This document shows, piece by piece, positions 1 to 64,000 of a stretch of 64,000 nt of DNA. Origin of the DNA: Ahrensia sp. (lineage in GTDB: Bacteria; Pseudomonadota; Alphaproteobacteria; Rhizobiales; Rhizobiaceae). The stretch covers positions 39,693 to 103,692 of the forward strand of contig PAKZ01000012.1 in assembly GCA_002706335.1 (NCBI GenBank), read 5' to 3'. Within the stretch, counting starts at the first letter, position 1. Every line of letters starts with the position of its first letter. The position numbers and the translations under genes are program-made. The notes under the pieces were generated by a model, which was not told the origin of the DNA, made no database searches, and saw nothing but the letters and a program-made list of their open reading frames with translations.

Positions 1-800
1 TCGCGGCCCTTCACCTGGATCCGCTCCGAATGCGGCGAGACGCCGCCGGTCAGACGCGACCAGACCTCTTCCAGCGCCTTGTCCGCGCCATTGCCGAGCG
101 GTGAGATATAGATCTTGGTCTGTCCCAGCCGGTCGAGCCGGTAGTCCCGGTCGGAATCGAGGTTCATCACATCGGCATGCGCCTTGAGGATGTCGACGAA
201 GGGCAGGAACAGCGAGCGATTGAGCCCGTCGCGATAGAGGTCGTCCGGCGCGACATTGGACGTGGCGACCAGGATCACGCCATTCTCGAACAGCGCCGTG
301 AACAGCCGCGACAGGATCATCGCGTCGGCGATATCGTTGACGGCGAATTCGTCGAAACAGATGACACGCGATTCGGACGCGATATCGCGCGCAACCGGCG
401 CGATCGGATCGTTCTCCTTGACCTTGCCCTCCTTCAGCGCCTTGCGATGCGCGGCAATGCGGTCATGCGCATCGGCCATGAAGTCGTGGAAATGGACGCG
501 CCGCTTGCGCTTGGCGGGACACGCGGCAAAGAAGAAATCCATCAGCATGGTCTTGCCGCGGCCAACATGACCATGGACATACAGGCCCTTCACGGTTCCG
601 ACCTTCGGCGCCCGCTTGGCGAACAGCCAGCCAAGAGACGAGGATTTCGAGGCGAGACGGAGCGAGCCGATCTCCTCGTTCAACGCATCGAAACGGCTGG
701 CGAGCGCCTCCTGGGCGGGATCGGGATCGAGCCTGCCTTCGGCGGCGAGCGCGTCGTAACGCGCCCTGACCGAATCTCCGGGGTGTAGCTGGTCAGGCAT
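1..800 (-). CDS. zapE: ZapE / AFG1-like ATPase, C-terminus cut by window edge
   Basis: The reading frame opens at the ATG complementary to 798-800 and runs off the left edge without a stop, so about 266 residues are visible. It begins MPDQLHPGDSVRARYDALAA, and further in shows a Walker A motif (GHVGRGKT, about residue 80) followed by MDFFF, the signature of the AFG1/ZapE family. A later HFHDFMADAHDRIAAHR-like segment is also typical. E. coli ZapE is a cytoplasmic ATPase that associates with the division ring and modulates FtsZ under stress. Mitochondrial AFG1 members take part in protein quality control. The start lies 21 bases after the stop of the lipoprotein gene, in the same direction, so co-transcription is possible. 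The family is secure; the role in this organism is inferred. Confidence 0.9.
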   Translation of the reverse strand, partial: MPDQLHPGDSVRARYDALAAEGRLDPDPAQEALASRFDALNEEIGSLRLASKSSSLGWLFAKRAPKVGTVKGLYVHGHVGRGKTMLMDFFFAACPAKRKRRVHFHDFMADAHDRIAAHRKALKEGKVKENDPIAPVARDIASESRVICFDEFAVNDIADAMILSRLFTALFENGVILVATSNVAPDDLYRDGLNRSLFLPFVDILKAHADVMNLDSDRDYRLDRLGQTKIYISPLGNGADKALEEVWSRLTGGVSPHSERIQVKGR

Positions 801-821
801 AGGCCGCCCGCCGTCAGGCGA

Positions 822-1388
822 TCAACGCGAAAGCGAGATCGCCGCGCCGCTGTTGGTCTGGCCGCTGAACGAGCCGCTGCCCGTCGAGAACAACGCCGCG
901 ACCTTGTTGCCGTTGGAATCGCTGAGCACGACCTGTTGACCCTGCACGTCCCAGGCCGCGACACTGGCCGCATCGCCCGGACAGCCGCGAGAAGCCGCGC
1001 GGAAGCCGCCGGTCCACTTGGTCAGCGCCATGAACATCTGGCAGGACGAACCGGCGGTGGTCACCTTCCAGGCGCCAACGAGCGATTCGCGCGTCACAGG
1101 CCCTGCCGTGTTGACCTGCTGTATGCTTGAGCCCGGATCATTGGGATCGCCGGCGACGCCGTTTTCCGTGCCGGGTGCATTGGGGAACCCGGTCTGCGCG
1201 TTCGGATCCTGACCCGGCTGCGTCGGAGGCGGCAGCTGGCCCGCCGTGACCTGGCCGGCCGGAGCGGGATCGAGGGGCGCCGGCTGCTGATAGGTGGGAT
1301 AGTTTCCGAAACGCGAACTGGTGCACCCGCTGACGACAATGGCCGCCGCGACAAGACAAATCCCCGCTGCAAAAGCAGACTTCCGCAT
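822..1388 (-). CDS. omp19: Omp19-like outer membrane lipoprotein, AprI/Inh family protease inhibitor
   Basis: The 188-residue product begins MRKSAFAAG, has a hydrophobic stretch and a lipobox ending VVSGC, so Cys 22 or so should be lipidated and the protein anchored in a membrane. A long Pro/Gln/Gly-rich linker follows, then a compact C-terminal domain (about 95-188) with two conserved cysteines (SCQMFM and RGCPGDA) and the ending ISLSR. This layout matches Brucella Omp19, a lipoprotein with an AprI/Inh metalloprotease-inhibitor domain. I chose the ATG at 1386-1388 and not the in-frame ATG 84 bases upstream because only this start places the signal peptide at the N-terminus, and it has AATCTCCTG (GGAG on the coding strand) just upstream. 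Inhibition of host or own proteases is known for Brucella; here it is inferred. Confidence 0.88.
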   Translation of the reverse strand: MRKSAFAAGICLVAAAIVVSGCTSSRFGNYPTYQQPAPLDPAPAGQVTAGQLPPPTQPGQDPNAQTGFPNAPGTENGVAGDPNDPGSSIQQVNTAGPVTRESLVGAWKVTTAGSSCQMFMALTKWTGGFRAASRGCPGDAASVAAWDVQGQQVVLSDSNGNKVAALFSTGSGSFSGQTNSGAAISLSR

Positions 1389-1574
1389 TACAATCTCCTG
1401 TTCGCCCGCGCTTGTGTCGCGAGCCGATGTGCCCTTCAGTCGCCCACTAAAATGGCGAAATAAGGAAAACACAACATTAACGAAGCCCTACTCGCCCGGT
1501 TCTGCACAGTCTGCTCCTTAAGGCGATTCCGTTTTGAAATGAAACAGCCGGCGACGGTTTTTTACGCCGGACGC

Positions 1575-1604
1575 AAAAAGGCGGGCGCCAAGGCCCGCCT
1601 TTTC
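1575..1604 (-). terminator. intrinsic terminator of phoD
   Basis: AGGCGGGC (1579-1586) pairs perfectly with GCCCGCCT (1593-1600) across a six-base loop. On the minus strand the stem is followed by TTTTT, which is the right polarity for a transcript ending just after phoD (stop at 1622). Confidence 0.85.
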
Positions 1605-1621
1605 CCTGAATTGCGATACAA

Positions 1622-3187
1622 TCAGGCGTTGCGAACCGGATCGAGCGTCACCGTGTAGAGCTCGGCATCGTCGCGATCCATCAGCCGCACTGTGAACTGC
1701 TCGGTCGCGCCGTCGATCTCGACGAGGCCGAAGAACTGCAGACCCATGGAGGGCGGGAGGTTGACGCCCTGCTCGGCGGTCGGCGCCTTCACGAACTTCA
1801 ACTCCGGACCGAAGGTCATGTCGATATCGTTCGGACCGAAGGTGCCGGCATGAAGCGGACCGGATACGAATTCCCAGAAGGGCGCGAAATCCTGGAACTG
1901 CGCCTTGTCCGGATTGTAATAATGCGCCGCGGTGTAGTGCACGTCGGCGGTCAGCCACACCGTGTTGGCGATGCCGGCCGTCTTGATGAAACGCAGCAGG
2001 TCGGCGATCTCGAACTCACGGCCCTTCGCCGGCCCGTCATCGGCATTGGCGATCGCCTCGAACTTCTCCCCGTCGCGTACGACAAGCCCGATCGGCATGT
2101 CTGCGGCGATGACTTTCCATGTCGCCTTCGAATTGGTCAGCTCGCGCTTCAGCCATTCGATCTGCTGACGTCCGAGGAACGCGGTCGCGTCGCTCTGCTC
2201 CGCCTGCAGATTGTCGCTGTTCGGGCCGCGATAGGTGCGCATGTCGAGGAAGAAGACATCCAGCATCGGACCGTAGGCGATCTTGCGATAAACGCGGCCC
2301 GGCTCGGCCGGCGTGTAGGAGATCGGCGTCATTTCGTGGAAAGCGCGGCCCGAGCGGGCGCGCAGCACATCGATCGATTTCACGGAATAGCGGTCATCGC
2401 CGGAAAGATCCTTGGAGGAAGACCAGTTGTTGACCACTTCATGATCGTCCCACTGGAAGAAGGTCGGACAGATCGCGTTCATCGCGCGCACATGCTCATC
2501 CATCAGGTTGTATTTCCACTGGCCCCGGAACTCGTCCAGCGTCTCGGCAACCTTGCGCTTCTCGTCGATCAGCACCTTGTTGACCCACTTGTTGCCGTCT
2601 TTCAGCTCGACCTCGTCGGTCATCGCGCCGTCGGCATAGATCGTATCGCCGGAATGCAGGAAGAAGTCGGGCGCGTGCTTCGCCATGGTGGCATAGGTCT
2701 TCATGCCCTCGTCGTCGATGCCCCATCCCTGGCCGGCGGTGTCACCCGACCATGCGAACTTGATCGACCGCCTGGAAGTCGGCGCGGTGCGGAAACGGCC
2801 GATGATCGGCTCGGACACCGCATTGACGTCGGAGAGATCCTGCGCGGTCATGCGGTAGAAGATGTCCTGATCGGAGGGCAGGCCCTCGATGAGGCGCTTC
2901 ACAGCGAAATCGCTTTCCGGCAGCGCGTCGAGCGTGGCCAGCTTGCGCGCATTCTTGAAGCTTTCCGAGGTCGCAACCTCGAACAACACCCGCGACGGGC
3001 GGTCCGTACGCGTCCAGATCATGCCCGACACGGCGTCGACATCGCCCGACTGGACGCCATGGGTGAAGACCGGGCGCGAAGCGGCTCGCGAATAGAAGGG
3101 CATGGCAAGGCCGGAACCGGCAACCAGACCGGCGGCGCCGACACCGGACATGAAGCTGCGGCGCGACAGGGTGAGTGATTTTTTCAT
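1622..3187 (-). CDS. phoD: alkaline phosphatase D family phosphodiesterase, Tat-exported
   Basis: The 521-residue product starts MKKSLTLSRRSFMSGVGAAG: a twin-arginine motif (SRRSFM) before a hydrophobic segment, so it should be exported folded through Tat. PhoD-type metal-ligand motifs are visible in order: WSGDTAGQG and LHSGDTIYADG (about 150-200), FFQWDDHEVVNNW (about 265), and WLTADVHYTAAHYYNP near 420. Known PhoD enzymes use Ca2+ and Fe3+ to release phosphate from phosphodiesters such as teichoic acids or nucleic acids. The ATG at 3185-3187 is preceded by GGAGATC; the frame extends 26 codons further upstream but that part has no signal character. The gene stands alone, with its own terminator. 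I found no convincing Pho box upstream. Confidence 0.9.
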   Translation of the reverse strand: MKKSLTLSRRSFMSGVGAAGLVAGSGLAMPFYSRAASRPVFTHGVQSGDVDAVSGMIWTRTDRPSRVLFEVATSESFKNARKLATLDALPESDFAVKRLIEGLPSDQDIFYRMTAQDLSDVNAVSEPIIGRFRTAPTSRRSIKFAWSGDTAGQGWGIDDEGMKTYATMAKHAPDFFLHSGDTIYADGAMTDEVELKDGNKWVNKVLIDEKRKVAETLDEFRGQWKYNLMDEHVRAMNAICPTFFQWDDHEVVNNWSSSKDLSGDDRYSVKSIDVLRARSGRAFHEMTPISYTPAEPGRVYRKIAYGPMLDVFFLDMRTYRGPNSDNLQAEQSDATAFLGRQQIEWLKRELTNSKATWKVIAADMPIGLVVRDGEKFEAIANADDGPAKGREFEIADLLRFIKTAGIANTVWLTADVHYTAAHYYNPDKAQFQDFAPFWEFVSGPLHAGTFGPNDIDMTFGPELKFVKAPTAEQGVNLPPSMGLQFFGLVEIDGATEQFTVRLMDRDDAELYTVTLDPVRNA

Positions 3188-3316
3188 GTGAGGATCTCCG
3201 TTAGGCGCACTCCGCGCCGGGGCGACACATCCTCTGCTTTCATGGCAGTCGTTTCTCGGCTGCATGAATTTTTGATAACCGTGCGATGACGATTGTGGGA
3301 AACCGCGGCAGGCCAG

Positions 3317-4717
3317 TCAGGCGGATGGGCGGAACCGGTCTATCTCGCCGTTTCGATAGAAGAGATTGTAGGTCTCGAACGGAATGATCTGCCCGGCCGG
3401 CGTGACGAAATGGACGCAGGATCGCTTGACGTTGCCGACGCAGAAGTCGAACCGGTCCATGAAATTCGAGACCACGACACGGAAGACGTTTTCATAGCCG
3501 AGCCCTTCGGGCACGGCGACCTGCGGCAGACAGCACAGGAGATCGCCAAAGCGCTGCGCCGCGTTCGGCTCGATGGTCGACAGCGAAAACAATTCAAAGA
3601 TGCGCTCGCGCAGCATGGGATAGCGCTCGAAGGTGAGCGCGTTGGGCAGTTCGGCGACCAGCTCGTCCTTCGGGATCATCGACGTGACCGGCACGACCTG
3701 TTCGCCGTTTCGCAAGCCGTACCCGATGGAAATCGCGGTCGGATTGCAGGGCAGCGGGATCATGTCACTCTCGCCGAAAATGCCGCTGTCCTCGATGATC
3801 CGGCGGCGAATGTCGGTGAGCAGAATCCTGTCTGTCTTCGGGTCGAAATCCAGATTGCGCCCGGCATCCTGGATCGGCTGGAAGGTGACGCCGCGAACGC
3901 AGCGATATTTCAGGGCATGCGCGATGATGTCGCCCATCTCGTCGTCATTGACGCCCTTCTTCACCGTGCAGACCAGCGTCGTGGAAATGCCGCGTTGCTC
4001 CAGCGCCTCCAGCGCATTGCGCCGAACCTTGGAAAGATCCGCGCCGCGCAATGCGCGCAGCGCGTCCGGGCGCAGCGAATCGAATTGCAGATAGATCTCG
4101 AGCCCGCGCCGCCGCTCGGCCAGCGCGTCGGCAAAAGCCGGGTCGGTGGCGATGCGAAGTCCGTTCGTATTGATCATCAGATGCCGGATCGGCCGCTCGC
4201 GCGCCATGTCGACGATCGTCAGGATGTCCGGATGGATGGTCGGCTCGCCGCCGGAGAGTTGCAGGAGATCCGGCTCGCCCTCGCTCGCCACGAGCGCATT
4301 CATCATTCGGCCGATCGTCGCAAGATCGAGCTGTTTGGTCGCCTGTTGCGAGGAGCCGGCGAAACAGACCGGACAGGTCAGGTTGCAGGCCTCGTTGACC
4401 TCGATGATGGCAAGGCAGGAATGCTGCTCGTGGTCGGGACACAGCCCGCAATCATAGGGGCAGCCGAAATCCGTCCGGGTCTGGACGTCCAGCGGCCGGT
4501 CGCCGGGTTTCAGGAACGACAGTTCCGCCTTGTAATAGGCGGCATCCGACGAGATCCTCGTCATCTGCACCCCGTGCTCGCGGCAGCGCTTCTGGTACCA
4601 GACGTCGTCGCCGTCGATCAGGATCTTCGTCGGTACGAGCTTCAGGCAGGTCTCGCACAGCGACTGGGTCTGCCCGTGAAACAGATAGGGCCGCGATTTG
4701 CGTAAGGGTGCGTTCAT
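3317..4717 (-). CDS. radical SAM enzyme with N-terminal Cys-rich domain, tetraether-synthase (Tes) type
   Basis: The 466-residue product has CETC (21-24) and KRC (45), probably a small zinc or Fe-S module. Then come two CX3CX2C motifs in a row: CPYDCGLC (86-93) and CNLTCPVC (111-118). The second fits the canonical radical SAM cluster and is followed by FAGSS. Further features are a GGEPTIHPD segment, and near the C-terminus SCVHF with an AGQIIPFETYNLFYR tail. As I remember it, this layout (CP.DCGLC, short spacer, CNL.CP.CFA, Cys-rich tail ending IPF.TYN) is that of the archaeal MJ0619/Tes family, which couples lipid alkyl chains or alkylates pterins using extra Fe-S clusters. Start ATG at 4715-4717 has GGAGGGG upstream and lies one base after the stop of the preceding gene, so it is the last gene of a four-gene operon. 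Substrate unknown; a lipid is inferred from context. Confidence 0.82.
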   Translation of the reverse strand: MNAPLRKSRPYLFHGQTQSLCETCLKLVPTKILIDGDDVWYQKRCREHGVQMTRISSDAAYYKAELSFLKPGDRPLDVQTRTDFGCPYDCGLCPDHEQHSCLAIIEVNEACNLTCPVCFAGSSQQATKQLDLATIGRMMNALVASEGEPDLLQLSGGEPTIHPDILTIVDMARERPIRHLMINTNGLRIATDPAFADALAERRRGLEIYLQFDSLRPDALRALRGADLSKVRRNALEALEQRGISTTLVCTVKKGVNDDEMGDIIAHALKYRCVRGVTFQPIQDAGRNLDFDPKTDRILLTDIRRRIIEDSGIFGESDMIPLPCNPTAISIGYGLRNGEQVVPVTSMIPKDELVAELPNALTFERYPMLRERIFELFSLSTIEPNAAQRFGDLLCCLPQVAVPEGLGYENVFRVVVSNFMDRFDFCVGNVKRSCVHFVTPAGQIIPFETYNLFYRNGEIDRFRPSA

Positions 4718-4718
4718 G

Positions 4719-4901
4719 TCAGCCCCTCCAGGCCTTGCGCAGCAATACGAAACCGCCCCACGCGACGGCGAAAGTCCCGAGCCAGAGAAGCCACAAAGGA
4801 CCGGCTCCGTTGCTTCCGAACGTGCCCATGAAGATGACACTGCAGACGCCCGGAAGGAGCAGCAGCACGCCGATGATGCCGAGCACAACTCGTGCGATCA
4901 T
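4719..4901 (-). CDS. small two-helix membrane protein, paralogue of the next upstream gene
   Basis: The 60-residue product has two hydrophobic segments (about 4-25 and 35-53) separated by a short Gly/Asn-rich loop, with a basic C-terminus (LLRKAWRG). The first helix contains LLLPGVCS. The neighbouring 86-residue protein has the same LLLPGVC, preceded by a similar LGI.G pattern, so the two look like related members of one small family. GAGGAAG lies at the right distance before the ATG at 4899-4901. The stop is one base from the start of the radical SAM gene. I do not recognise a named family. The invariant Cys and Pro in the membrane segment may matter. A structural or partner role for the Lgt-like or radical SAM protein is only an inference. 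Confidence 0.7.
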   Translation of the reverse strand: MIARVVLGIIGVLLLLPGVCSVIFMGTFGSNGAGPLWLLWLGTFAVAWGGFVLLRKAWRG

Positions 4902-4949
4902 GAATGTCTTCCTCGTGACCCGTCGCGACTTTGACGGGCTGACACCTTG

Positions 4950-5210
4950 TCAGCCATTGCCTTCGCGCGCCTTTCGGATAACCCGCCGCAGGAGCCAGAA
5001 GCCGAGCACGCCGACGAGAAGGCTCGGGATCGAAAACACATAGACGGCGCCCATATAGGGATCCTTCGGGTTCGCCAGCGCGATCACGGTGAATGCGGCA
5101 CCGCAAACACCGGGCAAAAGCAGGAACGCGCCGAGAATGCCAAGCAGGGCCAGCCCGAATCGCCTCGGTCCGCCACGCGGCTCGCCGCCCTCGCCATTGT
5201 CCATATACAT
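4950..5210 (-). CDS. small membrane protein with LLLPGVC motif
   Basis: The 86-residue product has a polar Gly/Arg-rich N-terminus (about 18 residues), two hydrophobic segments (about 19-45 and 55-75) and a basic tail (RRVIRKAREGNG). The first helix carries LGILGAFLLLPGVCGAAF, closely similar to the 60-residue protein encoded downstream. An alternative ATG two codons in (5202-5204) is equally possible; the upstream sequence GGGTTTCGG is a weak ribosome site for either. It sits 48 bases before the next small gene and 76 bases after the Lgt-like gene, all in one direction. Function unknown. Confidence 0.65.
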   Translation of the reverse strand: MYMDNGEGGEPRGGPRRFGLALLGILGAFLLLPGVCGAAFTVIALANPKDPYMGAVYVFSIPSLLVGVLGFWLLRRVIRKAREGNG

Positions 5211-5286
5211 TGCCGAAACCCGTTATCGTTGAGCACCGAACCGCCGACTAGATCATGCCGTTTGCCGTCTCACAAGAAGCGCGGCG

Positions 5287-6000
5287 TCACGGCCTCTGGA
5301 GCATGGCCGCACGCTCCGCTGTGACAGCCATCACAAGCGCATAACCGAGCAACACGATGGATAGGAACTGGAAGACGGTCAGCCCGGCAACCAATGCGCC
5401 ATAGGGCTTCCAGAATTCGATGACGAAACGCTGCACAGCGTAGAAGCCGACGGCGTAATAAAAGCCGTCCCGCTTCCACCGCGCCGACCCGGTTGCGACC
5501 ATGGCGACATAAACCAGCGCGAAGCCGGCCATGGCGAGGCTTTCGTAGAGCTGAACCGGGTGACGCAGGACGCCGTCGCCGAAATCCCAGCCCCAATCTG
5601 CGCCCGTCGCGATGCCGTGCGTGTTGTCCACCAGTCCGGAGAGAAGGCAGCCAATGCGCCCGACGGCGATGCCGAGCGCCATCGGCAGTGCGTAGATCGC
5701 GCCGGTGCGGACCGTGATCCCGGATGCGCGCTTGTAGATCTCGATCGCGGCGACGGCGCCGACAATCGCCCCCTCGATGGAGCGGCCAAATCCGCCGATA
5801 CCGGAAACCCAGAGATTGAGCGTTCCGAACAGCCAAGCGCCGGCCCCTGCGCCGAACAGCACGCCGACGAGATAGCCAAAGCGCAGATGCTTTTCGACCG
5901 GCCGTTCGGAAAACCAGGTCCGGCGCAAAAGCAAAAGGGCCGTCAAGGAGACGGCCCATGCAAGAAAGTCGAACAGGGCATGTATTGCCGGAAACGACAT
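5287..6000 (-). CDS. Lgt-superfamily integral membrane protein (diacylglyceryl transferase-like)
   Basis: The 237-residue product is almost entirely hydrophobic, with about six or seven membrane segments. It shares with prolipoprotein diacylglyceryl transferase (Lgt) a GRIG motif (114-117), RHPVQLYESL (146-155) and the overall helix order. Lgt moves diacylglycerol from phosphatidylglycerol to the lipobox cysteine. Two features differ from what I recall of Lgt: the usual GRIGNF.N reads GRIGCLLSG here, and the conserved HGG region reads GRSIEGA, so residues known to be needed in E. coli Lgt (His103, Asn146) appear absent. It is also shorter than true Lgt. The start is the ATG at 5998-6000. This is unlikely to be the housekeeping lgt. 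It heads the operon with the small membrane proteins and the radical SAM gene, and begins 28 bases after the rpsP stop. Confidence 0.75.
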   Translation of the reverse strand: MSFPAIHALFDFLAWAVSLTALLLLRRTWFSERPVEKHLRFGYLVGVLFGAGAGAWLFGTLNLWVSGIGGFGRSIEGAIVGAVAAIEIYKRASGITVRTGAIYALPMALGIAVGRIGCLLSGLVDNTHGIATGADWGWDFGDGVLRHPVQLYESLAMAGFALVYVAMVATGSARWKRDGFYYAVGFYAVQRFVIEFWKPYGALVAGLTVFQFLSIVLLGYALVMAVTAERAAMLQRP

Positions 6001-6028
6001 CAAACGCCCCGTTCGCCCGTAGAGAGGC

Positions 6029-6481
6029 TTATTCCGCTGCCGGGGTTTCCTCGGCCGGAGCCTCTTCCGCAGGAGCCTCGGCGGCAGCGGCAGCAGCGGC
6101 CTTCTTTTCTTCTTCGGCGGCTTCGGCGGCAGCCTTGGCTTCCTCTTCCTTCTGCGCCTTCATGGCGACGCGCTCCTGCGCGGCCTTGCCCGGCTTCGCC
6201 TTGTTCGGGTTGTTGCGCGCCTCGCGCTTGGCGAGACCGGCCTCGTCGAGGAAGCGCATCACGCGGTCGGTCGGCTGAGCACCGACTTCGAGCCAATGCT
6301 TGATACGCTCTTCATTGAGGGTCACGCGCTTGGCTTCGCCGTCCTTCGGCAGCATCGGGTTCCACGACCCGACCTGTTCGATAAAGCGGCCGTCGCGAGG
6401 CGACCGGACGTCGGCGATGACGACGTGGTAATAAGGACGTTTCTTGGAGCCCGCGCGGGCGAGACGGATTTTCAGTGCCAT
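6029..6481 (-). CDS. rpsP: 30S ribosomal protein S16 with long Ala/Glu tail
   Basis: The first 85 or so residues are a standard S16: [20 protein letters not shown], then [11 protein letters not shown] and [12 protein letters not shown]16 binds 16S rRNA early in small-subunit assembly. The last 60 residues are a low-complexity Lys then Ala/Glu-rich tail ([19 protein letters not shown]), a feature of many alphaproteobacterial S16 proteins. The total of 150 residues is nearly twice the E. coli length. In related bacteria rimM and trmD usually follow rpsP; here the Lgt-like operon follows at once. Chorismate mutase lies upstream in the same direction. Confidence 0.97.
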
Positions 6482-6544
6482 GATTTACTCCTGTAAGCCT
6501 GTTTGTTCGTCTGTTTCTGGGTTCGATGCCGGCATCTGGCCGGC

Positions 6545-6841
6545 TTAATCCTCGTTCTTCGCGGCGATCGCCTCGTGGTGGCGGATCACTTCGCGAATGA
6601 TGAAGGCAAGGAATTTCTCTGCGAAATCGGGGTCGAGATCGGCTTCGTCGGCCAGCCGGCGCAACCGCTCGATCTGCCGCTTCTCGCGATCGGGATCCGA
6701 CGGCGGCAGGTCATGCGTGGCCTTCAACTGGCCGACCGCCTGGGTGACGCGAAAACGCTCCGCGAGAATATGGATGAGCGCCGCATCGAGATTGTCGATC
6801 GAAGCCCTGAATTGCGCCAGCTTGTCGGACACCTCGGTCAT
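6545..6841 (-). CDS. chorismate mutase (AroQ type)
   Basis: The 98-residue product is a small all-helical AroQ-type chorismate mutase that converts chorismate to prephenate on the way to Phe and Tyr. It shows a DNLDAALIHILAERFRVTQAVGQLKA helix pattern with the conserved Arg and Lys, then DPDREKRQIERLR and a C-terminal FLAFIIREVIRHHE helix. The start ATG (6839-6841) overlaps the stop of the upstream GNAT gene (ATGA), so I chose it over a start 19 codons upstream inside that gene. Proximity to ffh and rpsP is a conserved arrangement in Hyphomicrobiales. Confidence 0.93.
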   Translation of the reverse strand: MTEVSDKLAQFRASIDNLDAALIHILAERFRVTQAVGQLKATHDLPPSDPDREKRQIERLRRLADEADLDPDFAEKFLAFIIREVIRHHEAIAAKNED

Positions 6842-7365
6842 GCCGCCTCCTGCAGAAAACGTGTCGGCGGAAGATGGCGGTAGATCCGCGCATTCCATCC
6901 ATGGTCGAGATAGTCGCGCTCGAACGAGGCGCCGAGGCGCGTCGCCAAGCGGATAGACGCCTCGTTGGCGGGCTCGATCAGGCTCATCGCCGTCGACCAG
7001 CCGAGATCCTCATAGACATAGCGGATCGCGCGCTTCGCCGCTTCCGCGGCCAGTCCGCGTCCGTAATGCTCGGGCAGCAGCGCCCATGCGATTTCCGGCT
7101 CCGGCAGATCCGGCGGATACCACGGACCGCAAAACCCGACGAAGGCACCCGTTTCCTTCGATTCGAGCGCCCATTCGCCAAACCCGTTGATCAGCCACTG
7201 GCCCGCATAGGTCGCCAGCCGCCGCCATGCTTGGGCTTCGTCCAGCGGGCCGCCGTAAAACCGCGACTCCTCGCCCGCGAAGAACGCGGTCATCGGCACC
7301 ACGTCGGACTTGCGGAAGCCGCGCAGGATCGGCCGATCGGTTTCGAGAACGGGAATATCGGTCAT
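6838..7365 (-). CDS. GNAT family N-acetyltransferase (RimJ/RimL type)
   Basis: The 175-residue product starts MTDIPVLETDRPILRGFRKSD, typical of the RimJ/RimL-like GNAT branch. Later it has GFCGPWYPPDLPEPEIAWALLPEHYGRGLAAEAAKRAI, in which GRGLA is the acetyl-CoA binding motif A. A C-terminal LIEPANEASIRLATRLGASFERD segment is also characteristic. It transfers acetyl from acetyl-CoA to an amino group of an unknown small molecule or protein. ATGA overlaps at both ends (with ffh upstream and chorismate mutase downstream) indicate translational coupling in one operon. Confidence 0.9.
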   Translation of the reverse strand: MTDIPVLETDRPILRGFRKSDVVPMTAFFAGEESRFYGGPLDEAQAWRRLATYAGQWLINGFGEWALESKETGAFVGFCGPWYPPDLPEPEIAWALLPEHYGRGLAAEAAKRAIRYVYEDLGWSTAMSLIEPANEASIRLATRLGASFERDYLDHGWNARIYRHLPPTRFLQEAA

Positions 7366-8918
7366 TTCTTCTTCGGCAGGCCGGGCAAGCCCGCTCCGCC
7401 GCCCAGTCCCGGCAAGGCCGGACCGCCGCCAAGGCCCGGCAGTTTCGGCATGCCGCCACCGCCGAGGCCGGCGGCTTGCGCCTGTTTCTGCAGGGCTTCG
7501 AGTTCCTGCGGGCTCATCTTCGACAGGTCGGGCATGCCGCCCATCCCGCCCATGCCGCCGGGCAGACCCATCTTGCCGGCAAGACCGCCCATCATCTTGC
7601 CCATCATGCCGCCGCCCTTTTTGCCCTTCATGGACTTCATCATGTCGGCCATCTGGCGGTGCATCTTCAGAAGCTTGTTGATCTCGGCCGCATTCGTGCC
7701 GGAACCCGCGGCGATGCGCTTCTTGCGGGAGTGCTTCAGGAGATCCGGATTGGAGCGTTCCTTCGGGGTCATCGACTGGATGATGGCGATCTGCCGGTCG
7801 AAGATCTTGTCGTCGAGGCCGGCCGCGGCCATCTGGTCCTTCATCTTCCCCATGCCGGGCATCATGCCCATGATGCCGCCCATGCCGCCCATCTTCTTCA
7901 TCTGGCGAAGCTGGTCGGCGAGGTCGTTCAGGTCGAACTTGCCGGACTGCATCTTCTTCGTCATCGCCGCGGCTTTTTCCGCGTCGATGGTTTCGGCGGC
8001 CTTCTCGACCAGCGAAACGATGTCGCCCATGCCGAGGATGCGGTCGGCGATGCGCTTGGGATGGAACTCCTCCAGCGCATCCATCTTCTCGCCGGTACCG
8101 ATCAGCTTGATCGGCTTGCCGGTAACGGCGCGCATGGAAAGCGCCGCGCCGCCGCGTCCGTCGCCGTCCATTCGGGTCAGCACGATACCGGTCAGCGCAA
8201 TGCGCTCGTCGAAGCTCTTCGCCAGATTGACGGCGTCCTGACCGGTCAGCGAGTCGGCGACCAGCAGTGTCTCGTGCGGATTGGCGGCCTTTGCCACATC
8301 CGCCATCTCGACCATCAGAGGCTCGTCGATATGGGTGCGGCCGGCCGTATCGAGAATGACGACGTCATGGCCGCCCAGCTTGCCCGCCTGCACGGCGCGC
8401 TTCGCGATATCGACCGGGCCCTGGCCCTCGATAATCGGCAGCGTGGCGACGCCGGTCTGCTCGCCGATCTGGCGCAACTGCTCCTGCGCGGCCGGGCGGC
8501 GCGTGTCGAGCGAGGCCATCAAGACCTTCTTGCCCTGCCGCTCCGTCAGCCGCTTGGCGATCTTGCCGGTGGTCGTCGTCTTACCCGAGCCCTGCAGGCC
8601 GGCCATCATGATGACGACGGGCGCGGGCGCGTTGAGGTCGATTGTCTCGCCTTCCGAGCCCAGCATGTCGACCAGCTCGTCATGGACGATCTTGACGACC
8701 ATCTGGCCGGGCTTGACGCTTTTCAGGAGATCCGCGCCGACCGCCTTTTCGCGCACCCGCTCGGTGAAGCCGCGCACGACATCCAGCGCCACATCGGCCT
8801 CGATGAGCGCACGACGCACTTCGCGCAGCGCCGCGGAGACATCTTTCTCCGACAGCGCACCGCGTCCGGTCAGGTTACTCAGGATCGAACCGAGGCGGTC
8901 CTGAAGCGATTCAAACAT
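7362..8918 (-). CDS. ffh: signal recognition particle protein Ffh (SRP54)
   Basis: The 518-residue product has the N domain (MFESLQDRLGSILSNLTGRG), the G domain with GLQGSGKTTTTGKIAKRL (about 106-125), DTAGR, TRMDGD and GTGEK, and a Met-rich M domain ending in a long Gly/Met/Pro/Leu tail. It is the GTPase that binds 4.5S RNA and signal sequences and delivers ribosomes to FtsY, whose gene lies about 6.7 kb away on the other strand. The start is the ATG at 8916-8918, where homology begins, not the in-frame ATG 69 bases upstream. The last codons overlap the GNAT start (ATGA). A promoter and terminator-like structure lie upstream. Confidence 0.97.
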   Translation of the reverse strand: MFESLQDRLGSILSNLTGRGALSEKDVSAALREVRRALIEADVALDVVRGFTERVREKAVGADLLKSVKPGQMVVKIVHDELVDMLGSEGETIDLNAPAPVVIMMAGLQGSGKTTTTGKIAKRLTERQGKKVLMASLDTRRPAAQEQLRQIGEQTGVATLPIIEGQGPVDIAKRAVQAGKLGGHDVVILDTAGRTHIDEPLMVEMADVAKAANPHETLLVADSLTGQDAVNLAKSFDERIALTGIVLTRMDGDGRGGAALSMRAVTGKPIKLIGTGEKMDALEEFHPKRIADRILGMGDIVSLVEKAAETIDAEKAAAMTKKMQSGKFDLNDLADQLRQMKKMGGMGGIMGMMPGMGKMKDQMAAAGLDDKIFDRQIAIIQSMTPKERSNPDLLKHSRKKRIAAGSGTNAAEINKLLKMHRQMADMMKSMKGKKGGGMMGKMMGGLAGKMGLPGGMGGMGGMPDLSKMSPQELEALQKQAQAAGLGGGGMPKLPGLGGGPALPGLGGGAGLPGLPKKK

Positions 8919-8985
8919 GCATCTCTCCACTTCCGGTGTTTTCCGGAAGGTAGGTTTTCGAAGCGGCGTGCAAAACCCCAAAGCC

Positions 8986-9125
8986 AAAAAGCACCCGGGG
9001 GCGCATCGCGCTGCCGGGTGTTGACCTCCGGGATCCTCCGCTTTGCGGTGTCCCGGTCGGTGGCTCGGAGTTTCAACTCGTCGCTAGTCGGGCGGGGCTA
9101 TGGCGGAAAAGAACGAGGGAGTCAA
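8986..9125 (-). promoter_or_regulatory. ffh leader: promoter, hairpins and intrinsic terminator (possible attenuator or small RNA)
   Basis: On the minus strand a promoter-like TTGACT (9125-9120), a 17-base spacer and CATAGC (9102-9097) predict a start near 9090. The transcript would then form GAGT-TGAA-ACTC (9065-9080 area), a second hairpin over 9023-9058 (GAC..CGGGA..CCGC / GCGG..TCCCG..GTC) and a third with CACCCGG/CCGGGTG arms (9020-9014 and 8998-8992) followed by TTTTT (8990-8986). That is a complete terminator 68 bases before the ffh ATG. The product would be a roughly 105-nt RNA, or readthrough gives the ffh operon. It has no recognisable SRP RNA core. Confidence 0.5.
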
Positions 9126-9177
9126 GATTTGGCGCGCAGCCTTGCCTTGGCGGCCGCCATGACCACCTTAGGTCATC

Positions 9178-10215
9178 ATGACAGACACGCTCCCCGATTC
9201 CCGAAAAGCCGTCACAAAGACCAGCGGCTCGAACCGCTATTACAACGGCCCGCTCTCCGACCATTTCGACGGGACCATCTTTTTCAATCCCGGCGGCACG
9301 CCCCCGCCGGGTTTCATGTCCCTTCTGCGCTGGCAATTCGGATCGGGCAAGACCGCATGGCCGGCCCACTATCCAAGCCCGCATGACGATCACGTTCCCG
9401 ACGAACGCGTCGAGGGAACAGCACTGCGCATCACCATGATCGGCCATGCCAGCCTGCTCTTGCAGACTGCAGGGCTGAACATCCTGTTCGATCCGGTCTT
9501 TGCCGACCGCGCCAGCCCGGTGCAATGGTTCGGGCCGAAACGGCGCAATCCGCCCGGCATAAGGTTCGAGAACCTTCCGCCGATCGACGCGGTTTTGGTC
9601 AGCCACAATCATTACGACCATCTCGATCTGGCGGCGCTGAAACGTCTCGCCCGCGAGCACGATCCGCTCTTCGTGACCCCGCTCGGCAACGACAGGATTA
9701 TCCGCGATGCGGCCGATTCGACGCGGATCGTCACCGGCGACTGGAGCGACATGATCGCGCTCTCGCAGGAGGTTACGGCGCATTTCGAGCCGGTGCATCA
9801 CTGGTCGGCGCGTGGCAGCACCGACCGGCGCATGGCGCTCTGGGCCGGCTTTGTCATCGAGACGCCTGGCGGCAAGATCTACCATGTCGGCGACACCGGC
9901 TTTCACGACGGCATCAATTACCGCAACGCGGCGGAGAAACACGGATCGTTCCGGCTAGCCATCCTGCCGATCGGGGCCTATGAACCGCGCTGGTTCATGA
10001 CGCCACAGCACCAGAACCCGGATGAGGCCGTGCGCGGCCACAAGCTCTGTAATGCGGCGCATACCGCCGGGCACCACTGGGGCACGTTCAATCTGACCGA
10101 TGAAGGCATCGAAGACCCGCTGACTGCGCTGGAGGAAGCGCTCGAAAGGCACGAAGTCGCGCCCGAAACTTTCCGGCCGCTGCGCCCCGGCGAAGCCTGG
10201 GACGTGCCTTTTTAG
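9178..10215 (+). CDS. MBL-fold metal-dependent hydrolase, NAPE-PLD-like
   Basis: The 345-residue product has the metallo-beta-lactamase motif SHNHYDHLD (about 141-149), later His residues in HFEPVHHWSARG, a metal-ligand Asp in YHVGDTGFHDG, and NAAHTAGHHWGTF near the C-terminus. The N-terminal half (YYNGPLSDHFDGTIFFNPGG) and IGHASLLLQTAGLNILFDPVF match the branch containing N-acyl-phosphatidylethanolamine phospholipase D and bacterial relatives. Such enzymes use two zinc ions to cut phosphodiester or related bonds. No signal peptide is visible. It stands alone; the start follows a divergent spacing from the ffh leader. The lipid substrate is inferred from family. Confidence 0.85.
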   Translation: MTDTLPDSRKAVTKTSGSNRYYNGPLSDHFDGTIFFNPGGTPPPGFMSLLRWQFGSGKTAWPAHYPSPHDDHVPDERVEGTALRITMIGHASLLLQTAGLNILFDPVFADRASPVQWFGPKRRNPPGIRFENLPPIDAVLVSHNHYDHLDLAALKRLAREHDPLFVTPLGNDRIIRDAADSTRIVTGDWSDMIALSQEVTAHFEPVHHWSARGSTDRRMALWAGFVIETPGGKIYHVGDTGFHDGINYRNAAEKHGSFRLAILPIGAYEPRWFMTPQHQNPDEAVRGHKLCNAAHTAGHHWGTFNLTDEGIEDPLTALEEALERHEVAPETFRPLRPGEAWDVPF

Positions 10216-10322
10216 CGCCGCAACCTCGCTCCATAAGGTCGCATCGCATGAAAATGCTGGTAACGGGGGAGAAAATCCCCCATTTCGGTATGCGGGAGGC
10301 GTAAGCAACGGCGCTTCCGGCT

Positions 10323-11393
10323 ATGAAGATATCAGAAAGAAAGCCGTACCGTTTGTCACAGATCGAAACCGCCGCCGGCTCCGCCGGGAAAGATGCGCGC
10401 GCGTGGGCAAAGACCATCGCCGCCTATAACCAGCCCTCGAATGCGCGAGGCGCTCTCGAATTCGCGGTTTCGCTGCTGCCTTTTGCCCTCCTCTGGGCGG
10501 CCATGGCCGTTCTGCTATCATACGGATACTGGATCGGCCTGATCCTGGTGGTGCCCGCGGCCGGCTTTCTGGTCCGCCTGTTCATGATCCAGCACGATTG
10601 CGGGCATGGCGCTTTTTTCCGCAACAGCCACGCCAATGACTGGGTCGGCCGGGCCGTCGGCGTCATGACGCTAACGCCCTATTCCGTCTGGAAGCGCACC
10701 CATGCGCTGCATCACGCGGGCTCCGGCTGCCTGGACCATCGCGGATTCGGCGAGATCGCCACGCTGACCGTCGAGGAATACAAGGCGCTGTCGCCATGGA
10801 AGCGGTTCAAATACCGGTTCTACCGGCATCCGCTCGTGCTGTTCGGCGTCGGGCCTGCTTTTATCTTCATGCTCGATCATCGCCTGCCCACCGGCATGAT
10901 GCGCCGCGGCTGGCAGCCATGGATTTCCACCATGGGCACCAATCTGGCCCTCGCCGCGCTGGTGGCGGCGCTGATCTGGCTGGTTGGCTGGAAGGTCTTC
11001 CTTCTCATCCAGTTGCCGGTCACGCTGATCGCGGCGACGGCTGGGGTCTGGTTGTTCTTCGTCCAGCACCAGTTCGAGGAAACATCCTGGGAACGGCTGC
11101 CCGAATGGCAGCGCCAGCACGCCGCCCTGCACGGCTCGTCACATTACGACCTGCCGCAGCCGCTGCGCTGGTTCACCGGTAATATCGGCATCCACCACGT
11201 CCATCATCTGTCGGCGCGCATCCCCTTCTACCGGCTCGGCCGGGTGCTGCGCGACCATCCTGAACTGCGCGACATCAACCGCATGACGCTGCTCGACAGC
11301 CTGAAGACGATCCCGCTGGCGCTCTGGGACGAAACGCAGAGCCGCATGATCTCGTTTCGGGAGTTCCGGCGCAGTCGAATGGCGGCGGCATAG
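10323..11393 (+). CDS. membrane fatty acid desaturase
   Basis: The 356-residue product has the three His boxes of the FADS family: HDCGH (91-95), HALHH (127-131) and a C-terminal IGIHHVHHLS. Hydrophobic segments surround them. These bind a di-iron centre that inserts a double bond into an acyl chain, probably at the delta-12 or related position, in the inner membrane. A WLFFVQHQFEETSW segment between boxes 2 and 3 is typical of bacterial delta-12-like desaturases. The ATG at 10323 follows 107 bases of intergenic sequence after the hydrolase. The regioselectivity cannot be read from the sequence. Confidence 0.92.
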   Translation: MKISERKPYRLSQIETAAGSAGKDARAWAKTIAAYNQPSNARGALEFAVSLLPFALLWAAMAVLLSYGYWIGLILVVPAAGFLVRLFMIQHDCGHGAFFRNSHANDWVGRAVGVMTLTPYSVWKRTHALHHAGSGCLDHRGFGEIATLTVEEYKALSPWKRFKYRFYRHPLVLFGVGPAFIFMLDHRLPTGMMRRGWQPWISTMGTNLALAALVAALIWLVGWKVFLLIQLPVTLIAATAGVWLFFVQHQFEETSWERLPEWQRQHAALHGSSHYDLPQPLRWFTGNIGIHHVHHLSARIPFYRLGRVLRDHPELRDINRMTLLDSLKTIPLALWDETQSRMISFREFRRSRMAAA

Positions 11394-11532
11394 CCAAATA
11401 ACAGCTTATATGGCTCCCAAGGCGCAACTGATCGCAATGTATCAATCTTCGAGATATAGTTTCTTTATTTCCGGTGGTCGGACCCGAATCTCAACATGTA
11501 GCCGATCATCACGGGCTATGCCGAATAGGAAG

Positions 11533-11988
11533 TCACGATTCGGCTGACTTCGAAATCAAGAGTCTGGATGCTAATTCAAGTTCGCCCCAGCGCGCCGCAA
11601 AGGTATCTGTGACTTCAAACCAGCTTCCGTCGTTACCCGCACCATGATTAGCCCCCATACAGGAACACTGGCATTCGTGGCCTGTAGCATTCAGGCAAGC
11701 CGGTGCGCATTTTTCCTGCTCACGATAAGGCTGTATAATATAGACTGCCCCGAAGCGATCTAGGGAACGATTTACGAGATCGTTGAACCAACTTTTCGGA
11801 AGCTCCCAATATTCTTGTTTGGCAACCCAGATAGGTTTCGTATGCCTTCCATTGCGCAGCCAAGAATATGTATCTTCTTTATACGGGAATCGCGCCCGAA
11901 GCTTCATACCTCTCCCAGTGCGCCTTAAGATTACTGGAATATCCTTCTGATTCCATATCTTCCGAAGGCGCGGAGATGATTCTTTCAT
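11533..11988 (-). CDS. unknown protein with CX3CX7CXCXC cluster in an AT-richer patch
   Basis: I do not recognise this 151-residue protein. Its N-terminal half is basic and aromatic (many Arg, Lys, Trp, Tyr). The middle carries CAPACLNATGHECQCSCMG followed by ANHG, that is CX3CX7CXCXC with nearby His, which looks like a metal-binding knuckle. No signal peptide or membrane segment is evident. The gene and its flanks (about 11395-12110) are clearly poorer in G+C than the neighbours and use codons such as AGA, ATA and TTA more freely, so acquisition by transfer is likely. No mobility gene adjoins it. It may be a stand-alone cargo gene or a member of a small phage- or element-borne family. Confidence 0.6.
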   Translation of the reverse strand: MKESSPRLRKIWNQKDIPVILRRTGRGMKLRARFPYKEDTYSWLRNGRHTKPIWVAKQEYWELPKSWFNDLVNRSLDRFGAVYIIQPYREQEKCAPACLNATGHECQCSCMGANHGAGNDGSWFEVTDTFAARWGELELASRLLISKSAES

Positions 11989-12114
11989 TGCTCAAACCGT
12001 GTAAATACCTCGAATCATGCGAGCCAAATCATAACATTCAGATCTAGAAAAGCTGACTCCAATGAAACGACACAGACCGGCCGCTGTAAAAGTCTACTGA
12101 ACGTAGGCGCGTCG

Positions 12115-13308
12115 TCAGCTTGATTCGATCCATTTATCTTCGAAAACTATACTAGCCACCCCCGCAAAGCGCCGGACCCGATCCAGTTCCCCTTCGAGTT
12201 CCGTCAGAAAAGCCTTCGACAGGCGCACGCCCTTTTCCGGCCAGAACTTCTTCACCGCGAGCACATCGGCATTGCGGTCGGCCTTCATGTCGATGCGGCC
12301 GACGATGCGGTCGCCCCTGAGCACCGGGAAGACATAGTAGCCATAGACCCGCTTTTCCTCAGGCACGAAGATCTCGATTCGATAAAAGAAATCGAACAGC
12401 CGCTCGGCGCGCTTGCGGTCACGTAAGGCCGGATCGAAGGGACTCAGCACGCGGACGCGGCCCGGCGGTTCCGGCGGATCGTCCAGAAGTGACGGATAGT
12501 CCCTGAAGCGCAGTGACGCGCGCGGTTTCGAGCCATCGGCGCTCTCGATCAGCACCGTTTCGAGTTCTGCTTCGTTCTCGGCGATCCAGGCAGCCACCTC
12601 GTCGGGTTTCAGCAAATCCCAGAAAGCGGCGATCTCGCCGCGGGTAGCGAAGCCGAGCCGCGACAACGCCGAGCGGCAAGCCCAGTCGACGAAGTCGTGA
12701 TGTTCGACCTCGCTTGCATGGCAGTGACCCGGGATGACCCGTTCCGCGAGATCATAAACCTTCTGGAAGCCGTCCCGACGCGCGATGGCGAGCCTGCCGG
12801 TGCGCCAGAGATACTCAAGCGCCATCTTCGAGGGGTGCCAGTCCCACCAGCCGGTCGACGGCTTCTCGCCCTCGAAGTCGCGCGTCATCACCGGGCCGTC
12901 GCGGGCGATCCGGTCGAGAATGCCGTCGCATTCATGCAGGAAGGGCGAGCCCTGCCACGCCTCGTAGCGCTTTTGCAGCCGCGCTTCCTCGCGGGCGAAA
13001 CGGTGCCGCCAATAAGGAAAGAATTCGGACGGGATGATGGAAGCGTCATGCGTCCAGTTCTCGAAGAGATGGCAGTCGGCCTCGACCAACCGCTTGAGGT
13101 TCTTTTCGCGATAGGTGGCGTTGCGCGAGAACAGGATCTGGTGATGCGCGCGGGCGACCGTGTTGATCGAATCGACCTGCACGAAGCCGAGCCTGCGGAT
13201 CGTTTCGAGAAGATCCTCCTTCGACTGGCCCTTGTGCGGCGGGTCGGAAAGCCCATGAAGCGCGAGGAAGGCGCGGCGGGCGGTCTTGTTGTCGATCGTG
13301 TCGGTCAT
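12115..13308 (-). CDS. YcaQ-type winged-helix DNA glycosylase (HTH_42 family)
   Basis: The 397-residue product has the YcaQ/AlkX family pattern: [26 protein letters not shown] near residues 35-60, then the [12 protein letters not shown] segment, and a C-terminal [23 protein letters not shown] region (here [27 protein letters not shown]). Known E. coli and Streptomyces members excise bases to unhook interstrand cross-links. The start is the ATG at 13306-13308; an upstream in-frame extension of 102 codons crosses into the dapF start region and lacks homology. It is divergent from dapF, 124 bases apart. The QVD motif is present and fits a catalytic role, but I cannot verify the active site. Confidence 0.87.
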
Positions 13309-13432
13309 GGGCGGCGCGGAGATTGCGGCGGAAAGGATCCCGAAAGCAAGCCGGCGCGATAACACTCCTGACACTGGCAATTCGGGCCGCGATCCGCCAT
13401 ATAGGCCCGGAAACCAAGGGACACTGCAGGAA

Positions 13433-14326
13433 ATGGCGCTCGACGTTCCGTTTGCGAAAATGAACGGGCTTGGAAACCTGATCATCGTGGCCGACATGCG
13501 CGGCCGCGACGGACCCGTTTCGCCTGAAGCCGCGATTGCGCTCAATGCTGATCCGGCGACCCGGTTCGACCAGCTCATGGCGATCCACGATCCGCGAATC
13601 GACGGGACGGACAATTATATCGACATCCTCAATTCCGACGGCTCCCGCGCCCAGGCATGCGGCAACGGCACGCGCTGCGTTGTGCAGGCGCTCGCCGCCG
13701 AGACCGGCAAGGCCGTCTTCACTTTACAGACGCCGGCCGGAATCCTGAGCGCCGAGGAACATGCCGACGGCTTGATTTCCGTCGACATGGGCAAGCCGCG
13801 CTTCCGCTGGAACCAGATCCCGCTGGAAGAGGAGTTCGCCGACACGACCGGCATCGAATTGCAGATCGGGCCGATAGACGCGCCTGTGTTGCATACGCCG
13901 TCGGTCGCCAATATCGGCAATCCGCACGCCGTGTTCTGGGTGAAGAACGACGTCTGGACCTACGATCTCGAACGTTTCGGGCCGCTTCTGGAAAACCACC
14001 CGATCTTCCCGGAAAAGGCGAACATCACCATCGCCCAGGTGGTGGCGCGCGATCACATCATCATCCGCACGTGGGAACGCGGCGCCGGCCTGACCGAGGC
14101 CTGCGGCTCGGCCGCCTGCGCGGCGCTTGTCTGCGCAGCGAGGATGGACAAGACCGAACGCAAAGCGACTGTGACGCCGCCCGGCGGCGATCTTGTCATC
14201 GAATGGCGCGACGACGACAAGATCGTCATGACCGGCCCCGCCGAATGGGAATTCTCCGGTCATCTCGACGCCGAAACCGGCGCGTGGAGCCGCGACGAGA
14301 ACGCCCCTTCGCAGGAGGCGATCTGA
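13433..14326 (+). CDS. dapF: diaminopimelate epimerase
   Basis: The 297-residue product interconverts LL- and meso-diaminopimelate in lysine and peptidoglycan synthesis. Both catalytic cysteines are present: ACGNGTRC (Cys 76) and EACGSAAC (Cys 224). FAKMNGLGN at the N-terminus and GNPHAVFWV are also family motifs. The start ATG at 13433 is chosen because homology begins at [15 protein letters not shown]; an ORF start 147 bases upstream overlaps the divergent glycosylase gene. The stop TGA overlaps the mtaB ATG by one base, so the two are coupled. Confidence 0.97.
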
Positions 14327-15618
14327 TGGCCGTCGATATCGTCACCTTCGGGTGCCGGCTGAACACCTATGAGTCCGAAGTCATGCGCCGCGAGACGGAG
14401 GCAGCGGGCCTCGGCGAACTCGACGGCGGCGCGATCGTCTTCAACACCTGCGCCGTGACCGGCGAGGCCGTTCGGCAGGCGCGACAGGCGATCCGCAAGG
14501 CGCGCCGCGAGAATCCGGATGCCCGCATCATCGTCACCGGCTGCGCCGCCCAGACGGAGCCCGGCTCCTTTGGCGGCATGGAAGAAGTCGATCTCGTCAT
14601 CGGCAATGACGACAAGCTGAAAGCGCAAAGCTATCGCGCCCTGCCGGAATTCGGGATCAACCAGTTCGAGAAGGTCCGGGTCAACGATATCTTCGAGGTG
14701 ACCGAGACCGCGTCGCATATGGTCGACGCCATCGAGGGCCGCGCGCGCGCCTTCGTGCAGGTGCAGAATGGCTGCGACCACCGCTGCACGTTCTGCATCA
14801 TCCCCTATGGCCGTGGCAATTCGCGCTCCGTGCCGATGGGTGCGGCAGTCGACCAGGTCAAGCGGCTCGCCGAAAACGGCTATCGCGAGGTCGTGCTGAC
14901 CGGCGTCGATCTGACCAGCTACGGACCGGACCTGCCGGGCAAGCCGAGCCTCGGCAGGCTGGTGCGCGCGATCCTGCGGGACGTACCGGAACTCGACCGG
15001 CTGCGCCTTTCCTCGATCGATTCCATCGAGGCCGATGAAGACCTGATGGAGGCGATCGCGACCGAGCCGCGCCTCATGCCGCATTTCCATCTCTCGCTGC
15101 AGCATGGCGACAATCTCATTCTGAAGCGGATGAAGCGCCGCCATGCGCGCGAGGATTCCATCGCCTTTTGCGAGGACGTCCGCCGGCTGCGCCCGGACGC
15201 CGCCTTCGGCGCCGATATCATCGCCGGCTTCCCCACCGAAACGGACGAGCATTTCGAGAACTCGCTGAAGATCGTCGAGGAATGCGGCCTCGCCCATCTG
15301 CACGTCTTCCCCTTCTCGCCACGTGAGGGAACGCCGGCGGCCCGCATGCCGCAGCTCCCCCGCGAGATCGTCAAGGAGCGGGCGAAAAGCTTGCGCGAAG
15401 CCGCCGACGCGGCCTGGCTCCGTCATATGGAGCGCCTGATCGGCACGCAGCAGAACGTTTTGATCGAGCGCGACCGGATCGGCCGCACAGAAGATTTCTC
15501 GCTCGTCGAGGTCGCCGGATCGGCAGCCGCACCGGGCGAAATCGTTCCGGTTATGGTCGACGGTCATGACGGCGCGAAACTCACCGCGAAAGCCGCTTTC
15601 GCCCTCGCCGCCGAGTAA
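14326..15618 (+). CDS. mtaB: tRNA t6A37 methylthiotransferase MtaB
   Basis: The 430-residue radical SAM enzyme has three N-terminal cysteines for the auxiliary cluster (FGCRLN Cys 10, NTCAVT Cys 42, TGCAAQ Cys 73) and the radical SAM motif CDHRCTFC (150-157) followed by IIPYGRG. A C-terminal TRAM-like region is present. It adds a methylthio group to N6-threonylcarbamoyladenosine at position 37 of tRNAs. The ATG is embedded in the dapF stop (TGATGG), and ftsY follows after 14 bases, so dapF-mtaB-ftsY form one transcription unit. Confidence 0.95.
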   Translation: MAVDIVTFGCRLNTYESEVMRRETEAAGLGELDGGAIVFNTCAVTGEAVRQARQAIRKARRENPDARIIVTGCAAQTEPGSFGGMEEVDLVIGNDDKLKAQSYRALPEFGINQFEKVRVNDIFEVTETASHMVDAIEGRARAFVQVQNGCDHRCTFCIIPYGRGNSRSVPMGAAVDQVKRLAENGYREVVLTGVDLTSYGPDLPGKPSLGRLVRAILRDVPELDRLRLSSIDSIEADEDLMEAIATEPRLMPHFHLSLQHGDNLILKRMKRRHAREDSIAFCEDVRRLRPDAAFGADIIAGFPTETDEHFENSLKIVEECGLAHLHVFPFSPREGTPAARMPQLPREIVKERAKSLREAADAAWLRHMERLIGTQQNVLIERDRIGRTEDFSLVEVAGSAAAPGEIVPVMVDGHDGAKLTAKAAFALAAE

Positions 15619-15632
15619 GTATAGTCCGCGCC

Positions 15633-17332
<1,700 letters not shown>

Positions 17333-17336
<4 letters not shown>

Positions 17337-18481
17337 GCTTCTTCCGGGTCCAGCAGTCCGGCCGCGCGGATGTCGGCAACGGACACGTCGTAGATGTTCC
17401 CGACCCCCGTGTCGTCCGACACGAAGACGATCCTGGACGAATCGGGATTGAAGCGCGGATGCACATGCCGCGCCTGAACCGAAGCGCTGCAACCGTGGCG
17501 AAGGACGGCAACCGGCTTCGCCTCCTGGCCGCTTTCAAACGTCCAGACATAGAGCATCGGATCCCAATTCGTCCCGTCGCCGGTCGCAAGATTCAGATCG
17601 TTGGAATGAATATGGGTGAAGTGGCGGGGAAACGGGAAGATCTCCAGGTCCGTATCGTCATATCGTACGGCGCCGGTGAACGCCGGCCCATCTTTCTCGG
17701 TTCCGTGAAACCCGACTGTGACGCCGTCCTGCATCCAGTATTCGTGGCCGACGCTTTCCTCGCCCTTGCGCGGATAGATCGGCCAGTTGCGGCCGTCACG
17801 CAGGTCGAGACCCCAGATCCGGTTGTCGACCTTGTCCCACGGGCCCTCATGGCAATAGGTGAGGATATGGGGAACCGTCGGCGAGGCGCTCACGTGCCCG
17901 ACCCAGTAATTCTCCGAAAACACCTCGCGCGCTTCGCCCGACACTGTATCGACGGTGATGATCACCGAGCGGGGCATGGCCGCCCAATAGTCCTCGAAGC
18001 CGACATAGCCCTTCAACAGGTCCACATCGAAGCGGCTCTGCAAGTCCTCATATATCCCGGTGCAAACCTGTGCGCCGTCGCAGGTCACCGTCAGGATGTT
18101 GTTGGCGTAGCCGTCTGGCGTTTCGTAGAGGCTCCGCTCGTCGAGGGGTTCGAGATCGAGCCCGACGAGTGAGCCTTTGCGCCAGAAATAGGCCTCCGGC
18201 CGCACCGGGTTCAGGCAGGTGAACAGGAGTTCGTCCGTCACGCGCTGCTCGTCGGTCAATTGCGTGAAGGCGCCGCTTTCGATCTCCATCCCGAACAGGT
18301 TAGTGGACCCGTCGCGCGTCGACACGAACAACAGCCGGCGCCCGCCGTCATACCAACCCGGATTGGTGAAATAGAGATGGTGGCTGTCGTCGGGTCCATC
18401 CGTCAGCTGCCTGAATGCCAGACCCGTCTCGGGATCCCGACGATCCCGCACTTCAGGAGAAAAAATCCTGCCCTTCGCCAT
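17333..18481 (-). CDS. oligogalacturonate lyase-like seven-bladed propeller (PL22 type)
   Basis: The 382-residue product has repeated WD40/TolB-like blades: DDSHHLYFTNPGWYDGGRRLLFVS at the N-terminus, a GHEYWMQDG segment, FTHIHSNDLNLATGDGTN and HVHPRFNPDSSRIVFVSDDTG near the C-terminus. The spread His residues match oligogalacturonate lyase (Ogl), a cytoplasmic Mn2+-dependent enzyme that splits pectin-derived digalacturonate to 5-keto-4-deoxyuronate. No signal peptide is present. Start ATG at 18479-18481; the frame extends 17 codons upstream without support. No other pectin genes are in the window, so the gene is isolated and could act on a different sugar acid. Stop overlaps ftsY stop. Confidence 0.78.
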
Positions 18482-18588
18482 CCGCGTCCTCTCCGGTGGA
18501 ACCGGCGGCGCAAGGAGCCGCCCGACACCCATGTCTCACGGGAACCGGATGCTGTCGATGCAAGAGCCGGGAAACGGTTAAAGCCGGA

Positions 18589-19266
18589 TCAGGGCGTAAC
18601 GTAAGCGACCTCGCGCGGCTGCAGCACGTCGCTGACCGCGTTCACCGCCTCGATCCAGACGCCGGCATCGGCTGTCAGGCTGTCTGACCACGGCGTCACG
18701 AAACTCATGAAATGGAGTTTCGACGCACCGTCGTAGTAGCTGATCTCATGGGTGGACATGTCGAGATATCCATCCCGATTGGTGTCCTCGGCCTTGCGCC
18801 AGCCTTTGATCCGCGCCTTGCCGACGGAACAATCCAGCGGATCGGCGCCGTCGATCGTTTCGCAGAATGTGAAGAAGCGGGTCAGCTGGAACCATCCTCG
18901 CGGCATGGGTGAACGCGGCAGGGCGATAGTGTCGGTCCGCTCAAGCACGGTGATGCGGACATGATCCTCGATATCTGCCGCCAGCAACTCGCCCAGCGGA
19001 CCGGTGCTGTCCGTATCGAGAAGCTTGTCGTCACGTATCCCGAGACTCGGCTGGTCGCCATCGACCGCGAGCGTCCAGACATAGGCAGGATACGCTTCCC
19101 GCCCGCAGCGCAGAAAGCCGGACACGACGCCGTCGGCGACGGTATCGAATGTGGTCGGAATACCGGAACTGCCCTTTTCGGCGGCGAGGAATTCGCAGGC
19201 GTGGGAGGCGACCGGCAAAAGGATCGAGAACGCGGCAACGATTACGAGTTGAAACAGCCTGGCCAT
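18589..19266 (-). CDS. secreted unknown protein
   Basis: The 225-residue product starts with a clear signal peptide (MARLFQLVIVAAFSILLPVASHA, cleavage likely after SHA), so it should be periplasmic or outer-membrane-facing. The mature part has four or five cysteines (ACEFL, LRCGRE, TFCET, LDCSV) that may form disulfides, and a segment DTNRDGYLDMS that resembles a single Ca2+-binding loop. I do not recognise the family. It lies in the same direction as the lyase gene but 108 bases upstream of it, between ftsY and yciB. Confidence 0.7.
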   Translation of the reverse strand: MARLFQLVIVAAFSILLPVASHACEFLAAEKGSSGIPTTFDTVADGVVSGFLRCGREAYPAYVWTLAVDGDQPSLGIRDDKLLDTDSTGPLGELLAADIEDHVRITVLERTDTIALPRSPMPRGWFQLTRFFTFCETIDGADPLDCSVGKARIKGWRKAEDTNRDGYLDMSTHEISYYDGASKLHFMSFVTPWSDSLTADAGVWIEAVNAVSDVLQPREVAYVTP

Positions 19267-19344
19267 GGCGCGCTCCTTGTCGGTTGGCGAAGCGCGCAGG
19301 AGGCTGGCTTCGCGTGGCGGCCCAGTTTCCTCCCTTGTGGTGAG

Positions 19345-19362
19345 GTTCTACTTTGGTAGAAC
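19345..19362. other. perfect inverted repeat upstream of the secreted protein / yciB
   Basis: GTTCTAC (19345-19351) and GTAGAAC (19356-19362) form a perfect seven-base stem over TTTG. A second short palindrome TGGTTAACCA lies near 19398-19407. The position between two divergent genes (starts 19266 and 19535) fits an operator or a terminator-less hairpin. No T-tract follows in either direction. Confidence 0.4.
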
Positions 19363-19534
19363 ATCGTCATCGAGCATGTGCCCGATTCCTTGACGATTGG
19401 TTAACCATAACACTCGATTTTGCTGCAGCGCAACATCGATATTGCGACGCAGCGAAACGCCTTTGTGACTCGCAAAACGCCGAGCGATCGCCTAGGTGAG
19501 GCCAAACAGCCCGAATGGAAACGCCCAAACGACG

Positions 19535-20185
19535 ATGTCCAAGCCGATCTTCGAACGCGACCCTTCCGATCCCGAACGTCAGAAAATCAACCCGATTCTG
19601 AAGCTCGCGCTGGAGCTGGGGCCGCTGGTCGTCTTCTTCTTCGGCAATTCGCGCGGCGAGTGGCTGGCGGAACGCTTCCCGTCGCTGGGCGAAATCGGCG
19701 GGCCGATCTTCATCGCGACCGCTCTCTTCATGGCGGCGACCGTGATCGCCCTGGTCGTCTCCTGGGTGTTGACGCGCTCGCTGCCAATCATGCCGCTCGT
19801 CTCGGGCGTCGTTGTCCTCGTCTTCGGCGGACTGACCCTTTGGCTGCATGACGAGCAATTCATCAAGCTGAAGCCGACCATCATCAACACGCTGTTCGGC
19901 GTGATCCTCTTGGGTGGCCTGTTCTTCTTCAAGACCTCGCTCCTGCGCTACGTCTTCGATTCGGCATTCAGAATCGACGAGGAAGGCTGGAACAAGCTGA
20001 CCTTTCGATGGGGCCTCTATTTCATCGCCATGGCGGTCGTGAACGAGATCATCTGGCGCAATTTCTCGACCGATTTCTGGGTCGCCTTCAAGGTCTGGGG
20101 CTTCACCCCGCTGGCGATTGTCTTCACCATGTCGCAAATGCCGCTGATTCACCGGCATTCGCTGGAAGAAGCGCCGGAAAAGTAG
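19535..20185 (+). CDS. yciB: inner membrane septation protein A (YciB/IspZ family)
   Basis: The 216-residue product has five or so membrane segments and family motifs [61 protein letters not shown] and [22 protein letters not shown]. YciB proteins affect cell envelope and septum formation; the mechanism is unclear. The ATG at 19535 fits the family N-terminus ([12 protein letters not shown]); an in-frame ATG 39 bases upstream is less likely. In related genomes this gene usually follows ftsY closely; here two reverse-strand genes separate them. Confidence 0.93.
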
Positions 20186-20188
20186 CGC

Positions 20189-21406
20189 CTACACCTCGGC
20201 CGGCATGGTCTTGCGCCAGCCGTCCATCGCCAGCAGAGCCGAAACGCCGATCAGCCCCACCACGCCTCCGAGCATTGCAGTGCCGGCATAGGACGTCACA
20301 GCGGTTCCCAGCGCGAAGGTGCCGGCAGCCACCATCTGGCCGAAGAAATTCGACACCGCCATCAGCGAGCCGCCCGCGCCCGGCCGCGCCGCCAGCAGAT
20401 CCTGCAGATAGGAAATCGAGATCGACAGGATAATCGCCGCACCAATCGCCGCCGGCACGACCAGAAGATAAGTCAAAGTCATCGAACTCATCGAGGCGAA
20501 CAGGAACAGGAAGCCGGCATAGATCGTGCCGCCAGCCGCGATCAGCCCCGATTTGGACATGTGCCGGAGCGCGAGTCCGCACATCAGCATGAAGGGAATT
20601 TCGAGCAGCGCGATGGCGCCGTGGAACCGGCCGACATCCGACGTCGAACCGCCAATGCCCTTGACGATCAGCAGGCCAAAAACGGCCATGTAGAGCTGGT
20701 TCGATCCGGTAATAAGCCCGACAGCCACGATGCGCGCCAGCAAGCCGGGCCGCGCGAGTTCGCGAAAGGCGGCGGCAAAGCGAAGGCCGGATTTCGGATC
20801 ATCGAGCTGCCCCCTCGGCCCGGCGGGCCAGACAAAGGCGAACAAGCTGAAACAGACGATCGCCGCCAGTCCCGCCGACACATAAACGCTGATCAGTTCG
20901 ACGCCGGAGGCCAGCGCCAGCGACCACAGCGGCGGCGTGATCACGAAGGCGAGTGAGAAGGAAGCGCGCGTAATCGCGAAGATCTCGTCGGCATGCCGTC
21001 CGCCACGCGCCTTGCCGGCCATGCGCGCGAGCGCAAAGAGCTGGCTGAAGACGCTGAAACCCAGGGGCAGCAGCGTCGTATGTGCGATGATGAAGGCCAC
21101 CGGCGAGCGGGTAAAAAAGACCAGCGAATAACCGGCCGTGGCGACGAGGAAACTCACCACCAGCATCTGCCGCCTGTTGGCGCGCTGGTCCGTGACAATG
21201 CCGGCCACGACCGAGACGACCACCATCACCGACGACGCCGTCATCAGGACGATGGAATAAGCTGTATCGGACAGGCCGAGCCGTTCCACCGCGATCAGCG
21301 ATGCATAGGGCATCACCGAGGAAATCGCGACGCCGGTCAAAAACAGCGAGAGTGTTACCAGCCGCAGAAGCGGATCGCGAAGGATGATGGCGAAGGAGGA
21401 CAGCAC
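20189..21406 (-). CDS. major facilitator superfamily transporter (SetA/SotB-like sugar efflux branch)
   Basis: The 405-residue product has about twelve hydrophobic segments. A MFS loop signature is weakly visible in GIVTDQRANRRQML after the second or third segment. The overall layout, with SNQLYMAVFGLLIVKGIGGSTSDVGRF in the second half, resembles the sugar efflux transporter branch. It probably exports a sugar or a drug by proton antiport in the inner membrane. The substrate cannot be read from sequence. It is convergent with yciB (3-base gap between stops) and lies downstream of the CatA-like gene in the same direction. Confidence 0.85.
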   Translation of the reverse strand: MLSSFAIILRDPLLRLVTLSLFLTGVAISSVMPYASLIAVERLGLSDTAYSIVLMTASSVMVVVSVVAGIVTDQRANRRQMLVVSFLVATAGYSLVFFTRSPVAFIIAHTTLLPLGFSVFSQLFALARMAGKARGGRHADEIFAITRASFSLAFVITPPLWSLALASGVELISVYVSAGLAAIVCFSLFAFVWPAGPRGQLDDPKSGLRFAAAFRELARPGLLARIVAVGLITGSNQLYMAVFGLLIVKGIGGSTSDVGRFHGAIALLEIPFMLMCGLALRHMSKSGLIAAGGTIYAGFLFLFASMSSMTLTYLLVVPAAIGAAIILSISISYLQDLLAARPGAGGSLMAVSNFFGQMVAAGTFALGTAVTSYAGTAMLGGVVGLIGVSALLAMDGWRKTMPAEV

Positions 21407-21467
21407 GGGCAGACCTCTGCGTTGGACCGGCAGCGGTGAATAGGCCCGCGCGAGGCCCGGTGCAACC

Positions 21468-22109
21468 TCAGCCTGCGTCGATCGCGTCGAGCGCCTGCTG
21501 CGTTTCCGCGAAATAGCGACCGAGATGGGCGCCGTCGACCAGCGCGTGATGCACTTCGACGGTCATCGCAACGGAAAGGCGGCCGTTCTTGTCTTCCGTG
21601 AATCGCCCCCAGGAGAAACGCGGAATGCAATCTTCCGGGCCCGGCATGGCGTTCGTCAGCCCGGTGAAATCCAGCCACGGAAGACAGGAAAGATAGGCCA
21701 CATCGTCGCGATGGCCTTCATTGGCGCCAAGCCCGCCCTTGGCCACGGTTTCCGCCATCGTCGCCGCGCATAGCGGATCGAAGTCCCGCCAATCCGCAGC
21801 AAAGGGAACATAGGCATAGACGAAGGTGCCGTCGGCGCGGGGCACGGTCATCGAAAGCGCGATCGTGTCATGCTCGACAACGACATCGCCGCGAAACCGG
21901 GTGCGAAGCTCCGGCACCGCATGGATGCCCGAGCCTATCGCGTGGATGCAGGCGCGGTAAGGCGACACGCCGGCCGGTTTCAGCTCGGTGACCAGCCGGG
22001 TGACGTCAATACGCGACGTGATCGCATATTGCGGTTTCTGATAGCCGCGGAAATGCCGGAACGTCTCCGCACGGGGCCAGCCCGCAAGATCGATGATCCG
22101 TTCCGCCAT
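21468..22109 (-). CDS. chloramphenicol acetyltransferase-like (CatA fold) protein
   Basis: The 213-residue product aligns over its full length with classical trimeric [26 protein letters not shown] at the start, RTRFRGDVVVEHD, PWLDFTGLTNAMPG (CAT has P.F.FTS), PRFSWGRF and the catalytic VHHALVDGAHLGRYF (His 187/188, Asp 192). CAT transfers acetyl from acetyl-CoA to chloramphenicol; chromosomal relatives may acetylate other hydroxyl compounds. The start ATG overlaps the typA stop by one base (TGATGG), so it is co-translated with typA and is a fixed chromosomal gene, not a cassette. Resistance is not established. Confidence 0.85.
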   Translation of the reverse strand: MAERIIDLAGWPRAETFRHFRGYQKPQYAITSRIDVTRLVTELKPAGVSPYRACIHAIGSGIHAVPELRTRFRGDVVVEHDTIALSMTVPRADGTFVYAYVPFAADWRDFDPLCAATMAETVAKGGLGANEGHRDDVAYLSCLPWLDFTGLTNAMPGPEDCIPRFSWGRFTEDKNGRLSVAMTVEVHHALVDGAHLGRYFAETQQALDAIDAG

Positions 22110-23929
22110 CAGCCCGCGAGGCGTTGCTTCTCGGAGCGCTTGCGGTCGTTCGGATCGAGATACATCTTGCGAAGCCGGATATTCTTGGGCGTCACTTCGA
22201 CAAGCTCGTCATCCTGAATCCAGGACAGCGCCCGGTCGAGCGTCATCTTGATCGGCGGCGTCAGCTTTACCGCCTCGTCCTTGCCGGCGGAGCGAATGTT
22301 GGTGAGCTGCTTGCCCTTCAACACATTGACTTCCAGATCGTTGTCGCGCGTGTGAATGCCGATGATCATGCCCTGGTAGACCTTGTCGCCCGGCTCGATG
22401 ATCATCGGACCGCGATCTTCGAGGTTGAACATCGCATAGGCGACGGCCTCGCCCGGCTGGTTCGAAAGAAGCACACCGTTGACGCGTCCGCCGATCTCGC
22501 CCTTGTAGGGCTGATATTCATGGAACAGGCGGTTCATCACGGCGGTGCCGCGCGTGTCGGTCAGAAGCTCCGACTGGTAACCAATCAGGCCGCGCGTCGG
22601 CGCGTAGAAAACCAGTCGGACGCGGTTGCCGCCGGACGGGCGCAATTCGGCCATCTCGGACTTGCGCTCCGACATCTTCTGCACGACGACGCCAGAATGC
22701 TCCTCGTCGACGTCGATGACGACTTCCTCGATCGGCTCCATCAGCGTGCCGCTCTCGTCCTTGTGCATGACGACACGCGGACGCGACACGGCCAGTTCGA
22801 AGCCTTCGCGGCGCATGGTCTCGATCAGCACGGCCAGCTGCAATTCACCGCGGCCGGAGACGTAGAAGGAATCCTTCGATTCGGCTTCCTCGATCTTCAG
22901 CGCCACATTGCCTTCGGCTTCCTTGAGCAGGCGGTCGCGGATGACGCGGCTCGTCACCTTGTCGCCCTCGGTGCCGGCAAGCGGCGAATCATTGACGAGA
23001 AAGCTCATCGTCACGGTCGGCGGGTCGATCGGCTGCGCCTGCAGCGGCTCGGTCACGGACGGGGCGCAGAACGTGTCGGCGACGGTGCCCTTGGAAAGGC
23101 CGGCAATGGCGACGATGTCACCTGCATGCGCCTCTTCCACCGGCTGGCGCTCCAGCCCGCGGAAGGCGAGAATCTTCGAGATGCGGCCGCTTTCGATCTG
23201 CTTGCCGTCAGCGCCCAGCACCTTGACCGTCTGGTTCGGCTTGATCGATCCGGACTCGATGCGCCCGGTGATGATGCGGCCGAGGAACGGATTGGCCTCG
23301 AGTATCGTGCCGATCATCCGGAACGGACCTGCCTCCACCTTCGGCTCCGGTACGTGCTCGACCACAAGGTCGAACAGTGGCGCCAGCGATGCATCGGCCG
23401 GCTTTTCCGTTTCCGGCGCCATCCAGCCGTCGCGGCCAGAGCCGTAGAGAATCGGGAAATCGAGCTGCTCGTCAGTGGCGTCCAGCGCGGCGAACAGGTC
23501 GAACACCTCGTTGATCACCTCGTCGGCGCGTGCGTCGGAGCGGTCGATCTTGTTGACCGCGACGATCGGACGAAGCCCAACCTTGAGCGCCTTGCCGACG
23601 ACGAACTTGGTCTGCGGCATCGGGCCTTCGGCGGCATCGACCAGAACGATGGCGCCGTCCACCATCGACAGGATGCGCTCAACCTCGCCGCCGAAATCGG
23701 CGTGGCCGGGCGTGTCGACGATGTTGATGCGCGTGCCCTTCCATTCCACCGAGGTCGCCTTGGCGAGAATGGTGATGCCGCGTTCCTTCTCGATGTCGCC
23801 GGAATCCATTGCGCGTTCCTGAACGCGCTCGTTTTCCCGGTAGACGCCGGACTGTTTGAGGAGTTCGTCGACGAGGGTTGTCTTGCCATGGTCGACATGC
23901 GCGATGATCGCGATGTTGCGGAGTGCCAT
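22109..23929 (-). CDS. typA: ribosome-associated GTPase TypA/BipA
   Basis: The 606-residue product begins [20 protein letters not shown] (G1), has RGITILAK (switch), [16 protein letters not shown] (G3) and NKIDRSDAR (G4), then the EF-G-like domains and the C-terminal region specific to TypA ([17 protein letters not shown]). TypA is a cytoplasmic translational GTPase that helps 50S assembly and growth at low temperature or under stress. Start ATG at 23927-23929. The downstream CatA-like gene is coupled by a one-base overlap. Confidence 0.97.
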
Positions 23930-24104
23930 ATTGTAAATCCGGAAATGCAGAGCCAGGCCAACCGCCCGGCATTGTCGTTGCCGCGCTCATACAAGCTTTT
24001 TCGCAGATGCGAAAGCCCGTCCTTTCTTTAAGCTCCGAGGGAACCCGTATCCTAACGAAGCATTAATGAAATAGGCGCAATCTCCGGCTCCGGGAGAACG
24101 AACC

Positions 24105-24350
24105 ATGGATATGCTGCACATCCTGTCGACTACGTTTCTGGCCGCCGCCCTGACGATGTCCGGCGGCGCGTTCGAGCCGGGTCACGCCGTCGATCCGACC
24201 GAGGCGGAACTGGCCTATGCCGACGCGCCCTATGGCGTCGACCCGATGGTTACCGGCCCGGTCAGCGCTTCCTTCAAGGAACAGCAGCAAATCGCCGGCT
24301 GCGATGCGGCGAAATGGCCGGACGTGCCCCTCGCCTGCTATCCCGAATAA
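24105..24350 (+). CDS. small exported unknown protein
   Basis: The 81-residue product starts MDMLHILSTTFLAAALTMSGGAFE, a short signal-like hydrophobic stretch, and continues with an acidic mature part ending in a Cys-containing QQIAGCDAAKWPDVPLACYPE. Two cysteines could form a disulfide. The upstream CTCCGGGAGAACGAACC offers GGGAG as a ribosome site. It is divergent from typA and convergent with the site-2 protease (6-base gap). No family is recognised, but a signal peptide, RBS and codon use like its neighbours support a real gene. Confidence 0.6.
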   Translation: MDMLHILSTTFLAAALTMSGGAFEPGHAVDPTEAELAYADAPYGVDPMVTGPVSASFKEQQQIAGCDAAKWPDVPLACYPE

Positions 24351-24356
24351 GCAACT

Positions 24357-25442
24357 TCAGGCTTTCGCGGCCTCGTTCACCATCATCAATTCGCCGATAT
24401 TCTCCGACGTGACATAGCCGACGAGCCGGCCCTCGCGATCCGTGACACCGACCGCCGGGACACCGCCGCCAGACTGCAGAAGCTTGAAAGCCGCGTCCAG
24501 CATCGCCGTATCCGGCACGAGCGGAATATCGCGCGCCATGACCTCGTGAACGGGATAGCTGCGGTCATGCTGCTGCAACGCCTGGACCATGGCCGAGCGC
24601 GTCAGCACCCCGCGCAGATTGCCGCCGCCGTCGATGACGGGGAACTCGTGCTGGGTGGTCCTGAGCAACGCCTCCACCGCATCGCCAAGCGTCGAGGCCG
24701 AACCGAGCGCGTCGTAATGCGTGATCATGCCCTTGCGTACGGAGACCTTCGAGGCGATCGCCTGGAAGCTCGTCGCCTGGGATTCGCCGGTCGCGGCCAT
24801 ATAAACGAAGATTGCCACGAAGATGAGCAGGACATTCCCTGTCAAAAGGCCGAGGAATCCGAAGATAAAGGACGTTATCTGGCCGATTGTCGCGGCGATA
24901 GCGGTCGCGCGTACCCGGTTGAACTTCATCGCCAGAAGCGCCCGCAGTACTCGACCGCCATCCATCGGGAAGGCCGGGATCAGGTTGAACAGAACGAGGA
25001 TGATATTGACCACGGCCAAGCGGGAGAGGAAGCCCGGTTGCGGATTTTCGATATTGGCGACGGTCGCCAGATTGGGAAAAGCCCCGAGGATCGCGATCAG
25101 CACAGCGGCGATGACGACATTGACCAGCGGCCCGGCGATCGCGACCACCACTTCCTCCGAGGGCCTTTCCGGCATGCGCTCGAGCTGCGCGACGCCGCCG
25201 ATCGGAAGAAGCGTGATGCTTGGTGTCTTGATGCCGTAGCGCCGTGCAGCCATCGCATGGCCAAGCTCGTGCAGGACGACGCAGGCAAACACCGCGATTA
25301 TGAACAGCACGCCCTCGGTCGCCGCCGCGCCGCCGCCCGACTGGAACGACGCGATACCGATCCACAGCAGCAGCAGGAAAAATGTCACGTGGATACGGAT
25401 CTCGCTGCCCGCGACCTTCGCGATTGGGAACGACCATTGCAT
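24357..25442 (-). CDS. site-2 protease family zinc metalloprotease with CBS pair
   Basis: The 361-residue membrane protein has HELGH (58-62) in the second membrane helix and the downstream NLIPAFPMDGGRVLRALL motif that supplies the third zinc ligand, the hallmarks of M50 (SpoIVFB-type) intramembrane proteases. After residue 220 or so it carries two CBS domains (AEALLRTTQHEFPVIDGGG and AFKLLQSGGGVPAVGVTDREGRLVGYV regions), which in this subfamily bind adenosyl ligands and regulate activity. Start: the ATG at 25440-25442 has CCGGAG upstream; an in-frame ATG at 25499 gives a 19-residue longer form. Its substrate in alphaproteobacteria is unknown. Confidence 0.93.
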   Translation of the reverse strand: MQWSFPIAKVAGSEIRIHVTFFLLLLWIGIASFQSGGGAAATEGVLFIIAVFACVVLHELGHAMAARRYGIKTPSITLLPIGGVAQLERMPERPSEEVVVAIAGPLVNVVIAAVLIAILGAFPNLATVANIENPQPGFLSRLAVVNIILVLFNLIPAFPMDGGRVLRALLAMKFNRVRATAIAATIGQITSFIFGFLGLLTGNVLLIFVAIFVYMAATGESQATSFQAIASKVSVRKGMITHYDALGSASTLGDAVEALLRTTQHEFPVIDGGGNLRGVLTRSAMVQALQQHDRSYPVHEVMARDIPLVPDTAMLDAAFKLLQSGGGVPAVGVTDREGRLVGYVTSENIGELMMVNEAAKA

Positions 25443-25557
25443 GACATCAACTCCGGAACGGTCCGCACCGCCGGCGAATTCGTCCGGCGCGGCTGACAAG
25501 ACGTCTGTTTTCTAATTAAGTGGTGGCCCGGCGACAAACCAGCAAGGATAGGGCGGC

Positions 25558-25793
25558 ATGCAGATCGGAATGATCGCGAGGCGAACACCGAGACGGCGCC
25601 GCTCGCCAATCCCGAATATTACCACTTCGAACTGAACGCGCCGAAGATCGCCGAGGTCCGGCGCCACGGCTCGGCCATCTCCTCATGGCTACTTGATCCG
25701 ATAGCGGAATCCTCGACGCGGAGCTGTTCCAGCGATTCTCGTCGCGCGGCCAGGCCGGCCTCGGCGGCCATCCGGAAAAGAAGGGGAGGCTAA
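25558..25793 (+). pseudogene. gnd: decayed 6-phosphogluconate dehydrogenase (gnd) remnant
   Basis: Three pieces in three frames look like one 6PGDH (YqeC/GndA type). At 25558 the sequence opens MQIGMI, the usual 6PGDH N-terminus. From 25581 another frame reads TETAPLANPEYYHFELN, APKIAEVRRHGSAIS and SWLLD, matching the C-terminal domain. From 25715 a third frame reads DAELFQRFSSRG then GGHPEKK, matching the C-terminal RFSSR / FGGH.EK end. So nearly all of the coenzyme domain and much of the helical domain is deleted, with at least two frame breaks. The stop of the M3 peptidase gene overlaps the 3' end. No intact gene is left. Confidence 0.8.
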
Positions 25794-27832
25794 ACCAGCC
25801 CGCGGCCCTTGAGCATAGCGTCCGGCGTAGGCAAGCGGCCTCGGAAGGCCTTGTAGGCGTCTTCCGGGTCGACGGTGCCGCCGGATGAATAGATGTGCGT
25901 CTTCAGCTTCTCCGCGATCTCGGCATTGAACGGGTCGCCTGTCTCCTCGAAGGCGGCGAAGGCGTCAGCGTCCATCACTTCCGACCACATGTAGGAATAG
26001 TAGCCGGCCGCATAGCCGTCGCCGGCGAAGATGTGCTGGAAATGCGGTGAACGATGCCGCATCGACAGGGCATCCGGGATCTTGATCTCGTCCAGCACCT
26101 TCGCCTCGAATTCCATCGGCTTTTCAGGCGCATCTTTGCGCGCGTGATACGCCATATCGACCAGCGCCGAGGCGGTATATTCGACGGTTTCGAACCCGGC
26201 ATTGAAGGTCTGTGCGGCCAGCACCTTGTCGAGCAGCTCCTTCGGCATCGGCTCACCGGTCTCGTAATGCAGCGCATAGGTGTTGAGCACTTCGGGCACG
26301 GTCAGCCAGTGCTCGTAGAGCTGCGACGGCAGTTCGACGAAATCACGACTGACCGCGGTTCCTGAAACGGACGGATAGGTCACGTCCGACAGCATGCCGT
26401 GCAGAGCATGACCGAATTCGTGGAAAAGGGTGCGCGCATCGTCGAAGGACAGGAAAGCCGGTTTGCCAGCCGGCGGCTTGGCGAAATTCATCGTGTTGAG
26501 GATCACCGGGGTTTCGCCGAGAAGCTTCGACTGCGACCGCAGCCCGCTCATCCAGGCTCCGGACCGCTTTGAGGGCCGCGCGAAATAGTCTCCGATAAAC
26601 AGCGCCCGCTGCATGCCATCGGGGTTTTTCACTGCCCAAAGCCGCGCATCCGGATGATGCAGCGCCACCCCCTTCACCTCCTCGAAAGTGATCCCGAACA
26701 GCCGTGTCGCTACCGCGAACGAAGCCTCGATGATCTTTTCGAGCTGCATGTAAGGCTTCACGTCATCGTCGGAAAAATCGTAGCGCTGCTTGCGGATTTT
26801 CTCGGCGTAATAGCGCCAGTCCCATTTCGCCGGCCGGTAGTTGTGGCCTTCCTCGGCGATCAGCCCGGCAATGTCGTCGGCCTCCTCATTGGCGCGGGCT
26901 ACGCCTTTCTCCCAGACGGTCTCCAGCAATTCTCCCACATTCTCGGCCGTCTTCGCCATCGTGTCGTCGAGCTTGTAGGCCGCATAGGTCTCGTAGCCGA
27001 GCAGGCTCGCCTGCTCCTGGCGCAACGCCAGTGTCTCGGCGATGATTCCGCGATTGTCTGTCGCCCCGCCGTTCTCCCCACGTGCGATCCACGCCGAATA
27101 GACTTTCTCGCGCAGGTCGCGCCGCGACGAATGGGTCAGGAACGGGTCGGCGATCGAGCGCGACAGCGAGACAGCATGTTTGCCCGGATGGCCGCGTTCC
27201 TCGGCGACCGAGGCGAGCGCATCCACGAGCCAGCCGGGCAGGCCGGCGAGATCCGCGTCGTCCTCGATCAGCAGAATCCAGTCGGATTCGTCGGCGAGCA
27301 CGTTCTGGCCGAATTGCGTGCCAAGGGTAGCCAGCTTCTCCGTCACGTCTGCGAACCGCTTCTGCTCCTCGCCCTCCAGCGCCGCGCCCGAGCGCACAAA
27401 GCCCTTCCAGCGCCGCTCGAGAACGCGGAGCTGTTCGGTAGTCAGCCCGAGGCTGTCGCGCTTCTGCCAGATCGTGTCGACCCGCTCGAATAGCGGCTTG
27501 TTCATCGCCACCTCGGTGCGATGGCGCGCATAAAGCGGCGAAACGGTCCGTTCGACCTCGCGGATCGTGTCGTTGGTGTGTGAACCGGCGCGATTGAAGA
27601 AGATCGCCGAGACGCGCGACAGCGCCTCGCCGGATATCTCCAGCGCCTCGATGGTATTCTGCCAGGTCGGTTCGGCCGGGTTGGAGGCAATCGCCTCGAT
27701 CTCGGCCAGATGCGCCTTGAAGGCTGCGCGGATGACCGGTTCGAAATCCTCGTCCCTGATCGCGGTATAATCGGGGAGATCGTGCGGGCCGGTCCAGTGC
27801 GTCAGCGGCGAGGCGGCAAGATCGACGGTCAT
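25790..27832 (-). CDS. M3 family oligopeptidase (Dcp/PrlC type)
   Basis: The 680-residue cytoplasmic zinc peptidase has FHEFGHALHG (about 475), the HEXXH motif of thimet-type M3 enzymes, with YEHWL, FETVEYTASALVDMAYH and GYAAGYYSYMWSEVMDADAFAAF in the C-terminal third, typical of oligopeptidase A and peptidyl-dipeptidase Dcp. These degrade short peptides, including cleaved signal peptides. Length is usual for the family. The ATG at 27830-27832 gives MTVDLAASPLTHW. It is a monocistronic gene flanked by the gnd remnant and the TAXI gene. Confidence 0.95.
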   Translation of the reverse strand: MTVDLAASPLTHWTGPHDLPDYTAIRDEDFEPVIRAAFKAHLAEIEAIASNPAEPTWQNTIEALEISGEALSRVSAIFFNRAGSHTNDTIREVERTVSPLYARHRTEVAMNKPLFERVDTIWQKRDSLGLTTEQLRVLERRWKGFVRSGAALEGEEQKRFADVTEKLATLGTQFGQNVLADESDWILLIEDDADLAGLPGWLVDALASVAEERGHPGKHAVSLSRSIADPFLTHSSRRDLREKVYSAWIARGENGGATDNRGIIAETLALRQEQASLLGYETYAAYKLDDTMAKTAENVGELLETVWEKGVARANEEADDIAGLIAEEGHNYRPAKWDWRYYAEKIRKQRYDFSDDDVKPYMQLEKIIEASFAVATRLFGITFEEVKGVALHHPDARLWAVKNPDGMQRALFIGDYFARPSKRSGAWMSGLRSQSKLLGETPVILNTMNFAKPPAGKPAFLSFDDARTLFHEFGHALHGMLSDVTYPSVSGTAVSRDFVELPSQLYEHWLTVPEVLNTYALHYETGEPMPKELLDKVLAAQTFNAGFETVEYTASALVDMAYHARKDAPEKPMEFEAKVLDEIKIPDALSMRHRSPHFQHIFAGDGYAAGYYSYMWSEVMDADAFAAFEETGDPFNAEIAEKLKTHIYSSGGTVDPEDAYKAFRGRLPTPDAMLKGRGLV

Positions 27833-27911
27833 GAAAATATCCTTGGCGTTGAAAGGTCTCGGTTCAGCTAGGCGTTCCGAACCGCCTTCTCAAGATGCTA
27901 ACCGCACGAGG

Positions 27912-29312
27912 TCAGTGGAACGTTGCTCCGCTCCTGGAGATTGTGAGGTCATCGAGCCGATCATTGATGGTCTCCCGCACTGCGTCCCACAGCAGCGAGA
28001 AAGACTGGAAACCCTCATCGGTCACCTCGTCCGTATCGAGTGCGACAACCACGGTTTCCAACACAGCGTTGAGCTCCTGCTTCAGCTTTCGCAAATGCGT
28101 CGGATCAGTGGTCTTCTCGGCATCTCTGCGTATCGCCAGAAGCTGGTAGTTATATGTGTCGGCGCGGTTCTTCTGACGTGCCATGAACCGCGAGCGCAAG
28201 GCCAGAAGCGCCGATACGATCAGGGTCAGCACGGTAACGAGAAGGGCGAGCGGCTCCGCATTCTCCTGAATGAAGCCCGGCTGGTCGCGATCGTAGAAGG
28301 CCTGCGCGCCGTCATGCAGAGGCACCGATAGCCCGACACCGGCCTCCGGTGCGGCAATGGCCGAGGCGAGCGCGAAGCGCAGGGTCAGATCGAGCCGATA
28401 TTCGAACTGGATGCGGGTGAGTTCGCGCACCGCCTCGGCGTCGACATCGGCGCGCGTCACCAGAACGCGTTCCACGGCTGTTGTCGGCGTATCGCGAGAC
28501 GGCATAGGCGTCGCGCCGGTAAATGCGCCTTGGGGAATGACGCCGGAAGAAAGAAATGGTCGCTTCAGCGCGATCGCCTCGGCCTGGCGCACCGGAACAT
28601 AGCGTAGCGCGATACGTTTCAGTTGAGCATCCTCGAACATGCGGATCAAATTAGGATCGCGCAGCGAGCGGACCGTGAACAGCGCCTGTGTCTCGCCCGC
28701 GATCAGCCGTCTCGCGCCATCCGAAAAATCCTCGGCGGTCCAGCGGAAACCATCAATGGGCAGATCGTAATGGTCGCCGAGAACCCAGAAGGAACGGAAG
28801 CCGTCGCTCCCAAACTGCGGAATCGAAACCGACGCACCGGCAAGATCGGTCACCGACCGGATGGGCGAATCCCCACGCACCACTAGCTGGAAGAGGTCTG
28901 GATAAAGGCGCGCGATCTCGCGTATATCGGCCACGACCGGCGTATCGGCGCGAATGACCGCGACATCGACGCTGCGGTTGTTGAGCGCCGCGATATTCTG
29001 GGAAGAATCGCGCGAGGCACGAATATCGAGCCTGACTTCATCGGAATGGCGCGCCACCACGTCGGCTACTTCACGCATCAGATTGTAGGCGTCCGACCCA
29101 ACCGGACCAGTGGCGACGGCAAGGACCGCGGGTTGCCGCTCCCGTTCCGACCAGAACCAGCCAAGCGCGGCCGCCGTGACGATGATCGCTCCCGCGATGA
29201 GGGCCAGCAACGCGCGCTGGCGGGCACGAAGCGATGCCCTGTTCGGGCCGCTTCTCCTATCGGCTTTCCCCGAAGCGCCGCGCCACGCCCTTGATTTCGG
29301 CTCGCCTGCCAA
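27912..29312 (-). CDS. membrane-anchored TAXI-type (TRAP) substrate-binding protein, orphan
   Basis: The 466-residue product has a basic N-terminus, one membrane segment (about 33-52), then a periplasmic TAXI-family binding domain: LAVATGPVGSDAYNLMREVADVV, SRDSSQNIAALNNRSVDVAVIRAD and ASVSIPQFGSDGFRSFW. A second membrane segment (about 352-370) is followed by a cytoplasmic coiled region (ADTYNYQLLAIRRDAEKTTDPTHLRKLKQEL). Most TAXI proteins are soluble and pair with a TRAP permease. Here no permease gene is nearby and both ends are membrane-linked, so the protein may sense a ligand and signal inwards, or be a stray component. Confidence 0.8.
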   Translation of the reverse strand: MAGEPKSRAWRGASGKADRRSGPNRASLRARQRALLALIAGAIIVTAAALGWFWSERERQPAVLAVATGPVGSDAYNLMREVADVVARHSDEVRLDIRASRDSSQNIAALNNRSVDVAVIRADTPVVADIREIARLYPDLFQLVVRGDSPIRSVTDLAGASVSIPQFGSDGFRSFWVLGDHYDLPIDGFRWTAEDFSDGARRLIAGETQALFTVRSLRDPNLIRMFEDAQLKRIALRYVPVRQAEAIALKRPFLSSGVIPQGAFTGATPMPSRDTPTTAVERVLVTRADVDAEAVRELTRIQFEYRLDLTLRFALASAIAAPEAGVGLSVPLHDGAQAFYDRDQPGFIQENAEPLALLVTVLTLIVSALLALRSRFMARQKNRADTYNYQLLAIRRDAEKTTDPTHLRKLKQELNAVLETVVVALDTDEVTDEGFQSFSLLWDAVRETINDRLDDLTISRSGATFH

Positions 29313-29400
29313 GACGTCGGCTCCGTCTGTCCCTCACAGGGTGGAAGCTGTAGTGCGCCCGCTTCATCGGCGCAAGCCGACCGATGGCGCGGCACGCTGC

Positions 29401-29432
29401 TTGACACTCAGAGCCTGGATAGTAAGTTATCC
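29401..29432 (+). promoter_or_regulatory. promoter and palindromic operator of the marR-efflux pair
   Basis: A perfect -35 hexamer TTGACA (29401-29406) is followed about 17 bases on by an A/T-rich -10 region. The inverted repeat GGATA-N6-TATCC (29417-29432) overlaps the predicted -10 and the transcription start. The MarR start codon is at 29466, so autoregulation by MarR at this palindrome is likely. Confidence 0.5.
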
Positions 29433-29465
29433 TTATTATATGCCTGCCTTAGGAAAGAATCACCC

Positions 29466-29930
29466 GTGGCCGAGCCGCGAACCTTCGGATTCCTCGTCAA
29501 CGACGTTGCCCGCCTGACACGCACGCTGTTGGAACGCCGAATCGCATCCGCCGGCTTGGATATCACGCCGGGCGAGGCGCGCGCCCTCCTGCATATCTTC
29601 GCGATCGGCGGGGGACGCCAGACACTCATCGCCGAGCGCATGGGCGTCGAGCCGATGACCGCGTGCAGCTATATCGACCGGCTGGAAAAACGCGGCCTCG
29701 TTGCCCGCCAGGCAGATCCTGCCGACCGCCGCGCCAAGCAGGTGCTGCTAACGGAAGCGGCGACGCCGCTCGTCGCCGAACTCCAGGCCGTGACCGCGGC
29801 GATGCGTGCCGATGTCCTCGACGGACTGACTGCCGCGGAACACGACGCGACGATGAATGCGCTGCTCCGCGCCCACGTCAATCTCCAGGACCTGCTCGCA
29901 CCGCAATCCGCGGAGGTGCCTGCGTCATGA
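29466..29930 (+). CDS. MarR family transcriptional regulator
   Basis: The 154-residue product has the MarR winged helix: ARALLHIFAIGGGRQTLIAERMGVEPMTACSYIDRLEKRGLVARQADPADRRAKQVLLTEAA, where DPADRRAK is the wing. GTG start at 29466 (MAEPRTFGFLVNDVARLTR). It is co-directional with and overlaps the efflux gene by ATGA (29927-29930), so it most likely represses that transporter and responds to its substrate. Confidence 0.93.
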   Translation: MAEPRTFGFLVNDVARLTRTLLERRIASAGLDITPGEARALLHIFAIGGGRQTLIAERMGVEPMTACSYIDRLEKRGLVARQADPADRRAKQVLLTEAATPLVAELQAVTAAMRADVLDGLTAAEHDATMNALLRAHVNLQDLLAPQSAEVPAS

Positions 29931-31171
29931 CCGCACCGATCATGGGTGTCGGGCGCACGGCACTGATCGCGACCATCCTGGTTTCGGTCGGGCCACTTTC
30001 GATGGCCCTCTATACCCCTGCCATGCCGATGCTTGTCGAAGCGTTCGACACAACGCATTCAGTGATCAAGATAACGCTGACCGCCTATTTCGCGGGCTTC
30101 GCGCTTTCGCAGCTTGCGGCCGGTCCCTTCGCCGACGCGCTGGGACGAAGGCGCTCGACGATCATTTTTATCGGCGTCTACATCCTCGGCAGTCTCGCTG
30201 CGGTCCTGGCGCCAACCGTGGAGATCCTGATCGTCGCGCGGCTCGTTCAGGGCGTGGGAGCGGCCATCGGAATTACCGTATCGCGAGCCATCATCCGCGA
30301 CCTCTATACCGGCGAACGGGGAGCGCGGCTCTTCAATCTCGTCGCTATCGCCATGGCGTCGGCACCGGCCTTCGGACCGGCCATCGGCGGCGTCACAATG
30401 CGGATTGCAGGGTGGCACGCCATATTCGTGCTGATGGTCATGTTCGGCTTTTTCATCGGCGGCATTGCCATATTCGCGCTGCGGGAAACCATCGTCCCCG
30501 ACGTTTCACGACTGCGCCCGCTCAACATCCTCCGCGCCTACAAGGCACTTGCCGCAAATGCCGAGTTCCTCACCGCGTCGATCGTCATTGCCAGCGCAAC
30601 CGGCATGTTCTACGCACAAGCAACTCTCCTGCCTTTCGTGATGATGGACGCCGTCGGCCTGACGCCGACAGAATTCGGTTTCTCCATGTTGTTCCAGTCC
30701 GGAACCTTCATGTTCGGATCACTGACAATGCGCCTGCTTCTGCGCTGGTGGACACCAAGCCGACTGGTTGTCCCCGGCCTTTGCCTGATCGTGGCCGGCA
30801 GCATCGGCCTCGCAACCGCGCCCCACCTCCTTGGCGCGTCGTTGCTGACGGTGATGCTGCCGGTCGCGGTCTCGGCTTTCGGCGTGGCGTATATTCTGCC
30901 TTACATGCTGATGGCCGGCATGCGGCCTTTCCCGCATATCGCAGGCCAGGCCGCGGCCCTGACAGGCTTCATGCAAATGGGAGCAGGCCTTCTCGGCGGC
31001 ACGATCGGCGCATTCTTCGCCGATCCGATATGGGCGATTTCCGCGGTAATTCCCGCAATGGGTCTGATGTCCGCGGCAGCGTTCGTTCTCTACCGCCGCG
31101 CCTCGGACAAGGCGCAACGCCTTGAAGCCGACATGCAGGCGGCGCAGGTAATCCCCGCGCCGGCCGAATAA
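29927..31171 (+). CDS. Bcr/CflA family multidrug efflux MFS transporter
   Basis: The 414-residue product has twelve hydrophobic segments and the branch signatures MALYTPAMPMLVEAFDTTHSVIKITLTAYFAGFALSQLAAGPFADALGRRRS (motif A) and GIGVSRAIIRDLY-like (ITVSRAIIRDLYTGERGARLFNL). Bcr/CflA pumps export bicyclomycin, chloramphenicol, sulfonamides and peptides. The start ATG overlaps the MarR stop. Regulation by the preceding MarR is inferred from the overlap. Confidence 0.92.
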   Translation: MTAPIMGVGRTALIATILVSVGPLSMALYTPAMPMLVEAFDTTHSVIKITLTAYFAGFALSQLAAGPFADALGRRRSTIIFIGVYILGSLAAVLAPTVEILIVARLVQGVGAAIGITVSRAIIRDLYTGERGARLFNLVAIAMASAPAFGPAIGGVTMRIAGWHAIFVLMVMFGFFIGGIAIFALRETIVPDVSRLRPLNILRAYKALAANAEFLTASIVIASATGMFYAQATLLPFVMMDAVGLTPTEFGFSMLFQSGTFMFGSLTMRLLLRWWTPSRLVVPGLCLIVAGSIGLATAPHLLGASLLTVMLPVAVSAFGVAYILPYMLMAGMRPFPHIAGQAAALTGFMQMGAGLLGGTIGAFFADPIWAISAVIPAMGLMSAAAFVLYRRASDKAQRLEADMQAAQVIPAPAE

Positions 31172-31174
31172 CGA

Positions 31175-32401
31175 TCAGTTCTGGCGCCTGCGCTTGGCGA
31201 GCGTACGCAGACGCAGCGCGTTCAGGCGAATGAACCCGGCCGCATCCTTCTGGTCATAGGCGCCGTGATCGTCTTCGAAGGTGACGAGTTCTTCCGAATA
31301 GAGCGATTTCGGAGACTTCCGGCCGGTCGTGATGACATTGCCCTTGTAGAGCTTCAGCCGCACGGTGCCTTCGACATCCTTCTGGCTGTGATCGATCGCC
31401 GCCTGCAGCATCTCGCGCCCCGGCGAGAACCAGAAGCCGTTATAGATCAGCTCCGCGTAGCGCGGCATGAGGTCGTCCTTCAGATGCATCGCGCCGCGGT
31501 CGAGCGTGATCGATTCCATCGCCCGGTGGGCGGCCAGCAGGATCGTGCCGCCGGGCGTCTCGTAGACGCCCCGCGACTTCATGCCGACAAAGCGGTTCTC
31601 GACGAGATCGATGCGGCCGATGCCGTTGTCGCGGCCGAGATCGTTGAGCGCTGCAAACAGCGTTGCCGGGCTCATCGCCTTGCCGTTCAGCGCCACCGGA
31701 TCGCCCGCCTTGAACTCGATCTCGATGTCTGTTGCCTGATCGGGCGCGTCCATTGGCGAGACGGTCCGCATATGAACATATTCCGGCGCTTCTTCCCACG
31801 GATCTTCCAGCACTTTGCCCTCTGACGAGGAGTGCAACATATTGGCGTCTACCGAGAACGGCGCCTCGCCATGCTTGTCCTTCGGTACTGGGATTTGGTG
31901 GTCTTGCGCGAAGTTGATCAGATCGGTACGCGACTTGAAGGACCAGTCGCGCCAGGGCGCGATGACCTTGATGTCGGGATTGAGCGCATAGGCCGACAAC
32001 TCGAAACGCACCTGGTCATTGCCCTTGCCGGTCGCGCCGTGAGCGATCGCGTCGGCGCCGGTTTCCTCGGCGATCTCGACAAGACGTTTGGAAATCAGCG
32101 GTCGGGCGATCGAGGTACCGAGAAGATAGATCCCCTCATAAAGCGCATTGGCGCGGAACATCGGGAAGACGAAATCGGAGATGAACTCCTCGCGCACGTC
32201 TTCAATATAGATTTCCTTGATACCGAGCATCTCGGCCTTCTTGCGCGCAGGCTCCAGCTCGTCGCCCTGTCCGAGATCGGCGGTAAAGGTCACCACTTCG
32301 GCGCCCAGTTCGGTCTGCAGCCATTTCAGGATGATGGAGGTGTCGAGACCGCCGGAATAGGCGAGGACGACCTTTTTTACGTCTTTGTAAGGGGCGCTCA
32401 T
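31175..32401 (-). CDS. argG: argininosuccinate synthase
   Basis: The 408-residue product joins citrulline and aspartate with ATP in arginine synthesis. [15 protein letters not shown] (about 13-27) is the PP-loop, [12 protein letters not shown] and the SPMDAPD region are conserved. Start ATG at 32399-32401 ([22 protein letters not shown]); an in-frame upstream start is ignored because the family begins here. The gene is convergent with the efflux gene (3-base gap). Confidence 0.98.
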
Positions 32402-32503
32402 GTGTCGAAATCCAGTCAGGAATTGCAGCGTGAAAATCGCGCGCAACATATTGCGTTTGCGCTGTGGTGCAAGCGGTTTGCCGTCATGCGGTGTCGCGGA
32501 TGC

Positions 32504-33322
32504 CTAGCCACGTCGTCGCAGCGCGCCGATAGCCGGGCCGATCCGCCCGAACAGCGGAGCAAGTCTGCCTTCCGCGCCGGCGGCGAGAACGGCGAATACA
32601 ATAATTGTCGACAGGAAGCCGAGTACCGCGTCCGACAGGTAATGCGCGCCAAAGGCGACACGCAACCCCGCCATGGCGACAGCGACGACGCCGAACAGCC
32701 AGGCCATCCCCCTGTATCCGTAAACGGCCAGCATCAACGCCAAACACATAAGCCAGCCGGCGGCGCCCGCCTCGCCCGAAACAAAGGAGCAATTGCCGGT
32801 ATCGCAATAGCCTGAAATCGTGCCCGCCTCGACAAAGGGCAGCCACCCGCCATAGTCCTCGGTCATCCACGGTCGCGGCCGGCCCCAGAACGCTTTCAAA
32901 ATGCCGTTTACGATCAGTCCAGGCCCGATAATCAGAGCGCCGATCAGCACCGCTTTCACCCGAACGCCCGCGTTCTCCCAGCGCTTGCCCATCACCAACT
33001 CGACGACCAGCATCACCAGGAGGACGATCCCCAATTGTACCGGAAAGGGATGCAGGAACTCGCGAATACCGCTGAGGACTGGCCAGGAAGCCAGCGGGAA
33101 TCCGGAGCACCCGTGGCCGTCGGCCCTGGCAGTCGCCGCGCAGCGAGCCGGGTCGAAAAACAGGGCGGAAAATCCGAAATCCGATTGATCGAACAACCGG
33201 AAAAGAATGAGCAGCACAATCCATAGGACAGACAGGCCGAGAATCGCTTTGGGACTGGCCCAAACGCCAAAAGCGTTGTTTCCGGATATGTCCGGCCGCG
33301 TGAAACTGCCCTCTGTCGCCAT
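32504..33322 (-). CDS. PAP2-superfamily membrane phosphatase
   Basis: The 272-residue integral membrane protein has the three PAP2 motifs: KAFWGRPRPW (motif 1), GNCSFVSGEAGAAG (motif 2, usual PSGH replaced by a variant ending in SGEAG) and GLRVAFGAHYLSDAVLG (motif 3, with the catalytic His). Such enzymes remove phosphate from lipid A, phosphatidic acid or undecaprenyl pyrophosphate. The start ATG is at 33320-33322. Next to it, in divergent orientation 54 bases away, are LysE and two GT39 genes, so a lipid A 1- or 4'-phosphatase (LpxE/F-like) is plausible. Confidence 0.88.
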   Translation of the reverse strand: MATEGSFTRPDISGNNAFGVWASPKAILGLSVLWIVLLILFRLFDQSDFGFSALFFDPARCAATARADGHGCSGFPLASWPVLSGIREFLHPFPVQLGIVLLVMLVVELVMGKRWENAGVRVKAVLIGALIIGPGLIVNGILKAFWGRPRPWMTEDYGGWLPFVEAGTISGYCDTGNCSFVSGEAGAAGWLMCLALMLAVYGYRGMAWLFGVVAVAMAGLRVAFGAHYLSDAVLGFLSTIIVFAVLAAGAEGRLAPLFGRIGPAIGALRRRG

Positions 33323-33376
33323 GCGGCTCCCTGTGGCATGGTGCGCCGAATCCTGCAAGCGCCCGGATGGACCGCC

Positions 33377-34021
33377 ATGCCCGCCTTTGTTCCCGACTGG
33401 CCGATTCTGGCCGCCTTCGCCGCTGCCGCGATCGTGCTGGCGATCACGCCCGGACCCGACATGACACTCTTCCTGTCGCGCACGCTGAGCCAGGGGCGCG
33501 CCGCGGGCTTTGCCTGCATGTTCGGCGCCTACGCCGGCGTTACCGTCCATACGGCCATGGTGGCGCTCGGCCTGTCGGCGTTGATCGTCGCCGCACCGGC
33601 CGCCTTCGCGGCGCTCAAGATTGTCGGCGCAGGCTATCTCGTCTGGCTGGCGATCGACGCCATCCGCAATGGTTCGTCGCTGAGCATGAAGGCTGAGAAA
33701 CGTCAGGCGTCGCATATCGGCGCGAGTTTTCTGACGGGCATCGGCATCAATTTGCTCAACCCGAAAATAATCCTGTTTTTCATGACCTTCCTGCCGCAGT
33801 TCGTCACGACAGGCGACCCGCACGCGACCGGCAAGTTCTTTTTTCTCGGCGGCATGTTCGTGGTCATCGCGCTGCCGATCACCTCGGCAATGGTGCTGGC
33901 GGCTGGCTGGATGGCGGAAACGCTGCGCACGAAGCCGATCGTGACACGCGTCCTCGACTGGCTGATGGCCAGCGTGTTCGGCGCCTTCGCGGTCAAGATC
34001 CTTACGACCCAGGCAAGGTGA
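33377..34021 (+). CDS. LysE/RhtB family amino acid exporter
   Basis: The 214-residue product has about six membrane segments and the LysE superfamily signature AITPGPDMTLFLSRTLSQGRAAGFACMFGAYAG (about 25-57), then GAGYLVWLAIDAIR and LNPKIILFFMTFLPQFV. It exports an amino acid or derivative. I chose the ATG at 33377 for usual length; ATG at 33338 is in frame. It overlaps the GT39 gene start by GTGA (34018-34021). Confidence 0.88.
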   Translation: MPAFVPDWPILAAFAAAAIVLAITPGPDMTLFLSRTLSQGRAAGFACMFGAYAGVTVHTAMVALGLSALIVAAPAAFAALKIVGAGYLVWLAIDAIRNGSSLSMKAEKRQASHIGASFLTGIGINLLNPKIILFFMTFLPQFVTTGDPHATGKFFFLGGMFVVIALPITSAMVLAAGWMAETLRTKPIVTRVLDWLMASVFGAFAVKILTTQAR

Positions 34022-35538
34022 CGTCCTTGCGTGCAAACGCGGGCATGAGCGCCATCGAGGGGGATATGCCCTTCTGGGCACGGCGCAAAGGCGTCTATTT
34101 CTATTGCGCGGTCTGGCACATCGCTTTCGCAATCGTAGCGATCTTCATGCGGTCGGCGCTCGGCTATGACGACGCGCTCGAAGCCTACAATGTCCAGTCT
34201 TTCGAATGGAGCTACACGCCCCGCAATCCGAGCCTTTACGACTGGATACTCTACGGGCTGGACCAGTTGACCGGATCGACCGCCTTCAGCGCGCCGCTGC
34301 TCAACTATGCCTCCATGCTGGCCTGCGCCCTGCTGCTTTACGAGTTGGCGCGGCGGGTCATCGACGACAGGCGGCTGCAGGCTTTGTCGGTCTATTCGCT
34401 ATCGCTTCTGTGGACGATCGGCTTCGATTTCCATCCGATCCTGACGCACAGCAAGCTGATGATAGCCATCATCGCCGCTACCCTGATCGTCATCCACTCG
34501 CTGGGCGAAGAACCGACGCTGTCGAAATATCTCGTTCTCGGTGCTCTTATCCCGCTCGGCCTTATGGCCAAATATGCCTACGGCCTGTTTCTCGCCGCCG
34601 CATTCCTGGCGGCGCTCGCTGTCCCCAAATATCGGGCGACGGTTTTCGACAGGCGCATTCTGCTTTCGGCCCTGATCGCGGTTCTGCCGGTCGCGGGCGT
34701 ACTGGCGCTTGATGCCACGAAATCCCAGGCGATCGTTGGCACGACGATCGGCGTCTTGAAGACGGGCCAAGATGCCTCCCTGTTTGACAAGTCTATCCAA
34801 CTCGGCCGCGCGGTGACGATTTTCTGCATGCCGTTCGGCGTCTTTTTCTGCTGGCTCTATTTTCGCACCGACCGGTCCACGCCAATGCCGGGAATACGCG
34901 ACGAGAGCTTTCCTCGTTTGACAGGCTTGATCCTGCTGATCGGCTCCGCGGCGATGCTGTTCTGGTCATTCGGGATTGGCAGCGCGCAGGTGCGGCCGCG
35001 ATATTTCCTCTGCGTGTTCCTCGTATTTCCGCTGTTCGCCTTCATGGTGCTCGATCGATACGCCGTCCCGGCGCGCGCCGCCCGAGACTACGCAATTCTC
35101 GCCGCGCTGACCGCCACGGCGATATTCGCTTTGAACCTGACGAGCCGGCTTGCTCCATCGGAAACCGTCTGTCGAAACTGCCTGCTCAGCGTCCCCTACA
35201 GGCAATTGGGAGACGAACTTGTAGCGCGTTACGGAGCGACACCAACGCTTGTCGGCCATGACATTTTTGAGGGTGGCCAGTTGCGCGCAGCCCTGCCGAC
35301 GGCCCGCGTGACGACGCTGGTGCCAAAACCCTATCGGCCCCCGGCGCGTCAGGCGGAGCATTGCGTGCTGGTGTGGCAGCCCGGCGACGACATCGCGCCC
35401 GACCTCTCCCGATACGGGCTCACCCCTCAAGAAAACGACACCGTCTCCCTGAAATGGTGGGCGCCGCTGTTGGACAACGCCCGCAGCACGACCTTCAACA
35501 TGCAGGAGTTGCCGCAGGGCTCACCGCCCTGCCTTTGA
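34018..35538 (+). CDS. glycosyltransferase family 39 (polyprenyl-linked sugar donor)
   Basis: The 506-residue product has about eleven hydrophobic segments and the early acidic pair in SALGYDDALEAYNVQSFEWSYT, matching the DE/DD catalytic position of ArnT/PMT-type GT39 enzymes. The C-terminal 110 residues are soluble and contain a CRNC pair. These enzymes use undecaprenyl-phosphate sugars on the periplasmic side of the inner membrane. GTG at 34018 overlaps the LysE stop; ATG at 34045 is an alternative. A partner gene of the same class follows. In rhizobia, GT39 members add galacturonic acid to LPS core or lipid A. Confidence 0.88.
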   Translation: MTSLRANAGMSAIEGDMPFWARRKGVYFYCAVWHIAFAIVAIFMRSALGYDDALEAYNVQSFEWSYTPRNPSLYDWILYGLDQLTGSTAFSAPLLNYASMLACALLLYELARRVIDDRRLQALSVYSLSLLWTIGFDFHPILTHSKLMIAIIAATLIVIHSLGEEPTLSKYLVLGALIPLGLMAKYAYGLFLAAAFLAALAVPKYRATVFDRRILLSALIAVLPVAGVLALDATKSQAIVGTTIGVLKTGQDASLFDKSIQLGRAVTIFCMPFGVFFCWLYFRTDRSTPMPGIRDESFPRLTGLILLIGSAAMLFWSFGIGSAQVRPRYFLCVFLVFPLFAFMVLDRYAVPARAARDYAILAALTATAIFALNLTSRLAPSETVCRNCLLSVPYRQLGDELVARYGATPTLVGHDIFEGGQLRAALPTARVTTLVPKPYRPPARQAEHCVLVWQPGDDIAPDLSRYGLTPQENDTVSLKWWAPLLDNARSTTFNMQELPQGSPPCL

Positions 35539-35629
35539 TCCCGCCAAGACCTCGCGGCGACAGATAAGACATCGCGCACGGAAACACTCCATGCTATCCG
35601 GCCGCGAAGAAAGATATCCGGAGCGTCCC

Positions 35630-37138
35630 ATGGCCATGGCCGCATCGACTGCGCCAATTGCACCGCCGCTAACGCCGTCGCGGCAAAACCACCTGCTGGT
35701 GCTTGCCGTCATTCTGATAGCCCTGTTCGCGCTGCGCGAGCTTTCGCTTGCCATGTCCGCAACCAGTCTCGGATTCGACGAGGCCCAATACTGGGCCTGG
35801 GCGCAGGATCTCGCATTCGGTTATTCCACCAAGCCGCCTTTGATCGCTTGGCTGATCGCCGGCACGACTTCACTATGCGGCGACGGCATGGTCTGCGTGC
35901 GGTTGCCCGCGAACCTGTTGCACATCGCGTCCGCCGCGCTTCTTTATGTCGCCGGAAGGCAGTTCTATGACTGGCGGGTCGGATTCTGGTCGGCGGTCTT
36001 CTACGCGACCATGCCGGCCACGGCCGTCTCGTCCTACCTGATAACCACCGATGTGCCGCTGATCGTCTTCTGGTGCATCGCGCTGATCGTCTTCCACGTT
36101 CATGCGAACGCGCCGCGGCTCTTGACCGGCGTGGTTCTGGGCCTCGCGCTCGGCATCGGCCTGAACGCCAAATACGCGATGATATTCTTTGTCCCCTGCG
36201 CCGCCCTCTACATCCTGTTCACGCCCCGGGCATGGGCTGTCGCGCGGGCGCCGTCCACATGGCTCGCGCTGGTCATCGGGGCCGCGCTGATCGCGCCAAA
36301 CGTGCTGTGGAACCTGTCGAACGGATTCGCAACGCTGGACCACACCGTCAGTGACAACATGGAATGGCAGGGCCTGATCCTTCACCCGAAGGACATGCTC
36401 GAGTTCATCGGCACCCAGTTCGGCATGCTCGGCCCGGTCATTTTCGGCGCCTATCTGGTGATCCTCGCCACCGGACGGCGGACTCAAAAGCCCGAAGAAG
36501 ACCGGTTCCTGCTGTTCATGTCCCTGCCGGTTTTCCTGCTGATCACCTTCCAGGCGCTGATGTCCCAGGCGGAAGCCAACTGGTCGGCGACCGCCTTTCC
36601 GGCAGCGGTCGTGCTGGTCGCGGCGCATCTGACCATGCCGCGCCACCGCACCAGCTTCATCTGGTCACTTTCGGTCAACGGCGCGGTCGCCGCCGTTATC
36701 CTGTTCGGCATGATGCTCATGACGCCGAGCATCGTTCCGCCGAGGCTGCTCAAGCCGGTCTACCAGATCTTCGGCGGCGAGGATTTGAGGCAGGGCCTGA
36801 TCGCAACGCTGGACAAGACCGAGCTCAACACGGTCGTCGTTCAGGGTCGTACGCTGACAGCCGAGGTGATCTACGCGCTGCGCGGCACGCGCTACGATGT
36901 GCGCGCCTATCTGAAATCCGAAACGGCACCTGCCCATGATTTCGAGCGAATCCGGCCGTGGACACCGGATATGCCGCTCCCGATCGCCTTTGTCCGCAGC
37001 AAGGCAAGCGGCGCGCCGGATTTTCTGCCCGGCAGAAAATCGATTATCGGCAAAGTGGACTCGCCGAGCCTTGGCATACGCTACGGTGTGCTCGATGTCT
37101 GGAAGGTCGAAGCGGAGGATACCGGCGAAGGCGACTGA
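35630..37138 (+). CDS. glycosyltransferase family 39, second copy
   Basis: The 502-residue product has LRELSLAMSATSLGFDEAQYWAWAQDLAFGYSTKPPLIAWLIA near the N-terminus; DEAQYW is the GT39 catalytic acidic motif and FGYSTKPP is a common follow-up in the ArnT/RgtA group. About eleven membrane segments follow, then a soluble tail. I chose ATG 35630 because CCGGAG precedes it; the frame opens 39 bases earlier. It lies 91 bases after the first GT39 gene, in the same direction. Likely role: transfer of a lipid-linked sugar to LPS or lipid A. Confidence 0.9.
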   Translation: MAMAASTAPIAPPLTPSRQNHLLVLAVILIALFALRELSLAMSATSLGFDEAQYWAWAQDLAFGYSTKPPLIAWLIAGTTSLCGDGMVCVRLPANLLHIASAALLYVAGRQFYDWRVGFWSAVFYATMPATAVSSYLITTDVPLIVFWCIALIVFHVHANAPRLLTGVVLGLALGIGLNAKYAMIFFVPCAALYILFTPRAWAVARAPSTWLALVIGAALIAPNVLWNLSNGFATLDHTVSDNMEWQGLILHPKDMLEFIGTQFGMLGPVIFGAYLVILATGRRTQKPEEDRFLLFMSLPVFLLITFQALMSQAEANWSATAFPAAVVLVAAHLTMPRHRTSFIWSLSVNGAVAAVILFGMMLMTPSIVPPRLLKPVYQIFGGEDLRQGLIATLDKTELNTVVVQGRTLTAEVIYALRGTRYDVRAYLKSETAPAHDFERIRPWTPDMPLPIAFVRSKASGAPDFLPGRKSIIGKVDSPSLGIRYGVLDVWKVEAEDTGEGD

Positions 37139-37140
37139 TT

Positions 37141-38376
37141 TCAGTCGCCGTGACCGGCAATCATCATCGCCTCATAGGCAAGCCGCTCGGTCTTTTTCAT
37201 CCGTTCGGAGGCCGATTTCAGCTGGCCGCAAGCGGCGAGGATATCCTGGCCGCGCGGCGTGCGGATGGGCGAGGCATAGCCGTTCGCATTGATGAAATCG
37301 GCAAATTCCTCGATCTGTTCCCAATCCGAGCATTCATAGGCCGAGCCCGGCCACTTGTTGAACGGAATCAAATTGATCTTCGCCGGAATGCCCTTGAGCA
37401 ATCGCACCAGGTCCTTGGCGTCGGCAAGGCTGTCATTGACGCCCTTCAGCATCACATATTCGAAGGTGATACGCCGCGCATTCGACAGGCCCGGATAGGC
37501 CCGGCAGGCGTCCAGTAATTCTTTCAGCGGATATTTCTTGTTGATCGGCACCAGTTCGTCGCGCAGCGTGTCATTGGTGGCATGCAGCGAGATCGCCAGC
37601 ATCACGCCGGTCTCCTCGCCGATCCTGACGATCCCCGGCACGACGCCGGAAGTCGACAACGTGATGCGGCGTTTCGACAGGGAAAGGCCCTCGCCATCGG
37701 CGAAGATCAGCAGCGCGTCCCGCACGTGATCGTAATTGTACAGCGGCTCGCCCATGCCCATCATCACGACATTGGAGACCTTGCGCCCCTCCGACGGCAC
37801 GATGGCGCCCTGCGGCGTATCCTTGTCCGGAAAATCGCCGAGGCGCTCGCGCGCCAGCAGCAGCTGTGAGACGATTTCCTCGGATGTCAGATTGCGGACC
37901 AGACGCTGCGTACCCGTATGGCAGAAGGTACAGGTCAGCGTGCAGCCGACCTGGCTGGAGACGCAAAGCGTCCCGCGGCCCTCCTCCGGGATATAAACCG
38001 TCTCTACTTCGACCGGCTTGCCCGCACCGCGCGGCGGGAAACGCAGCAGCCATTTGCGCGTGCCGTCATTGGAGACCTGCTCCTCGACGATCTCGGGCCG
38101 CGCGATGGAGAAATTCTCCCTCAGCATGGCGCGCAGATCCTTTGAGACATTGGTCATGTCGTCGAAATCGGAGACGCCGCGAACATAAAGCCAGTGCCAA
38201 AGCTGCTGAACGCGCATTCGAACCTGGCGTTCCGGGACGCCCGCCTGCTTCAGCGCATCGGCAAGCTGTGGCCGCGTCAGACCGATCAGCGTCGGCTTTT
38301 CGGCCAAAGCCGCGCGCGCGTTGGCGCCATGCGCATCGCGCGCCGTCACGTCGGTCAAGTCGAGGGAAACCGCCAT
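37141..38376 (-). CDS. rlmN: 23S rRNA / tRNA m2A methyltransferase RlmN
   Basis: The 411-residue radical SAM enzyme has CTLTCTFC (CX3CX2C, about 145-152), [15 protein letters not shown] and STSGVVPGI, and a C-terminal ICAACGQL-like segment (here [15 protein letters not shown]) with the second catalytic Cys. RlmN methylates A2503 of 23S rRNA and A37 of some tRNAs. It is convergent with the GT39 gene (2-base gap). Confidence 0.97.
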
Positions 38377-38452
38377 CGTCGTTCCAAAGTCATTTTCAGC
38401 GAAGGCTGCGCTTTACCATGCTTTGCGCCCGCCGTCACGCTTGTCCAAAAAG

Positions 38453-38477
38453 CGAAAAGCCGGGCACAGCCCGGCTT
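38453..38477 (-). terminator. intrinsic terminator after ialB-like gene
   Basis: AAGCCGGGC (38457-38465) pairs with GCCCGGCTT (38469-38477) over a three-base loop. On the minus strand it is followed by a T-rich stretch. It ends the gene whose stop is at 38502. Confidence 0.8.
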
Positions 38478-38501
38478 CCCAGTTCCAATTCATGTAGATG
38501 C

Positions 38502-39023
38502 TTACTTGCAGTCCTGAATGGCGTTGAGCGCAGCCGTCACGCCGGACAGCGAATAGTCGTAGCTCGTATTGGTACCGCGCGCAGAAATCGCCTGCACCGT
38601 CATCTTTGCCCCGGCCTTCATCGCCGCGACGAGCGCCGGCTCCTGCGCGGCGTTTTCCGCCCAAGCCGACTTGTCCTTTGTGAAGAAGGAAAAGCTCTGG
38701 TCGCCGATCGTCACGGTCACCTTGGACGCGTCCTTCAGGCCGTAATCGGCCATGAATTGCGGCTCGTAGGAGACGTTCTGCGTCGTCCGCTGTGTGACGA
38801 TGAAGAAATTCGTGCCGTGATTGACGTCGGCCGGCTTTTCCGAACCCGGGATCGGAACGGAGAGCGTGTAGCAGACCTTGCTGCCGCCGGAATTGTAGCT
38901 GAAGGCGCTCCAGTCATTGTAGTCGCCGATACGCGTCGGCGTTTGCGCCCAGGCGCCGACGGCGCTGGACGCCACCATCGCTGCCGCCATCAATCCCGCA
39001 GTAACTTTCGTGTCGATGAACAT
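38502..39023 (-). CDS. invasion-associated locus B (IalB) family secreted protein
   Basis: The 173-residue product has a signal peptide (MFIDTKVTAGLMAAAMVASSAVGAWAQ, cut after AQ) and a mature domain with WSAFSYNSGGSKVCYTLSVP and a C-terminal AIQDCK. That is the two-cysteine layout of the IalB family, named from a Bartonella factor and widespread in Hyphomicrobiales. Function outside Bartonella is unknown. Start ATG at 39021-39023; the frame extends ten codons further without signal character. Confidence 0.87.
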   Translation of the reverse strand: MFIDTKVTAGLMAAAMVASSAVGAWAQTPTRIGDYNDWSAFSYNSGGSKVCYTLSVPIPGSEKPADVNHGTNFFIVTQRTTQNVSYEPQFMADYGLKDASKVTVTIGDQSFSFFTKDKSAWAENAAQEPALVAAMKAGAKMTVQAISARGTNTSYDYSLSGVTAALNAIQDCK

Positions 39024-39384
39024 ATTTCCTACCGGTTCGTGTCGGTCACGCATGCAAGTTGAGGATTTGGCAAACCGAGTCTGTACGAATCACGGTTACC
39101 AAAATGTGAATAAAACGCCAATGAGTCGAAACTTTCCACCCTGGCGCACGTCAGCGGCGTGACGCCGTGTCCCAACAGCAGAAAAATGCGACGTGAAAGC
39201 GGCAACAGTTTGACTTCCCCGGTCAGGGCAAGGGCTGCCTTGCCTGCGTAAAGCTCTATTAAACCTTTCCGAGCAAAGTTCTGTCGACGCAACCAAATAT
39301 GATTCGCCGCGGCATGATGCCGGTGCTCGAACTTCCGCGTACCGTCTCGATGACTGCCGGACCGTATCGCTATCAAGAGTAACC
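39024..39384. other. intergenic, no gene seen
   Basis: This 361-base gap lies between two genes that start away from each other and should hold both promoters. I see no convincing ORF, no T-tract terminator and no strong hairpin longer than six base pairs. The middle (39100-39300) is slightly richer in A+T than the flanks. Confidence 0.5.
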
Positions 39385-39942
39385 ATGACCTCGATACCAC
39401 CGGTAAGTTCCGGCGCCTTGCAGATCTTGCGCCAGGATCGATCGACATTCGCGGACGACAAGAAGCCCGCAGCAGCCGATATTGCCGCCACCGCCAACGG
39501 CATCAGCACCCAGTTCAGGAATGCGCAGGCCGCCGCCGCGGAATCCGTTTTCAGCGTCAACCATGTCGATATCACCGAGATGAAGATGCAGCTGATCGAG
39601 AAGACCGGAAAGGCCTTCGGCATCGAAAGGGGCGACTTCGACAACCAGGGCGACTTCGGAAAGGCCATCAAAGCGGTGGTTTCCGAAATCAGGCGCATGG
39701 AAAACGGGGACCGGATGCTCGCCAACATCGCCAAGGATCTCGGACTGGACGATCTGGGAATTTCGATCGACACAATGGTCGGCGCCATCGTCGATCCGGG
39801 CGGCCGTGACGACAAGAAACTCGATGAAGCGCTGAGAGAACAGACGGGCGAGGATTTTGTCGATTCCGCGCAGGGCGGTTCCGCGGCCCGCGGATTCCCA
39901 GTCCTTGTCGATGATCTGGGACTTTACGGCCCGGCGGCCTGA
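39385..39942 (+). CDS. unknown cytoplasmic protein
   Basis: The 185-residue product (MTSIPPVSSGALQILRQDRS) has no signal peptide or membrane segment. It is rich in Asp, Ala and Gly and predicted largely helical, with MKMQLIEKTGKAFGIERGDFDNQGDFGKAIKAVVSEIRRMEN in the middle and GLDDLGISIDTMVGAIVDPGG later. I do not recognise the family. Codon use resembles its neighbours and the ATG is preceded by AAGAG, so I think it is real. Confidence 0.65.
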   Translation: MTSIPPVSSGALQILRQDRSTFADDKKPAAADIAATANGISTQFRNAQAAAAESVFSVNHVDITEMKMQLIEKTGKAFGIERGDFDNQGDFGKAIKAVVSEIRRMENGDRMLANIAKDLGLDDLGISIDTMVGAIVDPGGRDDKKLDEALREQTGEDFVDSAQGGSAARGFPVLVDDLGLYGPAA

Positions 39943-39950
39943 CTGCTTTC

Positions 39951-40385
39951 TCAGGCGTCGATGACCGGTGTCTCGTCGTCTTCCGGCGTCTCGATTTCGT
40001 GATCGGCCAAAGCGCGCCGCGCCGCTGTTCGGTGCGCTTCCGTGATATTTCCGCGCACAGCCCCAAACGCCGCCATCAGCCCGGCGATGTCGTCGCCGAA
40101 ACCGATCGACAGCAGAAAATCGGGAATGAAATCGAGCGGCAGAACGAAATAAGCGAGCGCGGCCAGAAGGATGCCCCGCACCTTGGCGGGCGTCTTGGGA
40201 TCCAGCGCGCAGAAATAGGCGGCAACGACATCCTCCATGAAGGGGATGCGCCGGGCGGCTTTTCTCGCCGTCGCCCAGAATTTCTCCCGGACGCGCGTTT
40301 CACGCCGCTCCTGCTCTTCCTCGGAGCCCGGTTCGAGAATCTCGCCGATCCTCAACTCATCCATGTCGGCTTTCCTGTCCGTCAT
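39951..40385 (-). CDS. YkvA/DUF1232 family membrane protein
   Basis: The 144-residue product has the DUF1232 core: RIPFMEDVVAAYFCALDPKTPAKVRGILLAALAYFVLPLDFIPDFLLSIGFGDDIAGLMAA (about 47-107), in which YFVLPLDFIPD is the signature. One or two membrane helices are predicted. The molecular role is unknown. ATG at 40383-40385; Met 8 is an alternative. Confidence 0.9.
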   Translation of the reverse strand: MTDRKADMDELRIGEILEPGSEEEQERRETRVREKFWATARKAARRIPFMEDVVAAYFCALDPKTPAKVRGILLAALAYFVLPLDFIPDFLLSIGFGDDIAGLMAAFGAVRGNITEAHRTAARRALADHEIETPEDDETPVIDA

Positions 40386-40416
40386 GGTTGAGATGTGGGG
40401 AATACGGCTAAACGCT

Positions 40417-40710
40417 TCAAGTCGCCGCCGCTTCCATGGCCGCGGCGAGTTTCAGGTCCAGTTCGGTGACGCCGTCCGAATCATGCGTCGTCAGAGTGAC
40501 CTCGACACGATTATAGACATTGAACCATTCGGGATGGTGGTTCATCTTTTCCGCGGTCAGCGCGGCCTCTGTCATGAAGGCGAAAGCCCTGCGAAAATTC
40601 TTGAACTTGAACGATTTGGTGATGGCGTTGCCGTCCTCGCGGGCGCTCCAGTCCGGCAGATCCTTCAGCGCCTTGGCGATTGCACCGGAATCCAGTTTCG
40701 GCTTTGACAT
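40417..40710 (-). CDS. phhB: pterin-4a-carbinolamine dehydratase
   Basis: The 97-residue product has [32 protein letters not shown]; the HHPEW motif holds the catalytic His pair. The enzyme regenerates quinonoid dihydrobiopterin during phenylalanine hydroxylation, and may also act in pterin repair, as no phhA is in the window. AGGAGG lies just upstream of the ATG. Confidence 0.95.
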
Positions 40711-40757
40711 GACAGCCTCCTTTCTTCATCGGGTTTCACATGATGCAGAATGAACGA

Positions 40758-41237
40758 ATGTCTATCCTGTTCGTGTGCCTCGGCAATATCTGCCGTTCTC
40801 CGCTAGCGGAAGGCGTGTTCCGCGATATCGTCGAGGCCCATGGCGCACAGGAACGCTTCTTTGTTGATTCCGCCGGCACTGGCAACTGGCACCAGGGCAA
40901 ACCGCCGGACCGGCGCTCGGTGGACGTGGCCGGCCGTCACGGTATCGACCTCACCGGGCTGCGCGCCCGTCAGGTGACGCATCAGGATTTCGAACGGTTC
41001 GATCTGCTACTCGGCATGGATAGCGATAATGTCGCGACGCTTGCCGCCCTCGCGCCGCCAGGACGGCGCGGCCGTCTCGCGCAATTTCACGAGTTTTCCA
41101 CAGGCGTGCCACGCGACGTACCCGATCCCTATTACGGGAACGAGGACGGTTTCGAGGCGGTCTACCGGATGATTCGCGCCTCGGCCGGTTCCCTCTTCGA
41201 AAAGCTCGAGGCGGAAACGCGCGGCGTCAGCGGGTAG
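40758..41237 (+). CDS. low molecular weight protein tyrosine phosphatase
   Basis: The 159-residue product has FVCLGNICRSPLAEGVFRDI (CX5R active site CLGNICRS, Cys about 8) and a C-terminal DVPDPYYGNEDGFEAVY with the general acid Asp. It dephosphorylates tyrosine residues; in bacteria it often regulates polysaccharide synthesis. I chose the ATG at 40758 where homology begins; in-frame ATGs lie at 40740 and 40743. The last 76 bases overlap the convergent thpR gene. Confidence 0.93.
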   Translation: MSILFVCLGNICRSPLAEGVFRDIVEAHGAQERFFVDSAGTGNWHQGKPPDRRSVDVAGRHGIDLTGLRARQVTHQDFERFDLLLGMDSDNVATLAALAPPGRRGRLAQFHEFSTGVPRDVPDPYYGNEDGFEAVYRMIRASAGSLFEKLEAETRGVSG

Positions 41238-41755
41238 CTGTCTTCGACAATGTACGGTCCGCCGCCGACCGATTCGCGCGAGGACATCAAAACGAAACGG
41301 CTGACCGTGAAAGGCGGCACATGGAAGTTGCCGCGACTGGAAAGATAGCGCGCCGCCATCTCCGGCTGCACGTTGCGCAGACGCGCAACCGTGACATGCG
41401 GCGTAAACTTGCGCGGATCCGCCGGCAACCTGAGCCGCTGACAAATCCTTTCAATTTCCGCCTGCAACTCGATCAGGTCGGGCGAGGCGGTCGGTACGGC
41501 GAACAGTGAATGCGGCTTCTTGCCGCCAAAACATCCCAGCCCGGACAGGCCCATCTTGAATTCGGATCGCCGGATCCGCCCGAGCGCATCGGCAAACTCG
41601 TCGGCGACGTGATGTTCGACGTCGCCAATAAAGCGCAATGTCAGGTGATAGTTCTCGATGTCGATCCAGCGGGCGCCCGGCAAACCGCCACGCAGGAGCC
41701 ACAGGGACATCGCCGCATTGTGCGGAATTTCGACGGCGGCAAACAAACGCGGCAT
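41162..41755 (-). CDS. thpR: RNA 2',3'-cyclic phosphodiesterase (2H family)
   Basis: The 197-residue product has the two HxTx motifs HLTL (about 43) and HVTV (about 120) of 2H phosphoesterases, with WLRGGLPGARWIDIENYHLTLRFIGDV near the first. ThpR opens 2',3'-cyclic phosphates. The N-terminus MPRLFAAVEIP is typical. The final 25 residues, past the usual domain end, are encoded in antisense to the end of the phosphatase gene, so the two genes share 76 bases tail to tail. Confidence 0.92.
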   Translation of the reverse strand: MPRLFAAVEIPHNAAMSLWLLRGGLPGARWIDIENYHLTLRFIGDVEHHVADEFADALGRIRRSEFKMGLSGLGCFGGKKPHSLFAVPTASPDLIELQAEIERICQRLRLPADPRKFTPHVTVARLRNVQPEMAARYLSSRGNFHVPPFTVSRFVLMSSRESVGGGPYIVEDSYPLTPRVSASSFSKREPAEARIIR

Positions 41756-41887
41756 GATGGTCTCCCCTCCGGTTTCGGAAGCGTGACGGGCAAATCACCT
41801 TGTCCCCAATGGAATCGAATCACGGTCGAGGCCATGGCGCAAGCGATTTATTCGCCGACAATTTGCGCACCGCAGGAAAAGACGAAA

Positions 41888-42520
41888 TCAGCCGTCGCGG
41901 CCTTCGAGATAGTCTTTCATCAGCGGCAGGAACCTCTCAACCATCGTGGCAACACCCTTTTCATTCGGATGCATGCCATCTTCCAGTTGCTTGTCCGGCT
42001 GCGCCGCAACCCCGTCGAGAAAGAAGGGATAGAGCGGCACGTCATATTTCGCGGCGAGCTCAGGAAAGATCGGATTGAAACCGGCGGCATAGTCTTCGCC
42101 CATGTTCGGCGGCGCCAGCATTCCGGCAAGAATGACGTCGATCCCCTTTTCCTTGAGATGGGCAATCATTGTGTCGAGATTCTTACGGCTGAGGTCCGGC
42201 GAAATGCCGCGCAGAGCATCATTGGCGCCGAGTTCCAGAATGACGAAATCCGTGTCGTCGGGCACCGACCAGTCGAGCCGCGATAGCCCGGCGGAGGTAG
42301 TGTCGCCGGAAACGCCAGCATTGGCGATCTCGATGTCGTAGCCCTCCTCCTTCAACGCCGCCTCAAGCTGGTCGGCAAAGGACTGGTTCGGCCCGAGCTG
42401 ATAGCCGGCCATAAGGCTGTCGCCGAACCCGACCCCCCGGATCGTATCGGCAAGACCCGGCATCGCTGTAAACGCGAATGAGCCAGCAACAAGCAAAATG
42501 CGCAACAAGTTTTTGACCAT
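41888..42520 (-). CDS. tesA: SGNH-family arylesterase / lysophospholipase (TesA type)
   Basis: The 210-residue product has a signal peptide (MVKNLLRILLVAGSFAFTAMPGLA), then GFGDSLMAGYQL (block I, catalytic Ser), ELGANDALRG (block III) and DGMHPNEKG (block V, Asp-His). It should be a periplasmic esterase or thioesterase. ATG at 42538 is an alternative start, six residues longer. It is divergent from the ABC transporter genes by about 55 bases, an arrangement also found around E. coli tesA/ybbA/ybbP. Confidence 0.92.
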   Translation of the reverse strand: MVKNLLRILLVAGSFAFTAMPGLADTIRGVGFGDSLMAGYQLGPNQSFADQLEAALKEEGYDIEIANAGVSGDTTSAGLSRLDWSVPDDTDFVILELGANDALRGISPDLSRKNLDTMIAHLKEKGIDVILAGMLAPPNMGEDYAAGFNPIFPELAAKYDVPLYPFFLDGVAAQPDKQLEDGMHPNEKGVATMVERFLPLMKDYLEGRDG

Positions 42521-42575
42521 AAGGGGTTTCGTTCCCATTTAGACCTGATTGCTGCTCATATAGGACCGATTCCCC

Positions 42576-43274
42576 GTGACAGAAGCGCTCATCTCCCTGA
42601 CCGATGTTGATTTGAAACTCGGCAACGGCGCGAACGCCGTTCATGCGCTCAAATCCGTGAGCCTCGACATTGCCGGGGGAGAATCTGTCGGCGTGGTCGG
42701 ACCGTCCGGGTCCGGCAAGACGACGCTACTCATGGTTCTCTCCGGTCTCGAGCGGCCCGACAGCGGTTCCGTGAAGGTGGCGGGAGCCACACTCAATACC
42801 ATGGGCGAGGATGCGGTCGCCGCCTTTCGCGGTCAGAATATCGGCATCGTTTTCCAGTCCTTCCATCTGATCCCGAACATGACGGCGCTGGAAAATGTCG
42901 CCGTGCCGCTGGAACTGGCGGGCGAGCGCAACGCTTTCGAAAAGGCCGAGGCCGAGTTGACCGCCGTCGGATTGCAACATCGGCTGACCCATTATCCGGG
43001 CCAACTCTCTGGCGGCGAGCAGCAGCGTGTCGCGATTGCCCGGGCGCTCGCGCCGGATCCGAAGATCCTGATCGCGGACGAGCCGACCGGCAATCTCGAC
43101 GGCGCCACCGGCCAGGCCGTATCCGAATTGCTTTTCGCCAAGCAGCGAGAACGCGGCATGACCTTCGTGCTCGTGACCCATGACGAAGGCCTCGCCAATG
43201 AATGCACCCGCCAGCTCGCTGTCGATTCCGGCGAGGTCAGGGAACGCACGGGTTACAAACGAGCCGCCGAATGA
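42576..43274 (+). CDS. ABC transporter ATP-binding protein (YbbA/LolD type)
   Basis: The 232-residue ATPase has GPSGSGKTTLLMVLSGLE (Walker A), LSGGEQQRVAIARALAPDP (signature), LIADEPTGNLDG (Walker B plus D-loop) and VTHDEGLA (switch His). It is of the MacB/LolD class whose members work with FtsX-fold permeases. It starts with GTG at 42576, and its stop overlaps the permease start (ATGA 43271-43274). Together with tesA it resembles ybbAP-tesA. Confidence 0.93.
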   Translation: MTEALISLTDVDLKLGNGANAVHALKSVSLDIAGGESVGVVGPSGSGKTTLLMVLSGLERPDSGSVKVAGATLNTMGEDAVAAFRGQNIGIVFQSFHLIPNMTALENVAVPLELAGERNAFEKAEAELTAVGLQHRLTHYPGQLSGGEQQRVAIARALAPDPKILIADEPTGNLDGATGQAVSELLFAKQRERGMTFVLVTHDEGLANECTRQLAVDSGEVRERTGYKRAAE

Positions 43275-45832
43275 CGAAGATGCCACTGTCGCGCCTGGTG
43301 CCCCTTGCCTTCCGTTTTGCGCTGCGCGAATTGCGCGGCGGCCTGACGGGTTTCTACGTCTTCCTCGCCTGTATTGCGCTCGGCACCGCCGCGATCGGTG
43401 GCGTGAATGCGGTTTCGAAATCGGTGACCGACGGCATCGACCAGGAAGGCCAGGTGATCCTTGGCGGCGACCTGCGTTTCGAACTCGTCCACCGTATCGC
43501 ATCCGACGAGGAACGCGCCTTTCTCAATTCGCTCGGCGATGTCGCGGTTTCCGCCGACATGCGCTCCATGGCGCGCCTCGAGGATCAATCGGACCAGTCA
43601 CTGGTCGAACTGAAGGCCGTCGACGGAGCCTATCCGCTCTATGGCGAACTGCTGACCGAACCCGCGCTTCCTCGCGACGCCTTGTTTGCGCCGAAAGACG
43701 GTGTCTACGGCGCGGCGGCGCAGCAGATCCTTCTCGACAGGCTCAACCTCGAAATCGGAGACAGTGTCAGGCTCGGCACCACCACCTTCCAGATCCGCGC
43801 GGTGATCGAGCGCGAACCGGACGCGGTCTCTGACGGTTTCGCCTTCGCGCCGCGCCTGCTCGTCTCGCTTGACGGGCTTGATGCCTCCGGCCTCGTCCAG
43901 CCGGGATCGCTCGTTGAATATGTCTACAAGATACGTACCCCGCAGGGCACGACGCCAGCGGATCTGACTGCGATCGCCGAACGCGCCCACAATGAATTTC
44001 CAGCCGCAGGCTGGTCGATCCGTGACCGAGGGAGAGCCGCGCCATCGCTTTCGGCCAATATTGAGCGTTTCGCGCAATTTCTGACGCTGGTTGGCCTGAC
44101 CGCGCTGGTGACTGGCGGCGTCGGCGTGGCCAACGCGGTACGCGCCTTCCTCGATTCCAAGCGTACCGTGATCGCCACATTCAAATGCCTCGGCGCACCC
44201 GGCGGCTTCGTGACGCTGGTCTATCTGATCCAGATCCTCGCTATCGCATTGATCGGTATTGCGGTTGGACTCGTCTTCGCCTCGGCCATGCCCTGGATCG
44301 CCGCATGGGCGCTTGCCGACTACGTTCCGCTGCCGGCCAATCAGGGTCTCTATCCGGGCGCGCTGGGCCTGGCGACCGTCTTCGCGCTGGTCACGACACT
44401 GGCTTTCGCCATTCTGCCGCTCGGGCGCGCTCGCGACATCGCAGCCACCGACCTGTTCCGCGATCAGACCTTCGACGGCGAGCATCGTCCGCGCTTGCTC
44501 TACCTTGCTGCGGCGCTGGCGCTGATCGCGATACTCGTTGCCCTCGCCATCGGTGCATCCTACGACCGCCGCATCGCGGCGATCTTCCTTGCCGGAATCG
44601 CCTTTTCCTTCGCCGTGCTGCGGGTGGTCTCGCTGCTGGTCCAGGCACTGGCGAAACGCGCGCCGCGCGTGCGCTCAACGTCGCTCAGGCTCGCGATCGG
44701 CAACATTCACAGGCCGGGCGCGCTAACGCCTTCCGTCGTACTCTCGCTCGGTCTCGGCCTGACCCTTCTGGTCAGCCTCGCTTTGATCGATGGCAATCTG
44801 CGCCGGCAGATCGCCGGTAACCTGCCGGAACGCGCGCCGAATTTCTTCTTCGTCGACATCCAGAACAACATCATTTCGGACTTCACCGATCTCGTGACCA
44901 AGACGGCCGGCCCCGGGGGAGTGCTGCAGCGCGTACCAATGCTGCGTGGCCGCATCGTCGCGCTCAACGGTCAGGACGTCGCTACCATGGAATTGCCGGC
45001 GGAGGGCCAATGGGTGCTGCGCGGCGATCGCGGCATCACCTATTCCCGGGACGTTCCAGAAAACTCCACCCTGGTCGACGGCGAGTGGTGGCCGGAGGAC
45101 TACTCCGGTGAACCGCTGGTCTCGTTCTCCGCCGAGGAGGCCGGCGAAATCGGCCTGACAATCGGCGACACCGTGACGATCAATGTGCTCGGCCGCAACA
45201 TCACCGCCCGGATCGCCAATCTGCGTCAGGTCCAGTGGGAATCGCTGTCGATCAATTTCGTCATGGTCTTTTCGCCCAACACCTTCGCCGGCGCGCCGCA
45301 TGCTTGGCTGGCGACGCTGACCATGCCTGACGCCACCACCGCTAAGGAGGCCGATATTCTGCGCGAGGTGACTCAGGCTTTTCCGGCCGTGACATCGGTA
45401 CGCGTCAAGGACGCGATCGACCTCGTTAACGACCTGATCGGCCAGTTGGCGACCGCGATCCGCGCCGCGGCGGCCGTCGCGCTCATCGCATCCGTTCTCG
45501 TGCTCGGCGGAGCGCTTGCCGCCGGCAATCGCGCCCGGGTGCACGACGCAGTCGTCCTGAAAATGCTCGGTGCGACCCGCAAAATGCTGATCGGCGCCTT
45601 TTCGCTGGAATACCTGATCCTCGGAGCGGCGACGGCCGTTTTCGCCCTGCTGGCCGGCGGCGTCGCGGCATGGTTTGTGATCACCCGCATCATGAACCTG
45701 CCCTGGGAAATGCTGCCCGGCGTGGCGGGTGGAACGCTGGCAACCGCGCTCGTCCTGACCGTAGGATTCGGGTTGGCAGGCACCTGGCGTGTTCTCGGTC
45801 AGAAAGCGGCGCCGGTTCTTCGAAATTTGTAA
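43271..45832 (+). CDS. FtsX-like ABC permease (YbbP type)
   Basis: The 853-residue product has ten hydrophobic segments: one near the N-terminus (about 27-47), a block around 280-480 and a C-terminal group (about 735-850), with two large periplasmic domains between. The sequence NAVSKSVTDGIDQEGQVILGGDLRF and the C-terminal GALAAGNRARVHDAVVLKMLGATRKMLIGAFSLEYLILG match the YbbP permease of the MacB/FtsX fold. With its ATPase it may extract or move a periplasmic or outer-membrane lipid or lipoprotein. Start ATG 43271 overlaps the ATPase stop. Confidence 0.92.
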   Translation: MTKMPLSRLVPLAFRFALRELRGGLTGFYVFLACIALGTAAIGGVNAVSKSVTDGIDQEGQVILGGDLRFELVHRIASDEERAFLNSLGDVAVSADMRSMARLEDQSDQSLVELKAVDGAYPLYGELLTEPALPRDALFAPKDGVYGAAAQQILLDRLNLEIGDSVRLGTTTFQIRAVIEREPDAVSDGFAFAPRLLVSLDGLDASGLVQPGSLVEYVYKIRTPQGTTPADLTAIAERAHNEFPAAGWSIRDRGRAAPSLSANIERFAQFLTLVGLTALVTGGVGVANAVRAFLDSKRTVIATFKCLGAPGGFVTLVYLIQILAIALIGIAVGLVFASAMPWIAAWALADYVPLPANQGLYPGALGLATVFALVTTLAFAILPLGRARDIAATDLFRDQTFDGEHRPRLLYLAAALALIAILVALAIGASYDRRIAAIFLAGIAFSFAVLRVVSLLVQALAKRAPRVRSTSLRLAIGNIHRPGALTPSVVLSLGLGLTLLVSLALIDGNLRRQIAGNLPERAPNFFFVDIQNNIISDFTDLVTKTAGPGGVLQRVPMLRGRIVALNGQDVATMELPAEGQWVLRGDRGITYSRDVPENSTLVDGEWWPEDYSGEPLVSFSAEEAGEIGLTIGDTVTINVLGRNITARIANLRQVQWESLSINFVMVFSPNTFAGAPHAWLATLTMPDATTAKEADILREVTQAFPAVTSVRVKDAIDLVNDLIGQLATAIRAAAAVALIASVLVLGGALAAGNRARVHDAVVLKMLGATRKMLIGAFSLEYLILGAATAVFALLAGGVAAWFVITRIMNLPWEMLPGVAGGTLATALVLTVGFGLAGTWRVLGQKAAPVLRNL

Positions 45833-45926
45833 GCAATTCGGCAAGAGTCCGTTAACCCTGTGCTCCGCAGGGTCAATTCGACGCACAATCCGTTCCGTTT
45901 CCTCGCCTTTTGGGCTTTATCCGGTC

Positions 45927-46035
45927 TTGTCTGCGCCGCATTGGCACCTCATATTATGTCGCAGGCATGCTGGAGTCCCGCCAGCGGCGCCGCGGTACGG
46001 CATTCGGCCGGCCGGACACCCGACGGGATTTGAGA
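45927..46035 (+). promoter_or_regulatory. promoter and ybhL-leader-like structured 5' UTR
   Basis: TTGTCT (45927-45932), a 17-base spacer and CATATT (45950-45955) form a promoter. The predicted RNA then begins near 45962 and can fold with TCCCG (45976-45980) pairing to CGGGA (46024-46028), closing shorter internal stems with many G-C pairs. A conserved ybhL leader RNA is known upstream of BI-1/YbhL genes in Hyphomicrobiales; the position fits. I cannot match the published consensus base by base, so the identity is tentative. Confidence 0.5.
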
Positions 46036-46050
46036 AGCACAGAGGTAAAA

Positions 46051-46830
46051 ATGGCTGACCTTCGAAACGTCAACATGCGCACAGCCCAGGCTCGCACTTA
46101 TGATGCGAGCATTGATCAGGGACTGCGCGCCTACATGATCCGCGTTTACAACCTGATGGCACTTGGCCTTGCCATCACCGGTTTCGCGGCTCTCGGAACG
46201 ATGATGCTCGCGACCACGAACGATCCGTCCATGGCCGCCGCGCAACTCGGCAATGGCCAGATGCTCACCAGCGTCGGCACGGCCCTCTACGGCTCGCCGC
46301 TGCGCTGGGTCGTGATGCTGGCTCCGCTCGGCATGGTGTTCTTCCTGAGCGCCCGCATCAACAAGATGAGTGTATCGGGCGCGCAGACGGCCTTCTGGGT
46401 CTTTGCGGGCCTGATGGGTCTTTCGCTCTCGTCGATCTTCCTCGTCTACACGACGGCAAGCATCGTCCAGACCTTCTTCATCACCGCAACCGCTTTCGGT
46501 GCGCTGTCGCTCTACGGCTACACGACCAAACGCGACCTGTCGGCGATGGGTTCGTTCCTGTTCATGGGCCTGATCGGTCTCATCATCGCGTCGCTGGTAA
46601 ACCTGTTCCTGGCGTCGTCCGCCCTGCAGTTCGCCATCTCGGCGATCGGCGTGCTGATCTTCGCGGGCCTGACCGCCTACGACACGCAGCAGATCAAGGA
46701 AATGTACTACGAGGGTGACGGCGAAGCCGTTGCCGGCCGCAAGGCCATCATGGGCGCTCTGCGTCTCTATCTCGATTTCATCAACCTGTTCATGTTCCTG
46801 CTGCAGTTCCTCGGGAACAACCGCAGCTAA
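46051..46830 (+). CDS. Bax inhibitor-1 / YccA-YbhL family membrane protein
   Basis: The 259-residue product has seven hydrophobic segments and the motif FAGLTAYDTQQIKEMYYEGD near the end, the UPF0005/TMBIM signature with the pH-sensing acidic pair. Family members are Ca2+ leak channels or modulators of membrane proteases; the bacterial role is not well defined. ATG 46051 follows AGAGGTAAAA. A long 5' leader and a strong terminator frame it. Confidence 0.95.
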   Translation: MADLRNVNMRTAQARTYDASIDQGLRAYMIRVYNLMALGLAITGFAALGTMMLATTNDPSMAAAQLGNGQMLTSVGTALYGSPLRWVVMLAPLGMVFFLSARINKMSVSGAQTAFWVFAGLMGLSLSSIFLVYTTASIVQTFFITATAFGALSLYGYTTKRDLSAMGSFLFMGLIGLIIASLVNLFLASSALQFAISAIGVLIFAGLTAYDTQQIKEMYYEGDGEAVAGRKAIMGALRLYLDFINLFMFLLQFLGNNRS

Positions 46831-46853
46831 GCGAACATTGTTTTGGTAACGAC

Positions 46854-46878
46854 AAGGCGGCCTGCGGGCCGCCTTTTT
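46854..46878 (+). terminator. intrinsic terminator of the Bax inhibitor-1 gene
   Basis: GGCGGCC (46856-46862) pairs with GGCCGCC (46867-46873) over TGCG and is followed by TTTTT on the plus strand, 23 bases after the stop codon. Confidence 0.92.
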
Positions 46879-46938
46879 CGTTTGTGCGGCGCGCCAAAAC
46901 CGGCTTGACTGGCGGCATTGCATTTTCAGGTTTATCGC

Positions 46939-47508
46939 ATGCCCGCCATTACGATCCGCGACACCGCACAGACCGACATTCCCTCCATCACAACCATCTA
47001 CTGCCACGCCGTCCTCAACGGCACGGCAAGCTTCGAGCTCGATCCGCCGGACGAAACGGAGATGCGCGCGCGATACGAGGCGATTCGGGCGGGCGGCTAT
47101 CCCTATATCGTCGCCGAGGACGACCAGGGTCGAATTGCCGGCTACGCCTATGCCAACGCGTTTCGCCCCCGTCCCGCCTATCGCTGGTCAGTGGAGAACT
47201 CCGTCTATATCGATCCGGACATGCAGGGGCGGGGCATCGGCAAGCGCCTGATGATAGCGTTGCTGGAACAGACAGAGGCGCTCGGCTTCCGGCAGGTGAT
47301 CGCCGTCATCGGCGGATCGCAGCACAAGGCCTCGATCCGCCTGCATGAAAGCCTCGGCTTCGAAATGATCGGCACGTTCAAGGGATCCGGCTTCAAGTTC
47401 GGCCGCTGGCTCGATACGGTGCTTATGCAAAAGGCGCTGAACGGCGGCGACACCTCGTTGCCAGACGAGGCCAGCTATCCGGGCACGCTCTACCAGCCGA
47501 AGACGTGA
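46939..47508 (+). CDS. GNAT N-acetyltransferase (phosphinothricin / methionine sulfone type)
   Basis: The 189-residue product has FELDPPDETEMRARYEAI, ENSVYIDPDMQGRGIGKRLMIALLEQTEALGFRQVIAVIGG and HESLGFEMIGTFKGSGFKFGRWLDTVLMQ, the pattern of the Pat/Bar/MddA branch that acetylates phosphinothricin or methionine sulfone. GRGIGK is motif A. I chose ATG 46939 because homology starts at MPAITIRDT. The natural substrate is inferred. Confidence 0.93.
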   Translation: MPAITIRDTAQTDIPSITTIYCHAVLNGTASFELDPPDETEMRARYEAIRAGGYPYIVAEDDQGRIAGYAYANAFRPRPAYRWSVENSVYIDPDMQGRGIGKRLMIALLEQTEALGFRQVIAVIGGSQHKASIRLHESLGFEMIGTFKGSGFKFGRWLDTVLMQKALNGGDTSLPDEASYPGTLYQPKT

Positions 47509-47517
47509 CGATGTAAA

Positions 47518-47931
47518 TCAGTTCGATGCCACGATCTTGAGCGGTTTATCGAACACCTTCAGCACATTGGACAATTCGTGTCCGCGTTTCAGCACCTTGC
47601 CGGATGCTGCAACGACGCAATAGGCGCCCTGCTTGCGCGCCAGTTTCGGGTTCTTTTCGATGCGGTAGAGCGGGATTTCGGATGCGCGCCGGAACGCGGA
47701 AAAAACCGCCCTGTCCTTGAGGATGTCGATCGCGTAGTCGCGCCATTCGCCTGCGCCGACCATCAGGCTGTAGATGCGCAGGATCTGATCGAGTTCGCGC
47801 CGGTCGAACCGGACGGTTTCGGGAACAGTCTTGTTCCAGCCGGCTGTCGGGAGGGAAACCACCTTGCCACCGCGATCCGCGCCCTCCTCGCCGGCGCGCA
47901 CCTGGCTCTCTGATATATCGTCCTCGGACAT
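47518..47931 (-). CDS. DUF2794 family protein
   Basis: The 137-residue product has the DUF2794 core VRFDRRELDQILRIYSLMVGAGEWRDYAIDILKDRAVFSAFRRASEIPLYRIEKNPKLARKQGAYCVVAASGKVLKRGHELSNVLKVFD. The family is confined to alphaproteobacteria and has no assigned function. I chose ATG 47929-47931 as a longer form enters sequence that is not conserved. No membrane segment. Confidence 0.88.
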   Translation of the reverse strand: MSEDDISESQVRAGEEGADRGGKVVSLPTAGWNKTVPETVRFDRRELDQILRIYSLMVGAGEWRDYAIDILKDRAVFSAFRRASEIPLYRIEKNPKLARKQGAYCVVAASGKVLKRGHELSNVLKVFDKPLKIVASN

Positions 47932-48062
47932 TCCTTCTCCCGGTGCTTCGCTGCGGGGATGTTCGCGCCGTTTCCATGGTGTTGCAAGGGGTGCTTCGAA
48001 AATTCGCATCACAGTGCGAGCGGAAAATCCCTAACAAAATCTTGCGGTTTTGCTCACACTTT

Positions 48063-48077
48063 GGAACACCGTGTTCC
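48063..48077. promoter_or_regulatory. 15-base palindrome upstream of the DUF2794 gene
   Basis: GGAACAC (48063-48069), a single C, then GTGTTCC (48071-48077) form a perfect palindrome. It lies 132 bases upstream of the DUF2794 ATG; a half site GTGTTCC recurs at about 48163. It may be an operator for an unknown regulator; the consensus of the rhizobial LexA box (direct repeat) is different. Confidence 0.4.
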
Positions 48078-48196
48078 GATCAGTGACCTATCGTCACCTT
48101 TTCGCCCCGATTGCGACACAACTCGGCCCCGATTGAGAACGACCTTTTCCATGTTGCCGATTGTGTTCCACGAGGCATTTCGGGGAGCGCATCGAG

Positions 48197-48321
48197 CAGG
48201 GTGAGAGCGGCAGCCGGTTCACGGCGCTAGGCTTTGTCGCTCATGGACCGGTACGGATGCGGTGTTGGAAACCTCTAGCCCCCCAGCCCCCCGATACCCC
48301 ACCGCACCGGTCCTCACCCTG
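48197..48321. other. long imperfect inverted repeat (structured intergenic RNA or repeat element)
   Basis: CAGGGTGAG (48197-48205) pairs with CTCACCCTG (48313-48321), GGACCGGT (48245-48252) with ACCGGTCC (48306-48313) and GCGGTG (48259-48264) with CACCGC (48300-48305). On the minus strand the right-hand arm is 22 contiguous bases, while the left arm is interrupted. It sits just after the DUF1223 stop, in the 430-base gap before DUF2794. It is not a coding region in any frame. Confidence 0.6.
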
Positions 48322-48361
48322 TACCAATCTCGATTTGGAAAACCCGATATCCGGACCGCGG

Positions 48362-49126
48362 TCACGTCGTTTGGCGGGGAAGTATGGCTGCGCCGATAAT
48401 TGCTCCCGGATGGCCCCCATCGGTGGCCTTTTGCAAGAGCACGGCGCAGCCATCGGCCTCTTTCGCCGCCAGTTCTGAATGCGGGATATCGACCGTCAGA
48501 CCTTCCCCTTCCCACATGCCGATCGTCTGATAATCCAGCACTGCATTGACATAGGTGATCGTCTTGCCGGAATTTTCGCCGCGCTCAATGGCGACATCGG
48601 CATGGCGCCGGAAATAAACCAGTACGATATGGACCGTCGAACCGTCTTTGGGCGCGCCTTCGGCTGTGACGCGCATCCGGTCGCCGAGATCCGTCAGCGT
48701 CATGCCGACCGTCAGCCCGTGGCCCTGCGCGTCGTCGCGCGCGAGTGAGTCGGAGATTTCGTCATAGCGGCCGCCATTGGTGTGCGACTGGCCGTTGATG
48801 ACCGCCTGGGGCGTATAGACGCCACGCCGCTTCAGCCCTTCGGCATATTCATACTGGCGTTTCGAATTGGACTTCGAGCCGAGCGTATCCTTCCAGCCGA
48901 GATAATCCCAATAATCCACATGGTAGCCGAGCGCGATCACGTCGCCGCGCTCGGCGAACTTGCGCAACGCCGCATCCGCAGGCGGACAGGAGTTGCAGCC
49001 CTGGCTGGTGAAAAGCTCGACGACGCCGAGCGGCTTCTGCACTGCCTCGCCGGCGCTCGACGTGCCAGAGTGCAAAAGTACCGCGAAAATCGCGGCCATG
49101 ACCGTTGTCGCGAAAGTTCTTGTCAC
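48362..49126 (-). CDS. secreted thioredoxin-fold protein, DUF1223 family
   Basis: The 254-residue product has a signal peptide (MTRTFATTVMAAIFAVLLHSGTSSAG), then VVELFTSQGCNSCPPADAALRKFAER, the CxxC-like active-site segment, and YHVDYWDYLGWKDTLGS. The family resembles periplasmic thioredoxin-like proteins of alphaproteobacteria, often next to acnA; acnA is not in the window. Redox activity is probable but unproven. Confidence 0.9.
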   Translation of the reverse strand: MTRTFATTVMAAIFAVLLHSGTSSAGEAVQKPLGVVELFTSQGCNSCPPADAALRKFAERGDVIALGYHVDYWDYLGWKDTLGSKSNSKRQYEYAEGLKRRGVYTPQAVINGQSHTNGGRYDEISDSLARDDAQGHGLTVGMTLTDLGDRMRVTAEGAPKDGSTVHIVLVYFRRHADVAIERGENSGKTITYVNAVLDYQTIGMWEGEGLTVDIPHSELAAKEADGCAVLLQKATDGGHPGAIIGAAILPRQTT

Positions 49127-49243
49127 CGGATTTCACCTGTAGCCACCATGTGGCGAGGATAGGCGCAACGCGCTTCAACAGAAAGTCACGTTAGGGTTAC
49201 AGGCGTCCCGCCGAATCCTTCCGGCGGGACGTATCGAAAACGG

Positions 49244-50512
49244 TTACTCGGCGGCGACCAGCATTGGCCGGAAGACAGGTTCGCCCTGCTCCACCGGCAA
49301 ATCGTTCCCGATCAACTGCGCCACCGCTTCCGCCGTCGCGGCGGAAAGGGTCCAGCCAAGATGGCCGTGGCCGGTATTGTAGAAGACGCGCGGCGCGCGC
49401 CCGCGTCCGAAGCGCGGCATCATGTTCGGCATCATCGGCCGCAGCCCGGCCCACGGAACCACGTTCTGCGTCGCAACGCCGGGGAACATCGCCTCGCACC
49501 AGCGGGTCAACGGACGGATACGGTCGGCGCGGATATCGCGGTTCTCTCCGGTGAACTCGGCGGTGCCGGCGATGCGCAGCCGGTTCGCACCGAGACGGCT
49601 CGTCACGATCTTCGCGTCGTCATCGAGCAGGCTCACCGACGGGGCCGCGCCGCGGCTTTCCGGCGTGTCGAGATTGACCGTGATGGAGTAGCCCTTGACC
49701 GGATAGATGTTGACCCGGTCGCCAAGTTGCGCCGCGAAACCGCGGCTGGCGATGCCGGCGGCGATCACGATCCCGTCGAAGCGCTCTTCGTGGCCAAACC
49801 CGTCGCGCTCGAAATGCACGGTCACGCCATCCGCATCGCGGACGAGGCGCGTCACCGAGGCGCCGGTGACGAACTGCCCGCCGGACCGCTCGATCGCATC
49901 GGCAAGGCCGGTGGAGAATTTGTGGATGTCGCCGGTGGAATCGCTCTCGGTATAGAAACCACCGTAGAAATCACCCGCCAGCGCCGGCTCGATCCGCCGC
50001 ATCTCGTCGGGGGAAACCGGATTGCGCTCGAGACCGGCTTCCGCATAGAGGCGCGTCACCTTCGCGGCGTGATCGAATTCCTTGGCGTTACGATAAACAT
50101 GCAGGATGCCGCGTTTTTCGCGGTCGAAATCGATACCCGCCTCGCGCGCCATGCGTTCCATGTGGCCACGCGCCGCGATCGCCAGACGGACGGTCTCTTT
50201 CGTGTTGGCTTCATACTGCGGAATGGACGCGATAAATTCGGCGACCCAGGAGAGCTTGTGCCAGCTTGGGGTCGGATTGAATAGCAGCGGCGCATCCTTG
50301 CGCGCCATCCATTTCAGGCCCTTGAGGATCGTCGACCATGCGGTCCAGACTTCCGCGTTGGAGGCCGAAAGCTGACCGCCATTGGCAAAGCTGGTTTCCA
50401 TCGCGGCATAGCGCTGGCGATCGAACAGTGTGACGTCGTAGCCGCGCCGGATCAGCGACCATGCGGAAGTGGTTCCGGCAATGCCGGCGCCGATGACTGC
50501 AATGCGGGTCAT
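49244..50512 (-). CDS. dadA: DadA-like FAD-dependent amino acid dehydrogenase
   Basis: The 422-residue flavoprotein opens MTRIAVIGAGIAGTTSAWSL (GXGXXG Rossmann motif), then has ANGGQLSASNAEVWT and NIYPVKGYSITV, with a C-terminal FYNTGHGHLGWTLSAATAEAVA FAD-binding end. It should oxidise a D-amino acid, or glycine, to the 2-oxo acid and pass electrons to the membrane chain. AAAGGAA precedes the ATG at 50510-50512. A tandem glycine riboswitch lies directly upstream, so glycine, or an amino acid derived from it, is a likely substrate or inducer. Family is certain; substrate is inferred. Confidence 0.92.
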   Translation of the reverse strand: MTRIAVIGAGIAGTTSAWSLIRRGYDVTLFDRQRYAAMETSFANGGQLSASNAEVWTAWSTILKGLKWMARKDAPLLFNPTPSWHKLSWVAEFIASIPQYEANTKETVRLAIAARGHMERMAREAGIDFDREKRGILHVYRNAKEFDHAAKVTRLYAEAGLERNPVSPDEMRRIEPALAGDFYGGFYTESDSTGDIHKFSTGLADAIERSGGQFVTGASVTRLVRDADGVTVHFERDGFGHEERFDGIVIAAGIASRGFAAQLGDRVNIYPVKGYSITVNLDTPESRGAAPSVSLLDDDAKIVTSRLGANRLRIAGTAEFTGENRDIRADRIRPLTRWCEAMFPGVATQNVVPWAGLRPMMPNMMPRFGRGRAPRVFYNTGHGHLGWTLSAATAEAVAQLIGNDLPVEQGEPVFRPMLVAAE

Positions 50513-50569
50513 TTGAATTCCTTTCAGACGAGCATGGCGAACCGGCGCTTCGCGCGCTTTTCGGTCCGC

Positions 50570-50795
50570 ACCCCATCTGTCAGGAACCTGAGAGCTTTGC
50601 CCGGGGCTCCGCCATGTTTGGCTGGGTGCCGCTCGCCAGACCATCCGGCGTGGGCTTTCTCCTTCGGTGGGCGGCCAGGCCGCCACTCTCCAGATTGTTG
50701 CTGTTCGCGCGGTCCTTCTGCCTGAGAGTTTCCGGGGCGGTTGCTCCTTCGGCGCCGGTTCCTGTATGGAGCCGGTCTCTCCCGCGCGACAATGG
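50570..50795 (-). promoter_or_regulatory. tandem glycine riboswitch
   Basis: On the minus strand the first aptamer (50789-50704) reads GGGAGAGACCGG, then GCGCCGAAGGAGCAACCGC and GGAAACTCTCAGGCAGAAGGACCGC. The second (50693-50572) reads GGAGAGTGGCG, CACCGAAGGAGAAAGCC, and AAAGCTCTCAGGTTCCTGAC. The GCCGAAGGAGCAA and ACTCTCAGG segments are the conserved cores of the glycine aptamer. A short linker joins them. The 5' UTR continues to the dadA ATG at 50512. Confidence 0.95.
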
Positions 50796-50929
50796 GTGGC
50801 GCATATCTCAAAACGCCCGGAGACGCAACGGATTCCTGTTGAAGCCGGAGAATCATGACAGGAGCTTTTCATTTCTGTCACAAACCGGTTTTATCAGGGC
50901 ACACAAACGAGAGAATCAGGATAGCGACC

Positions 50930-52150
50930 ATGAAAATTGCAATTCTCGGCGGTGACGGTTTCGTCGGCTGGCCAACAGCTCTTCATCTGAGCGACAAGGG
51001 CCACGACGTCTTCATTCTCGACAATCTGTCGCGGCGCTGGATCGACACCGAGCTGGGCGTGCAATCGCTGACGCCGATGGACTCAATCCAGGAACGCACC
51101 CGCATCTGGCACCAGGAGACCGGTCGCAAGATCCATTTCCACCTGATCGACCTCGCCCGCGACTACGAGCTGTTCAAACAGTGGCTCGTGCAGGAAAAGC
51201 CGGACGCGATCATCCACTTCGCCGAACAGCGCGCCGCGCCCTACTCGATGAAGACGGACCGCCACAAGAACTACACCGTCAACAACAACGTCAACGCCAC
51301 CCACAACGTGCTCAACGCAATGGTCGAAACCGGCGTCGACGCGCATCTGGTCCATCTCGGCACGATGGGCGTCTATGGCTACTCGACCATCGGCGCGGCG
51401 ATCCCGGAAGGCTATCTGCCCGTCGGGATAGAGACGCTCGACGGCACGACCGCCACCCAGGAAATCCTCTACCCGTCCAATCCCGGCTCGATCTATCACA
51501 TGACGAAATGCCTGGATCAGCTGATCTTCGCCTTCTACGCGAAGAATGACGGGCTGCGCGTCACCGACCTGCATCAGGGTATTGTCTGGGGCACTCATAC
51601 CGACCAGACACGCAAACATCCGCAGCTGATCAACCGCTTCGACTATGACGGCGACTACGGCACGGTGCTCAACCGTTTCCTGATCCAGGCGGCGATCGAC
51701 TACCCGCTGACCGTGCATGGCACCGGCGGCCAGACCCGAGCCTTCATCCATATCCAGGATTCAGTGCGTTGCATCGAGCTGGCGCTGAAGAATCCGCCTG
51801 CCGCCGGCGACAAGGTGAAGATCTTCAACCAGATGACCGAAACCCACCGGGTACGTGATCTGGCCGAGATGATCGCCAAAATGACAGGCGCCAAGGTCGC
51901 CTACCTGCCGAACCCGCGCAAGGAAGCCGCAGAAAACGACCTGATCGTCCGCAACGAACAGTTCCTCGCGCTGGGCCTCGATCCGATCACCCTGCAGGAA
52001 GGCCTGCTCGAGGAGGTCGTCGACGTGGCGAAGAAATTCGCCTACCGCGTTGACCGTAGCCGCGTACCGGCCGTCTCCGCATGGACCAAGGACATCGCCA
52101 AGACAGTCGAGAAGGACCCGGAAGGCAAGCGGCTCAAATCGGTTTCCTGA
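50930..52150 (+). CDS. sqdB: UDP-sulfoquinovose synthase
   Basis: The 406-residue short-chain-type dehydrogenase fold has MKIAILGGDGFVGWPTALHLSDKGHDVFILDNLSRRWID, HFAEQRAAPYSM, SIYHMTKCLDQ (Tyr-X3-Lys) and QGIVWGTHTDQT. SqdB converts UDP-glucose and sulfite to UDP-sulfoquinovose, the headgroup donor for sulfolipid SQDG. The start ATG is 50930; an in-frame ATG 75 bases upstream lies within the divergent riboswitch region. It opens the sqd cluster. Confidence 0.97.
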   Translation: MKIAILGGDGFVGWPTALHLSDKGHDVFILDNLSRRWIDTELGVQSLTPMDSIQERTRIWHQETGRKIHFHLIDLARDYELFKQWLVQEKPDAIIHFAEQRAAPYSMKTDRHKNYTVNNNVNATHNVLNAMVETGVDAHLVHLGTMGVYGYSTIGAAIPEGYLPVGIETLDGTTATQEILYPSNPGSIYHMTKCLDQLIFAFYAKNDGLRVTDLHQGIVWGTHTDQTRKHPQLINRFDYDGDYGTVLNRFLIQAAIDYPLTVHGTGGQTRAFIHIQDSVRCIELALKNPPAAGDKVKIFNQMTETHRVRDLAEMIAKMTGAKVAYLPNPRKEAAENDLIVRNEQFLALGLDPITLQEGLLEEVVDVAKKFAYRVDRSRVPAVSAWTKDIAKTVEKDPEGKRLKSVS

Positions 52151-52167
52151 CCGAACTAGCCGCGTCG

Positions 52168-52728
52168 TCAGAACAGCTCCGGGCGCCGCAATTGCAGCGC
52201 CTGCAGCGCGACCGCCGTCTTCGTGTCGGCGATACGGCCATCGGCGAGCATGGCGGCTGCTTCGGCGGCCGGCATCTCAATGACGTCTATCTCCTCGCCC
52301 TCGTGTTCGACGCCTCCGCCATCGTCGATCCTGTCGGCTGCGCCATAGGCGGCGAGATAGAAATACATCCGTTCCGTCGCGCAGCCCGGCATCGACCAGA
52401 ACGCACCCACAAACTCGAGTTCGCCGAGCCGCAGCCCCGTCTCTTCCATAGCCTCGCGCCGGGCGGCCTCTACCGGATCCTCTCCGTCGGTGAGGCCGGC
52501 CGGCGCCTCCAACAATAGGGCGTCGGCACCCCTGAAAAGCGGCCCCACACGCGGCTGGCGCACGAGGGTCACGACACGGCGCACCGGATCGAACGGCAGG
52601 ACGCAGGCGGCATCCCCGTGATCCTCGAGCTGACGTGGATGCTCCGCGCCACCCGGGCTTCTCATCGTGACCAGATAAAACCGGCCCCAGCCGTCGTGGA
52701 TGGTCTTGATATTGTCGATCACATGCAC
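52168..52728 (-). CDS. Nudix hydrolase inside the sulfolipid cluster
   Basis: The 186-residue product has the Nudix box in APAGLTDGEDPVEAARREAMEETGLRLG (about 74-101), preceded by LLLEAP. The N-terminal FYLVTMRSPGGAE and RRVVTLVRQPRVGPLF resemble ADP-ribose or GDP-mannose pyrophosphatases (NudF/NudK). I chose the GTG at 52726-52728 since GGAG lies eight bases upstream; the ORF extends 18 codons further with no support. It is on the opposite strand between sqdB and sqdD (17 and 65 bases away). A role in UDP-sugar or sulfoquinovose turnover is conceivable. Confidence 0.9.
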   Translation of the reverse strand: MHVIDNIKTIHDGWGRFYLVTMRSPGGAEHPRQLEDHGDAACVLPFDPVRRVVTLVRQPRVGPLFRGADALLLEAPAGLTDGEDPVEAARREAMEETGLRLGELEFVGAFWSMPGCATERMYFYLAAYGAADRIDDGGGVEHEGEEIDVIEMPAAEAAAMLADGRIADTKTAVALQALQLRRPELF

Positions 52729-52793
52729 TGAAACGTCTCCGGGTTGCCGCGCCCAATGAACACATAAGCCGCAGCCCGCCAACAGGGATCGCC

Positions 52794-53618
52794 ATGACCG
52801 CCGAAGCGAAAAACGCCTATGTCACGCTCGTCACCAATCACGACTATGCCGATGCGGCGATCGCGCTTGTCCGCTCGCTCGTCCTGACCGGCACCAGGGC
52901 CGACATCGTCGTGATGCATACCGGCGCGGTAGAGCCCGGCGATCTCGAACCTCTGGCCGCGCTTGGCGCGCGCTGCATCGAAGCGCAACTGCTCGACCCC
53001 TCGCCCGAGTTCAACGCCCGCCATCAGCGCGAACGGCTGCATGCCGACGCGCCCTTCACCAAGGGCAACAAGCCGGCCTTCCACACGCCGCTCGACAATT
53101 TCGCCAAACTGCGCCTGTGGGAGCTGGAGGAATACGATAACGCCGTCTTCATCGATGCCGATGCTCTGGTGGTGCGCAATCTTGACCGGCTGTTCGCCTA
53201 CCCGGAGTTTTCTGCGGCCCCGAATGTCTATGAGGGGCTTGCCGATTTCCATCGCCTGAATTCCGGCGTCTTCACCGCCAAGCCCTCGAAGGCGACTTTT
53301 GCGAAGATGATGCAGCGGCTCGACCGGCCGGACATGTTTTGGCGCCGCACAGACCAGACGTTCCTGCAGGATTTCTTTCCTGACTGGCACGGCCTTCCGG
53401 TCTTCGATAACATGCTGCAATATGTCTGGTTCAACCTGCCGGAATTGTGGGACTGGAAATCGGTGCATGTCGTCCACTACCAGTACGAGAAGCCATGGCA
53501 GGATGATCATCCCAAGCGCGCGCAGTTGAAGCCGCTGATCGATCTCTGGCAGGCATTCAGGACCGGCGAGAATATCCCCGACATAGACACGCTCGACAAT
53601 CCGGCAGCCGCCGAATGA
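52794..53618 (+). CDS. sqdD: glycosyltransferase family 8, probable sulfolipid synthase SqdD
   Basis: The 274-residue product has AYVTLVTNHDYADAAIALVRSLVLTGTRADIVV and FIDADALVVRNLDRLFAY, the GT8 DxD motif, then LNSGVFTAKPSKATFAKM and NMLQYVWF. Rhodobacter and Sinorhizobium SqdD are GT8-like proteins essential for SQDG synthesis, thought to use UDP-sulfoquinovose and a diacylglycerol acceptor. Start 52794. The stop overlaps sqdC (ATGA 53615-53618). Confidence 0.88.
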   Translation: MTAEAKNAYVTLVTNHDYADAAIALVRSLVLTGTRADIVVMHTGAVEPGDLEPLAALGARCIEAQLLDPSPEFNARHQRERLHADAPFTKGNKPAFHTPLDNFAKLRLWELEEYDNAVFIDADALVVRNLDRLFAYPEFSAAPNVYEGLADFHRLNSGVFTAKPSKATFAKMMQRLDRPDMFWRRTDQTFLQDFFPDWHGLPVFDNMLQYVWFNLPELWDWKSVHVVHYQYEKPWQDDHPKRAQLKPLIDLWQAFRTGENIPDIDTLDNPAAAE

Positions 53619-54484
53619 AGGTTCTCGTCACCGGCGGCACCGGCTATGCGGGTCGCTTCATCGTCGAGGCGTTGCTGGCAGCGGGGCATGAGCTCTCCGT
53701 ATCGGGCAGATCGAAGCCCGAGTATAGGTTCTTCTCGGGACCGGTGGATTTCGTTTCCGGCGATCTCGACCCGAACAATGTGTCGTCCGCCCGGTTCGAA
53801 GGTTGCGACGCCTTTGTCCACGCCGCCTTTCATCATGTTCCCGGTCGGTTCCGCGGGGGCGAGGGCGACGATCCTCAGAGTTTTCGCCGGCTCAATGTCG
53901 AGGGGTCGCTGGCGCTGTTCGAAGCCGCGAAAAAGGCCGGCATCGCATGCGCGGTCTTTTTGTCCAGCCGCGCGGTCTACGGCGACCAGCCGCCCGGTTT
54001 GGTGCTCACGGAAGAGACCGAACCGCATCCCGACACGCTCTATGGCCTAGTGAAGCGCGCGGTCGAGGAGGGCATCGCCAATATGGCGGACGATACCTTT
54101 CTGCCAACCACGCTGCGCGTCACCGGCATATACGGCCCCGCCGGCCCGGGCCGTCGACACAAATGGGCCGACCTCTTCGCAGATTTCGAGGCGGGCAGGG
54201 ACATCGCGCCGCGCGTCGGCACTGAAGTACATGGCGAAGACATGGCCGCCGCCGTGAGGCTGATGCTCGAATGCGATACGAACGCCATCCGCGCTGCCGG
54301 ATCGCTGTTCAATGTATCCGACATCTTGCTCGACCGCCGCGATCTGCTCGAAGAATACGCCCGCGTTACCGGCCTTCGGAACCCTCTTCCAGGGAGGGAA
54401 AATGCGTCGGCCTACAACATAATGGACTGTTCCCGACTGAAGGGACTTGGCTGGAGCCCGAGAGGCCAGCTTGACTTGACGTAG
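53615..54484 (+). CDS. sqdC: NAD(P)-dependent sugar-nucleotide reductase/epimerase, probable SqdC
   Basis: The 289-residue SDR-type protein has MKVLVTGGTGYAGRFIVEALLAAG (Rossmann), VFLSSRAVYGDQ, LYGLVKRAVEE (YX3K) and LRVTGIYGPAG. In Rhodobacter sqdBDC the C gene encodes a related reductase that affects SQDG levels. The start overlaps the sqdD stop. The cofactor loop is intact; the exact reaction is unknown. Confidence 0.86.
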   Translation: MKVLVTGGTGYAGRFIVEALLAAGHELSVSGRSKPEYRFFSGPVDFVSGDLDPNNVSSARFEGCDAFVHAAFHHVPGRFRGGEGDDPQSFRRLNVEGSLALFEAAKKAGIACAVFLSSRAVYGDQPPGLVLTEETEPHPDTLYGLVKRAVEEGIANMADDTFLPTTLRVTGIYGPAGPGRRHKWADLFADFEAGRDIAPRVGTEVHGEDMAAAVRLMLECDTNAIRAAGSLFNVSDILLDRRDLLEEYARVTGLRNPLPGRENASAYNIMDCSRLKGLGWSPRGQLDLT

Positions 54485-54575
54485 CTGAAAGGCAATTCAG
54501 CGACAGCGGGCCATCATGCCTGCCGCGCCTGCATCCACTCGATTTCCGCATCACGCAACAGACAGAGATTCCGCT

Positions 54576-55658
54576 ATGCGCGTCGTTCATATTGTAGCCC
54601 ATAAAGGCATCAACGGCGTGACGACAAGTTGCCGAACCCTGATCTCGGCCCAGCAGCGCCACGGTCATGAGATCATGCTGGTGACAATGCCGGGCGGTTG
54701 GCTGACAAAGCAGGATTTTCCAAAACCGCTGGAGATTATCGAATCTCACCTGAAGACCCGACCGCGCGAAATCGCACGCGTCGGCTACTTGATCCGGGAC
54801 TGGAATCCGACTGTCATCCATTGCCATGCCTCCAAGGCCAACAAATACGGCCTTGTCTATCGCGTGGTTGCAGGCTCGCCCGTGCTGACAACCGCCCATG
54901 CCCGCAAGAGACAATTGCCGTTCGCTTTTTTGCGCGCGGTTATCGCGCCCAGCACCCAGACGGCCCAATTCCACCGGCGCAACAACCTTGTGCCTGCTGC
55001 AAAGATCGCTGTCATACCCCACCCTATTTCCGATGTCATTTCGAGCGGTACAGCGCGAGCGAAATGCAGGGAGGAACTTGGCCTGTCCGAGGACGAATTC
55101 GTGATTGGCATGGTAGGCGCGGTCGATAAACGCAAGAATCAGATCGATGGCCTGCGCATTCTGGAGAAGGTGCTCTCGCGGCATCCGCACGCGCGACTTG
55201 TCGTCGTTGGAAATCGAGGTGGAGAGGGCACTATGCCCGGCTGGGCCGAGCTGCTGGCGCGCCCGTCGGTGCGCGACAGCGTCATACTGACCGGTCACCG
55301 CGATGACGCGGTATCGCTGATCGAATCTTTCGACACTTTGCTTTCCACCTCCAGGATCGAGGAGGGACCAATCGTCGTACTCGAGGCCATGGCGCTGGAG
55401 CGACCCATCGTCAGCTACGCCGTCGGCATGGTGCCGGATATCGTCCGGGATGGAACGGATGGCTTCGTTCTTTCTGTCGACGATGTCTGCGGCGCGGCCG
55501 AACGCATCTGCCAGCTGATCGAGGATCCCGATCTGCGAGAACGAATCGGAAAACAGGGCCGATTGCGGCTTTTGCAGGAATGCGGCGAGCGCAAAATCAT
55601 CGAGCAAATAGATGCTGCCTACGAAAGGGTGGCCCGGGCTGCAGGCACGTGGAAATAG
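54576..55658 (+). CDS. glycosyltransferase family 4
   Basis: The 360-residue GT-B enzyme has a VHIVAHKGINGVTTSCRTLISAQQRHGHE N-terminus, TVIHCHASKANKYGLVYR, then SRIEEGPIVVLEAMALERPIVSYAVGMVPDIV with the E-X7-E motif. It transfers a sugar from a nucleotide donor to lipid or polysaccharide. Start ATG 54576; ATG 54516 is also in frame. It follows sqdC by 91 bases in the same direction, but has no obvious tie to sulfolipid. Confidence 0.9.
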   Translation: MRVVHIVAHKGINGVTTSCRTLISAQQRHGHEIMLVTMPGGWLTKQDFPKPLEIIESHLKTRPREIARVGYLIRDWNPTVIHCHASKANKYGLVYRVVAGSPVLTTAHARKRQLPFAFLRAVIAPSTQTAQFHRRNNLVPAAKIAVIPHPISDVISSGTARAKCREELGLSEDEFVIGMVGAVDKRKNQIDGLRILEKVLSRHPHARLVVVGNRGGEGTMPGWAELLARPSVRDSVILTGHRDDAVSLIESFDTLLSTSRIEEGPIVVLEAMALERPIVSYAVGMVPDIVRDGTDGFVLSVDDVCGAAERICQLIEDPDLRERIGKQGRLRLLQECGERKIIEQIDAAYERVARAAGTWK

Positions 55659-55670
55659 CGGCTTGCCCTA

Positions 55671-56066
55671 TCAACCATAGCTCACCACCTCAAATTCGAT
55701 GCCGTCCTCATCGTCGAAATAGAAGCGTCGGCCGGGATCGTAGTCGGCGTGGTTGCAGGGTTCATAACCCATGGCTTTGACCTTGGCCTCCACCGCATCG
55801 AGATCGCTGACCGTGATGCCGATATGGTTGAGCCCGCCGCGGGTGAAATAGCTTTCCGCAGCCGGATCGCCGGGGGTGTCCTTCGAATAGACCGCAAGAT
55901 AGGAATCCTCCGCGCCTACATGCACTGTGAAGCCTCCGTGGATAGCGCTTCCCTGCCAGCGGATTTTCCAGCCGAACAATTCGCACAGGCGATCTGCGGT
56001 TTTCCGGGGGTCTGAGACGGTGACATTGACGTGTTCAAGCGCGCCAGGAACCATGATTTTCTCCAT
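55671..56066 (-). CDS. VOC-superfamily glyoxalase / dioxygenase-like protein
   Basis: The 131-residue product has the VOC fold pattern LEHVNVTVSDPRKTADRLCELFGW, GGFTVHVG and GGLNHIGITVSDLDAVEAKVKAMGYEP with metal ligands His, His and the late Glu in DGIEFEVVSYG. It may be a glyoxalase or an oxidative-damage detoxification enzyme. The divergent soxR lies 73 bases away and a SoxR box overlies the promoter of this gene, so it is very likely a SoxR target. Confidence 0.9.
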   Translation of the reverse strand: MEKIMVPGALEHVNVTVSDPRKTADRLCELFGWKIRWQGSAIHGGFTVHVGAEDSYLAVYSKDTPGDPAAESYFTRGGLNHIGITVSDLDAVEAKVKAMGYEPCNHADYDPGRRFYFDDEDGIEFEVVSYG

Positions 56067-56086
56067 CGAGCGTTTCGGATTTGCCC

Positions 56087-56117
56087 TGTCTACAATCTCA
56101 AGCTAACTTGAGGTCAA
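56087..56117 (-). promoter_or_regulatory. SoxR box in a 19-base-spacer promoter (VOC gene)
   Basis: TCTCAAGCTAACTTGAGG (56096-56113) differs from the E. coli soxbox CCTCAAGTTAACTTGAGG at two positions. On the minus strand it lies between TTGACC (56117-56112) and TAGACA (56092-56087), with exactly 19 bases of spacer, the untypical length used by MerR-family activators. Confidence 0.85.
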
Positions 56118-56139
56118 GCTATTTTCCCGGAGAATTTTC

Positions 56140-56604
56140 ATGTCCCTGAAACCGACCGACCGGCTGCCGATCGGCGAATTGGCGCGACGCACCGGCATCG
56201 CCGTTTCGGCGATCCGCTATTACGAGGAGCAGGGGCTGATCGCCCCGGACCGCAATGCCGGCGGCCAGCGGCGTTTCCTGCGCTCCGACATACGGCGGCT
56301 CTCCTTCGTGCTGATCGCCCAGCAATTCGGCTTCACTTTACCTCAGATCAGGGAGGTGTTGGACAAACTGCCGAACGGTCGCACCCCGAACAAGGCCGAC
56401 TGGACGGACATCGGCGAAACCTTCCGTGTCGAACTTGACCGAAAGATCGAGACCCTGACGGAGCTGCGCAATCGGCTCGACAAATGCGTCGGCTGCGGGT
56501 GCCTCTCGCTCACCGATTGCACGCTCTACAACCCTCAGGACCGGGCCGGCAAAAAGGGCACGGGCCCGCGCTATCTGATGGGCGACAAGCCCGAGAACCC
56601 GTGA
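56140..56604 (+). CDS. soxR: redox-sensitive transcriptional activator SoxR
   Basis: The 154-residue MerR-family protein has the DNA-binding helix pair IGELARRTGIAVSAIRYYEEQGLI and the C-terminal [2Fe-2S] ligands in CVGCGCLSLTDC (Cys 116, 119, 121, 127). SoxR is oxidised by redox-cycling compounds and activates target promoters. Here a likely target is the divergent VOC gene, not soxS. The gene starts with ATG 56140. Confidence 0.97.
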   Translation: MSLKPTDRLPIGELARRTGIAVSAIRYYEEQGLIAPDRNAGGQRRFLRSDIRRLSFVLIAQQFGFTLPQIREVLDKLPNGRTPNKADWTDIGETFRVELDRKIETLTELRNRLDKCVGCGCLSLTDCTLYNPQDRAGKKGTGPRYLMGDKPENP

Positions 56605-56619
56605 CGGACGGAAAAAGGT

Positions 56620-56730
56620 GCGGCGGGCCGGGTGGGACAAGGGTGGGAACCAGTCCCGCGGTCCGGCGGGAAACCGGGAAAACCTGACCGGTGCCCTGTG
56701 CCACCACGCCCGGTTGACGCGGCCCGCCGC
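56620..56730. other. long GC-rich inverted repeat after soxR
   Basis: GCGGCGGGCC (56620-56629) and GGCCCGCCGC (56721-56730) form a perfect ten-base stem. The 91 bases between them contain further pairing (GGGAACCAGTCCC, CCGGG with CCCGG). The whole region has no ORF of confident type and lies between the soxR stop (56604) and the hydrolase start (56864). It could fold into a rod-like RNA. I found no T-tract after either end. Confidence 0.5.
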
Positions 56731-56863
56731 TTGTTTGCGATAACGCGTTTCAACGCCTCCGGTTCCGCTCTATCCTGCATCCTGTCGGAACCGGCGTTTG
56801 ACCCCTTGACCCCTACGCCGCGAATTCTCGCCGCCGCCTGAAGAAACCGGAGCCGGGAGGCCC

Positions 56864-58561
56864 ATGGCCGAAAAAGACTACCATGCGTTTCGCGAGACGC
56901 ATGTTTCGCTGCTGCCACTGGCCGTCGGACTGGTGTTCTTCGCGGCGTCCCTGACGCCGTCGCTGATTCCGCGCGAATGGTTCGTTCAGGGCGTCCTCGG
57001 CGGGTTGGTCATGGCCATCGGCTACATGACCGGTCGCTTCGCCCTGACATTGTGGCGGCTCGCCGAACTGCCGCTGCCGCGCGGGCGGCTCGCCACGACC
57101 GGCGATCTCCTCGCCCTTCTTCCGGCCATCGCCATCGCCGTCTGGAACCTGTTTCGCGCCACCGACTGGCAGAACAGCGTGCGCGTTCGAGTCGCGATGG
57201 AGCCAACCGACGGCGTCCATTCGCTGCGCGTGCTGCTACTTGCCATGCTGGTCTTCCTTCTGTGCTTCGTGCTCGGCCGGCTTGTGCAGCGATTCTACGA
57301 CCTTCTGCGCGATCGCCTCGACATCGTCATGCGCCGGCGCACTGCCAACCTCCTCGGTCTCGTCGCCATCGGTGCGATCCTCTTCATCGGCACCCGCGAG
57401 GGTATTCTGCCGGCCGCGATGGACGCAGCCGACGATTTCTACGAGACCGGCCAGGATCTCTTCGATCCTGAAATCTCGCCGCCGGCCGATCCGCGCATGG
57501 CCGGAAGCGTCGCGTCGCTCGTCGATTGGGGCGCGATGGGCAGACCCGGACGCGACTTCATCCGCGGCGGGCCCGATGAAAATATGATATCGGCCTTCAC
57601 CGGTCGCACGGCGAAGAAACCGATCCGCGTCTATGTCGGCCGGGCACAGGCCGAAACGCCCGAAGAGCGCGCGGAGGTCGCACTGGCCGAACTGAAGCGC
57701 CTCGGCGCCTTCGAGCGCAAGATCCTCATTGTGGCGAGCCCTACCGGAACCGGTTGGCTAGACCCCGGAGCCCATGGCACGATCGAGTATATGCATGACG
57801 GCGATATCGCGACGGTCGCCGTGCAGTACTCTTATTTGCAGTCCCCGCTGGCGCTGATCTTCGAAACCGCATCCGGTCTCGACCAGGCGTCGGCGACGAT
57901 GCACGCGGTCTATTCCTACTGGACCTCGCTGCCGCCGGATCGCCGCCCGGCATTCTATCTTGCCGGCATTAGCCTCGGCGCCTGGTCCTCGATGTATTCC
58001 TTCGACATCTTTCAGATGGTCAATGACCCGATCAACGGGGCGTTGTGGGCCGGACCGCCCTTCCCTTCTGATCTGTGGCGGCGCGCGGTGGCGGCGCGCA
58101 AGACGGATTCGCCCTATGTCCTGCCGCAGGTTGGCGAGGGCGAACTGTTCCGTTTCGCCTCGCAATTCGCGGATCCGCACGAACACGGCGCACCGTGGGG
58201 ACGCATGCGCATCGTCTTCCTGCAATACGCGTCCGACCCGATTGTCTTCTTTGATCCTGGCGCGATCTGGCGCAGGCCGGTCTGGATGCGCGAACCGCCC
58301 GCCCCGGACGTTTCGCCCGACCTCTCCTTCATGCCGGTCGTCACGCAGTTCCAACTGGCGCTCGACATGGCGTTGTCGAAGGAGCTTCCGCGAGGCTACG
58401 GGCATAACTATGTCGCTCGCGACTATATCGACGCATGGGTTGAGGTGACCCGACCCGAAGGCTGGACGGCCGCGGATACGGAACAGCTGAAGGCTTGGTG
58501 CGGTCCGCAATCCGGCCATGGCTGCCACAATGAAAAGACTGGCCTTTCTCTCGGGAGATGA
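56864..58561 (+). CDS. alpha/beta-hydrolase membrane protein (Abhydrolase_9 type)
   Basis: The 565-residue product has four or five membrane segments in the first 190 residues (SLLPLAVGLVFFAASLTPSLIPREW, LLLAMLVFLLCFVLGRLVQRFYD, NLLGLVAIGAILFIGTREG), then a soluble hydrolase with GTGWLDPGAHGTIEYMH and AGISLGAWSSMYSFD (nucleophile Ser in GXSXG). This architecture matches the Abhydrolase_9 family of largely uncharacterised bacterial proteins. Substrate unknown; membrane-associated lipase or esterase activity is plausible. Confidence 0.9.
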   Translation: MAEKDYHAFRETHVSLLPLAVGLVFFAASLTPSLIPREWFVQGVLGGLVMAIGYMTGRFALTLWRLAELPLPRGRLATTGDLLALLPAIAIAVWNLFRATDWQNSVRVRVAMEPTDGVHSLRVLLLAMLVFLLCFVLGRLVQRFYDLLRDRLDIVMRRRTANLLGLVAIGAILFIGTREGILPAAMDAADDFYETGQDLFDPEISPPADPRMAGSVASLVDWGAMGRPGRDFIRGGPDENMISAFTGRTAKKPIRVYVGRAQAETPEERAEVALAELKRLGAFERKILIVASPTGTGWLDPGAHGTIEYMHDGDIATVAVQYSYLQSPLALIFETASGLDQASATMHAVYSYWTSLPPDRRPAFYLAGISLGAWSSMYSFDIFQMVNDPINGALWAGPPFPSDLWRRAVAARKTDSPYVLPQVGEGELFRFASQFADPHEHGAPWGRMRIVFLQYASDPIVFFDPGAIWRRPVWMREPPAPDVSPDLSFMPVVTQFQLALDMALSKELPRGYGHNYVARDYIDAWVEVTRPEGWTAADTEQLKAWCGPQSGHGCHNEKTGLSLGR

Positions 58562-58740
58562 ACCGCGGAAAACCTGTACGACGCCGCAGCGAATCGGCTA
58601 ATTTCTCCGCGTACGGCCCGTGCCTCCCCCCTCCATTCGGGAAAGCAAACTTCATGCGGGGCTTCATTCTGATCGGACCGACTGTCGGGCGCGCTGCATA
58701 AAGAGGGATTGCGACATAGCCCGCAACAGGAGGTTTCGCG

Positions 58741-59454
58741 ATGAAACTGTCTGCACCCATCTATGCGCTGAAGCGCGAGGCGAAGGCCTTTTCGCGACAG
58801 CAGAATGTTCCACTCCATGCCGCACTCGACCGGATTGCCGTCCGCGAAGGCTTTTCCGCCTGGAGCCTGCTCGCTGCAAAGGCGGTGTCGAAACTCGGCC
58901 CCCGGGAACTGTTTGCGCTGCTGGATCCGGGCGACATGCTGCTGCTTGGCGCGCGGCCAGGCCAGGGCAAGACGCTGATGAGCCTGCGGATCGCGGCGGA
59001 AGCGATGAAGGCCGGCCGTCACGCGGTGTTCTTCACCCTGGACTACACGCCGCTGGAGGTGGAGGACCGCTTTCGCCGCATCGGCGAGGACCCGGTTCTC
59101 TTCGGCGATCTTTTCGCCTGTGACTGCTCGGAAGCGATCGGTGACAGCCATATCATCGACCGGCTCGCCGGCGCCCCGCGCGGCACGATCGCGGTCATCG
59201 ACTATCTGCAACTGCTCGACCAGCGCCGCGACAAGCCGGAGCTGATGCAGCAGGTGCGCGCCCTGAAGGCCTTCGCCCGCGAGCGCGGCGTGACTTTCAT
59301 CTTCCTGTCGCAGATCGACCGCAGCTACGACCCGGTGGCGAAGCCCTGTCCGGACATCGAGGACGTACGCCTCCCCAACCGTCTCGACCTCTCCCTGTTC
59401 GACAAGACCTGCTTCCTGCATGGCGACGCATTGCGCTTCGTGGCCAACCGCTAA
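58741..59454 (+). CDS. stand-alone DnaB-C-like RecA-fold ATPase
   Basis: The 237-residue product opens with a basic helix (MKLSAPIYALKREAKAFSRQ) and FSAWSLLA, then shows Walker A GARPGQGKTLMSLRIAAEA (70-78), VFFTLDYTPLEVEDRF, Walker B-like AVIDYLQLLDQRRDKPELMQQVRALKAFARERGVTFIFLSQID. VIDYLQLL and FLSQI match the C-terminal ATPase of DnaB helicase. The N-terminal primase-binding domain is missing, so replicative helicase function is unlikely. AGGAGG precedes the ATG. Convergent overlap of 4 bases with the DUF779 gene. Function unknown. Confidence 0.82.
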   Translation: MKLSAPIYALKREAKAFSRQQNVPLHAALDRIAVREGFSAWSLLAAKAVSKLGPRELFALLDPGDMLLLGARPGQGKTLMSLRIAAEAMKAGRHAVFFTLDYTPLEVEDRFRRIGEDPVLFGDLFACDCSEAIGDSHIIDRLAGAPRGTIAVIDYLQLLDQRRDKPELMQQVRALKAFARERGVTFIFLSQIDRSYDPVAKPCPDIEDVRLPNRLDLSLFDKTCFLHGDALRFVANR

Positions 59455-59819
59455 GCGCTTCCCAACACCGCCAGTTCCTCGTCCGTGAATACCCGTGCAC
59501 GGGCGAGGAATCGCTTCTCGCGGCCATTGTCGAGTGAGAACATGCCGCCGCGTCCCGGCACCACGTCGAGGATCAGCTGCGTGTGTTTCCAGGCCGTAAA
59601 TTGCGGGCCGGAAATATAGACCGCGACGCCGTCGATCTCGCCCAACTTCACGTCGCTGGCGCCGACGCGGAAATCGGCGGCCGGGTAGCACATGGGCGAC
59701 GAGCCGTCGCAGCAGCCGCCGGACTGGTGAAAGATGATCTCGGGATGATCCTGCCGGATATCCGCGATCAGCTGCCGGGCGGCGTCCGTCGCCTCGACCC
59801 GGTTGGGGCGTTCCGTCAT
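59451..59819 (-). CDS. DUF779 family protein
   Basis: The 122-residue product has FHQSGGCCDGSSPMCYP near residues 30-46, with GGCCDGSSPMC the family signature, then YISGPQFTAWKHTQLILDVVPGRGGMFSLDNG. DUF779 proteins are nearly always encoded next to aldehyde or alcohol dehydrogenases, as here; a metal or cofactor role for the cysteines is suspected. It follows the dehydrogenase gene by 67 bases in the same direction, with a hairpin between. Confidence 0.92.
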   Translation of the reverse strand: MTERPNRVEATDAARQLIADIRQDHPEIIFHQSGGCCDGSSPMCYPAADFRVGASDVKLGEIDGVAVYISGPQFTAWKHTQLILDVVPGRGGMFSLDNGREKRFLARARVFTDEELAVLGSA

Positions 59820-59840
59820 GACTGTCTCCTCCTGTTGACG

Positions 59841-59864
59841 AAAAGGGGCCCCCGCAGGGGCCCC
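59841..59864 (-). terminator. GC-rich hairpin between aldehyde dehydrogenase and DUF779 genes
   Basis: GGGGCCCC (59845-59852) pairs with GGGGCCCC (59857-59864) over CGCA. On the minus strand it is followed by TTTT. It could act as a partial terminator that lowers DUF779 expression relative to the dehydrogenase. Confidence 0.7.
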
Positions 59865-59886
59865 GGGCTTCTTTGGGAGGAGAAAA

Positions 59887-61410
<1,524 letters not shown>

Positions 61411-61466
61411 GGATTTTCTCCTCCTTAGGCCGGACTTTTCCGGCATGGGGAACCGATAGAACGAGG

Positions 61467-61491
61467 CCGGCCGGGCAGTCAGCCCGGCCGG
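61467..61491. other. GC-rich hairpin between regulator and dehydrogenase
   Basis: CCGGCCGGGC (61467-61476) pairs with GCCCGGCCGG (61482-61491) over five bases. It sits after the palindrome and before the dehydrogenase ATG. No T-tract follows on either strand, so it may be a leader structure and not a terminator. Confidence 0.6.
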
Positions 61492-61508
61492 ACAAGGAGA
61501 CGGAGGAG

Positions 61509-61530
61509 ACTGTCTCAGCTCTGAGACAGT
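61509..61530. promoter_or_regulatory. palindromic operator / enhancer of the aldehyde dehydrogenase operon
   Basis: ACTGTCTCAG (61509-61518) and CTGAGACAGT (61521-61530) are exact inverted copies two bases apart. The same sequence in a 24-base version recurs upstream of the regulator gene. The distance, about 100 bases upstream of the dehydrogenase ATG, fits an enhancer-type site. I could not identify a clear -24/-12 promoter between it and the gene. Confidence 0.8.
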
Positions 61531-61539
61531 TTCGCGGGA

Positions 61540-62493
61540 TCAGTCGAGATCGAGGCGGTTGAGGCGGCGATAGAGGGTCGCTCGGCTGATGCCGAGCGCC
61601 TTGGCGGCCCGCGAATGATTGCCGCCGGCCCGGGCCAGAGCGCGCTTGAGCGCGGCGCGTTCGGCCCGCTCGAAGCCGGTCGCCTCGCCGGACCGGCCGA
61701 GCAGGTCGGAGGCCGGTTGCGGGCGGATAGCCGCGTCGGCGCCGAGGCCGAAGGCGCGCCGCGCCGCATGGGTCGCGCCAATGACGATATCGTCCTCGTC
61801 GACTGCCAGCAGCAGCGCGTCCGCCGCTTCGCCCGAAGAGGCGACGAGGATGCGCGCGCCGGGAAAGGCGGCGCGGAAATTGTCTTGCTCGATCTGCCGC
61901 GCGGTCTGCGAGACCTGTGCTGCGATCAGGCGGGAAATGCTCTCGGTCTGGTCGGCCCGGCAGGACGACACGTCGAGGGCGCCGATCAGCTTGCCGTCGG
62001 CGCCGTAAATCGGAGCGTCCATGCAGCTCATCGCGGTGTTGCGAGCGAAGAAATGCTCTGAGCGGTGGATCACCACCTGCCGGCGTTCCGCAAGGCAGGT
62101 GCCGATGCCGTTGGTGCCTTCCGTCGCCTCGCTCCACACGGCGCCGGTGCAAAGACCCCAGCCCTCGAAAGTGTCGGCATCGCCGGAGCCGGCGCGCTGG
62201 TCGAGGACGACACCGTCGGAATCGGTCAGGAGCACACAGCAGCCGGAGTTGCCCACCAGGCCGAAAAGCTGGTCGAGCCGCGGCGCTGCGATGGTCATCA
62301 GCCGGTCGAGCGCCGAGCGGCGCAGCCTCAGCCCGTTCGCATCGACCCGGTCGGGCCCGCGCTGGTTTGATGGGTCGAGCCCGTGATTGACGAGCGAGCG
62401 CCGCCAGGAAGCGCCCAGCCGCGATACGGCGGCGGCCGATGAAGACTGAACGGTCTCGATGACCACGTCGGTATGATTCAGCTGTGCCACTGG
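61540..62493 (-). CDS. GAF-Fis transcriptional regulator lacking the AAA+ domain (AcoR-related)
   Basis: The 317-residue product resembles the N-terminal sensor half of acetoin regulator AcoR: RRSLVNHGLDPSNQR, GAVWSEATEGTNGIGTCLAERRQVVIHRSEHFF and FARNTAMSCMDAPIYGADGKLIGALDVSS (GAF), then directly a Fis-type helix-turn-helix (ALKRALARAGGNHSRAAKALGISRATLYRRLNRLDLD). The AAA+ sigma-54 activation domain is absent. I chose the GTG at 62491-62493 because GGAGGAGG precedes it; a TTG 21 bases earlier also opens the frame. It probably binds the two flanking palindromes and acts without sigma-54. Confidence 0.85.
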   Translation of the reverse strand, partial: PVAQLNHTDVVIETVQSSSAAAVSRLGASWRRSLVNHGLDPSNQRGPDRVDANGLRLRRSALDRLMTIAAPRLDQLFGLVGNSGCCVLLTDSDGVVLDQRAGSGDADTFEGWGLCTGAVWSEATEGTNGIGTCLAERRQVVIHRSEHFFARNTAMSCMDAPIYGADGKLIGALDVSSCRADQTESISRLIAAQVSQTARQIEQDNFRAAFPGARILVASSGEAADALLLAVDEDDIVIGATHAARRAFGLGADAAIRPQPASDLLGRSGEATGFERAERAALKRALARAGGNHSRAAKALGISRATLYRRLNRLDLD

Positions 62494-62595
62494 GACCTCC
62501 TCCCGGGACGACAATCGGCAGAAACTATCATCGCTTCACCCACCGTCAAATCCGGCGAAGGTCTGAGACGCACTGTGCCGGGAGTGTGTTGCAGG

Positions 62596-62619
62596 AACTG
62601 TCTCACCGGTGAGACAGTT
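62596..62619. promoter_or_regulatory. 24-base perfect palindrome upstream of the regulator gene
   Basis: AACTGTCTCACC (62596-62607) is followed at once by its exact reverse complement (62608-62619). It shares the core CTGTCTCA / TGAGACAG with the site at 61509-61530. A shorter copy of its centre (CTCACCGGTGA) follows at 62631. It lies 103 bases upstream of the regulator GTG and so may mediate autoregulation. Confidence 0.85.
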
Positions 62620-62768
62620 TTCGAAGAAACCTCACCGGTGACGAAAGGATAGGGCAGAACCAGATCCGGTGGACAGGATTTCCGGTTGCCAGCGCGCACA
62701 CCAAGCCTTTACCGCTTCGCCAATAGTGTTCACCCACGAGAGATAACGCAACGGGCAGCCAACACGCG

Positions 62769-63443
62769 ATGGAAAACCTTCTCCGCCATGTCGACCTCTA
62801 TTGCGAGCGCACCGGACCGGAATACTGGGCCGAACCGCTCAACGCGCTGTCGAATTTGGCCTTCATCGCTGCCGGGCTGTGGTTCCTGGTCAAGTTCCGC
62901 CGCGAGCGACGCGACGGCTGGACCGAGACGCTGGCCTGGATGGTGACGGCGGTCGGCATCGGCTCGTGGCTGTTCCACACCCACGCCAACCAACTGACCA
63001 TCTATGCCGATGTCATTCCAATCGCGATCTTCACGCTGACCTATATTCTCTATGCGATCCGCCGCTATCTCGGGCTTGCCTGGCCCGCCGTGGTCGCCGT
63101 GTTTACCCTCTATCTCGTGGCAATCGGCGCGGTGACAGCCGCCATTCCCGAAAGCTGGCGCGAAGCGACCAACGGCTCGACCGGCTATCTGCCTGCCTGG
63201 GCGGCGCTCGTCGTCTTTGGCGCGACGATCACTCTCATCAAAGGCAGCCGGGCCGGTCTGTTCATCCTCGCCGCCGCCGCCCTGATGTCGCTTTCGCTGG
63301 TCTTCCGCGCCATCGATCCGATCGTCTGCGAAGCCTTCCCGATCGGTACGCATTTCCTGTGGCACATCTTCAATGGCGTGATGCTGGCCGTCCTGCTGGC
63401 CGGTGCAGACCGCTACGGCTCGCCCAGGTCGCCGATCGCCTGA
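62769..63443 (+). CDS. ceramidase / CREST-family membrane protein
   Basis: The 224-residue product has seven hydrophobic segments. MENLLRHVDLYCERTGPEYWAEPLNALSNLAFIAAGLWFL fits the alkaline ceramidase family start (YCE...WAEPLNA.SN), and WLFHTHANQLTIYADVIPIAIFTLTYILYAI and FPIGTHFLWHIFNGVMLAVLL carry the His/Asp residues expected of the zinc site. Members hydrolyse ceramide or act as receptors or lipases; the bacterial substrate is unknown. It starts opposite the regulator gene. Confidence 0.9.
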   Translation: MENLLRHVDLYCERTGPEYWAEPLNALSNLAFIAAGLWFLVKFRRERRDGWTETLAWMVTAVGIGSWLFHTHANQLTIYADVIPIAIFTLTYILYAIRRYLGLAWPAVVAVFTLYLVAIGAVTAAIPESWREATNGSTGYLPAWAALVVFGATITLIKGSRAGLFILAAAALMSLSLVFRAIDPIVCEAFPIGTHFLWHIFNGVMLAVLLAGADRYGSPRSPIA

Positions 63444-64000
63444 GGCCACCGACGCACGGCGCCGGCAGGACGAAAGCGACGCCGATGTCGACCTGATGCG
63501 CCGTGTCTGCGTATTGCTTAATGGCTGACATCACGACCTCATCTCTTGTGGGCGCGTGTCATCACGCTCCGCGCCTATCTCAGTCTATGCCGTTTCAAAG
63601 AACCCGGGCGTAGGCCGTTTTGCTTGATGGCTGACATCCCTACCCCCTCTCTTGCCTTTTCCAAGCACTTACACGGGCCTTGCCCGCGTAAATGCAGGAA
63701 AAGGCTTTCTCTCCCACGAGGGGAGAGAGTGGGCGCGTCGCTTAGCCCTTCGCCAAAAAACCTCGATCTACGCAACTTCAAAGAACCCGGGCGTAAGCCC
63801 AACAAATTTGTCCCGCCTTTAAGCTCCTCGCGAAGTTCGTCGCTGGCGGGCCCCTAAAGCGCGACCGCGCGTCGGCCACTTTTGGCCGCCCATGCGGAGG
63901 CGTTCCCGCGCAGCGGGAACTGCCGTGAGCACGCAAAACTGGAAGACGGGCGGTCGGGGATCGCTCTGTCTAATGTTAATACTGCGGTCCTTCGACCGCC
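63444..64000. repeat. non-coding region with short duplications and hairpins
   Basis: No ORF looks genuine. A TGCTT(A/G)ATGGCTGACATC-like unit occurs at about 63515 and 63621. A TCAAAGAACCCGGGCGTA unit occurs at about 63595 and 63778. Hairpins are TTACACGGGC..GCCCGCGTAA (63669-63692), CTCTCCC-ACGA-GGGGAGAG (63709-63727), GTTCCCGC-GCA-GCGGGAAC (63902-63920) and GCGGTC-CTTC-GACCGC (63984-63999). These are like the intergenic mosaic repeats of Hyphomicrobiales. Confidence 0.7.

Follow-up and report, generated by a model that had tools for sequence, protein, structure and literature searches.

A three-part cassette, in which lgtL (encoding an Lgt-like membrane protein), one or more genes for small membrane proteins carrying a Gly-x-Cys motif, and tesL (encoding a Tes-like radical SAM enzyme) lie together, occurs in scattered members of Pseudomonadota and Cyanobacteriota. 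In the window, meaning the whole stretch of 64,000 nucleotides that was analysed, the cassette consists of four genes on the minus strand separated by gaps of 76, 48, and 1 bases (Table 1). The sequence-only reading had described the same gaps, strand, and order, from an Lgt-fold protein through two proteins containing LLLPGVC to a radical SAM protein, and re-reading the minus strand gave an identical picture, with LLLPGVC present in both small proteins. Two observations go beyond that reading: the small proteins, with their near-fixed Gly-x-Cys, recur as a component of the cassette, and the cassette crosses phyla.

Table 1. Cassette genes and conserved cysteine codons in the window
Feature	Position	Strand	Description
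lgtL	5287..6000	-	Lgt-like integral membrane protein, 237 aa, seven predicted helices; ATG at 6000
small protein 1	4950..5210	-	two-helix membrane protein, Gly-x-Cys family, 86 aa; Gly34, Cys36
small protein 2	4719..4901	-	two-helix membrane protein, Gly-x-Cys family, 60 aa; Gly18, Cys20
tesL	3317..4717	-	Tes-like radical SAM enzyme, 466 aa; keeps ligand sets of three kinds (rubredoxin-type, N-terminal cluster, radical SAM)
Cys36 codon, small protein 1	5103..5105	-	last Lys/Arg 19 residues earlier; from sequence and alignment A3
Cys20 codon, small protein 2	4842..4844	-	last Lys/Arg 16 residues earlier; from sequence and alignment A3

The start of lgtL was taken as the ATG, in place of the TTG at 6003 used in the ORF list. 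When the window was compared with the Oricola copy of the cassette (L005), dN/dS was 0.13 for lgtL and 0.07 for tesL; the small ORFs behave as genes, since their values were 0.47 (small protein 1) and 0.14 (small protein 2).

The linkage of the genes was assessed across loci and genomes. Of the 80 tesL loci kept, 73 had an lgtL gene upstream in the same orientation; two of the remaining seven are cut by a contig end, and the other five are all cyanobacterial, with lgtL elsewhere in the genome (277-282 bits). Genome surveys were carried out at thresholds of E 1e-60 for tesL and E 1e-30 for lgtL, and the totals include the genome of the window or the centre G605. Among 241 genomes of the window's class, tesL was detected in four and lgtL in three, those three holding adjacent pairs; the fourth tesL, at 259 bits, is only distantly related and has as neighbours a different LGT-like protein and a pair of small membrane proteins containing Gly-Thr-Cys. 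Both genes were found in the same 14 of 397 Pseudomonadota genomes, for which the chance is about 5e-26 if they were independent. Of 146 Cyanobacteriota, six had lgtL and seven had tesL, six being common to both, and the seventh (G615) gave no lgtL match. In all three surveys, lgtL matches were confined to tesL genomes. Given these co-occurrence counts, the arrangement is not a product of chance, and the sequence-only reading, which had staked its functional link on the genes not being mostly apart, is borne out on this point. The distances among LgtL and among TesL proteins correlated with an r of 0.94 over 35 loci, which, with no third gene as a control, is weak evidence.

The small proteins were followed in the same genomes. 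Matches to the proteobacterial small-protein family occurred in 8 of the 397 Pseudomonadota genomes, all of them cassette holders, and adjoined tesL; six of the 14 cassette genomes escaped this search, which used alignment A3 at E 1e-5, and 2 of the 10 stretches matched by it cross an in-frame stop. For five of the missed genomes, motif scanning revealed Gly-x-Cys small proteins in G248 and G586, a candidate was noted in G570, an HMM match in G521 was weak, and no small protein was seen within the short flank examined in G378. The motif scan, whose criteria were set after the sequences were known and for which the opposite strand and distant sequence served as controls, detected small hydrophobic ORFs carrying Gly-x-Cys in 73 of 80 loci: 103 such ORFs near the lgtL-tesL pair on its strand, compared with a single one on the opposite strand and 4 in 598 kb of more distant sequence. 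No Gly-x-Cys small protein was found in four loci (L007, L053, L078, and L081); L078 has two genes with lipoprotein-like Cys signals between lgtL and tesL, and the small protein of L083 has Ser-Ala-Cys in place of Gly-x-Cys.

TesL passed the Pfam cut-offs for Radical_SAM (75 bits versus 29.5) and Zn_ribbon_HMPTM (56.8 bits versus 27), and its predicted model has the overall fold of Tes. By far the closest solved structure was the archaeal tetraether lipid synthase (Tes/GDGT-MAS, MJ0619). A best alignment to a non-lipid family, which the sequence-only reading had named as grounds for dropping the lipid link, was not seen, though the top NCBIfam model was that of the TrsS radical SAM (seleno)protein (NF045646), at 298.4 bits yet under its cut-off of 490. 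TesL also differs from Tes itself, scoring 257.5 bits against the Tes equivalog with its cut-off of 450. Among the residues of the rubredoxin, N-cluster, and radical-SAM ligand sets, C45, H48, C86, C90, C93, H96, C111, C115, and C118 were kept in 41 of 41 TesL proteins, and C21 and C24 in 39 of 41 (two gaps). At the position of Met439 of Tes, Val (26), Ser (7), Ile (3), Met (3), Thr (1), and Leu (1) were found among the 41 proteins, and at that of Tyr459 none had Tyr; read off the alignment, the window's TesL has Ser417 and Phe437 at these positions. Met439 is reported to be a ligand of the C-terminal auxiliary cluster of Tes, and the M439A variant to be still active (PMC9433317). The C-terminal region of TesL is shorter than that of Tes and has its own cysteines, Cys324, 395, 396, and 434, invariant in 41 of 41, with residues 360-372 and 374-404 modelled below pLDDT 50. 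A further difference from Tes is that bacterial TesL is tied to LgtL and Gly-x-Cys proteins. Mss is another radical SAM enzyme. By description, not by sequence, TesL can be likened to the Mss/Ger system, in which Mss is reported to couple two bacterial fatty-acid tails and for which no Lgt-like or Gly-x-Cys partner is mentioned in the excerpted text (PMC11868695).

LgtL contains an LGT Pfam domain (63.3 bits versus a cut-off of 24.9), and its predicted model adopts the Lgt fold; a plain Foldseek search with this model gave no match with E < 0.001, and the Lgt match came only from a second look. The window's LgtL scored below both NCBIfam lgt equivalogs (37.9 versus 334 and 29.9 versus 118.9). 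In alignment A1, which gained 12 LgtL rows from two large protein searches, the equivalents of the Lgt residues Arg143 and Arg239 (Arg116 and Arg192) were kept in 48 of 48 LgtL proteins and aligned alike with canonical Lgt in three alignments. LgtL differs from canonical Lgt in lacking His103 of the HGGL motif: position 77 was Glu in 16, Val in 14, Ala in 10, Leu in 6, and Ile in 2 of the 48, in a column where the alignment to 5azb is weak, where another alignment agrees, and where one canonical Lgt row has Gln. Asn146 of the signature motif is replaced by Cys119 in 48 of 48 (all 6 canonical rows have Asn), Tyr26 by His in 35 of 36 (one gap), and Arg246 by Lys. In E. coli Lgt, His103, placed by the authors at the acceptor-peptide site, and also Asn146 and Tyr26 are reported to be essential (PMC4728403). 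His103 is described as not fully conserved in Lgt, and N146C as found in divergent Lgt proteins (PMC13251419). With these three residues changed, either acceptor binding must differ in LgtL or its activity is another one. The second Lgt of Mycobacterium smegmatis, MSMEG_5408, which is likened here by published description alone, shares Y26H and N146C with LgtL and is presumed to be of low activity (PMC13251419, the only paper naming it among the matches listed).

The three altered residues, each essential in E. coli Lgt, would also suit a redundant or decaying second Lgt whose place near TesL is history only. We consider this highly improbable, given that 23 positions are invariant among 48 LgtL members, that lgtL has the dN/dS given above and is matched only in tesL genomes across the three surveys, and that the cassette parts stay together though gene order varies among lineages. 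In the LgtL tree, six canonical Lgt proteins from the window's and other cassette genomes formed a separate clade (support 100/99); the branch uniting LgtL was supported at just 84/44, and one row (L088) is distant and very long.

Gly34 and Cys36 were the only invariant positions in the proteobacterial small-protein family (36 of 36, alignment A3). Small protein 1 matched the family HMM with an E of 9.5e-12 and small protein 2 weakly, with an E of 0.0032; neither passed any Pfam cut-off. Weak Pfam matches of the small proteins were to holin 3_6 (10 of 36, best E 1.9e-5), SieB, and the YmcE antitoxin, those scored being below cut-offs. The last Lys or Arg lies 16-25 residues before the Cys (mode 20) in 35 of 36. 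Both tails, N- and C-terminal, are basic, unlike the loop, so the Cys would face the outer side, where the active site of Lgt also lies (PMC4728403). A classical lipobox has Gly, Ala, or Ser before the Cys. Such a residue was present in only 8 of the 36; most have Leu, Val, or Thr, and both window proteins have Val. The cyanobacterial family mostly carries Gly, Ala, or Ser there (GGC 9, GAC 7, GSC 5, and SAC 1; n = 29), and homology between the two families was not supported (hhalign probability 0.9%). The number of copies per locus (1 to 3 where found) and the loose sequence outside the Gly and Cys suggest an acceptor-like small protein.

The cassette may thus, as a tentative proposal from these sequences, work in two steps. 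LgtL would transfer diacylglyceryl from phosphatidylglycerol to the conserved Cys of the small membrane protein, and TesL would then couple the lipid tails via a carbon-carbon bond, giving a membrane protein with a macrocyclic or bilayer-spanning lipid anchor. The small protein is predicted to stay uncleaved, because the Leu, Val, or Thr before the Cys in most proteobacterial members makes a poor lipobox. The sequences themselves show the cassette linkage, the kept lipid-donor arginines of Lgt, the kept majority of Tes metal ligands, and the near-invariant Gly-x-Cys, and the predicted models show the Lgt and Tes folds; which lipid is donated, that the Cys accepts it, that tails are coupled, and what product results are inferred. 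A lipid or lipid-anchor role is well founded, because the genes are mostly together and the closest structure to TesL is a tetraether lipid synthase; to this extent the sequence-only claim that the set modifies a membrane lipid or lipoprotein stood, while the carbon-carbon bond or glycerolipid move that it suggested stays inferential. Lgt works on the outer face (PMC4728403) and TesL is predicted to be cytosolic, which counts against the scheme, since lipid tails attached to an outer Cys would have to get to an enzyme on the inner side. A bolder form, which we judge rather unlikely, is a second dedicated bacterial lipidation pathway, in which LgtL would lipidate an internal, uncleaved Cys of tiny hairpins and the Tes-type enzyme would weld the attached tails together or onto a lipid in the opposite leaflet, stapling proteins through the membrane.

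The problem of inner and outer faces would be smaller if the product were a free lipid, with TesL joining phospholipid tails into macrocyclic or bilayer-spanning lipids, LgtL rebuilding or transferring the diacylglyceryl headgroup, and the Gly-x-Cys protein acting as a docking or lipid-presenting subunit. Tes is reported to act on free phospholipids and to make macrocyclic and spanning lipids (PMC9433317), and a part in forming branched tetraethers has been proposed for Tes homologues of bacteria (PMC8941075). The MFS-acyltransferase fusion and AMP-binding gene of some betaproteobacterial-type loci, described below, likewise have the look of phospholipid remodelling. This account is conceivable but doubtful: the presence of an Lgt-type enzyme goes unaccounted for, as do the near-fixed Gly-x-Cys in two small-protein families without detectable homology and the one to three loosely conserved copies.

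In radical SAM peptide-maturation loci, the radical SAM gene adjoins short genes, at times in tandem, whose products have a fixed Cys, and the cassette's small genes next to tesL resemble them. The small protein could accordingly be a peptide that TesL modifies, by linking the Cys or some other residue to a carbon either within the peptide or on a lipid tail, with LgtL adding or positioning the lipid; Tes is reported to pass through a sulphur-carbon intermediate on the lipid tail (PMC9433317). We hold this to be improbable. Lipobox-bearing proteins are reported to occur in graspetide loci (PMC8939145).

Many bacterial Tes homologues have been reported, and their role has been called a hypothesis or unconfirmed (PMC8941075, PMC11868695). 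One branch of them is now tied to a fixed partner set, which names the Gly-x-Cys protein and phosphatidylglycerol as candidate substrates and makes the question directly testable in cultured strains; the cassette loci L006-L084 include isolates of Caulobacter, Phenylobacterium, Dechloromonas, and Nostoc. Bacterial Tes homologues in environmental surveys should not be taken as proof of tetraether lipids. Among the literature matches listed, no paper linked lgt with tetraether or radical SAM.

Other genes flank the cassette in some lineages. Upstream of the cassette in five related loci of betaproteobacterial type is an MFS-acyltransferase fusion; an AMP-binding gene is also present in four of these loci. 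A KaiC-like ATPase, an HWE kinase, an ammonium transporter, and a peptidase S41 upstream in some caulobacterial-type loci look like unrelated neighbours. In the window, rpsP lies 28 bases upstream of lgtL; the sequence-only reading had drawn the ribosomal genes into its description of the system, and this neighbourhood is local and incidental, with rpsP directly upstream of lgtL in L005 as well and not in L006.

The sequence-only reading had claimed four same-strand genes, encoding an Lgt-like protein (lgtL), two small membrane proteins and a Tes-type radical SAM enzyme (tesL), and coordinates and gaps read from the window bear it out, with all four on the minus strand. From lgtL through the two small genes to tesL, the intergenic gaps are 76, 48 and 1 bases, and the tesL start at 4717 agrees with its relatives' consensus start, MxxRKxxPYLF. 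The gene rpsP lies 28 bases upstream of the cassette.

Genes of the cassette in the window
Gene	Position	Strand
lgtL	5287-6000	minus
small protein 1	4950-5210	minus
small protein 2	4719-4901	minus
tesL (radical SAM)	3317-4717	minus

The linkage of lgtL and tesL was assessed in the best 80 of 223 tesL relatives from one pattern scan of a genome collection of 84,980 species. A same-strand lgtL was located upstream in 73 of the 80 tesL loci, and in 62 of these 73 the two genes overlap or are at most 250 bases apart. Two of the seven remaining loci, L050 and L057, are cut by a contig end; the sole LGT match of the L050 genome (74 bits) is canonical by motifs, and the genome search gave no LGT match for L057. 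The other five are all cyanobacterial, and each genome carries lgtL elsewhere (277-282 bits) and a second LGT match (58-69 bits), with canonical motifs in the four inspected.

Co-occurrence was determined in genomes drawn regardless of the cassette, except for two that were also counted, the centre G605 and the genome of the window itself (E thresholds, 1e-60 with tesL and 1e-30 with lgtL; phylum labels from named relatives). Among 397 genomes of Pseudomonadota, tesL and lgtL were each matched in 14, the identical genomes, on the same contig and within about 1 kb. In the window's class (241 genomes; Alphaproteobacteria by our reading of those relatives), tesL was present in four and lgtL in three, all within the four and all adjacent. 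The 146 genomes of Cyanobacteriota gave seven with tesL and six with lgtL, all six within the seven; the pair is adjacent in four and unlinked in G605, in G641 a contig end directly at tesL appears to separate the two genes, and G615 has tesL with no lgtL match at the survey threshold. If the genes were independent, the chance of such overlap would be about 4e-7 (window's class, counted on three and three), 5e-26 (Pseudomonadota) and 6e-10 (Cyanobacteriota), and the true chances are less extreme because the genomes are related. The cassette is sparse, occurring in about 1 to 5% of surveyed genomes. The tesL matches of two genomes, G297:C60 and G734:C1 (L133), each contain one in-frame stop, which may reflect a pseudogene, an assembly error or recoding.

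The proteobacterial small proteins are loosely related to one another (mean column identity 28%) and by eye have two membrane helices; only one Gly and the Cys two residues after it are invariant across 36 aligned members. A profile search matched this family in the window as well as in 44 of the 80 loci; the motif was absent from four of the matches listed, one of them a truncated match in L044 and the other three in L016. L016 also has a single open frame (L016:8609-9526) of three family hairpin repeats, with Gly-x-Cys kept in one and lost in two. When ORFs of 45-170 aa with a charge-free hydrophobic stretch of 16 residues ending in Gly-x-Cys were sought near the lgtL-tesL pair, 103 were found on the pair's strand in 73 of the 80 loci (one copy in 46 loci, two in 24, three in 3), compared with 1 on the opposite strand and 4 in 598 kb of more distant sequence. 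Among the seven loci missed, L006 has a Gly-x-Cys protein by eye and L048 by profile, and L083 has Ser-Ala-Cys; motif scan and further inspection found no Gly-x-Cys small protein in L007, L053, L078 and L081. In the 397-genome survey, the family was matched in eight of the 14 cassette genomes, always beside tesL, and in no genome without the cassette; the other six were missed at the search threshold.

The distance from the last Lys/Arg to the Cys was 16-25 residues (mode 20) in 35 of the 36 proteobacterial members and 10-25 (mode 13) in 16 lipoprotein-like neighbours, at least two of them Gly-x-Cys proteins themselves; the two spacings therefore overlap, yet differ. Leu directly precedes the Cys in 22 of the 36 members, and Gly, Ala or Ser does so in eight. 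Cyanobacterial loci have a different protein in place of the small protein, with three or four hydrophobic stretches by eye, the last ending in Asn-Gly-x-Cys in most. Most of the cyanobacterial loci in the range L051-L083 encode this membrane protein family (90-120 aa, Gly-x-Cys near the end) downstream of tesL; Gly-x-Cys is kept in 27 of 29 matches, and in all 28 measured the Cys follows the last Lys/Arg by 16 or 17 residues. The one member scanned, from L052, matched no Pfam or NCBIfam model.

A distant tesL in genome G169 (locus L088; 259 bits; TrsS model 245 and Tes model 178, both under cut-off) has as neighbours an LGT-like protein, in which GKIGC also occurs, and a pair of small membrane proteins carrying Gly-Thr-Cys. 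This locus, which we label an older branch, suggests that such cassettes form a wider family. In L078 (4806-5998), from a Desulfovibrionaceae MAG, the place between lgtL and tesL that the small membrane protein takes in other loci is occupied by two genes; the N-termini of their products resemble lipoprotein signals and include a Cys, and one of the two has Sel1 repeats (Pfam). Together, the G169 and L078 loci suggest a Cys ending a membrane segment as the constant partner.

Beside the observed linkage, residues and motif stand the Lgt and Tes folds of the predicted models. By analogy with known families, LgtL would use phosphatidylglycerol, the acceptor would be the Gly-x-Cys thiol and the small protein would remain uncleaved; TesL would take hydrogen from the tail ends and couple the tails via an iron-sulphur-bound intermediate, as in Tes. 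A difficulty for this proposal is that a lipid on the membrane's outer face would have to reach TesL, predicted to be cytosolic. Nearly as likely, the cassette would make a free lipid, with TesL joining phospholipid tails and the Gly-x-Cys protein serving as a docking or lipid-presenting subunit. Upstream of lgtL, the related loci L060, L061, L063, L075 and L084 carry a 626-aa MFS-acyltransferase fusion (5/5), an amidohydrolase-family gene (5/5) and an AMP-binding enzyme (4/5), assigned by Pfam on one example of each and by similarity groups for the others. This set looks like phospholipid remodelling, and is compatible with either a free-lipid role or a thiol-linked lipid.

Bacterial Tes homologues of unproven function have been described, 456 in one report (PMC8941075) and in 281 bacterial MAGs in another (PMC11868695); the titles and abstract openings searched yielded no paper describing a partner of the Lgt-like or Gly-x-Cys kind. 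Some TesL relatives are publicly named 'tetraether lipid synthase' or 'pterin dimethyltransferase', and some LgtL relatives 'prolipoprotein diacylglyceryl transferase'. LgtL and TesL each fall within a known superfamily, as divergent members; the three-part set and the family of small proteins are, as far as we know, new.

Elsewhere in the window, a PhoD-type phosphatase with a Tat signal is encoded downstream of tesL (1622-3190), an Inh-family protease inhibitor with an apparent lipoprotein signal (VSGC) at 822-1472, and a metallo-beta-lactamase-fold protein adjoining a fatty acid desaturase at 9178-11393.
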